Origin: Actinomycetales bacterium
GTDB taxonomy: Bacteria > Actinomycetota > Actinomycetes > Actinomycetales > Microbacteriaceae
Direction of reading: 5' to 3'
DNA length: 37,981 nucleotides
Assembly (NCBI GenBank): GCA_028868975.1
Contig: JAGWTM010000009.1
Span: 1 to 37,981 of the forward strand
Part shown: piece by piece, positions 1 to 37,981 of the stretch
Numbering within the stretch: position 1 is the first letter of the stretch
Layout of the letters: each line of letters opens with the position of its first letter
The notes under the pieces: model-generated
Told to the model about the DNA's origin: nothing
Seen by the model: the letters and a program-made list of their open reading frames with translations, nothing else
Databases searched by the model: none
Made by a program: the position numbers and the translations under genes

Positions 1-1275
1 GGCAACTTCGGGGCGAGAAACGACGCGATGAGGTGCCGCCGGTTGCTCCGCCTTTGTCGAGACGGCCGGTGGTGAAACAGCTGGCGTCGGAATTTGCCGG
101 GCTGAAGCAAAATGAACCGGAGCAGGCGGAACCGGCTCGACCTGGACTGATTCGGACTGTACGGGTTCCTCGCGAATTGGCTCCTCGAGATTTGGCTCCT
201 CGGCGACCGGCTGCGCCATCGGTAAAGCCGGTGCTGGCGTCACAGACTGAATGGGAAGCACGGACTGCGTAGCCGATGGAGATGGTTCCGGTGTGGCGGT
301 CCCTGTCGGTGCCGGCTCAGGTGCTGGACCGGCTCCCCCGCTCGGCGGCTGCGAGCCACCAACCGGCAGCGGCGGTGCCAGGATTTCCGCTGGCACATAC
401 GGCTGAATCGGCATCCAGTAGGTATCCGAAATCGGTCCTGGCGCATTACCTAGAACGGAATTCGCAACCAGCACCAGATTCAGCGACAAACTCGTGCAGC
501 CGCGAACAACCACGTCAAACACAAGTCCGCCACCACCGTCGAGAATGCTTTCAACGCGACATCCGGTCGAATCGGGCGTTGGCACGATGTCGCCGAGCTG
601 AAGCTCGGTCACCGGTTCACTGAATTCGATGCGACCGACGGCAGAAATGTCAGCACCGAAGTTCGCTATGTCGGTTTGACTGACTGCAGTCAGTACGGTC
701 GTCGAAACCTGCGGTGTAAAAATCTGGTGGATGCGCGCTAGCGGACCGGTCGCTGACGCATCCACAGTGCCCGAGCGCAGATTGTGTGCCAGCTGTGGGT
801 TGTAGGCCACTCCGCCGAGGATGCTGGGGTCAGCCTGAAGTGCGATGTCCTGACCAATCCAAAATCTCGGGATGCCGTTGTAGAAATCAATCACGGTGAA
901 CGCCGAGGGATCGTTCATCTGAACGCGCCAGTTTTGAGCTGGCCACTCTTGGGTCGAACCACTCGGGGAAGAGCTGGTCGTTGAGGCGACCGATTGGACC
1001 TCGAGTTCGAAGATCGATTCGCGATTTGGCGCATCGAACATCCGCGAGAAGTAATAGCCCAATGACGACTCTGGGAAGTCCCACCAGCACTCACTCGCAG
1101 AACAGGTTGGTGAAGGCGCCCAAAGGTTTGCATCCGCGGGGTGACTGGCATCTTGAGCCGCACTGGCCGGCTGCAGAGCAGTGAAGGGAATCAACAGCGC
1201 GGCAACCGCAATGGCGGGCGTGAGCACGGCGGTCAGGCGCACTCGCAAAGGTTTTTGCTTTCTGTGTTTTGACAT
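1..1275 (-). CDS. Secreted Ig-like, proline-rich surface protein (partial, C-terminus beyond left edge)
   Basis: The minus frame is open without a stop from the ATG at 1275 to base 1 (425 codons), so the gene continues past the window. The N-terminus is a Sec signal: basic MSKHRKQK, a hydrophobic stretch (about residues 14-33) and an AxA site ending ASA near residue 39. Residues about 40-200 are Trp/Cys-containing and unrecognised. Residues about 205-285 read like a bacterial Ig-like domain (pattern ISAVGRIEFSEPV, paired Cys, ending VLVANSVLGNAPG), a fold common in actinobacterial surface proteins. From about residue 295 onward the chain is rich in Pro/Ala/Glu, as in cell-wall-spanning linkers. 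No strong Shine-Dalgarno precedes the ATG, but the signal peptide begins right there. The gene is divergent from the amylase. The function is unknown; surface attachment is inference. Confidence 0.8.
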   Translation of the reverse strand, partial: MSKHRKQKPLRVRLTAVLTPAIAVAALLIPFTALQPASAAQDASHPADANLWAPSPTCSASECWWDFPESSLGYYFSRMFDAPNRESIFELEVQSVASTTSSSPSGSTQEWPAQNWRVQMNDPSAFTVIDFYNGIPRFWIGQDIALQADPSILGGVAYNPQLAHNLRSGTVDASATGPLARIHQIFTPQVSTTVLTAVSQTDIANFGADISAVGRIEFSEPVTELQLGDIVPTPDSTGCRVESILDGGGGLVFDVVVRGCTSLSLNLVLVANSVLGNAPGPISDTYWMPIQPYVPAEILAPPLPVGGSQPPSGGAGPAPEPAPTGTATPEPSPSATQSVLPIQSVTPAPALPMAQPVAEEPNLEEPIREEPVQSESVQVEPVPPAPVHFASARQIPTPAVSPPAVSTKAEQPAAPHRVVSRPEVA

Positions 1276-1393
1276 TGCGTCAGAAAATCGCGTTTCGGCC
1301 TTGGGTGCTGAAGTTTTCCACAGACTGACGCAGCAGCGAACGGGTGGTGACTTCAGCTCGCGAGTTTCCTCATTGTTATGCGGTTGGTTCGTC

Positions 1394-1407
1394 TGCAAGC
1401 GCTTACT
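1394..1407. promoter_or_regulatory. LacI-family-type operator upstream of alpha-amylase
   Basis: The sequence TGCAAGCGCTTACT contains the perfect palindrome AAGCGCTT (1397-1404) centred on CpG, the hallmark of LacI/GalR-family operators, including maltose regulators of Gram-positive bacteria. It lies 18 bases before the preferred amylase start, where a bound repressor would block transcription. The regulator gene is not in the window. Assignment rests on one site and context. Confidence 0.5.
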
Positions 1408-1425
1408 GGATTTAACATTTCCCCT

Positions 1426-2973
1426 ATGACTCTGATGCGAACCATTTCAAAGTACGCCGTTGCTGCAGCCGCAATCGCGCTGGTCGGCTTCTCGATTGCA
1501 CCGGCAGCAGCCGAGACTGTTCCGCAGCCAAAACCGTTCACCAAGGGTGACGTCGGCCTGCAGATGTTTGGCTGGAACTGGAACTCAATCGCAAAAGAGT
1601 GCACTACCGTCCTCGGGCCTGAGGGCATCGACTGGATTCAGACCATGCCACCTCAAGACCACATCACCGGCGCTGCCTGGTGGGTTCACTACCAACCAAC
1701 CTCATACTCGCTGAACTCATACATGGGCAATCGCGCTCAGTTTGCGAACATGGTTAGCGCCTGCAACAAGGCCGGCGTGAACGTGGTCACCGACGCAGTG
1801 CTGAACCACATGGCTGGCAGTGGCGGCGTCAGCTACGACGGCGTGAACTACGGCGGCGAGAACCTGATTTTCGGCACCACCTACACCTCCAAGAACTTCC
1901 ACGAAGGTCTGGCCAGCACCGATCCGCACTACTGCGCCAATGACATCAGCAGCTGGGACGACACCCCCGAACGTTGGGACTGCCGCTTCCCTGGTTTGCC
2001 AGACCTGGCAACCGAACAGCCATACGTGCGCCAGCAAATTGCCAACTATCTAAATGACCAGCTGTCACTGGGCGTCGCCGGATTCCGTCTAGATGCCGCC
2101 AAGCACATCCCGCCAGCTGACATCGCGGCGATTGAGGCCCTGCTGACCAAGAAGGACGCCTTCATCGTTCAAGAGGTCCCTGGTAGCACTCAGATCAACG
2201 CCGACTATCTGCCAACCGGACACGTTTGGGCCTGGGACACCTACACCAAGGCCGTCTCGATGTTCGGCTACCCGGGGGCTGCCTATCGCGGTGGCGTCTA
2301 TGACACCGTCGACACCCCCGACTATGTGCCAACCGAGCGCGGAATCACCTGGGTCACCAACCACGACACCGAGCACCACGGCGGCGCAGTTACCTACCAG
2401 AACGGCAAGGCGTATGAGCTAGCAAACATTTGGCTGCTGTCAGAAAAGTACGGCTCACCAATGCTCTACACCGGCTATGCGTTTGCCGAAGACAGCGAGT
2501 CGCCACCGTTCAAGAACACCAGCTTCTTGGCCGACGCGGTCTGCGCCACCGATGGCGGAAAGATCAAGCCACAGGCCTCGGGTTACAAGAACGGTCAGTT
2601 TGTCTGCTTGCAGCGCTGGACCTCCATCAAGGGCATGATTGCCTGGCGCGATGCCGTCGGCGAAGCAGCCAAGACCAACCTCTATGCCCCGAAGGCTGGC
2701 GCAACCAACAGCGGTGTGTACGCCTTTGGCCGCAGCGGTCTCGGCTACGTTGCCATCAACTCGAAGGCCTCGGCCGCAAAGCTGACCGGCTTGGCTACCG
2801 GCATGAAACCGGGCACCTACTGCGACCTGATTTCGGGCGGCAACAAGCCGGTCAAGGTCAAGGGCAAGAGCTGTGTCGGCGTTCCAGTTGTGGTTGACAA
2901 GGCCGGCAAGCTAACCGCCGCTGTGCCTGCGCAGACCGCAATCGCAATCGCAACCTCGAGCAAGTTGAAGTAA
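1426..2973 (+). CDS. Secreted alpha-amylase, glycoside hydrolase family 13
   Basis: Endo-hydrolysis of alpha-1,4-glucans outside the cell. The 515-residue product has a Sec signal (residues 1-29, ending APAAA), a (beta/alpha)8 catalytic domain and a C-terminal beta domain (about residues 430-515). GH13 conserved regions are visible: DAVLNH (123-128), GFRLDAAKH with nucleophile Asp223, the acid/base Glu250 in IVQEV, and NHD with Asp314. The overall sequence resembles Streptomyces/animal-type amylases. An upstream in-frame ATG at 1378 exists, but it would add 16 residues before the signal and place the LacI-type operator inside the gene, so 1426 is preferred. ATG 1435 is also possible; neither has a clear ribosome site. 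The gene ends 7 bases from the convergent exporter gene, with no terminator hairpin between them. Confidence 0.93.
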   Translation: MTLMRTISKYAVAAAAIALVGFSIAPAAAETVPQPKPFTKGDVGLQMFGWNWNSIAKECTTVLGPEGIDWIQTMPPQDHITGAAWWVHYQPTSYSLNSYMGNRAQFANMVSACNKAGVNVVTDAVLNHMAGSGGVSYDGVNYGGENLIFGTTYTSKNFHEGLASTDPHYCANDISSWDDTPERWDCRFPGLPDLATEQPYVRQQIANYLNDQLSLGVAGFRLDAAKHIPPADIAAIEALLTKKDAFIVQEVPGSTQINADYLPTGHVWAWDTYTKAVSMFGYPGAAYRGGVYDTVDTPDYVPTERGITWVTNHDTEHHGGAVTYQNGKAYELANIWLLSEKYGSPMLYTGYAFAEDSESPPFKNTSFLADAVCATDGGKIKPQASGYKNGQFVCLQRWTSIKGMIAWRDAVGEAAKTNLYAPKAGATNSGVYAFGRSGLGYVAINSKASAAKLTGLATGMKPGTYCDLISGGNKPVKVKGKSCVGVPVVVDKAGKLTAAVPAQTAIAIATSSKLK

Positions 2974-2980
2974 TTCGCGG

Positions 2981-4786
2981 CTAAGCCAACGACTCGCGCC
3001 ACGCCTTGTGCATCTTGGCGAACTTGCCGGTGCCAGCAATCAGAGCGGCCGGAGTGTCATCTTCGATGATCTGACCGTGCTCCATCACGAGTACGCGGTC
3101 GGCAATCGAAACAGTGCTCAAGCGGTGGGCGATGATGATTGCGGTGCGGCCGGCCAACAGGGTGCGAAGCGCGTTTTGCACGGCTCGCTCCGAAGGTATG
3201 TCTAGCGATGCGGTCGCCTCATCCAGAATCAGCACGGCGGGGTCGGCGATGAACGCGCGAGCAAACGAAATCAGCTGACGCTGGCCGGCGCTGACGCGTC
3301 CACCACGCTTGTTGACGTCGGTGTTATAGCCGTCAGGCAGCGACTCGATGAACTCGTGCACGCCAACCGCCCTCGCCGCATCCTCGATTTCGCTCTGCGA
3401 AGCCCCCGGCCGACCTAGCGCGATGTTGTCGGCGACCGTGCCAGAAAACAGGTATGCCTCCTGCGTCACCATCACGACTGCGCGACGCAGGTCTTCGTTG
3501 GCGACCTCACGCAGATCGACACCGTCGATGCGAACCGAACCCACGGTTGGGTCATAGAAGCGCGAAATCAGCTTGGCCAAAGTGGACTTGCCCGCGCCTG
3601 TGGTTCCGACCAGCGCAACGGTTTGCCCACCCGGAATGTCGAGGTTGAAGTTCGGCAGAATCGTCTTGCCATTGGAATAGTGGAACTCGACGTCATCGAA
3701 CTCGATGTGCCCCGAGTGCTCCTTGAATGGCACCGGGTTGACAGGCTCAGGCACCGAAGGCTCCTCTTCGAGCACACCCGAAATCTTCTCGAGTGCCGAC
3801 GCCGATGACTGGAAGGCGTTGTAGAACATCGCCATGCCTTCCATCGGGTCGAAGAAGCGCTTGGCATAAAGAATGGCTGCGGTCAGAACACCAAACCCGA
3901 GAGCCCCATCGATTACTCTCAGGCCGTCAATCATGAGCACGCCCGCGACAGTCAAGTTGCCGATCAAAATCAGCCCTGGATCATAGATTCCGAAAAGTTG
4001 GATTACCTTGGCGTTGACGGCTCGGTAGTCCTCCACGAGTCCCGCATACTCGGCATTATTGCGAGTGTCTTTGCGGAACGCCTTGACCGCGCGAATTCCG
4101 GTCATGGTCTCAACAAAGTGCACAATCAAGCGAGCCGACGCAACGCGAGTCTTGCGGTAGTTGATGCGGGTTTGCTTTTGGAACCAGCGCGTCAAGAAAT
4201 ACAGTGGCACCAGCGAAACCAACATCACTGCAAAACTGGATGCGTCCAGCAGCACCAGGGCAACACCGGTGAAAATCATGTAGAGCAGGCCGGCGATCAT
4301 CTCGTTGCCACCGGTATCGAGCAGTTCCTTGATTGAGTCAAGATCGCTGGTTTGGCGGGCAATTACGCGCCCAGAGGTGTATTTCTCGTGGAATTCGAGG
4401 CTCAATTTTTGAGTGTGCACGAAGACGCGCTGACGCAGATCGAGAATCACGTCCTGATTGATTTTTGCCGCGTAGCTGATGAAAAAGTAGGTCAACCCGG
4501 CGGTGGCCGTTGCTGCCAGCAGATAGGCACCAACTGTGTACCAAAGCGCGATGTAATCGCCCTTGACCGCCAAAGGCAGTGCCTGGTCGATGCCGTATGC
4601 GATCAGCGCAGGGCCAACCACGCGGAATGCCTGACTCAGAATCACGGTCGAAAAACTGAGGATGAGGCGACGTCGCACTGGTCGCACGAGGCTGAGCAGC
4701 AGGCGCATCGAACGCGCGCGGAGGCGCTTTGCCTCGACCTTGGTGAGGTCAATCTTCTCTTCGTCTTGAACACCCTGCATGCTCAT
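2981..4786 (-). CDS. ABC exporter half-transporter, canonical Walker B subunit
   Basis: A 601-residue fused permease-ATPase: six-helix membrane domain (about residues 25-320) followed by a nucleotide-binding domain with Walker [10 protein letters not shown], Walker [12 protein letters not shown] with the catalytic Glu, and H-loop AHRLST. The signature motif is altered: RVSAGQ instead of LSGGQ. It pairs with the upstream gene to form a heterodimeric exporter. The start at 4786 follows a strong AAGGAGG with 7-base spacing, lies inside the 3' end of the upstream gene and overlaps its stop (ATGA), so translation is probably coupled. The substrate cannot be told from sequence; such pairs export drugs, lipids or peptides. 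Located in the cytoplasmic membrane. Confidence 0.92.
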
Positions 4787-6546
4787 CGGATTGCCTCCTT
4801 TTCTTCGTCGAGACTCGCGATCACGTGTCGGTAGTGAGCGTTTGTGGCGAGCAGGTCGCTGTGCTTGCCGACCGCTGTGATGCGACCATTTTCCAGAAGG
4901 GCAACCCGGTCAGCGAGCTGAACAGTCGACGGGCGGTGAGCCACGATCAATGCGGTGGTCGCGGTCAGTACGGTGCGTAGCGCATCCTCAACCATGGCTT
5001 CGGTGTCGACATCGAGAGCACTCAGCGGATCGTCGAGAATCAGGACCGACGGTTTGGCGGCAACGGCTCGAGCAAGTGCCAGACGCTGACGCTGACCACC
5101 ACTCAGGCTCAGCCCCTCCTCGCCAATCTTGGTGTCGAGGCCTTCAGGCAAGTCGTAAACAAACTGAGCCTGAGCAATTTCAAGCGCTTGAGCCAACTCC
5201 GCCTCGGTTGCCTCTGGGCGGCCGAGCAAAACGTTGTCGCGCACACTCGCGCTGAACAGGGTTGCGTCTTCGAAAGCCATGGCCATGTGGCGACGAAGTT
5301 CTTCGCGACTCAGGTCGCGAATGTCAATGCCGTCGAGCTCAATCGCTCCACCGGTTACCTCATAGAGACGCGTGCTCAATGCGGTCAACGTGGTCTTACC
5401 CGAACCGGTGATGCCAATCAGGGCAACGGATTCGCCGGGCTCGAGCGTCAGGTTCACGCCGTCGAGTAACGGCGCGGCCTCGGCAGGCGCATCCGGATAT
5501 TTGAATGAGACATTCTTGAACTCGAGTCGACCTTTAGGCTCTGAAATCGTCTTCGGATTTTCGGGGTCATCAATCTCGATGGGCGCATCCAGCACTTCGA
5601 AGAAGCGGGTGATCGCGGTCTTGGCGTCGAGCGTCATCGATAGCAGGAAGCCAACGGATTCGGTCGGCCAACGAAGCACGGTCGTGGTGGCAAAAAAGGC
5701 GACCAGCGCGCCGACGGTCATTTGCCCCTGAGACACCAACCAGACGCCGACCAGCATCGAGGCGCCAACCGCAAACTCGGGAACCAAAATCAAGTAGATC
5801 CAGATGTCGGCGATCAGGTTCGCCTTCTTGACCTCGGTGCCGCGCAATTCGGCCGCGTCGCGAGCGAATTTGGCCGAAGCGAAGTCGCCGCGACCCAACG
5901 CCTTCAAAACGCGAATGCCGTGCACCGACTCCTCGACCGAAGTTGCGAGGTCACCCGCCTGGTCTTGACTGAGGCGAGCTATCGAGTGGTAGTTCTTTTC
6001 AAACTTGAACCCGCGGACCCAAATTGGAATCGACGAGACAAAGAAGATGAGCCCCAACAGCCAGTTGTAAGTGAACAAGATCGCGAGTCCCACGGCGATG
6101 GTGATGGCGTTCGCCACAAACAGGACCAGACCAAACGAGAGCCAGCGGCGAATCAGGCTCAGGTCACCGGTGGCTCGGCTGAGCAACTGCCCCGAAGGCC
6201 ATTTGTCATGAAAACTAACCGGCAGTTCCTGCAATTTTGCATACAGGGTGCGGCGCAGACCAGCCTCGACATGCGTGCCTGGGGTTAGCACGAGCCAGCG
6301 GCGCAGCAGCACGAAACCCGCTTCACAGATTCCGAGGGCCAAAACCGCCAAAACCGCGGGGACGAGCTTCTCGACCGTGCCGTGATCCTGCAATCCGTTG
6401 ACCAGGTTTCGCAAGAACTGAGGAATTGTGAGTGCGAAGAGATGTGCACCGAGTGCGGCAATCGTGCCGAGGATCACTCTCGGCAGCGCTTTCTTGGCGT
6501 AAGGAAAAATACGCAAAAGAGTCGCGACGGTTCCCATGGGCTTCAT
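4783..6546 (-). CDS. ABC exporter half-transporter, degenerate Walker B subunit
   Basis: A 587-residue permease-ATPase. The N-terminal membrane domain (about residues 18-310) precedes a nucleotide-binding domain with Walker [10 protein letters not shown], intact signature LSGGQRQ and H-loop AHRPST. Its Walker B reads [11 protein letters not shown], with Asp in place of the catalytic Glu. With the partner's altered signature, this makes one of the two composite ATP sites degenerate, while this subunit's intact signature completes the canonical site on the partner. It is the first gene of a two-gene operon, 142 bases after purH. A second in-frame ATG lies three codons in; the first was kept. 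Substrate unknown. Confidence 0.92.
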
Positions 6547-6688
6547 TGCTATACCAACCTGCTGCCGATGCCTCTGGAGCGGGCAATTTCAGACAGCAAA
6601 GTAGGCTAACACGCATTTGGCTTCGGTTATTCGCGCCGATCTCCGATTCGCGTGTCTCGGCACAGGCTTGCGGCCGCGAGCGACGCGC

Positions 6689-8341
6689 TTAGTGGAAGAA
6701 GTGACGCTCGCCGGTGAAGTACATCGTGATGCCAGCAGCATTCGCAGCGGCAATGACTTCCTCGTCGCGTTTTGATCCACCAGGCTGCACAACTGCCAGG
6801 ACTCCGCCGTCGATCAAGATTTGCACTCCGTCGGCAAACGGGAAGAACGCATCTGAGGCTGCAACCGAGCCCTTGGCTCGCGACTCGGCACGCGCTACCG
6901 CCAAGCGGCAAGAGTCAACACGGTTCACCTGACCCATGCCGACGCCAACCGAAGCGCCTTCGCGAGCCAGCAGGATGCCGTTTGACTTAACAGCACGGCA
7001 GGCTCGCCACGCGAACTCGAGGTCGGCCATGGTTGCAGGGTCAGCCGGCTTGCCGGCGACCAACTGCCAGTTGGTGCTTGAGAAGTTGCTGAACTCATCC
7101 ATCTGCTGAAGCAGTAGGCCACCCGAAATCTGGCGCACCTCGAGGTTTTCGCGCTGGTAGTCGGCTGGCAACTGCAGCACACGAAGGTTGGGCTTGGCAA
7201 GCAGAATCTGCAACGCCTCGGTCTCATAGCCCGGAGCCACAATCACCTCGGTGAACACCGAAGCAACCTGCTGAGCCATGGTCACAGTGACAGTTCTGTT
7301 CGAGGCAATCACGCCACCGAAAGCCGAGATGGTGTCACAGACGTACGCCTTCGCGTGGGCATCGGCGATTGGGTCTGGAGAATTTGGATCACCGATGGCG
7401 ATGCCGCAAGGGTTGGCGTGTTTGATGATCGCGACCGCAGGCTCGCTGAAATCGTAAGCGGCACGAAGCGCGGCGTCGGCATCGACGTAGTTGTTGTAGG
7501 ACATCTCCTTGCCGCCAAACTGACGAGCCTGAGCGATGCCTGAGGTGGCTCCCTCACCGACACGTCGATACAGCGCGGCGGCCTGGTGAGAATTTTCGCC
7601 GTAACGCAGGACCGCACTGAGTTCACCCTCGATGGTGAGCTTCGAGTCAAAGCCCGGGTTCTTGCTCTCGGCCTGTGCCGAAACCCCGGCGGCCTTGCGC
7701 CATTCTTCGTCGAGCTCCGAGTCAAACCAGGACGCCACCGCGGCGTCATACTTCGCGGTGTGTGAGAAGGCATCTCTGGCAAGACTGCGGCGCTGCGCCA
7801 AAGTGGTGCCACCCTCGTTCACTGCCGCGATGATTTCACCGTACTTTGCCGGGTCGACCACAATGGCCACATTTGCGTGGTTTTTGGCTGCCGCACGCAC
7901 CATCGCCGGACCACCGATATCGATCTGCTCCACAACCGCATCGCCCTTGGCGCCCGACTGAACGGTCTGCACGAACGGGTAGAGGTTCACGACAACCAGC
8001 TCAAAAGGCAAGGTCTTGAGCGCATCCAGCTGGCCCTCGTGCGCAATCAGACGCATGTCGGCAAGAATGCCGGCGTGAATCTTTGGGTGCAGAGTCTTCA
8101 CTCGTCCATCAAGAGTCTCAGGGAACCCAGTCACCTCCGCGACTTCGGTGACAGGCAGTCCCGCCGCCTTGATTGCAGAGTAGGTGCCGCCGGTAGAGAT
8201 GATGGAGACCCCCGCGGCAATCAATGCCTGAGCCAACTCGAGCAAGCCGGTTTTGTCTGAAACCGAAAGCAGGGCACGTTTGATCTGGATGCGATCGCGG
8301 TGTCGGTAGTCAGCGGGCTGGTGGTCGTGGTGTGCGGCCAT
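6689..8341 (-). CDS. purH: Bifunctional AICAR transformylase/IMP cyclohydrolase PurH
   Basis: Carries out the last two steps of de novo IMP synthesis: formylation of AICAR with 10-formyl-tetrahydrofolate, then ring closure. The 550-residue protein starts its MGS-like cyclohydrolase domain at [13 protein letters not shown] (about residue 19), with [10 protein letters not shown] following. The transformylase domain contains the family motif KHANPCG. A short His-rich N-terminal extension ([17 protein letters not shown]) precedes the usual start and is retained because GAGGAGCC lies properly spaced before this ATG. The gene ends the sucC-sucD-DUF6350-purN-purH run, 18 bases after purN. Its IMP product feeds the guaB/guaA genes further right in the window. 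Confidence 0.97.
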
Positions 8342-8359
8342 GGCGGGCTCCTCGGGCGT

Positions 8360-8935
8360 CTAGTTGTTGGACTTCAGGTCGGCGATGGCTCGAACCGTTT
8401 GCACGATCAGTTCACGCTCAATTTGCTTGATGCGTTCGTGCAATTCGGCCTCGGTTTCGCCAGGCAGAATCTCGAGCTCACGTTGAGCGAGTTGTGGTCC
8501 GGTGTCGACGCCCTCGTCGACCACGTGAATCGTCGCGCCGGTTTTGGTTGCTCCGGCAGCAAGCGCATCCCTAACCGCGTGTGCGCCCGGGAATTCCGGT
8601 AGCAGCGACGGATGCATGTTGATCAAATTTGGAGTCAGTGCGTTGACAAAGTTGGCGGGCAAAATGCGCATAAAACCGGCGAGCACGACCAAATCGGGTT
8701 CAAAATGCTGAACGTTTGACAGTAGGACCTCGGCCCAGGCTTCGCGGGTGTCGAACGCCTTTGGGTTCACCACGAAGGTTGGAACGCCGAATTGGTCGGC
8801 GTGCGCGAGCCCCTCGGCAGGAACATCGGAGCCAACCGCGACGATGCGAGCGGGAAACAGGGGATTGTCGGCAGCCTCTAGAAGAGCGCGGAGGTTCGAA
8901 CCAGAACCAGAGATCAGAACAACTACCGACAGCAT
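8360..8935 (-). CDS. purN: Phosphoribosylglycinamide formyltransferase PurN
   Basis: Transfers the formyl group of 10-formyl-tetrahydrofolate to GAR in purine synthesis. The 191-residue length is typical. The N-terminal phosphate-binding loop reads LISGSGSNLRAL, the catalytic Asn and His sit in NMHPSLLP, and the catalytic Asp is in the VDEGVDTGP segment. It lies between the DUF6350 membrane protein gene (9-base gap) and purH (18-base gap), consistent with one transcript and with a shared need for formyl-folate. The ribosome site is weak. Confidence 0.97.
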   Translation of the reverse strand: MLSVVVLISGSGSNLRALLEAADNPLFPARIVAVGSDVPAEGLAHADQFGVPTFVVNPKAFDTREAWAEVLLSNVQHFEPDLVVLAGFMRILPANFVNALTPNLINMHPSLLPEFPGAHAVRDALAAGATKTGATIHVVDEGVDTGPQLAQRELEILPGETEAELHERIKQIERELIVQTVRAIADLKSNN

Positions 8936-8944
8936 TAGTCCAGT

Positions 8945-10207
8945 TTACCCGCGCGGGCTGGAGGTGAGCAGCGGGTGGTCGGCACGCTGTGGCTTAGCCA
9001 CATAGAAAGCGGCAATGGTCGAAATCGTAGCCACTTCAAAAAAGGTCACTAGCCCGAGCACAAATGGTGAGACCCCAACGAGCTGAAGGCGTCCAGGCCC
9101 GACGGCTCCCGACGCCAAGGCTCCGAGAAGGCCCAGCTCAATAGCTGCCACCAAGCCGATCGAAAGCCCTAAACTCAACGCGGCCCAAAACGGGTTGGCA
9201 AATTCAAACCGAATCTCGGCTGCGTGTTTTTTGACCGCGAAAGTAGACAGCGCAGCGGCCAGCAGCGGAACCATGATGAACATCGCGCCGACACCGAGTT
9301 GCCCCGGAGGCAAAGCTGCCAGAACCGGCAGATTGGGTAGCGGACCAGCCGCGGCACCGATTGGACTGAAGTGAGATCCGTCACCGATCGCGAAACCTAC
9401 GCCGGTCAACCAGCTGGCACCGAAGACAATCAGGTTTGGCAAAATAGCAATCTGCCCGACGGTAACCGTGATTCCACCGAGCACCGAAACCTGCAGCGCC
9501 TCGTAGAAATTGATGATGTTGATCCAGTTGAAGCCGACCATCAATGCGAGCAAAGTCGCCGATGAAGCTAGCAGGATGAGCACGACTCCGCTACCTGCTC
9601 GCAAAGCCGGCGAGGCCACGGCCCGAATCACCCATCCGGTGTTGCGCCATTTTTCTTGCCACCAGAGCTTGAACTGCTGGCGTTCGGCCGCGACCGGCAG
9701 GTCGAGCAAGCGCTGCTGCGCCGAAGTTCCAAACAGCGAACCGATGAGCATCCAAAAGGAAAAAAACAGTGTCGGCAAGAACGTGCCCTGCCAGTTGATC
9801 GGATAGATGGCGCTGTCGTAGGCCGTGCTGCTCAAGAAGAGTGCGGATGCGCCGTAGGCCAAAATCGAGCCCGTCCAAGCGGGCCAGAGTTGCGGTGTTA
9901 CCGAGAATCGGCGACCTACCCTAAACGCCAACCAGGCCAACAGTGCGGTGAAACCGAGCGGCAAAAACTGGATGGTGAATTGATCGACCTGCATGCCGAG
10001 AATCTTGCTCGAGGCCACGACGATGTCGGTTCCCTGTGCGGCGAGCCAGAGGTCGGCGCTGGTTCGGTAGGCCACGAACCAGTTGATGGTTGGGTCGTTT
10101 TCAAACAGCCAAATCAGTGTGGTGGGGCCAAGCAAAACGGCATTGCCGAGCACAACCGTGAATAAAGCGTCAATGCCTGCGGTCAGGAAAGTTAATCGTC
10201 GCTTCAT
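8945..10207 (-). CDS. DUF6350 family multi-pass membrane protein
   Basis: A 420-residue integral membrane protein with roughly nine to ten hydrophobic segments, beginning with one at residues 10-35. It matches what I recall of the actinobacterial DUF6350 family, habitually encoded between sucD and purN; the identification rests on this position plus composition rather than on a motif. No catalytic motif is visible. GGGAGGG lies eight bases before the ATG. The biochemical role is not established from this sequence. Co-location with purine and TCA genes is conserved but does not reveal function. Confidence 0.8.
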   Translation of the reverse strand: MKRRLTFLTAGIDALFTVVLGNAVLLGPTTLIWLFENDPTINWFVAYRTSADLWLAAQGTDIVVASSKILGMQVDQFTIQFLPLGFTALLAWLAFRVGRRFSVTPQLWPAWTGSILAYGASALFLSSTAYDSAIYPINWQGTFLPTLFFSFWMLIGSLFGTSAQQRLLDLPVAAERQQFKLWWQEKWRNTGWVIRAVASPALRAGSGVVLILLASSATLLALMVGFNWINIINFYEALQVSVLGGITVTVGQIAILPNLIVFGASWLTGVGFAIGDGSHFSPIGAAAGPLPNLPVLAALPPGQLGVGAMFIMVPLLAAALSTFAVKKHAAEIRFEFANPFWAALSLGLSIGLVAAIELGLLGALASGAVGPGRLQLVGVSPFVLGLVTFFEVATISTIAAFYVAKPQRADHPLLTSSPRG

Positions 10208-10258
10208 AGCGTCGTCCCTCCCCTAACCGCAGGCATCGAAAAGCTAAAACCCGAGGGT

Positions 10259-11146
10259 TTAGAGGCTCTTGTAGACCTCACGCATGAGAGCCGCGGTCTC
10301 GCTCGGAGTCTTACCAACCTTCACGCCGCAAGCTTCGAAGGCTTCCTTCTTGGCCTGAGCGGTTCCGGCAGAACCCGAAACGATTGCACCTGCGTGACCC
10401 ATGGTCTTGCCCTCTGGAGCCGTGAAACCAGCAACATAGGCAACGACAGGCTTGGTGACGTGTGCCTTGATGTAGGCGGCAGCCTTCTCTTCTGAGTCGC
10501 CACCAATTTCACCGATCAAGACGATTGCCTTGGTCTCTGGGTCGGCCTCAAAAGCTGCGAGCGCGTCGATGTGAGTGGTTCCGATGACCGGGTCTCCACC
10601 GATACCGATTGCGGTCGAGATGCCAATGTCGCGAAGCTCATACATCATCTGGTAGGTCAGGGTTCCCGACTTTGAAACTAGGCCGATTGGGCCAGCACCG
10701 GCGATGTCGCTCGGGGTGATGCCCGCGTTTGACTTCTCTGGGCTGATGATGCCAGGGCAGTTTGGGCCGATCAGACGAGTCTTCTGGCCCTTTGCAACGT
10801 TGTAAGCCCATGCCTCTGCCGAGTCGTGAACCGGGATACCCTCGGTGATTGCAACGGCAAGCGGGATCTCGGCGTCGATTGCCTCGACCATTGCAGCCTT
10901 GGCGAAGGCAGGTGGGACGAAGATTACGGTCACGTTAGCGCCGGTGGCCTCCATGGCCTCCTTGACCGTTCCAAAAACCGGAAGGTGCTTGCCCTCGACA
11001 TCGATAACCTCGCCGGCTTTGCGCGGGTTCACGCCACCAACGATGTTTGAGCCACCGAGAAGCATGCGGCGGGTGTGCTTCATACCCTCGCTACCGGTCA
11101 TGCCCTGAACGATGATTCGCGAGTTTTCGTCTAGAAAAATTGCCAT
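10259..11146 (-). CDS. sucD: Succinyl-CoA synthetase alpha subunit SucD
   Basis: The CoA-binding and phosphohistidine-carrying subunit of the TCA-cycle enzyme that converts succinyl-CoA to succinate with nucleotide triphosphate formation. The 295-residue length is normal. The N-terminal CoA-binding Rossmann domain contains VQGMTGSEG (residues about 13-21), and the ligase domain contains [14 protein letters not shown] with the active-site His. A ribosome site (AAGGAA) precedes the ATG. It follows sucC after 27 bases, the standard co-transcribed pair. Confidence 0.97.
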
Positions 11147-11173
11147 TTTGCGTTTCCTTGTCTTGTCTCGCGC

Positions 11174-12337
11174 TTAAGCCTGGTGAGCCAACTCGGCGGC
11201 CTTGTCGGCAGCGTCGTCCATGGTTTCTACAACGGTCACCAACGGGTGAGCGAAGTCGGCGAGGATCTGACGACCCTCGAGCACGTTGTTGCCGTCGAGA
11301 CGAACAACCAGTGGCTTGGTGGCCTTGTCGCCGAGGGTGTTTAGTGCACCGACGATGCCGTTGGCAACGGCGTCACAAGCGGTGATTCCGCCGAAGACGT
11401 TCACGAACACGCTCTTGACCTGAGGGTCATTGAGAATCAGGTCGAGACCATTGGCCATAACCTCTGCCGAAGCGCCGCCACCGATATCCAAGAAGTTCGC
11501 TGGCTTGACGCCACCGTGCTTCTCGCCGGCGTAGGCAACAACGTCGAGAGTCGACATGACCAAACCGGCACCGTTACCGATGACGCCGACCTCGCCATCG
11601 AGCTTGACGTAGTTAAGGTCGAGCGCCTTAGCCTTCGCCTCAAGTGGGTCGACCTTTGCGATGCTGACTTCCTCGCGGTCGGTGTGGCGGAACTCTGCGT
11701 TGTCATCCAACGAGACCTTGCCATCGAGGGCAACGATGTCGCCGTCCTTGGTGAGAACCAGCGGGTTAACCTCGACCAAAGTGGTGTCTTCGTTCTTGAA
11801 GACGTTCCACAGCTTGACGAACACTGGAGCGACCTTGGCTGCGGTGGCGTCATCGAAGCCGCCCTGCTTTGCAATCGACAGTGCGGTTTCGAGGTTGATG
11901 CCTTCGAGAGCGCTTACCGGGACCTTAGCGAGTGCCTCTGGGCGCTCAACGGCCAGCTGCTCGATTTCCATTCCACCCTCGACGCTGCAGAGCGATAGGA
12001 AGGTGCGGTTTGACCGGTCGAGCAGAATCGAGAAGTAAAACTCCTTTTCGATCGCTGCGCCCTGCGCGATCATGACGCGCTTTACTACGTGACCCTTGAT
12101 GTCGAGTCCGAGAATCTTGCTTGCGGCTTCTTTGGCTTCGGCTGGGCTGTGAACAACCTTCACACCGCCGGCCTTGCCGCGGCCACCAACCTGAACCTGA
12201 GCCTTCACGACAACGGTGCCGCCAATCTTGGCTGCAGCTGCCTCGGCTTCTTCTGGAGTGTCTGCAATCAGACCCTGCAGAACTGGAACTTCGTAGGCTT
12301 CGAACAGATCACGAGCCTGGTATTCAAATAAATCCAC
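11174..12337 (-). CDS. sucC: Succinyl-CoA synthetase beta subunit SucC
   Basis: The ATP-grasp beta subunit, 387 residues from the chosen GTG at 12337. That start gives the canonical N-terminus (V/M)[18 protein letters not shown] five codons upstream is in frame but adds residues not seen in the family. The ATP-grasp region (about 5-225) and the ligase domain with NPLVL and the glycine-rich [12 protein letters not shown] are recognisable. It partners SucD immediately downstream. A possible -10 (TATCTT, 12356-12361) would give a very short leader; no good -35 was seen. Confidence 0.95.
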
Positions 12338-12391
12338 TTTGATTCCGATCAAAAAGATAGCGGTTAACGGCTTAAGTCTAGGGGCTTTTGA

Positions 12392-14851
12392 CTAGAGCTT
12401 TTCGATGGGTGCAACCTTGACCAAGAGCCGTTTGGTGCCCACTCTTTCGAAGTGAATTTCGGCACTCTGACGCGGCCCTTCACCCATCACGGTCAGCACT
12501 CGACCATCACCGAAATCGGCATGGCGGATGCGGTCTCCGACCTCAAGTTGAAGCCCCTCGTTGTTGCGAACCGAAGTCACGGCGGACTTCCACTCGGTCT
12601 TCTCCTTTGGGGTGCCTCCGTAACCCGAACCGGAGCCATCGCGGTAGCCCTGGCTTTCGGCAATCGACTCACGGTACCGGAAGCTCGAAACCTGGCTGCG
12701 TGCGCCTGATTCACGCCAATCAATCAGGTGCTGCGGAATCTCCTGGAGGTATCGGCTCGGGGTCGATGAATCGGACTCACCAAATGTGGTGCGGGTTAGA
12801 GCCAGGCTCAAATACAGGCGCTTCCGGGCACGAGTGATGCCGACGTAGAAAAGTCGACGTTCCTCGGCCATGCCGCCCGGCGTGATGAACGACATCTTGT
12901 GTGGCAGCAGGCCCTCTTCGATTCCGGTCAAGAACACGGCTTCGTACTCGAGGCCTTTTGCAGTGTGCAGAGTCATGAGTGACACGGTGCCCGATTCATC
13001 ATCGATCTCGTCAGCGGCAGCGACCAGGGCCACTTCATTTAGGAAATCGGGCAATCGACCTTCGGGGTTGTTGCGACCAAATTCTTTGGCCACCGAGATA
13101 AGTTCTTCGAGGTTCTCGACTCGCGCTTCGTCTTGAGGGTCACGACTGTTCCGCAAAGTCTCGAGGTAGCCGGTTCGGTCAAGCACCTGGCGAAGAATTG
13201 ATTCGACCGTGTCGGTCGGCACGAGAGCCTCAAGTTCATTGAGCAGGTCACTCAGCTGGGTGATCGCACCATTGATCTTTGGGCCAAAACCGATGGTGGA
13301 AACATGAGCCAGGGCCTGACGCACCGATAGGTCGTTCTGTGCCGCGAAATTAGCGATCTGAGTTTCGGTCGCGTCGCCGATTCCTCGTTTTGGCACATTG
13401 AGAATGCGCCTGGTTGCCAGGTCGTCCCGGGCGTTGGCAATCGCCACCAGGTACGCCATCGCATCCTTGATTTCTTGACGTTCGTAGAACTTGGTGCCGC
13501 CGACTACGCGATAAGGCATAGCCGCTCGAATAAAGATTTCTTCGAGTGCACGCGTTTGAGAGTTGGTGCGGTACATGACCGCGATGTCGCGATAGCTGAT
13601 GCCTTCTCGATGCAGACGATTAATCTCGTCAGCAATGAATTGCGCCTCATCATGAGCCGAATAACCGGTGAAACCGACAATCTTTTCGCCATCACCCGAG
13701 TCGGTCCAAAGGTTCTTGTTTGGACGGTCAAAGTTATTGGCGATTACCGCGTTCGCCGCGCTCAAAATGTTCTGGGTTGAGCGGTAGTTCTGCTCGAGCA
13801 GAATGGTCTTGGCTCCGACGAAGTCCTTCTCGAACTCGGAAATATTGCGAATGTCAGCGCCGCGGAAGGCATAGATCGACTGATCCGAGTCACCGACTAC
13901 GGTCAACGATGCTGGTTCGGGCAAAGCACCCGTTCGGGGGTCGACCAGATCCGGGTAGTGCTCGGCTAAGCTCGGGTCGATCGACATGGTCAGCTCGCGA
14001 ATCAACGCGTACTGAGCATGGTTGGTGTCTTGATACTCGTCGACCAGAATGTGCCTAAATTTGCGCTGGTACTGAGCGGCGATGTCTGGGTGATTGCGGA
14101 ACAGGAAGACCGTTTCACCGATGAGGTCGTCAAAGTCAAAGGCATTATTGCGACGCAGCTCGGCCTGATAACGCGAGAAAATCTCTGCGATCATGCGCTG
14201 GACTGGGTCACTCGCATCCATGTTCCGCGCGAAACCATCGGCATCATTCAGCTCGTTTTTGGCGTTCGAAATGACCGCGGCCACGCCTGCCGGAGTGAGT
14301 TTGTGGATGTCGGCGCCCATCTCTTTGATGAGGCGTTTGAAGATCGCTCGGCTGTCACCCGAGTCGTAGATGGTGAAATTGGCATCATGCCCGAGCCGTT
14401 CGCTCTCGCGACGCAGAATCATCACGCAAGCAGAGTGGAAGGTCTTGATCCACATGCCGTCGGCACCTTGGCCCAGCAGGTGACGCACGCGCTCGCGCAT
14501 TTCGGCTGCAGCTTTATTCGTGAAGGTGATGGCCAAAATCTGACTCGGCCAGGCTTCTCGCTTAGCTAGGAGGTGCGCGATGCGATGAGTCAGGACGCGG
14601 GTTTTGCCGGAACCAGCACCCGCAACAATCAAGAGAGCCGGACCTCGGTATTCAACGGCGGCGCGCTGCTGGGGGTTTAAGCCTTCGACCAAATCATCAG
14701 GATTGGTGTTCGAGGTGAATCCCGCTCCACCAAAGTTGTTCGGGTCGAACAGGGGCTCGCCACGGCTAACGATTTTAGGTTCGATAGGCGCGGATGAGCC
14801 TTCGGGCTTCGGTTGCCCGAAATCTGATGAAAAGAATTCCAACTGGGTCAT
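12392..14851 (-). CDS. pcrA: ATP-dependent DNA helicase PcrA/UvrD
   Basis: A superfamily 1A 3'-5' helicase for nucleotide excision repair and clearing of protein-DNA blocks. The 819-residue protein has Walker A AGAGSGKT (residues 77-84), motif II DEYQDT, the GDSDQSIYAFRGAD motif III region, MTLHTAKGLEYE (motif V region) and YVGITRARKRLYL (motif VI). The C-terminal tail (HADFGDGRV to the end) is the Tudor-like domain that in PcrA/UvrD contacts RNA polymerase. The N-terminus carries about 55 low-complexity residues before the helicase core (LNPQQRAAV). Its promoter carries a DNA-damage signature described separately, and the ATG lies so close to the -10 that the transcript is leaderless or nearly so. 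Confidence 0.96.
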   Translation of the reverse strand: MTQLEFFSSDFGQPKPEGSSAPIEPKIVSRGEPLFDPNNFGGAGFTSNTNPDDLVEGLNPQQRAAVEYRGPALLIVAGAGSGKTRVLTHRIAHLLAKREAWPSQILAITFTNKAAAEMRERVRHLLGQGADGMWIKTFHSACVMILRRESERLGHDANFTIYDSGDSRAIFKRLIKEMGADIHKLTPAGVAAVISNAKNELNDADGFARNMDASDPVQRMIAEIFSRYQAELRRNNAFDFDDLIGETVFLFRNHPDIAAQYQRKFRHILVDEYQDTNHAQYALIRELTMSIDPSLAEHYPDLVDPRTGALPEPASLTVVGDSDQSIYAFRGADIRNISEFEKDFVGAKTILLEQNYRSTQNILSAANAVIANNFDRPNKNLWTDSGDGEKIVGFTGYSAHDEAQFIADEINRLHREGISYRDIAVMYRTNSQTRALEEIFIRAAMPYRVVGGTKFYERQEIKDAMAYLVAIANARDDLATRRILNVPKRGIGDATETQIANFAAQNDLSVRQALAHVSTIGFGPKINGAITQLSDLLNELEALVPTDTVESILRQVLDRTGYLETLRNSRDPQDEARVENLEELISVAKEFGRNNPEGRLPDFLNEVALVAAADEIDDESGTVSLMTLHTAKGLEYEAVFLTGIEEGLLPHKMSFITPGGMAEERRLFYVGITRARKRLYLSLALTRTTFGESDSSTPSRYLQEIPQHLIDWRESGARSQVSSFRYRESIAESQGYRDGSGSGYGGTPKEKTEWKSAVTSVRNNEGLQLEVGDRIRHADFGDGRVLTVMGEGPRQSAEIHFERVGTKRLLVKVAPIEKL

Positions 14852-14860
14852 GACTGAGTA

Positions 14861-14883
14861 ATCCTAGGTTGTCGCGCCGACAA
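14861..14883 (-). promoter_or_regulatory. PafBC-type (RecA-independent DNA-damage) promoter of pcrA
   Basis: Read on the minus strand, the order is TTGTCGGCG (14883-14875), eight bases, then TAGGAT (14866-14861), then nine bases to the pcrA ATG. The known mycobacterial RecA-NDp/PafBC promoter signature is TTGTCRGTG-N8-TAnnnT. This site differs at one base and has exactly the right spacing. Part of it also forms the inverted repeat TTGTCG-N3-CGACAA. The match and its placement before a repair helicase make the call plausible. Damage induction itself is inferred. Confidence 0.65.
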
Positions 14884-14921
14884 TGAAGCCGCGCGAAACG
14901 GGGCTCGCTGTTCGCGAAACC

Positions 14922-16481
14922 CTACTCCCACTCGATGGTGCCTGGTGGCTTTGAGGTGACATCGAGTACGACTCGGTTTACGCCAGCGACCTCGTTGGTA
15001 ATTCGGTTTGAAATCTTGGCGAGGACGTCGTAAGGCAGGCGGGTCCAGTCGGCAGTCATGGCGTCCTCCGATGACACCGGACGCAGCACAATCGGGTGCC
15101 CGTAAGTGCGACCATCACCCTGAACTCCAACTGACCGCACGTCAGCCAGCAAGACCACCGGACACTGCCAGATTTCGGCGTCGAGGCCGGCATTGGTCAA
15201 TTCGGCGCGCACGATGGCGTCGGCTTTGCGCAGCAGGTCGAGGCGCTCCTTGTTGATTTCACCAACGATTCGAATACCAAGCCCCGGGCCTGGGAACGGC
15301 TGGCGCTGAACAATTTCGGCCGGCAGACCAAGCTCAGCACCGATCGCGCGCACTTCGTCCTTGAACAGTGTGCGCAGTGGCTCCACCAACTCAAACTCGA
15401 TGTCGTCAGGCAAACCACCCACGTTGTGGTGCGACTTAATTCCCGCGGTCGCACCGCCACCCGATTCAACAACGTCTGGGTAGAGCGTGCCCTGAACCAG
15501 GAACTTGATTGGACGGTTGTCGGCCTTTGACTCTTCGTACAGAGCGGCCTGAGCCTCTTCGAAGGTGCGGATAAATTCGCGTCCGATGATTTTGCGCTTC
15601 GTCTCTGGGTCGCTGACTCCGGCGAGCGCGGTGAGGAACTTCTCTTCGGCGTTTACTGTCACCAGACGAATTCCGGTCGCTGCCACATAGTCGCGTTCAA
15701 CCTGTTCGGCCTCGCCCTCGCGCAGCAAACCGTGGTTCACGAAAACGCAGACCAGTTGGTCACCGACTGCTTTGTGGACGAGTGCTGCGGCAACTGCCGA
15801 ATCGACTCCGCCCGACAGCCCACAGATCACGCGGGCGTCGCCGACCTGCGCGCGAATCTTCTCAACCTGCTCGGCAATGACGTTGCCCGAGTTCCAGTCG
15901 GCGGGAATACCGGCCGCTTTGTGCAGGAAGTTTTCGAGCACGTTCTGACCGAACTGCGAGTGCTTGACCTCGGGGTGCCACTGGACGCCGTAAATCTTCT
16001 TCTCGTGGTTTGCGAAGGCAGCCACCGGCGTAATTTCAGTGGTGGCAAGCACCTCGAACCCGGCGGGAGCCTGGGTCACCTGGTCACCGTGACTCATCCA
16101 GCAAATTTGAGCTTCTGGCTGGCCATCGAGAATCTCGCCACCGGACTTCACGGTGAGTTCGGTCGCTCCGTACTCGCGGATTCCGGTTGGAGCGACTGTT
16201 CCGCCGAGCGCGTTAGCCAGAGTCTGGAAACCGTAGCAAATGCCCAACATCGGAACACCGAGGTCGAGAATTGCGCGATCGAGCTGCGGCGAACCAGCCT
16301 CGTAAACCGATGAAGGTCCGCCCGAAAGAATGATGGCCAGTGGGTTCTTGGCCTGCACTTCGGCAGCGGTCACGTTGTGGTGAACGATTTCGCTGTAAAC
16401 GCCAGCCTCACGGACGCGTCGCGCGATGAGCTGCGCGTACTGTGCACCAAAGTCGATGACGAGAACTGGGCGATTAGACAT
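14922..16481 (-). CDS. guaA: GMP synthase (glutamine-hydrolysing) GuaA
   Basis: Amination of XMP to GMP with glutamine and ATP. The 519-residue protein has the class I amidotransferase domain (nucleophile Cys in GICYGFQTL, catalytic His and Glu in QWHPEVKHS), the PP-loop ATP pyrophosphatase motif GLSGGVDS, and the GMPS C-terminal dimerisation domain ending PGTIEWE. It overlaps the DUF3817 gene by eight bases and has AGGAAAAGG ahead of its ATG. It acts directly after guaB, which lies in the same gene run. Confidence 0.98.
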
Positions 16482-16896
16482 TGGCAGCCTTTTCCTGGGA
16501 TGCGTTCAACTGGGCAGCGTTCAACTGAGCGGTGGCCACCTTGTGGAAGTGGCGTTCCGTGAAGAACGAAAGCAGTGGGATGACCCCGCCGAGGGCGATG
16601 ATCACGAAGCGAGTGAAAGACCAGCGATACAGGGTCCACATACGGAAGTCGCCGAATAGGTAGGCCACATACAACCAGCCGTGGATGATCAAAACGGTGG
16701 TCGACAAATTGAGACCGGTGCCCGATAGGCCACTGCCGTCGGTGCCGCGCGATTCGAGAGCTAGAAACCCGTTGGTCCCGCCCGCGATCAGGTCGAAACC
16801 GAATACGTAGCGAACCACCATTTCGAGACACAGCAGGAGCAGGAAGATGCCCGTGACATAGGAGGTGACGCGGTAATACCTGAGGGCCGATTTCAT
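16474..16896 (-). CDS. DUF3817 family small membrane protein
   Basis: A 140-residue protein with about three transmembrane segments (the first near residues 10-32, [16 protein letters not shown]; others near 70-90 and 92-112). It resembles the DUF3817 family of actinobacteria, often found beside guaA or cytochrome oxidase assembly genes. It starts four bases after the SURF1 stop and overlaps guaA by eight bases, so it is almost certainly co-translated with both. No catalytic residues are evident and the function is unknown. Confidence 0.8.
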
Positions 16897-16900
16897 TGGT

Positions 16901-17692
16901 CTAGTTTACCTTTTGGCCGGTCTCTCTCAGGCGGTCTGGTTCGCGCAGACCCAGTCGTTCATCTTGTACCAAACGCCACCACATGAAAATTGCGAAGCCC
17001 GAAAAGACCACCCATTCCACGGCATAGAAGATGTTCAAGAAATTGAGCTCGAGCGTTTGCTGCTGGGTACCAATCACGATTTGCTGACCGACCCAATCAT
17101 TGTCGGCAAGAGCGATTGAACCCGGATACATCTTTAGGGGTGCAGAGGGCGAGAATAGGTTCACCAACTGTGCCGGCGATAGCGTTTTCAAAACCGATGG
17201 CTGGTTGGGGTCGAACTGTTCCGGAGCTTCAGGTGCTAACAGCCAGCCGGTGTGCTTGGTCACCACCATGGCGATTGACGCTCGCTGGACATCGGCCTTG
17301 CCGCGCAACGCAGAATCGAGATCGGCAAACCAACTCTGGGCAACCGGGATGCTGGCCCCCGATTCGACTCGATAGTCGATGACCAACCAAAAACCACGTT
17401 TGCCGTCCTGCAAGCGGTCCGAAACAACGTAGACATTTTCGGTGTTCGGGGTAGCCCAGAATTCAACCTTTCGAGCATCCGCTGCTTCTGGAAAAATCCC
17501 CCCGGGTCGAATCAGCGAGTCGATAGGCACAACGGACTCGAGCTGCGAGTCAGTGTGCCCGATCGTGCGAAACGAACGCTCCAACTGCCATTGGCCCAGA
17601 GCAGCGAAGACAGCCGCCATAATCAGCGCGAGGATGAGCGCAGCAATCCATTTCGGCTGGCGTGCTACCTGCCAAAAGGATTTTGTCGCCAT
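16901..17692 (-). CDS. SURF1 family cytochrome oxidase biogenesis protein
   Basis: A 263-residue membrane protein with the SURF1 layout: an N-terminal membrane helix (about residues 15-35) ending in the family pattern LGQWQLER, a large extracytoplasmic domain, and a C-terminal helix (about 222-242, including YAVEWVVFSGFAIFMWW). SURF1 proteins assist assembly of haem-copper oxidases, which fits an aerobic actinobacterium. It lies 17 bases after guaB3 and four before the DUF3817 gene. Confidence 0.9.
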   Translation of the reverse strand: MATKSFWQVARQPKWIAALILALIMAAVFAALGQWQLERSFRTIGHTDSQLESVVPIDSLIRPGGIFPEAADARKVEFWATPNTENVYVVSDRLQDGKRGFWLVIDYRVESGASIPVAQSWFADLDSALRGKADVQRASIAMVVTKHTGWLLAPEAPEQFDPNQPSVLKTLSPAQLVNLFSPSAPLKMYPGSIALADNDWVGQQIVIGTQQQTLELNFLNIFYAVEWVVFSGFAIFMWWRLVQDERLGLREPDRLRETGQKVN

Positions 17693-17709
17693 GTCCGGAC
17701 CAGTCTCGG

Positions 17710-18828
17710 TTAGTGCTGGTACGGGGCGGCGACTACTTCAACCCGCTGGAATTCCTTGAGGTCGCTGTAACCAGTGGTCGCCATGGCCCGACGCAGCGCA
17801 CCAATCAGATTGGTGGTGCCGTCCGCGTTAATCGATGGACCGAGCAAAATCTGCTCGAGGCTACCGGAGGTGCCAACCTCGACCCGGTGACCGCGAGGCA
17901 ACTCACCGTGGAAAGCCTCCTGGCCCCAGTGCATTCCGTGGCCTGGAGCTTCGGTGGCTCGAGCCAGGACCGAGCCGAGCATTACGGCATCGGCACCGCA
18001 AGCGATGGCTTTCACGATGTCACCCGAGGTTCCGAGTCCGCCGTCGGCGATTACGTGCACGTAGCGGCCGCCCGACTCATCCATGTAGTCACGGCGAGCG
18101 CCAGCCACATCGGCAACCGCGGTTGCCATCGGAGCGTGGATGCCCAAGACCTTGCGAGTGGTTGAAGCTGCACCTCCACCGAATCCAACAAGTACGCCGG
18201 CTGCTCCCGTGCGCATCAGGTGAAGGGCTGCCGTGTAGGTGGCTGCACCGCCAACGATGACCGGCACGTCGAGTCGATAGATGAATTCCTTGAGATTGAG
18301 CGGCTCGACATTCTTCGAAACGTGCTCGGCAGATACCGTGGTGCCGCGAATCACAAATAGGTCGACTCCGGCCTTGACCACAACGTCGCTGAATTCAGCT
18401 GCGCGCTGAGGCGAAAGGGCACCGGCGACAGTCACTCCAGCGGCACGAATTTGAGCAATCCGGTCGCGGATCAACTCTGGTTTGATTGGCTCGGCGTAGA
18501 TCTCTTGCATGCGACGCGTCGCCTGCTCCGGCGCCAATTTTGCAATTTCAGCCAGCTGCTTGGTGGGGTCCTCGTAGCGGGTCCACAAGCCTTCGAGGTC
18601 AAGCACGCCGAGGCCACCGAGCTGACCGATGGCAACCGCGGTTTCAGGCGAAACGACCGAGTCCATCGGCGCACCGATTACCGGCAATTCAAAGTTGTAC
18701 GCGTCGATCTTCCACGCGGTTGAGACATCTTTCGGGTCTCGGGTTCGACGGGATGGAACGATGGCGATGTCGTCAAAAGCCCAGGCCCGAGAACCGCGCT
18801 TGCCGCGTCCGATTTCGATTTCACTCAT
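17710..18828 (-). CDS. guaB3: GuaB3 family IMP dehydrogenase-related protein
   Basis: A 372-residue TIM-barrel protein of the IMPDH/GMP reductase superfamily without CBS domains. It has the family start (AFDDIAIVPSRRTRDP), GAPMDSVVS, and VIADGGLGTSGDIVKA. In the active-site loop the residue aligned to the IMPDH catalytic Cys is Ser222 (GGGAASTTR, against GPGSICTTR in the neighbouring GuaB). It starts 33 bases after guaB with AGAGGT ahead of the ATG. Many actinobacteria carry both genes side by side. The reaction is uncertain: the thioimidate-forming Cys is absent, so classical IMPDH chemistry is doubtful. Confidence 0.9.
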   Translation of the reverse strand: MSEIEIGRGKRGSRAWAFDDIAIVPSRRTRDPKDVSTAWKIDAYNFELPVIGAPMDSVVSPETAVAIGQLGGLGVLDLEGLWTRYEDPTKQLAEIAKLAPEQATRRMQEIYAEPIKPELIRDRIAQIRAAGVTVAGALSPQRAAEFSDVVVKAGVDLFVIRGTTVSAEHVSKNVEPLNLKEFIYRLDVPVIVGGAATYTAALHLMRTGAAGVLVGFGGGAASTTRKVLGIHAPMATAVADVAGARRDYMDESGGRYVHVIADGGLGTSGDIVKAIACGADAVMLGSVLARATEAPGHGMHWGQEAFHGELPRGHRVEVGTSGSLEQILLGPSINADGTTNLIGALRRAMATTGYSDLKEFQRVEVVAAPYQH

Positions 18829-18861
18829 GGTGTTACCTCTTTATCTAAAAGCGCGCGACGC

Positions 18862-20448
<1,587 letters not shown>

Positions 20449-20555
20449 CTAGATGTTGCTTTTCGTGACCTCGCTGAAACAATTAGCCACTACGCTTTTC
20501 CTTTGGCAAGCGATGATGCAACGGTCGTCGCGCCTGATACGTTCCGGAGGTTGGC

Positions 20556-21836
20556 TTGAACCAGCTCACAATTCGCAAGAGCGGCGTCTTTTTCGCTTTA
20601 GTCGCCATGCTCTTTGCGCTCTTCACCGCAGCAGCGCCAGCTAAGGCGGCAGATGACCCATCTACCTACGCCTACACAATTGGCGGCACTCTGCTGAACA
20701 ACGACGTGGGCGTGCCCGATGTGACAATCACGGCAACTCTGGACGCGTTCAAGAGCACGACCAAGACGCTCGAGGACGGCTCATGGGAGATCAAGGTTCC
20801 AAACCCTGGTGTCTACACCGTGACCCTAGATGAGTCGACTCTGCCTGCGGGTGCATCGATGACCGAGAAGGGCGGCAACGTTCTTCAGGCCGACCTGACC
20901 CAGACCGACTTCGCCGCTGTGCTGTTCTCCCTCGGTGCCGCTCAGGTCGACACCGTCAACTGGGGTGACCAGTTCATGATTGCGCTCTTCGCCGGTCTCG
21001 ACTGGGGTTTGATGCTAGCTCTCGCCGCAATCGGTATTTCGCTGATCTTCGGCACCACCGGTCTGAGCAACTTCGCCCACGGTGAGATGGTCTCGCTTGG
21101 TGCGCTGGTTATGTGGGTTTGCTACCCGATGCTCGGTCTCAACATCTTTGTCTCGGCCGCACTCGCTGTTCTTGCTGCCACAGTCTTCGGTTACACCCAG
21201 GACGCCGCGCTCTGGAAGCCACTTCGCAAGCGCCGCATGGGCACCAACCAGATGATGATCGTTTCGATTGGTTTCTCGATCGTTGCTCGCTACATCCTGC
21301 TCCTGGTCTTTGGTGGTGACACCAAGGACATCGGCGGTGTCGGTTCACCGATCAACCTCGGTCCAGTCATGACCAACGACATCACTCTCTACTCCATGCT
21401 GATTGCGGCCGTCGCCCTCGGCGGCGTTGCTCTGTTCTTGACCAAGACCCGTGTCGGCAAGGCGACTCGCGCGGTTAGCGACAACGCCGCACTCGCTGCC
21501 TCAACCGGTATCGACGTCGAGCGCATCATCCGCATCGTGTGGGTAGTTGCCTCGGCGCTTACCGGCCTCGCCGGCGTGCTTTACGGTCTGCAGTTCCAGG
21601 CAAACTGGCTCACCGGTTTTGACCTGCTGCTGCTCTTGTTCGCAGCTGTGACCCTCGGTGGTCTCGGCACCGCTCTCGGCGCAACCGTCGGTGCAATCAT
21701 CATCGGTCTGGTAGTTCAGCTTTCGGTGCTGTTTATCCCGACCGAAATGATGTACGCGGCCGCGCTGGTAATCCTGATTGTCATCTTGATCGTTCGCCCG
21801 CAGGGTGTTCTCGGCAAGAAACAGCGAATCGGTTAA
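20556..21836 (+). CDS. livH: Branched-chain amino acid ABC permease LivH with N-terminal extracellular beta-domain
   Basis: Membrane subunit of a hydrophobic amino acid importer. The usual LivH core (multiple helices, LALAAIGISLIFGTTGLSNF, GGLGT..GA..GAIIIGL, final IVRPQG) occupies about residues 135-426. Ahead of it lie a Sec-type signal (residues 9-31, ending AKA) and a beta-rich domain (about 38-127) with the carboxypeptidase-regulatory/SdrB-like pattern (TIGGTLLNNDVGVPDVTITA, then DGSWEIKVPNPGVYTVTL). LivH proteins are normally near 300 residues; this one has 426. The TTG start is fixed by GGAGG five bases upstream. A weak promoter (TTGCTT 20456-20461, 16 bases, AACAAT) is possible. First gene of livHMGF. 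Confidence 0.93.
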   Translation: MNQLTIRKSGVFFALVAMLFALFTAAAPAKAADDPSTYAYTIGGTLLNNDVGVPDVTITATLDAFKSTTKTLEDGSWEIKVPNPGVYTVTLDESTLPAGASMTEKGGNVLQADLTQTDFAAVLFSLGAAQVDTVNWGDQFMIALFAGLDWGLMLALAAIGISLIFGTTGLSNFAHGEMVSLGALVMWVCYPMLGLNIFVSAALAVLAATVFGYTQDAALWKPLRKRRMGTNQMMIVSIGFSIVARYILLLVFGGDTKDIGGVGSPINLGPVMTNDITLYSMLIAAVALGGVALFLTKTRVGKATRAVSDNAALAASTGIDVERIIRIVWVVASALTGLAGVLYGLQFQANWLTGFDLLLLLFAAVTLGGLGTALGATVGAIIIGLVVQLSVLFIPTEMMYAAALVILIVILIVRPQGVLGKKQRIG

Positions 21837-21845
21837 GGAGTAACG

Positions 21846-22829
21846 ATGGACTGGCTAAATGCTCTAAACCTCACCGCGGGTGAGTTGATCGGTGTCTACA
21901 CCGCCGCATACGTTCTTGCAGCACTCGGTCTTGCCGTGCACTTCGGCTTCACCGGTCTGCTGAACTTCGGTCAGGCTGCGTTCGCAGCACTGGGCGCATA
22001 CGGTTACTCGATTGCCACTCTGACCCTGAACTGGCCTTGGTGGGCAGCCGTGCTTGCTGGCCTGGCCGCCTCCGGTGTGTTTGCCTTGCTGCTCGGTATT
22101 CCGACTCTGCGTCTCCGGGCCGACTACCTGGCGATCGTGACCATCGCGGCAGCCCAGGCTCTGCGCTACGCCTTCTCGGCATCCGACTACGCATCGGTAA
22201 CCGGCGCCTCAAACGGTCTGAGCGAATTCGGCGAGAGCTTCTACTCGCTCAACCCAATCCCGAAGGGTCGATACGACCTTGGCTTTACTTCAATGAGCGA
22301 GAACGAGTTGTTCATCCGCATCATCGGTTGGAGCCTGGTAGTTATCGCCGCTGTCTTCCTGTTCTTCCTGACCCGCAGCCCATGGGGCCGCGTACTCAAG
22401 GGCATCCGCGAAGACGAGGATGCGGTTCGCGCCCTCGGCAAGAACGTATTTGCCTACAAGATCCAGGCACTGGTTATTGGTGGAACCATCGCCAGCCTCG
22501 GTGGCATGGTCTTTGTGATGTCATCACAGACCAACCAGCCGTCGACTTGGGGAACCAACTTCACCTTCATGATCTGGACCATCCTGCTCCTAGGTGGCGC
22601 CGCGACTATCCTCGGCCCAATCGTTGGTGGCATGGTGTTCTTCGCTCTTCTGATGTTTACCCAGAGCGTCATGGAAGGCCTCGTCAAGATGGGTTGGCTG
22701 CCATTCCTCGACATCGCTCAGGTCGGTCAGATCCGCTTCTTGCTGGTCGGTCTGATTCTGATGCTGCTCGTAATCTTCCGCCCACAGGGCATCTTCGGTA
22801 ACAAGAAGGAGCTGCAGTTCAATGGCTAA
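21846..22829 (+). CDS. livM: Branched-chain amino acid ABC permease LivM
   Basis: Second membrane subunit, 327 residues, with about nine hydrophobic helices and the LivM features ALGLAVHFGFTGLLNFGQ, RLRADYLAIVTIA, the EAA-like loop SPWGRVLKGIREDEDAVRALGKN and terminal FRPQGIFG. GGAGTAACG precedes the ATG nine bases after the livH stop. It overlaps livG by eight bases. It forms the translocation pore with LivH. Confidence 0.96.
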   Translation: MDWLNALNLTAGELIGVYTAAYVLAALGLAVHFGFTGLLNFGQAAFAALGAYGYSIATLTLNWPWWAAVLAGLAASGVFALLLGIPTLRLRADYLAIVTIAAAQALRYAFSASDYASVTGASNGLSEFGESFYSLNPIPKGRYDLGFTSMSENELFIRIIGWSLVVIAAVFLFFLTRSPWGRVLKGIREDEDAVRALGKNVFAYKIQALVIGGTIASLGGMVFVMSSQTNQPSTWGTNFTFMIWTILLLGGAATILGPIVGGMVFFALLMFTQSVMEGLVKMGWLPFLDIAQVGQIRFLLVGLILMLLVIFRPQGIFGNKKELQFNG

Positions 22830-23679
22830 TCAAATTGCAATTGGAGCAGTCGAGCCAGGCTGCAAAAAGGTCGATCCGATTCTCGTTGCCGACAACGTAA
22901 CCCGTCAGTTCGGCGGTCTCACCGCTGTCAACGTCGAGCACGTTGAGATCCCACGCGGCCAGATCACCGCTCTGATCGGCCCGAACGGTGCAGGCAAGAC
23001 CACGTTCTTCAACCTGTTGACTGGCTTCGACAAGCCAAACACCGGCACTTGGACTTTCGAGGGCAAGGACCTCGCAGGTGTTCCTTCATACAAGGTTGCC
23101 CGTCGCGGAATGATTCGCACTTTCCAGTTGACGAAGGCGCTCAGCCTGCTGACCGTGATCGACAACATGCGTCTCGGTTCTCAGGACCAGCCAGGCGAAG
23201 GTTTCTTCGGTTCTTGGCTGCGCTTCAACTGGAAGAGCCGCGAGACCCAGATCACGGCCAAGGCCGATGAGCTGCTCAAGCGTTTCAAGCTCGATGCCAA
23301 GCGTGAAGACTATGCCGCCGCCCTCTCGGGTGGTCAGCGCAAGCTTCTCGAAATGGCTCGCGCGCTCATGAGCGACCCGAAGTTGGTCATGTTGGATGAG
23401 CCAATGGCCGGTGTCAACCCTGCGCTGACCCAGAGCCTGCTCGAGCACATCAAGGACCTCAAGTCGAACGGAACCACAGTTTTGTTCGTCGAACACGACA
23501 TGCACATGGTTCGTCACATCAGTGACTGGGTCATCGTTATGGCTGAAGGCAAGATTGTGGCCGAAGGCCCACCCGCCGAGGTCATGAAGAACCCAGCGGT
23601 GATCGACGCATACCTGGGAGCACACGCTGACACCGACCTCGGCGATGTCGAAATCGGTAGCGCAAAGGAAGGCAACTAA
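22822..23679 (+). CDS. livG: Branched-chain amino acid ABC transporter ATPase LivG
   Basis: A 285-residue ATP-binding subunit. Walker A GPNGAGKTT, signature LSGGQRK, Walker B LVMLDEPMAGVNP and H-loop VEHDM are all intact. The LivG-type N-terminal match (VTRQFGGLTAV) is present. Start codon and GGAG overlap the end of livM, and the stop shares a base with the livF start (TAATG), which indicates coupled translation within the operon. Confidence 0.96.
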   Translation: MANQIAIGAVEPGCKKVDPILVADNVTRQFGGLTAVNVEHVEIPRGQITALIGPNGAGKTTFFNLLTGFDKPNTGTWTFEGKDLAGVPSYKVARRGMIRTFQLTKALSLLTVIDNMRLGSQDQPGEGFFGSWLRFNWKSRETQITAKADELLKRFKLDAKREDYAAALSGGQRKLLEMARALMSDPKLVMLDEPMAGVNPALTQSLLEHIKDLKSNGTTVLFVEHDMHMVRHISDWVIVMAEGKIVAEGPPAEVMKNPAVIDAYLGAHADTDLGDVEIGSAKEGN

Positions 23680-24404
23680 TGTCACAGCCTGTTGTATTCG
23701 CAGACAACCTAGTTGCCGGCTACCTGCCGGGCATCAACATTCTGAATGGTTGCTCACTGGTTGCAAACCAGGGTGAGCTGATCGGTATCATCGGCCCAAA
23801 CGGAGCTGGTAAGTCGACTCTGCTCAAGGCCATCTTCGGCCAGGTCAACGTTCGCTCGGGCAAGATCAGCTTGAACGGTGAAGACATCACCGGACTCAAG
23901 GCAAACAAGCTCGTAGGCAAGGGCGTGGCTTTCGTGCCACAGACCAACAACGTGTTCCCTAGCCTCACCATCGAAGAAAACCTCGAGATGGGTGTGTTCC
24001 AGACCCCGAAGCGCTTCAACGAGCGTTTTGAGTTTGTCACCAACATCTTCCCTGACCTAGCCAAGCGTCGCCACCAGAAGGCCGGCTCGCTGTCAGGTGG
24101 TGAGCGCCAGATGGTTGCCATGGGACGCGCTCTCATGATCGACCCATCGGTATTGCTCCTGGATGAGCCATCGGCAGGTCTGTCGCCAGTTCGCCAGGAT
24201 GAGGCATTCCTGCGCGTCAAGGAAGTCAACAAGGCTGGCGTGACGGTAATCATGGTCGAGCAGAACGCCCGTCGCTGCCTGCAGATTTGTGACCGCGCTT
24301 ACGTGCTTGACCAGGGCAAGGATGCACACACCGGAACCGGCCGTGAGCTTCTCAATGACCCAAAGATGGTTGAACTGTATCTAGGCAACCTAGCCGACCT
24401 CTAA
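23679..24404 (+). CDS. livF: Branched-chain amino acid ABC transporter ATPase LivF
   Basis: The second ATPase, 241 residues, with Walker A GPNGAGKST, signature LSGGERQ, Walker B LLLDEPSAGLSP and H-loop VEQNA (the His is replaced by Gln, as is normal for LivF). It ends the livHMGF operon and is followed by a structured 3' UTR and an intrinsic terminator. It pairs with LivG to power the LivHM pore. Confidence 0.96.
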   Translation: MSQPVVFADNLVAGYLPGINILNGCSLVANQGELIGIIGPNGAGKSTLLKAIFGQVNVRSGKISLNGEDITGLKANKLVGKGVAFVPQTNNVFPSLTIEENLEMGVFQTPKRFNERFEFVTNIFPDLAKRRHQKAGSLSGGERQMVAMGRALMIDPSVLLLDEPSAGLSPVRQDEAFLRVKEVNKAGVTVIMVEQNARRCLQICDRAYVLDQGKDAHTGTGRELLNDPKMVELYLGNLADL

Positions 24405-24416
24405 ACCCTCACAGCA

Positions 24417-24497
24417 CCCCGTAGCGCGGCTCAGTCGCTCTGCGGGGATTGCTTTGACCCAGATGTCCGTGGTCCCTCTCTCTGATCACGGCAAAGC
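24417..24497 (+). other. Structured 3' untranslated region of the liv operon
   Basis: Two stem-loops precede the terminator. In the first, CCCCG (24417-24421) and AGCG (24423-24426) pair with CGCT (24436-24439) and CGGGG (24443-24447). In the second, GCTTTG (24451-24456) and CCGTG (24467-24471) pair with the contiguous CACGGCAAAGC (24487-24497), leaving a ten-base bulge on the 5' side. No known RNA family is recognised. It may protect the mRNA end or be a 3'-derived RNA; both ideas are inference. Confidence 0.4.
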
Positions 24498-24530
24498 AAA
24501 ACCCCCGGCCCTTGCGGACCGGGGGTTTTG
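24497..24530. terminator. Bidirectional intrinsic terminator between livF and the convergent binding-protein gene
   Basis: CAAAACCCCCGG (24497-24508) pairs perfectly with CCGGGGGTTTTG (24519-24530) around a ten-base loop. The GC-rich stem is flanked by A4 on one side and T4 on the other, so it can stop transcription in both directions. Confidence 0.92.
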
Positions 24531-24544
24531 TCTATTGGTTTAGG

Positions 24545-25795
24545 TTACTTAACCGAGTTACCTGCTACGACCTTGACAAGAGTGTTCTTGCCAGTTGCGT
24601 CGTACTTGTAGATACCGATGTAAGCGCCGGTTGGGTCACCGTTCTTGTCGAACTCAACTGGACCTGAGAAACCGTCGTAGTTAACCTTCTTGCCAGCCTT
24701 GATTGCCTTTAGAGCAGCTGCGAAGTTGGTAACGGTAACCTTGCCAGCACCTGCAAGCGAAACAGCGGTGAGCTGTGACTTGATTGCAGGACCGGTTGAC
24801 GAGCCAGCAGCCTGAGCAGCGATTGCAGCTAGGTTGACAGCGTCGTAGGTCTCAGCGCCGTAGACGAAGTCCTTGAGTTCCTTGTTCTCGTACTTCTTGT
24901 AAGCAGCCGAAAGCTTTGCCTTGAATGCATCGCTGGTTGCCTTACCTGGGTTGGTACCCTTTGCACCGGCTAGGTACTTAGCGTACGACTCAGCCGAGTA
25001 GTCAATGAGGTTACCGTCAACGAGGTAGACGCTGCTGCCCTTGATGCCCTTTGACTGGAATGCAGGAAGAGCCTTCTTGCACTCGTCGTACGAGATCAGG
25101 ATGGTTGCGTCGGTCTTTGCAGCTGCAACCTTGGTTGCGTAGGTTGCAAAGTTGGTCTCGTTCTCAGGGAATGCGAAGGTCTTGACCTTTGCGCCACCCT
25201 TGGTGAGTACGCCTGAAGCTACGTCCTTAAGACCAACACCGTATGAGGTGTTCTGGTAGACGATCGAAACTGACTTCTTGCCGTCCTGGAGGATCTGGTT
25301 GGCAAGGATACGGCCCTGGAGAAGGTCGCTTGGAGCGGTGCGGAAGTAGTAGCCGCCGTCCTTCCAGGTCGACAGGTCAGGAGCGGTGTTTGACATCGAG
25401 ATCTGGACGATCTTGGCGCCGGTGATCTTGTTGATGATCGAACGGGTAACGCCCGAAGCAGCTGCACCGATGACTACGTCAACGCCGTTTGAAACAGCCT
25501 TGGTAGCCGACTGGTCGGCAATGCTGAGGGTGTCGCCATCGCCCGAGTCGGTGATGTCAAGCGAAACCTGCTGACCGTTGACGCCACCAGCTGCGTTGAT
25601 CTCGTCAACTGCGAGGTGGAGACCTGCGATTTCAGGTGGTGAAAGGAATGCGAGTGCACCAGTCAATGGGATGATTGCCTGGATCTTCAGCTCGTTGTCT
25701 GCTGCCGATGCTGGAACTACTGCTGAGCCAACCAATGCGGTTGAAGCTGCTGCAGCAAGAAGACCAGCAACGACGCGCTTGTTAATTGCGCTCAT
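24545..25795 (-). CDS. Secreted branched-chain amino acid-binding protein (LivJ/LivK type), without lipobox
   Basis: A 416-residue type I periplasmic-binding-fold protein of the leucine/isoleucine/valine-binding family: IQAIIPLTGALAFLSPPE at the start, then GLHLAVDEINAAGGVNG and VVIGAAASGVTRSI. The N-terminus is a Sec signal with an AxA site (PASA, near residue 31). No Cys occurs near it, so there is no lipoprotein anchor, and the only Cys seen is internal (SYDECKKAL). CAAGGAG precedes the ATG by six bases. It faces livHMGF across a shared terminator and almost certainly supplies substrate to that importer. Codon choice suggests high expression (inference). Confidence 0.95.
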   Translation of the reverse strand: MSAINKRVVAGLLAAAASTALVGSAVVPASAADNELKIQAIIPLTGALAFLSPPEIAGLHLAVDEINAAGGVNGQQVSLDITDSGDGDTLSIADQSATKAVSNGVDVVIGAAASGVTRSIINKITGAKIVQISMSNTAPDLSTWKDGGYYFRTAPSDLLQGRILANQILQDGKKSVSIVYQNTSYGVGLKDVASGVLTKGGAKVKTFAFPENETNFATYATKVAAAKTDATILISYDECKKALPAFQSKGIKGSSVYLVDGNLIDYSAESYAKYLAGAKGTNPGKATSDAFKAKLSAAYKKYENKELKDFVYGAETYDAVNLAAIAAQAAGSSTGPAIKSQLTAVSLAGAGKVTVTNFAAALKAIKAGKKVNYDGFSGPVEFDKNGDPTGAYIGIYKYDATGKNTLVKVVAGNSVK

Positions 25796-25850
25796 TTAAT
25801 ACTCCTTGAGGGGATCTTCATGGGCCGTACGCGTGTACTGCTTATCAAAA

Positions 25851-25856
25851 ACTATA
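25851..25856 (-). promoter_or_regulatory. Probable -10 element of the binding-protein gene
   Basis: TATAGT on the minus strand, 55 bases before the start codon, is a near-consensus -10. No good -35 is found 16-18 bases upstream, which suggests activator dependence. Two TGTNACA motifs lie further upstream. Confidence 0.4.
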
Positions 25857-25893
25857 GCCAGAAAGCGGACAATAAAGGAGGGCCGATGCCTAA

Positions 25894-25933
25894 CTGTGAC
25901 AGGTTATGACGGGTTTTTTACCTAGCTGTTACA
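25894..25933. promoter_or_regulatory. Paired CTGTNACA motifs upstream of the binding-protein promoter
   Basis: CTGTGACA (25894-25901) and CTGTTACA (25926-25933) are direct repeats 32 bases apart, about three helical turns. Each contains the inverted half-sites TGT-N-ACA. They sit roughly 50-90 bases upstream of the presumed transcription start, a position typical for activators. The cognate factor is unknown. Confidence 0.3.
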
Positions 25934-26007
25934 TAAGCGAGACAAAACGCAAGAAATCGGCCACCCAAAGGCGTTTTCTCCACAAAATTCCGCCCAACTC
26001 AACGCCC

Positions 26008-26925
26008 TCAGCGCACCACTTTTATGTTGCGTACGGCGTCCGAAATAAGCAGGCCCAACCCCGCCCAGACGATGACAAAACCGACCCAGCGAACCGGCGG
26101 CATCGGCTCGTGCAAAATGACGAGAGCCATGATGAACTGCAGGGTCGGAGTCAGATACTGCATAAAGCCGACATAGCTCAGCGGCAACCGTTTAGCCGCC
26201 GAGCCGAACATGATTAGAGGCACCGCCGTCATGACACCGAAAAACGCTAGGCCCACACTCGGCCAGAATTGCTGACCGAACGCCAAGGGTTGCCCACCGG
26301 CAAACACGGTTATCTGCGCGATAGCAACGGGAATAACAAACAGCGACTCGATCGCATACGAGTTAAGAGCGCTAATTTCACCCGAAAGTTTGCTCTTGAC
26401 CAGACCATAGAAGCCAAACGAGAGGGCCAGCGTCAGGGCAATCCAAGGTAGCTGACCATAATCGAGAGTCAGGACGAGAACGGCCACAACTCCCAGGGCA
26501 ACGGCTATCCACTGAACCCTTCGAAGACGTTCACCCAGAAAAACAACCGCGAGCAGGATCGTTACCAGCGGATTTATGAAGTACCCGAGCGACGACTGAA
26601 CGACCTGATGGTGCAGCACGCCCAACACATACACTTCCCAATTAATGAGGATGAGCACAGCAGCCAACGCCAACCAACCGATCAGCCGACGGTTGCGCAG
26701 CACTTTCAGAATCGACGACCAACCACGATTGAGAGTGATTAGCAGTGCTGCCGTAGCAAACCCCCAGATGATGCGCCAACCCACAACTTCGCTGATTGGT
26801 GCGAATGAAAGCATCGAGATGAAGAGCGGAAAACTGCCCCAGATTAGGTATGCGCCGAATCCATAGGCGAACCCCTTGCCCAGCTCGGGATACCTTGATT
26901 GGAAATGGCCTACGGACTCACTCAC
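26008..26925 (-). CDS. rarD: RarD/EamA family transporter
   Basis: A 305-residue membrane protein with about ten helices forming two EamA-like halves. The RarD start is recognisable (KGFAYGFGAYLIWGSFPLF), followed by EVVGWRIIWGF and SSLGYFINPL. RarD proteins belong to the drug/metabolite transporter superfamily; the substrate is unknown despite the historical link to chloramphenicol sensitivity. The start is a GTG, with no strong ribosome site. It is separated from groES upstream by a terminator, so it has its own promoter or relies on read-through. Confidence 0.88.
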   Translation of the reverse strand: MSESVGHFQSRYPELGKGFAYGFGAYLIWGSFPLFISMLSFAPISEVVGWRIIWGFATAALLITLNRGWSSILKVLRNRRLIGWLALAAVLILINWEVYVLGVLHHQVVQSSLGYFINPLVTILLAVVFLGERLRRVQWIAVALGVVAVLVLTLDYGQLPWIALTLALSFGFYGLVKSKLSGEISALNSYAIESLFVIPVAIAQITVFAGGQPLAFGQQFWPSVGLAFFGVMTAVPLIMFGSAAKRLPLSYVGFMQYLTPTLQFIMALVILHEPMPPVRWVGFVIVWAGLGLLISDAVRNIKVVR

Positions 26926-26954
26926 GGGACGAGCCTATCCCGATTCGAAAAAGC

Positions 26955-26986
26955 AAAACGGCCCAGACCGAAGTCTGAGCCGTTTT
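26955..26986 (-). terminator. Intrinsic terminator after groES, with UUCG tetraloop
   Basis: On the minus strand the arms AAAACGGCTCAGAC and GTCTGGGCCGTTTT pair around a TTCG loop closed by C-G, an exceptionally stable tetraloop, with one internal mismatch. The stem ends in TTTT, followed by GCTTTTT. Confidence 0.85.
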
Positions 26987-26999
26987 CGAAGATTGCTGG

Positions 27000-27296
27000 T
27001 TAGCGAACTACTACAGCGAGCACATCGCGGGCCGAGAGGATTAGGTACTCCTGGCCACCAAACTTGAGCTCGGTGCCGCCATACTTCGAGAAGATGACCT
27101 TGTCGCCGACAGCTACGTCGACTGGCACGCGGTTGCCCTTGTCGTCAATGCGACCTGGACCAACAGCGATAACCTCGGCCTCCTGTGGCTTCTCTTTTGC
27201 GGTGTCTGGAATAACCAGACCCGAAGCGGTGACCTGCTCAGCCTCAACTGGGCGAACAACGATGCGATCTTCAAGCGGCTTGATTGAAACCGACAT
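27000..27296 (-). CDS. groES: Co-chaperonin GroES
   Basis: The 98-residue lid of the GroEL folding chamber. The sequence is typical throughout: [12 protein letters not shown] at the start, the mobile-loop segment [32 protein letters not shown], and [13 protein letters not shown] at the end. GAGAGGT precedes the ATG. It is monocistronic here, with a terminator straight after and no groEL beside it. Two CIRCE operators flank its promoter, so HrcA repression is expected. Confidence 0.98.
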
Positions 27297-27308
27297 TTTG
27301 ACCTCTCT

Positions 27309-27335
27309 TTAGCACTCGTGGACGGGGTTTGCTAA
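27309..27335. promoter_or_regulatory. CIRCE operator, promoter-proximal copy (HrcA)
   Basis: TTAGCACTC (27309-27317), nine bases, then GTTTGCTAA (27327-27335). The consensus is TTAGCACTC-N9-GAGTGCTAA. The left arm is perfect and the right arm has two mismatches. It lies in the groES leader, starting about at the transcription start. Confidence 0.8.
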
Positions 27336-27340
27336 GAAAA

Positions 27341-27369
27341 ACTTTAGAGCATGGTTAGCAGTCGGTCAA
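27341..27369 (-). promoter_or_regulatory. groES promoter
   Basis: On the minus strand, -35 TTGACC (27369-27364), a 17-base spacer, and -10 TAAAGT (27346-27341). Spacing is ideal. The -35 falls inside the distal CIRCE spacer, so HrcA binding would exclude polymerase. Confidence 0.75.
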
Positions 27370-27381
27370 ACCGAGTGCTAA
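27355..27381. promoter_or_regulatory. CIRCE operator, distal copy (HrcA)
   Basis: TTAGCAGTC (27355-27363), nine bases, then GAGTGCTAA (27373-27381). There is a single mismatch to consensus in the left arm. It covers the groES -35 element. Confidence 0.85.
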
Positions 27382-27413
27382 CGATTTCGCCGACGGCGAT
27401 ACTGCGCGATTGC

Positions 27414-27419
27414 TACCCT
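27414..27419 (+). promoter_or_regulatory. -10 element for a probably leaderless methyltransferase transcript
   Basis: TACCCT fits TAnnnT and is followed by six bases and then the GTG at 27426. In actinobacteria this spacing puts the transcription start on or next to the start codon. No ribosome-binding site is present, consistent with a leaderless mRNA. The -35 is poor. Confidence 0.4.
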
Positions 27420-27425
27420 AAACGG

Positions 27426-28646
27426 GTGAACCGAGAAGACTTTGCCCGCCTGCTCACCCTCGAGGCTCAGCAGTTGCTGGCCTCGGTTGGTGATCTCGAC
27501 GCCAAGAGCGATGTGGTCAAACTCGTCTCAAAACTTCGGTCGGATGGGCACGACGCCGGCCTCGTCGCGTCCGTTCTGTCGCAGGCAAAATTGCGCCGCC
27601 GTGCTCGAGCCAAATTCGGTGAATTTGCAGATTCAATGCTGTTCACCGAAGCCGGATTAGAGCAGGCCTCGCGCCTCTCGGTTTCTGCTTTGCATGCCGG
27701 CAGGTTTCGCGCCGCGGGCATCAAATCGGTGGCTGACCTCGGTTGCGGAATCGGGTCCGAATCGCTGGCCCTTGCCTCGTTGGATCTTGAGGTGCACGCG
27801 TTCGAGATTGATGAAGTCACGGCAGCGGCCGCGACCTACAACCTGGCGCCGTTCGCGAACGCATCCGTTGAGCTGGCCGATGTCACCAAGCTCGACCTTT
27901 CGGGGTTCGAGGCACTGTTTTTTGATCCGGCCAGACGCGAATTACAGGGCGCTGCGCGAGCAAGGGCGATTCGCAAATTCGATCCGGCCGAATTCTCACC
28001 GAACTTTGACTGGGTCGTCCAGCAGGCTCAAAACCGACCGACCGGTATCAAACTCGGTCCGGGGCACCCGCACGAGGGCATTCCCGAAGCGAGCGGCGCT
28101 CCGATTGAAGCGCAGTGGGTTTCAGTTGCCGGCGATTTAGTCGAGCTCGGTCTCTGGTTTGGCGCCGTAGCGCGCGAAGGCGTCGCCCGCTCCGCGCTCT
28201 TGATCGACTCGGCTGGGCGGCACCATGAATTCAACAGCGCCTCCGCGGCTAAAACTTCCGCTCCCCTCGGTGAACTGGGTCGCTATCTGTATGAGCCAGA
28301 CAACGCGATTGTTCGTTCACACCTGATCGGTCCGCTCGCCGAAAGTCTCGGGCTGCGTGGCTTTGCACCCGAAATCGCGTACCTGACCTCTGACGAACCA
28401 GTGGAATCTGCGTGGCTAAAGAGTTACCGCGTGCTTGACGAAATGCCTTTCGATCGCAAGAAGCTCAAGGCATATCTTCGCGAGCGCGGCATTGGAATTT
28501 TGGAGATCAAAAAACGTGGGGCCGACATCGTGCCCGAAAACCTGCGCAAAGAGCTGCAGTTAAAAGGCGAGAGCGCCGCCACACTCGTTGTTACCCGAGT
28601 GGGCGACGCTCACCGCGCGATTATTGCCGAATCTCGAAAGCCATAA
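27426..28646 (+). CDS. Class I SAM-dependent methyltransferase with THUMP-like C-terminal domain
   Basis: A 406-residue protein. The Rossmann methyltransferase core has motif I VADLGCGIGSESLAL (near residue 100) and the acidic FEIDEV that contacts the SAM ribose. The motif IV position reads FFDPARR. The C-terminal ~70 residues (YLRERGIGILEIKKRGADIVPENLRKELQLKG shape) match the THUMP-like domain that often follows this core, which suggests an RNA substrate, though none is established. The GTG at 27426 is chosen: the upstream in-frame ATG at 27351 would translate through the CIRCE element and add residues unrelated to the family. It is divergent from groES. Confidence 0.85.
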   Translation: MNREDFARLLTLEAQQLLASVGDLDAKSDVVKLVSKLRSDGHDAGLVASVLSQAKLRRRARAKFGEFADSMLFTEAGLEQASRLSVSALHAGRFRAAGIKSVADLGCGIGSESLALASLDLEVHAFEIDEVTAAAATYNLAPFANASVELADVTKLDLSGFEALFFDPARRELQGAARARAIRKFDPAEFSPNFDWVVQQAQNRPTGIKLGPGHPHEGIPEASGAPIEAQWVSVAGDLVELGLWFGAVAREGVARSALLIDSAGRHHEFNSASAAKTSAPLGELGRYLYEPDNAIVRSHLIGPLAESLGLRGFAPEIAYLTSDEPVESAWLKSYRVLDEMPFDRKKLKAYLRERGIGILEIKKRGADIVPENLRKELQLKGESAATLVVTRVGDAHRAIIAESRKP

Positions 28647-28671
28647 TCGCTGCTTTAGACAACCTCGACTA

Positions 28672-29202
28672 CTAGTTGTTCTGCTGGTTTGGGGCGGTTC
28701 CGGTGTCAGGAACGACCATCATGCCACCCTGGCCACCGTTCATGAAGCCCTGACCGCCCTGGTCAAAACCGCCACGGTCATCGCTAAAGCCACCCATCAT
28801 GCCCCAGCCGCTGTGGTTGCCGAAGTTGCCGCGGTCGCCAAAGTCGAGGCCGTAGCGCGCGCCCCAAAGGCCTAGACCGACCTTAAAGACCGTACCGAGC
28901 ACAGCGAATGCGATGCCCACATAACCGACCACGACACCGGCGATTGCGAGACCGCGTCCCGACTTGCCATCAGTCTTGAGCTGGTTGAGGGCGACGTGAC
29001 CGGTGATCACACCGGCAACTGCTCCGAACCCGGTCAGAGCGGTGGCGATTGAGACAACCGCGAGGGTGTTGAGCGAGTTGAGGTCGAACTTCTTGCGTGG
29101 AGCGACGTATGGAGTTTCTGGAGTCGCGCTTTCGGTCGCCGAGTTGCCGGCGTCCGATGCTGCCTCGTGATTCGATTCGTGCTTGTCGTGCTTGTTTGCC
29201 AT
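28672..29202 (-). CDS. DUF4190 domain membrane protein with charged N-terminus and Gly-rich tail
   Basis: A 176-residue protein. It has a Lys/His/Asp/Glu-rich cytoplasmic N-terminus (MANKHDKHESNHEAA), then two membrane helices with the DUF4190 pattern (NTLAVVSIATALTGFGAVAGVI, then GHVALNQLK, GRGLAIAGVVVGYVGIAF), and a tail of Gly, Met, Phe, Asp and Asn without clear fold. The ATG at 29202 follows GAAAGG with good spacing; longer in-frame extensions upstream look non-coding. The function is unknown. It stands alone, 136 bases after the rimI-tsaD gene and convergent with the methyltransferase gene (25-base gap). Confidence 0.8.
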   Translation of the reverse strand: MANKHDKHESNHEAASDAGNSATESATPETPYVAPRKKFDLNSLNTLAVVSIATALTGFGAVAGVITGHVALNQLKTDGKSGRGLAIAGVVVGYVGIAFAVLGTVFKVGLGLWGARYGLDFGDRGNFGNHSGWGMMGGFSDDRGGFDQGGQGFMNGGQGGMMVVPDTGTAPNQQNN

Positions 29203-29338
29203 CTGAGTGCCTTTCGGTTGAGTGGTGGTTCTGAGAACAGTCCAGTGCCGTTGGCTGGGAGTCTGCTGTGATGGACCTGTGTGCGGACTAGGAACTTGGC
29301 AATGGAAAATCGCCATGAACGATGGCCAGCAGGATGCG

Positions 29339-30871
29339 TTAGAGCGACTGCACCTGAGTGACCGGCAGCGTGGAGACCGCCGAAAAGTCGAGCGATGATG
29401 GTTCGCGTCCGGCCATAATCAACTGCGCACCGAGGGCGGCAATCATGGCGCCGTTATCGGTGCAGAGGCTCAGTGCTGGGATGCGCAGCTCAATACCGTG
29501 TTTATCGCATTGCTCCTGTGCGAATTCGCGCAGACGACGGTTAGCGACCACTCCGCCCCCGAGAAGAAGGCGTGGCACGCCGTGATCCTTGCAAGCATTG
29601 ACCGCTTTGGTGACCAAAACATCCACCACGGCCTCACGGAAGCTCGCGGCAACATCGGCTCGACTGAAGGCTTCGCCCCGAGACTCAGCGAGCTCAACAT
29701 GGCGGGCGACGGCAGTCTTGAGACCGCTGAAGCTGAAGTCATAGCGGTGTTTTTCCATATCCTTGGGCAGGCTCAGACCTCGCGGGAACCGAATGGCCTT
29801 CGGGTCTCCGCCCTCGGCGGCCCGGTCAATCTCAGGCCCACCCGGATACTTCAGGCCGAGCACTCGAGCGACCTTGTCAAAAGCCTCGCCAGCAGCATCA
29901 TCGATGGTTTCACCGAGCAGCTCAACATCGTCCAGCAAGTCCCGGACCAAAAGTAGCGAGGTGTGCCCACCGCTCACGAGGAGCGCAATCGTTGGGGTTT
30001 CAACAACCCCACGTTCCAGAACATCGACGCCAACGTGTCCGACCAGATGATTCACCGCGTAAATCGGTTTTCCCGTGGCTACGGCAAGCGCCTTGGCGGC
30101 TCCGACACCGACCATGAGTGCACCGCCGAGGCCGGGGCCGTTGGTGACGGCAATCGCATCCACGTCATCGATGCTTAGACCTGCTTGGCTGAGCGCCTCG
30201 CGCAGCGTGGGTTTGAGCGCTTCAAGATGAGCTCGGGCCGCAATCTCGGGGACAACACCCCCGAAGCGAGCATGCTCATCCATCGAACTGGAAATGACGT
30301 TCGCAAGCAGAGTCGCGCCACGCACGATGCCGACACCGGTTTCATCGCAACTAGATTCAATGCCGAGCACAATCGGCTGCTTCTGACCGATGCCGGGCAC
30401 TTCAAAACGTTCGAGGTCAAGGCGCATGATCAGTGCATCAACCCCGTCGGGTTGGTAGTAATTCTTGCGGAGGCTGATTTGAACGAAACCGAGTTTCCGA
30501 TAAAGCTTCTGCGCGATTGGATTATCGGCACGGACCTCGAGAAACATCTCCTTCGAACCCAGCTCTTTGGCGCGAGCAATTAGGCGATGCATGAGTTCGC
30601 GGCCGAGCCCGGTGCCCCGCTGCGAAGCCGCAACCGCGATGGTCTGAATGTCGCTCTGCTCACTCGATGGCAGCTTGCTCAAACCTGCGTAACCGACCAG
30701 CTGACCGTCGATCTCGGCCACGAGATAGTAGGTGTGGTGCTCGACCAACTCTGCACGCATGTTGTTTTCGGACCATGAGTCACTGCCAAAACAGGCATGC
30801 TCCAATTTCATGATCTCAGCGAGATCCACCTCGCGGGCTTCGCGAATCAACCAGTTCAGGTGAACAACCAT
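29339..30871 (-). CDS. tsaD: RimI-TsaD fusion: GNAT acetyltransferase joined to tRNA threonylcarbamoyltransferase
   Basis: One uninterrupted 510-residue frame. Residues about 8-152 are a GNAT acetyltransferase of RimI type (acetyl-CoA loop ASQRGTGLG, then [18 protein letters not shown]). After a linker of some 15 residues, TsaD begins at [12 protein letters not shown] (about residue 168), with the metal-binding His pair in the [13 protein letters not shown] and NHLVGH segments, and [11 protein letters not shown]. TsaD transfers threonylcarbamoyl to A37 of ANN-decoding tRNAs with TsaB and TsaE; RimI acetylates ribosomal protein S18 or other N-termini. The start shares one base with the tsaB stop. 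No internal ribosome site is seen at the junction. Confidence 0.93.
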
Positions 30872-31551
30872 CAGCCACTCACCTTCTTGGCAGCGGTTGG
30901 CACGGCATCCGGAGCACGCAAATAGAGCGCCGAAACGTCGCCGTCAGTGCAGTCGCTGGCCTGCTGCGCGAAGAAAATCTTTGCGATGCTGGAGGCTTTA
31001 ACCTGCCCTGACGCGCGAGCCAACTTGCGCCCGGCGAGTTCGAATTCTCGGTCGAGGTCAGCGGGCTTTTGCACTGCTGGTCCAGCTGACCGGATGGGCA
31101 ATCCGTTTTCATTTTGCCCCTGGTAAGTCGCCCAGTAAACCTCGCTGCGTCGAGCATCGCTGGTGACCAGCAGTTCTTCACCGTCGGCGAGAGTCAATCC
31201 GCGTTCAAACTCGGCGAGCGCCACCGCATCGTGGCTAACCACTCCGAATAGCGGCAAATTGAGTCCCTCGGCGAACATAACCGCGGCCGCAATCCCGACT
31301 CTCAAACCCGTGAATGGCGCGGGTCCGCGCCCGACCACGACCGCGTCAATGCCGCGCACTCGGCCAGTTGTCGAAACGCCTCCTGTGAGTCCGGCCTGAG
31401 CTAGGGCATCCACAATTGCCGAGCCGATGGTTTCAGCGTGCTTCATGGCGTTATCAACCGAAGATTCGCCAAGAACGGTCACCGAACCGCCGTTGTTTTC
31501 GACTACAGCCACCGACGTGCCTGCCGAGGTATCAATAGCTAGAACGCGCAT
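30871..31551 (-). CDS. tsaB: tRNA threonylcarbamoyladenosine factor TsaB
   Basis: A 226-residue ASKHA-fold protein that dimerises with TsaD in t6A synthesis. It starts [15 protein letters not shown] and has the [19 protein letters not shown] motif characteristic of TsaB. It sits between tsaE and rimI-tsaD with one-base stop/start overlaps on both sides, implying tight translational coupling and near-equal output. Confidence 0.95.
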
Positions 31552-32060
31552 CAGGCGTCACCCGACTGCAGGTTGAAAACTTCGGCGGGCGGGTTCGACC
31601 ATCGAGGACCATTTCCAATAATGGTGACCTCCCGGACCTCGGTTTCGCCGGAATGGTCACGTTCGATCTCAACATCGAGCCATGATTCACTCAGACCGTC
31701 GGTGAAGCCGCGCCCCCACTCGATAAGGCTGATCGAGTGAGCAAAATCGATGTCCAAATCATCCAGTTCGTCAGGGCTGCCTAAACGGTATGCGTCAACG
31801 TGCACCAGAGGGACCTCGCTTCCGGTTCGCTCATGAGTGCGGGCGATCACGAAGGTGGGGCTTGATACCGTCCCGATGCAGTTGAGGGCTTCGCCAACTC
31901 CGCGCGAGAGAGTGGTTTTGCCTGCCCCGAGCGGCCCGGTGAGCACTACCAGGTCCCCCTCGCGCAATTGCGCGCCAAGGCGCATCCCGAGTTCATGCAT
32001 CTGATCGGACGTGAGAATTTTCTGGCGACTTATTAGCCGCGCTTCTGGACCAGCCGTCAT
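31551..32060 (-). CDS. tsaE: tRNA threonylcarbamoyladenosine ATPase TsaE
   Basis: A P-loop ATPase of the t6A complex, 169 residues from the ATG at 32060. Walker A is GPLGAGKTT; TSPTFVIA-like SSPTFVIA and HVDAYRLG follow, and SLIEWG closes the core, all typical. The ATG shares a base with the alr stop (TAATG). Longer in-frame starts would lie within alr and add unrelated residues, so this start is preferred. Confidence 0.95.
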   Translation of the reverse strand: MTAGPEARLISRQKILTSDQMHELGMRLGAQLREGDLVVLTGPLGAGKTTLSRGVGEALNCIGTVSSPTFVIARTHERTGSEVPLVHVDAYRLGSPDELDDLDIDFAHSISLIEWGRGFTDGLSESWLDVEIERDHSGETEVREVTIIGNGPRWSNPPAEVFNLQSGDA

Positions 32061-33187
32061 TAGTCGGCGGCTCCCAGGTAACGGCGGTGAAAACGACCAG
32101 CCATGCGGGTCACGATCTCGTAGTTGATCGTGCCCGACGCGCGAGCCCAATCATCGGCCGAGGGTACCCCTGCGGCAGGGTCTCCAAAGAGCGTGACCTC
32201 GTCGCCAATCGATACCGGGTCGGAACCGACATCGAGCACAAACTGATCCATCGCGATTCGACTCGAGACTGCGTAAATCTTGCCGTTGATGGCCACCGAG
32301 GCATGAGTGCTCGCCTCGCGCGGCAAGCCCTCCGCGTAACCGACCGGCACCAAGGCGAGCGTGGTTGGCTCGCTGGTTCGGTGCAGGTAGCCGTAGCTAA
32401 CGCCTTGGCCGGCGGGCACGTTCTTGGTCTGAACCACCAAAGCGGTAGCGGTCATGGCCGGTTTCAGGCCGAAATCGGCCGAGCTGTGCTCCGGAAAAGG
32501 ACTGAGTCCGTAGAGCGCGACGCCAATTCGCACCATGTCATAGAGCGCCTGCGGGTAATTCAGGCTGCCATCGCTCGCGGTCAAATGTCGCAGTTCGAAA
32601 CTGATGTCCATCGCCCGCGCCTTCTCGATCGCGGCCTCAAACTTCGCAATTTGACGCAGATCATCGGCCTCGCTGGTGCAAGACAGATGGCTGAAGATAC
32701 CGACCACTTGGACGCGGTTTGCGGCCACCAGTTCCTTCACCCGCTCCAGCAGCACTGGCCAATCCGCCTCGCTCGAACCATTGCGCCCGAGGCCGGTGTC
32801 TATTTTCAGGTGGATGCGTGCGACGCGTCCGGTGTGTTCCGCCGCATGTGCGATGCGGTCTAACTGCTCGAGATTTGCAACACCCAGCTCGATGCCGGCG
32901 CTCAAGGCCGACGCGAAAGTTTCACGCGGCGAGTGCAGCCAGGCCAGAATTGGCAGATCGATGCCAGCATTTCTGAGGGTGAGCGCCTCGCCGATATCAG
33001 CGACTCCGAGATAGTCGGCACCCTCGGCCTCGAGCTTGCGAGCCACCGGCACCATGCCGTGCCCGTAGGCATCGGCTTTCACCACGCACATAACTAGCGG
33101 TCGCGAGCCATCATGCCGCGTAACTCGTTCGGACATGGTGCGTAGGTTGTGCGCGATCGCATCCAAATCGATGATTAGTTCACGCAT
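32060..33187 (-). CDS. alr: Alanine racemase
   Basis: A PLP enzyme that makes D-alanine for peptidoglycan; 375 residues from the ATG at 33187. PLP-binding Lys is in VVKADAYGHG and the catalytic Tyr region is GVSYGY. The start is set by GGGAGGT five bases upstream; a GTG two codons earlier lacks this spacing. It overlaps the end of acpS by eight bases and tsaE by one. Linking D-Ala production to t6A genes is a common actinobacterial order. Confidence 0.96.
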   Translation of the reverse strand: MRELIIDLDAIAHNLRTMSERVTRHDGSRPLVMCVVKADAYGHGMVPVARKLEAEGADYLGVADIGEALTLRNAGIDLPILAWLHSPRETFASALSAGIELGVANLEQLDRIAHAAEHTGRVARIHLKIDTGLGRNGSSEADWPVLLERVKELVAANRVQVVGIFSHLSCTSEADDLRQIAKFEAAIEKARAMDISFELRHLTASDGSLNYPQALYDMVRIGVALYGLSPFPEHSSADFGLKPAMTATALVVQTKNVPAGQGVSYGYLHRTSEPTTLALVPVGYAEGLPREASTHASVAINGKIYAVSSRIAMDQFVLDVGSDPVSIGDEVTLFGDPAAGVPSADDWARASGTINYEIVTRMAGRFHRRYLGAAD

Positions 33188-33584
33188 GCGCACCTCCCGA
33201 TTCGTGGTTGAGCAAAGCTAGGTTTTCAGCAATCACGTATGCGATTGCCATGCCTCCATCATGCGCTATCGACAGGTGAAGGCGCGAGATGCCTGCCGAG
33301 ACCGCGATATCGGCCGTAGCACCCGAAAGTTCAAAATGCGGCTTGCCGTTGGAGTCTTTGACAACTCGAACGTCATGCCAGGCCATCCCAGCTCCGGACC
33401 CTATCGCTTTGATGAAGGCCTCTTTTGCCGCGAATTTACCGGCCAGAGTTGCCGGTTTGAGGTCAGCCTCGGTGGTGCGCTCGCTGATGGCAAAAAGCCG
33501 TTCGATCAGCCCGGGTGTGGCGCTCAGCTTTGATTCAAACCGAGCGATGTCGACTATGTCTACACCGACACCCTTGATGGTCAT
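33180..33584 (-). CDS. acpS: Holo-acyl-carrier-protein synthase AcpS
   Basis: Transfers 4'-phosphopantetheine from CoA to apo-ACP. The 134-residue protein has both Mg-binding signatures: GVDIVDIARFE near residue 7 and GKFAAKEAFIKAIG near residue 48. It lies 26 bases after glmS and overlaps alr. CoA for the reaction depends on coaA, encoded divergently on the other side of glmS. Confidence 0.95.
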   Translation of the reverse strand: MTIKGVGVDIVDIARFESKLSATPGLIERLFAISERTTEADLKPATLAGKFAAKEAFIKAIGSGAGMAWHDVRVVKDSNGKPHFELSGATADIAVSAGISRLHLSIAHDGGMAIAYVIAENLALLNHESGGAHA

Positions 33585-33610
33585 GTTCGCCGAGCGCTCC
33601 GCTGTTCCGG

Positions 33611-35482
33611 CTACTCGACGGTTACCGATTTGGCGAGGTTTCGCGGCTGGTCAACGTCTAGACCCTTAGCGGTCGAAAGCTCAAGCGCAAAGGCCTGCAG
33701 TGGAATCACCGTGAGAATCGGGCTGAAAATGTTCTCGGTCTGCGGCACAAAAATCACGTGCTCGGCATAGTCGGCAACCTGGTGGTCGCCCTCTTCCGCT
33801 ACTGCGATAACTCGGGCTCCACGGGCCTTGATCTCCTGGATGTTCGAGATCACCTTGGGGTGAAGTGATTCTTCGTCGCGAAGGCTCGGGACAATCACAA
33901 TGACCGGTTGACCCTCTTCGATTAGAGCGATTGGGCCGTGCTTGAGCTCACCTGCCGCAAAGCCTTCGGCGTGGATGTAGGCGAGCTCCTTGAGCTTGAG
34001 AGCACCTTCCATCGCAATCGGGAAGCCTACGTTGCGGCCGAGGAACAGAACCGACTTAGCGTTTGCCATGTCTTTGCCAAGTTTGCGGGCGAGGTCGAGA
34101 CCGTCGAGGACTTCGCTCACCTTGGCTGGAACCTTGAGAAGTTCAAGACCGAGGCGCTGAAGCTCAGCAGCCGGAATGGTGGCACGCCCGGCGGCAGCGC
34201 GGCCGTTAGCCAACCAGAGCGCTAGCAGCATGCCCGCGGTGATCTGCGCGGTCAGCGCCTTGGTTGAGGCCACCGCAACCTCGGGGCCGGCGTGAGTGTA
34301 GATAACTGCATCCGATTCGCGAGCCAAAGTCGCGCCCTGCGTGTTGCAAATCGACAGCACCTTGGCACCCTGCTCCTTCGCGAAGCGGGTCGCCATGAGG
34401 GTGTCCATGGTCTCACCCGACTGGCTCACCGCAACGATGAGCGTGTTCGGGGTCACAATCGGATCGCGGTAGCGGAACTCGTGAGACAACTCGACCTGAA
34501 CCGGAATGCGGGCGAACTTTTCAATCGCGTACTTGGCGACGTCACATGCGTAACTCGCTGTTCCACAGGCGACCATGACGATTCGATCGATGGCGCCGAT
34601 GTCGGCGATAGACAGCCCGTCCATCTCATCGAGCTTGACCGAACCGTCTGATTCGAGGCGCCCCATGAGCGTGTCGGCAACCGCCTGTGGTTGGTCGGCG
34701 ATTTCCTTCGCCATGAACGAACTCCAACCGCCCTTGCTGGCAGCCGAGGCATCCCAGTCGACCGTGAACTCATCCGGGTGAACAACTTCACCGTTGAACG
34801 TGCGAACCTCAACCGAGTCAGCGCGAAGGATGACGATCTCGTCCTGTCCAACACTGATGGCGCGCTTGGTGTGCTCAACAAAAGCTGCGACGTCTGAACC
34901 CAGGAAGTTCTCGCCGTCGCCAAGGCCGATAACCAGAGGTGCGTTGCGGCGGGCGGCCAAGACCACGTCCGGCTGCTCTTCGTGAATTACAAGAATGGTG
35001 AACGCACCGTGCAAACGATTGACCACCTTGGCAAATGCCGTGGGCAGGTCACCCACTTTGGCAAATTCGCGGGCAATCAGGTGGGCGGCAACTTCCGAGT
35101 CAGTCTGACTCGCAAATCTGGTTCCCTCGGCCAAAAGTTCGGCCTTGAGCTCGGCGAAATTCTCGATGATTCCGTTGTGGATCAGAGAAAGTTTGCTTTC
35201 CGGGCCGCCCAGGTGCGGGTGAGCGTTGCCGTCGGTCGGTGCTCCGTGAGTTGCCCAACGAGTGTGGCCGATGCCGATGTGCGCCTGCTCTAGCGGGTTG
35301 GCCTGAATCTCGGCGATGAGGTTGTCGAGTTTTCCGGCCTTTTTGCGAGTCTCGAGGTGACCGCCGGGGGCGATGACCGAAACACCTGCTGAGTCGTAGC
35401 CTCGGTACTCCAAACGACGGAGTCCGCCGAGCAAAACTTCGAGGGTCGACTTCGGGCCTACGTAACCCACGATTCCACACAT
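33611..35482 (-). CDS. glmS: Glutamine-fructose-6-phosphate aminotransferase GlmS
   Basis: Makes glucosamine-6-phosphate, the entry step to UDP-GlcNAc. The 623-residue protein has the N-terminal nucleophile Cys2 (MCGIVGYVG), the glutaminase loop GHTRWATHG, two SIS isomerase domains and the conserved C-terminus LAKSVTVE. No glmS ribozyme is present: only 41 bases separate it from coaA, and the ATG is seven bases after a -10 (TAAATT), which implies a leaderless mRNA. It heads the glmS-acpS-alr-tsaE-tsaB-(rimI-tsaD) run. Confidence 0.98.
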   Translation of the reverse strand: MCGIVGYVGPKSTLEVLLGGLRRLEYRGYDSAGVSVIAPGGHLETRKKAGKLDNLIAEIQANPLEQAHIGIGHTRWATHGAPTDGNAHPHLGGPESKLSLIHNGIIENFAELKAELLAEGTRFASQTDSEVAAHLIAREFAKVGDLPTAFAKVVNRLHGAFTILVIHEEQPDVVLAARRNAPLVIGLGDGENFLGSDVAAFVEHTKRAISVGQDEIVILRADSVEVRTFNGEVVHPDEFTVDWDASAASKGGWSSFMAKEIADQPQAVADTLMGRLESDGSVKLDEMDGLSIADIGAIDRIVMVACGTASYACDVAKYAIEKFARIPVQVELSHEFRYRDPIVTPNTLIVAVSQSGETMDTLMATRFAKEQGAKVLSICNTQGATLARESDAVIYTHAGPEVAVASTKALTAQITAGMLLALWLANGRAAAGRATIPAAELQRLGLELLKVPAKVSEVLDGLDLARKLGKDMANAKSVLFLGRNVGFPIAMEGALKLKELAYIHAEGFAAGELKHGPIALIEEGQPVIVIVPSLRDEESLHPKVISNIQEIKARGARVIAVAEEGDHQVADYAEHVIFVPQTENIFSPILTVIPLQAFALELSTAKGLDVDQPRNLAKSVTVE

Positions 35483-35489
35483 GGGTACT

Positions 35490-35495
35490 AATTTA
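35490..35495 (-). promoter_or_regulatory. -10 element of a probably leaderless glmS transcript
   Basis: TAAATT on the minus strand, followed by seven bases and then the glmS ATG. The spacing places transcription start at the A of ATG. No ribosome site fits. A convincing -35 is not seen. Confidence 0.5.
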
Positions 35496-35523
35496 CCCGC
35501 GGATTAGGGCAGAATTGCTCTTT

Positions 35524-36453
35524 GTGACCGACCTACTTAGCCCATTTGTCGAGATTTCTCGAGAAGACTGGGCGGCACTCGCGAGCCACACTGAGCAGCC
35601 GCTCACTGAGGCCGAAATTTCGCAAATTCGAGGCCTCGGTGACTTCCTAGATTTGCGTGAGGTCAGCGAGGTTTACCTTCCGCTGAGCCGTCTGCTAAAC
35701 CTCTACGTTTCGGCCACCCAGCAGCTGCACTCGGTGAGCAATGACTTCCTCGGCGAGCGCGCAAAACGCGTCCCGTTCATCATTGGAATTGCTGGATCGG
35801 TTGCAGTCGGCAAGTCGACGGTGGCTCGATTGCTCAAGGAGCTGCTCTCCCGCTGGGAAGGCACCCCCCGCGTCTCACTCATCACAACAGACGGCTTTCT
35901 GCACCCCAACGCCGAACTCGAGCGACGAAACCTCATGCACCGAAAAGGGTTTCCCGAATCGTACGACCGACTTGCGCTCTTGAAGTTTGTGGCCGACGTG
36001 AAAAGCGGTGCTCAGGTGGTCGAGGCCCCGGTCTACTCACACCTGGTTTACGACATCGTCGAGAACGAGCGAATCAAAATCGACAGTCCGGACGTCCTAA
36101 TCGTCGAGGGGTTAAACGTGTTGCAACCCCCAGCCGCCGGCCAAGAGGTGGCTCTTAGCGACTATTTCGATTTCACGATTTATGTCGATGCCGAGGTCGC
36201 CGACATCACCGACTGGTTCTTGGGTCGCTTCAAAAAGCTACGTGAATCAGCATTCACCGATCCGGCCAGCTACTTCCACCGGTACGCCGAAATGCCTTAC
36301 GAGGACGCCCTTGCGCGAGCGAATGAGATTTGGCGAACGATCAACCTTCCCAACCTGCTCGAAAACATTCAACCGACTCGTTCCCGCGCAAAACTCGTAC
36401 TCAAAAAAGGCGAACAGCACGCCGTGAAGAGCGTGCTGTTGCGTAAGAGCTGA
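35524..36453 (+). CDS. coaA: Type I pantothenate kinase CoaA
   Basis: Phosphorylates pantothenate, the first step of CoA synthesis. 309 residues from the GTG at 35524; a TTG three codons earlier is also in frame. Walker A is GIAGSVAVGKST (near residue 87), followed by LITTDGFLHPN, RKGFPESYD and VEGLNVLQ, all diagnostic of the prokaryotic type I kinase. It is divergent from glmS across 41 bases and ends six bases before the stop of the convergent small peptide gene. Confidence 0.96.
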   Translation: MTDLLSPFVEISREDWAALASHTEQPLTEAEISQIRGLGDFLDLREVSEVYLPLSRLLNLYVSATQQLHSVSNDFLGERAKRVPFIIGIAGSVAVGKSTVARLLKELLSRWEGTPRVSLITTDGFLHPNAELERRNLMHRKGFPESYDRLALLKFVADVKSGAQVVEAPVYSHLVYDIVENERIKIDSPDVLIVEGLNVLQPPAAGQEVALSDYFDFTIYVDAEVADITDWFLGRFKKLRESAFTDPASYFHRYAEMPYEDALARANEIWRTINLPNLLENIQPTRSRAKLVLKKGEQHAVKSVLLRKS

Positions 36454-36459
36454 TCGCAC

Positions 36460-36582
36460 CTAGGCGATGCAGCAGCGAATGACGTCATTTGCTGTGCGTG
36501 GCTGCACCGCGGCCGCTTGAGCGGGCACTGCCAGCCCGGCCGCGAGCATTGCTGATGCCACGAATGCCATAACGGTTTTCAA
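36460..36582 (-). CDS. Small secreted peptide, possible pheromone precursor
   Basis: A 40-codon frame starting with TTG, preceded by AAAGGGGG with a seven-base gap. The product has a textbook Sec signal: Lys2, a hydrophobic stretch (about residues 4-19, VMAFVASAMLAAGLAV) and an AxA site (PAQA, residues 20-23). This leaves a mature tail of about 17 residues ending RTANDVIRCCIA with adjacent cysteines. A perfect -35 TTGACA (36651-36646), a 17-base spacer and CACGCT (36628-36623) form a possible promoter. The gene is divergent from the HTH-TPR regulator and convergent with coaA. It is too short for family assignment. Alternatives are a small bacteriocin-like peptide or a chance frame; a type II lipobox is absent. 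Confidence 0.55.
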   Translation of the reverse strand: MKTVMAFVASAMLAAGLAVPAQAAAVQPRTANDVIRCCIA

Positions 36583-36600
36583 TCGATTTCCCCCTTTCAC

Positions 36601-36622
36601 CCTCGATTTGAGGTAATCATTA
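36601..36622. promoter_or_regulatory. Palindromes in the peptide/regulator intergenic region
   Basis: CCTC-N5-GAGG (36601-36613) is followed directly by TAAT-C-ATTA (36614-36622). They sit around the expected transcription start of the peptide gene and just before the regulator GTG, where an autoregulatory HTH protein might bind. Function is inferred from position only. Confidence 0.3.
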
Positions 36623-36625
36623 AGC

Positions 36626-37951
36626 GTGGTTAGAAGTAATTCGACTGTCAAGGGTGGAGGCAGTTCAACCCGCGAAACCTCGGGCACAACAACCGAGGCG
36701 CATGGTTTGACCGGAGCCGAGCTTCGCAAACGCCGGCAAACCCTTGGCTTGACTCTTGAGGCATTGTCCTCAGGCATTTGCAGCACGGCCTACCTGTCGC
36801 TTATCGAGCAGGGTCACCGGCAGGCATCGCCTCGCATTGCCGCGCTCCTGTTGGCTCGCCTCGAGGCGCGAGCCGGTGAAGCTGGGATTGCGATTCAAAT
36901 CGCTGGCCTGCGACTAGCCGAATGGCAGCTTCGGCAGACCGGCAGCTTGAGTGCAGAAGTACGCTCTGGCCCGGCACTGCGCAACCACCAGCAGCTGCTC
37001 GATGCTCTCGAGAGTGAGGCCAGAGACGAATTCGGCACCGCGCTGGCCCAAGTCGAGGCCTGGTTCGAAACCATTCCAAATAGCAGAGAGCTGAAGAGTT
37101 TCGGGGCTCGCCTGCGGGTTCGATTGCTGCGTGAACTCGGTCGTGATGCTGAGGCTCTCAAATTTGCCAGTGACCTAGTTAGCTCGGCTCCGACTACCGC
37201 AAAAGTGCGTCAGGATGACCTGCTCGAACTCGTCTTTCAAACTGCGGAACTCTATTCGGCCGCTGGACTCTGGCGCGATGCAATCAGGGTTATTGATTCG
37301 CACAAGGGTCTGATCAGTGAACCGCGACAGCACGTGAATGCCTTCTGGGCCAGATCCAGCGCCTATTACGCAAAAGGCGATTTCATTAATGCGCTGAGCG
37401 AGGTTAACTCTGCAATCGAGGCAATTAGCGACCTTGACCTCCCGGTCGCGAGGGCGTCCCTGATGACCAATGCAGTCTGGTACGAGTTGCACGCGGGAAT
37501 CGTAGACGCGCCAGCACAACTTGCTCAGCTTGATGCAGCGGTCGAAGTCCTTCGCGAACACGGTCAGGCTTCGCGTATCGCCTGGGCCAATTGCGCGTAT
37601 GCGCTGCTCGCAGCAAAACTCCAAGACCGCGACGAGTTCATTCGCTGGGCAAGAACCGCAATCACGTTGAGCATCAACACGCAAACGCGGGATCACGACG
37701 AATTGATCATTTCTCTCGCTGAAATCGCGGTTGTTTCGGGTGAGCAAGAGTTCGCACTCGAGCTTCTAGCCGCGATTGATTCGCGCACGCGAACGATTCA
37801 AGCGAGTCGTGCCGAAGCGGCCATCCTCTACAGAGCCGGCAAGGTAGCCGAAAAACTTGGCAATTTCGTGCGGGCCTTCAACTACCTGAACGGGAGCCAC
37901 GAGCTCATGGGATTTCGCTCGAAGTTGATTGACTCAGAGCTAAATAGCTAG
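36626..37951 (+). CDS. HTH (XRE-type)-TPR transcriptional regulator, RRNPP-like architecture
   Basis: A 441-residue protein. Residues about 28-78 form an XRE helix-turn-helix (LTGAELRKRRQTLGLTLEAL, SSGICSTAYLSLIEQG, SPRIAALLLARL). The remaining ~350 residues are helical with TPR-like spacing (for example AFWARSSAYYAKGDFINALSEVNSAI and AAILYRAGKVAEKLGNFVRAFNYLNG). This is the layout of peptide-sensing RRNPP regulators, but also of other HTH-TPR proteins. The GTG at 36626 is listed. A TTG at 36707 with GAGG eight bases ahead would remove 27 low-complexity residues and start right at the HTH. Divergent from the small peptide gene. Ligand and targets unknown. Confidence 0.85.
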   Translation: MVRSNSTVKGGGSSTRETSGTTTEAHGLTGAELRKRRQTLGLTLEALSSGICSTAYLSLIEQGHRQASPRIAALLLARLEARAGEAGIAIQIAGLRLAEWQLRQTGSLSAEVRSGPALRNHQQLLDALESEARDEFGTALAQVEAWFETIPNSRELKSFGARLRVRLLRELGRDAEALKFASDLVSSAPTTAKVRQDDLLELVFQTAELYSAAGLWRDAIRVIDSHKGLISEPRQHVNAFWARSSAYYAKGDFINALSEVNSAIEAISDLDLPVARASLMTNAVWYELHAGIVDAPAQLAQLDAAVEVLREHGQASRIAWANCAYALLAAKLQDRDEFIRWARTAITLSINTQTRDHDELIISLAEIAVVSGEQEFALELLAAIDSRTRTIQASRAEAAILYRAGKVAEKLGNFVRAFNYLNGSHELMGFRSKLIDSELNS

Positions 37952-37981
37952 TCGCTTTTCGACCACGCGAGCGATGCGGTC
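37940..37981 (-). CDS. C-terminal end of a minus-strand gene, possibly glmM (partial)
   Basis: The minus frame entering from the right edge reads DRIARVVEKRLAI and a TAG stop at 37942-37940, overlapping the 3' end of the regulator gene. The residues look like a typical C-terminal helix. In related genomes phosphoglucosamine mutase glmM commonly lies near coaA and glmS, so glmM is a guess from neighbourhood. Only 13 codons are visible. Confidence 0.35.
   Translation of the reverse strand, partial: DRIARVVEKRLAI

Follow-up and report, generated by a model that had tools for sequence, protein, structure and literature searches.

In the ComRS type II systems of streptococci, an HTH-TPR regulator adjoins a small peptide gene whose pheromone carries a WW motif near its C terminus, and the ComR-peptide complex acts at inverted repeats located before the peptide gene and before a target (as described in PMC5131902). 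In the PlcR-PapR system of the Bacillus cereus group, the peptide PapR7 is given as ADLPFEF (PMC6568020). Surveys of RRNPP systems, as presented in PMC9765709 and PMC10075063, were built on Bacillota. For Actinomycetota, signals are typically described as small molecules made by enzymes (according to PMC10075063), and cyclic or modified peptides are also mentioned in a 2016 review, as far as its account goes (PMC4748050). In the literature covered here (preprints and most subscription papers were outside its scope), no description was found of a regulator paired with a peptide that ends in two vicinal cysteines (CC), and none of an RRNPP-like system in Actinomycetota. Such a pair is the subject of the present analysis.

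The peptide gene and the regulator in the window

The window, i.e. the whole stretch of 37,981 nucleotides that was analysed, is an entire contig (C89) whose last 740 bp overlap another contig (C51) at 98%. Contig C51 continues from the overlap into glmM and, in consequence, the order of the locus is glmS, coaA, the divergent peptide and regulator genes, and glmM. The first-pass annotation had described the pair as sitting in its coaA-glmS neighbourhood as if inserted, and the genus agrees with that description: glmM is within reach in 20 of the 30 coaA loci fetched, and coaA and glmM lie at most 20 bp apart in 11 of the 30, hence the pair occupies a variable spot. Other occupants of the coaA-glmM gap, named by eye from their sequence, are a rhodopsin-like membrane protein (L226, L228, L230 and L234) and a toxin-antitoxin-like pair (L236). 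The features of the locus are collected in Table 1.

Table 1. Features of the peptide-regulator locus, with positions in the window.
Feature	Position	Strand	Details and basis
CC-tailed peptide gene	36460..36582	-	TTG start, 40 codons plus stop; frame, and homologous CC-tailed frames beside homologous regulators
Sec-type signal MKTVMAFVASAMLAAGLAVPAQA	36514..36582	-	codons 1-23; sequence, with cleavage after AQA predicted by rule
Presumed exported tail AAVQPRTANDVIRCCIA	36463..36513	-	codons 24-40; translation
TGC-TGC, conserved Cys37-Cys38 pair	36469..36474	-	sequence and comparison with relatives
Shine-Dalgarno-like AAAGGGGG	36590..36597	-	7 nt ahead of the peptide start codon
Terminator-like hairpin, then T run	36413..36440	-	inside the coaA 3' end, 20 nt past the peptide stop
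TTGACA/TGTCAA element	36646..36651	-	in all 9 compared same-family intergenic regions
CCTCGG-N9-CCGAGG inverted repeat	36678..36698	n/a	just ahead of the probable regulator start; candidate element
XRE-TPR regulator	36707..37951	+	probable TTG start, 414 aa; alternative GTG 36626, 441 aa
Helix-turn-helix DNA-binding domain	36713..36808	+	profile match and structure model
TPR-like superhelix, presumed peptide-binding domain	36971..37906	+	profile matches, structure model and fold search

The precursor of the peptide reads LKTVMAFVASAMLAAGLAVPAQA/AAVQPRTANDVIRCCIA, where the slash marks the presumed cleavage point. The 40-codon frame with a ribosome site and a Sec signal, as reported at first pass, is confirmed, the signal being recognized by rule (K2, a hydrophobic core and AQA). 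The terminator-like hairpin is a weak candidate, since one such hairpin was found against an average of 2.5 in shuffles. Compared with NCBIfam, the window peptide gave one match alone, below the cut-off (WGxxGxxG, E 0.05). As nothing matched among 6 system peptides in NCBIfam or among 5 in Pfam, assignment of the CC peptides to a known peptide family was rejected.

The regulator had been announced as an XRE-TPR protein of 441 residues; the frame is real and contains both domains, but its probable length is 414 residues, because the same-genus homologues begin within about 10 residues of the HTH, which points to TTG 36707 and not GTG 36626 as the start. GAGG lies 8 nt upstream of this TTG. The frame (36626-37951) matched HTH_3 with an E value of 9.8e-5 and 22.8 bits (cut-off 23), and TPR profile matches are present, all under their cut-offs. 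Single-chain folding gave a model with an HTH followed by a TPR superhelix (mean pLDDT 91.8), and a Cellulomonas regulator was also modelled (mean pLDDT 89.4). In Foldseek searches, PlcR with PapR7 and Rap with CSF were among the matches (ranks 9 and 16 in one search, PlcR at rank 32 in another). PlcR and Rap were outranked by the eukaryotic protein LGN and by designed TPR proteins, so that the fold agrees with an RRNPP receptor but does not prove such a function. Among the best 60 of 138 PDB sequences, PlcR was the only one aligned over both the HTH and the TPR parts of the family profile (E 4.4e-10), generic TPR proteins scoring higher there.

With the regulator starting at TTG 36707, the intergenic region between the two genes measures 124 bases. 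As had been noted at first pass, it contains palindromes, e.g. the CCTCGG/CCGAGG repeat. The TTGACA/TGTCAA element occurs in every one of the 9 intergenic regions compared within the window's family, with 17 copies in total (two or three copies in five of them, one in the window) versus a mean of 0.45 in simple shuffles, some of the nine loci being close relatives. The earlier proposal that this hexamer belongs to a peptide promoter overlapping the regulator start was not upheld: the hexamer is present, but no -10 box was seen 16-18 nt from the minus-strand TTGACA (36651-36646), the consensus promoter scan reports no promoter there, and the overlap would be true only with the GTG 36626 start, the start codon being probably further on.

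Distribution of the pair and constraint on the peptide gene

Homologues of the regulator are present in just 8 of 67 genus genomes, that of the window included (E <= 1e-15). The first six same-genus homologues (L002-L007) are 23-27% identical, and homologous regulators with a CC frame beside them 16-26%. All seven other same-genus regulators found (L002-L007 and L017) have a small divergent frame beside them in which CC stands 2-3 residues before the end and, hence, CC was taken as the mark of the system. In a fresh test of this mark, a nearby CC-tailed, signal-like ORF accompanied 21 of 22 new full-length order loci (L021-L042) and none of 7 control loci matched in the HTH only, whose 12 small signal-like ORFs were all devoid of CC. 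At the order level, 30 of 31 loci pass the CC filter (18 with the peptide divergent, 12 with it upstream on the same strand; L010-L016 repeat earlier loci), and the remaining one, L033, has the CC motif with a longer tail, as seen by eye. Elsewhere within these 31 loci, CC was found in 0 of 64 signal-like small ORFs. When ORFs were picked regardless of CC, CC still outnumbered every other tail dipeptide (28 of 31 loci); divergent ORFs picked in this way in 30 loci (19 found) had CC in 16 loci and the next dipeptide in 5.

Beyond the order, profile A3 matched 103 of 394 genomes in the class set and 25 of 198 in the phylum set (E <= 1e-15; the sets overlap). Among the strong class-level loci (L050-L079, of which L074 repeats an earlier locus), 27 of 29 have a CC peptide, and in the other two the regulator lies near the end of the fetched stretch; many of these peptides terminate exactly in CC-COOH, e.g. 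...IQPQWPGMCC. From 254 relatives in named genomes 80 were kept, mostly from Cellulomonas, plus Actinotalea, Jiangella, Phytoactinopolyspora and others, and 78 of the 80 have a CC peptide (this set overlaps species of the earlier ones). The expectation of a conserved exported-type peptide beside HTH-TPR homologues is, then, borne out well beyond the genus. In the Jiangellaceae-type loci L062, L064, L068 and L070, a second CC-ending peptide lies past the far side of the regulator. At L019 (624-1806), a CC peptide lies convergent to a TPR protein that lacks an HTH and adjoins a tryptophan-dioxygenase-like gene.

Related regulators without such a peptide neighbour exist. In 40 further chosen class loci, partly weaker, a CC peptide was found in 13 (12 of 22 above 200 bits, 1 of 18 below) and an adjacent CC frame was missing in 27 (10 of 22 and 17 of 18, respectively), to which a looser inspection of some of the remaining loci added no convincing CC peptide. 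At the phylum level, 0 of 6 scored loci (of 14) have one, the count leaving out L083-L088, L091 and L092, whose regulator was not located by motif. Of 21 plasmid records, 8 were read: 2 have CC frames, in one record annotated as the hypothetical protein WP_123083198.1, and 6 have none. On a tree of 83 regulators (near-copies omitted), the CC label needs 10 changes versus 25.0 in shuffles, with 0 of 500 shuffles as low; the window regulator's own branch is long and its placement unsure. A viral origin was rejected, as viral_contigs, scanned once with a regulator from Jiangellaceae as query, gave no relative; a phage collection gave one weak match, on an unverified faecal scaffold.

The peptide ORF is under purifying selection in the relatives, which substantiates the coding constraint expected of it. 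Over 18 non-overlapping independent pairs out of 78 named peptide genes, pS was 0.242, pN 0.076 and pN/pS 0.31-0.32, versus 1.57-3.31 in the wrong frames, except one reverse frame at 0.43, and differences at codon positions 1, 2 and 3 numbered 67, 43 and 169. In the named loci, CC occurs in 75 of 87 signal-like ORFs located up to 900 bases upstream and in 3 of 134 elsewhere; two of these three are the system's own peptide within a long frame, and the third, in L211, is an additional CC peptide situated almost 3 kb upstream of the regulator.

Candidate operators and possible functions

A shared palindrome, a candidate operator judging by its sequence and position, lies at the peptide and regulator genes of the Cellulomonas group only. 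With exactly this spacing, GTCA-N9-TGAC is found in the 90 bases preceding the regulator at 58 of 78 loci and in the 130 bases preceding the peptide at 41 of 78, compared with 6 occurrences when some 300 kb of sequence from the regulators and downstream of them was scanned; it was not found in three Jiangellaceae loci examined. In the 69 co-directional loci it appears at three places: before the regulator (58), before the peptide (50) and further upstream (54). In Cellulomonas, the third site overlaps the start of a divergent EAL-domain gene (PF00563, matched at 44-51 bits along the C-terminal half of the profile). An EAL-like pattern, searched with a rough expression, was present in 50 of 77 loci, and in some cases the third site occurs in its absence. 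At L142 (1066-2549), the interval from holA to the system contains two adjacent EAL-domain genes, which are divergent to the peptide and match the C-terminal half of the domain profile only. Genome-wide, GTCAYN7RTGAC has 22-40 sites per genome versus 1-5 for the reversed pattern (6 genomes); among the matches listed, triple clusters coincide with the system locus in both G813 and G699, and the excess elsewhere may reflect GC-rich codons or true targets. Competence was rejected as an output: comEC-holA is upstream in Cellulomonas and Actinotalea, but the window does not have this arrangement and no link to competence emerged.

Since the pairing, the shared tail motif, the coding constraint and the shared candidate operators all point to a ligand and its receptor, the two genes probably form a peptide-sensing circuit that resembles RRNPP systems but uses a ligand of a new class. 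In such a circuit: (i) the small gene would yield a precursor with a predicted N-terminal export signal, to be exported and cleaved; (ii) a tail of about 10-17 residues with the Cys-Cys pair would be released outside; (iii) the tail would re-enter the cytoplasm of the producer or of a neighbour; (iv) it would bind the TPR domain of the adjacent HTH regulator; and (v) the regulator, either bound or free, would control its own gene and the peptide gene, and in some cases an output gene nearby, from operators in front of them, resulting in feedback control. As for import, SBP_bac_5 oligopeptide-binding proteins are encoded by all 8 genomes of the genus in which the regulator was found (8 of 8), and are too common to count. 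The actinobacterial RRNPP analogue proposed at first pass is in part supported by the pairing and the coding constraint, and the candidate operators shared by peptide and regulator fit it; the orphan regulators speak against a strict pairing. A simple peptide-receptor pair of this kind, encoded in the genome and found across several orders that include producers of antibiotics and degraders of cellulose, would supply ready-made peptides as candidate signals and as handles on the behaviour of Actinomycetota, of which there are few; the operator and the short tails make the system directly testable.

A bolder form, which we consider rather unlikely, is that the pair works as a redox switch: the Cys-Cys would be oxidised outside (as disulfide or dimer) and reduced after re-import to the receptor-binding form, within a large actinomycetotal family of pheromones with C-terminal Cys-Cys, each with a dedicated HTH-TPR receptor. 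Only a peptide passed through another cell's surroundings and back would then be a signal.

In one alternative, which is unlikely, the cell exports the CC peptide as an effector (antimicrobial or active on the envelope), and the TPR regulator only controls it while sensing something else. Small secreted cysteine peptides are often antimicrobial, and operators common to both genes would suit this role; nevertheless, the tails can be as short as about 12 residues and differ greatly among relatives, the CC pair alone being common to them (in an alignment of peptides chosen for CC), and no dedicated exporter or immunity gene was noticed in an unsystematic look at the neighbour genes of 11 loci. 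An autocrine probe of the envelope, whose thiol pair would report outside oxidation or metal and whose returned form the regulator would read (chemistry being sensed, not density), seems quite unlikely: vicinal cysteines are indeed the shared feature and Cys is rare elsewhere in the tails, but the 11 loci read showed no gene for redox or metal functions next to the pair. It is very improbable that the signal never leaves the cell, the precursor being sensed prior to export so as to monitor Sec capacity or the precursor's own expression; the L003-L005 peptides have short, atypical signals that would agree with this, but most precursors have clear signal-type N termini by rule-based reading, many with an AxA-type site. 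Finally, it is barely conceivable that the peptide frame is open by mere chance within a spacer between genes, for although the window peptide has too few close relatives for a selection test of its own, the fresh and named loci, the lack of CC in ORFs elsewhere, the pN/pS and the codon-position bias all argue against it.

Comparison with described systems

In the circuit that we favour, the regulators have the receptor architecture typical of RRNPP(A), i.e. TPR repeats and, in most, an N-terminal HTH (profiles and models), and an adjacent small gene encodes an exported-type propeptide, its signal read by rule. Like PlcR-PapR, the pair would join HTH and TPR domains to a peptide ligand, although the PlcR ligand, in the form cited above, lacks a Cys pair and the system belongs to another phylum. 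Like Rap-Phr, it has a TPR receptor with a peptide: Rap is among the Foldseek matches, and at L019 the protein next to the CC peptide has TPRs but no HTH; Rap itself, however, has no HTH, whereas most regulators here do. The nearest parallel in design appears to be ComS of type II streptococci. As in ComRS type II, at least in the account cited above, an HTH-TPR regulator adjoins a small peptide gene and a doubled residue lies near the C terminus; unlike there, the tails carry CC and not WW, no connection with sigX (which ComRS type II controls) was noticed, the precursors are of Sec type and the hosts are Actinomycetota.
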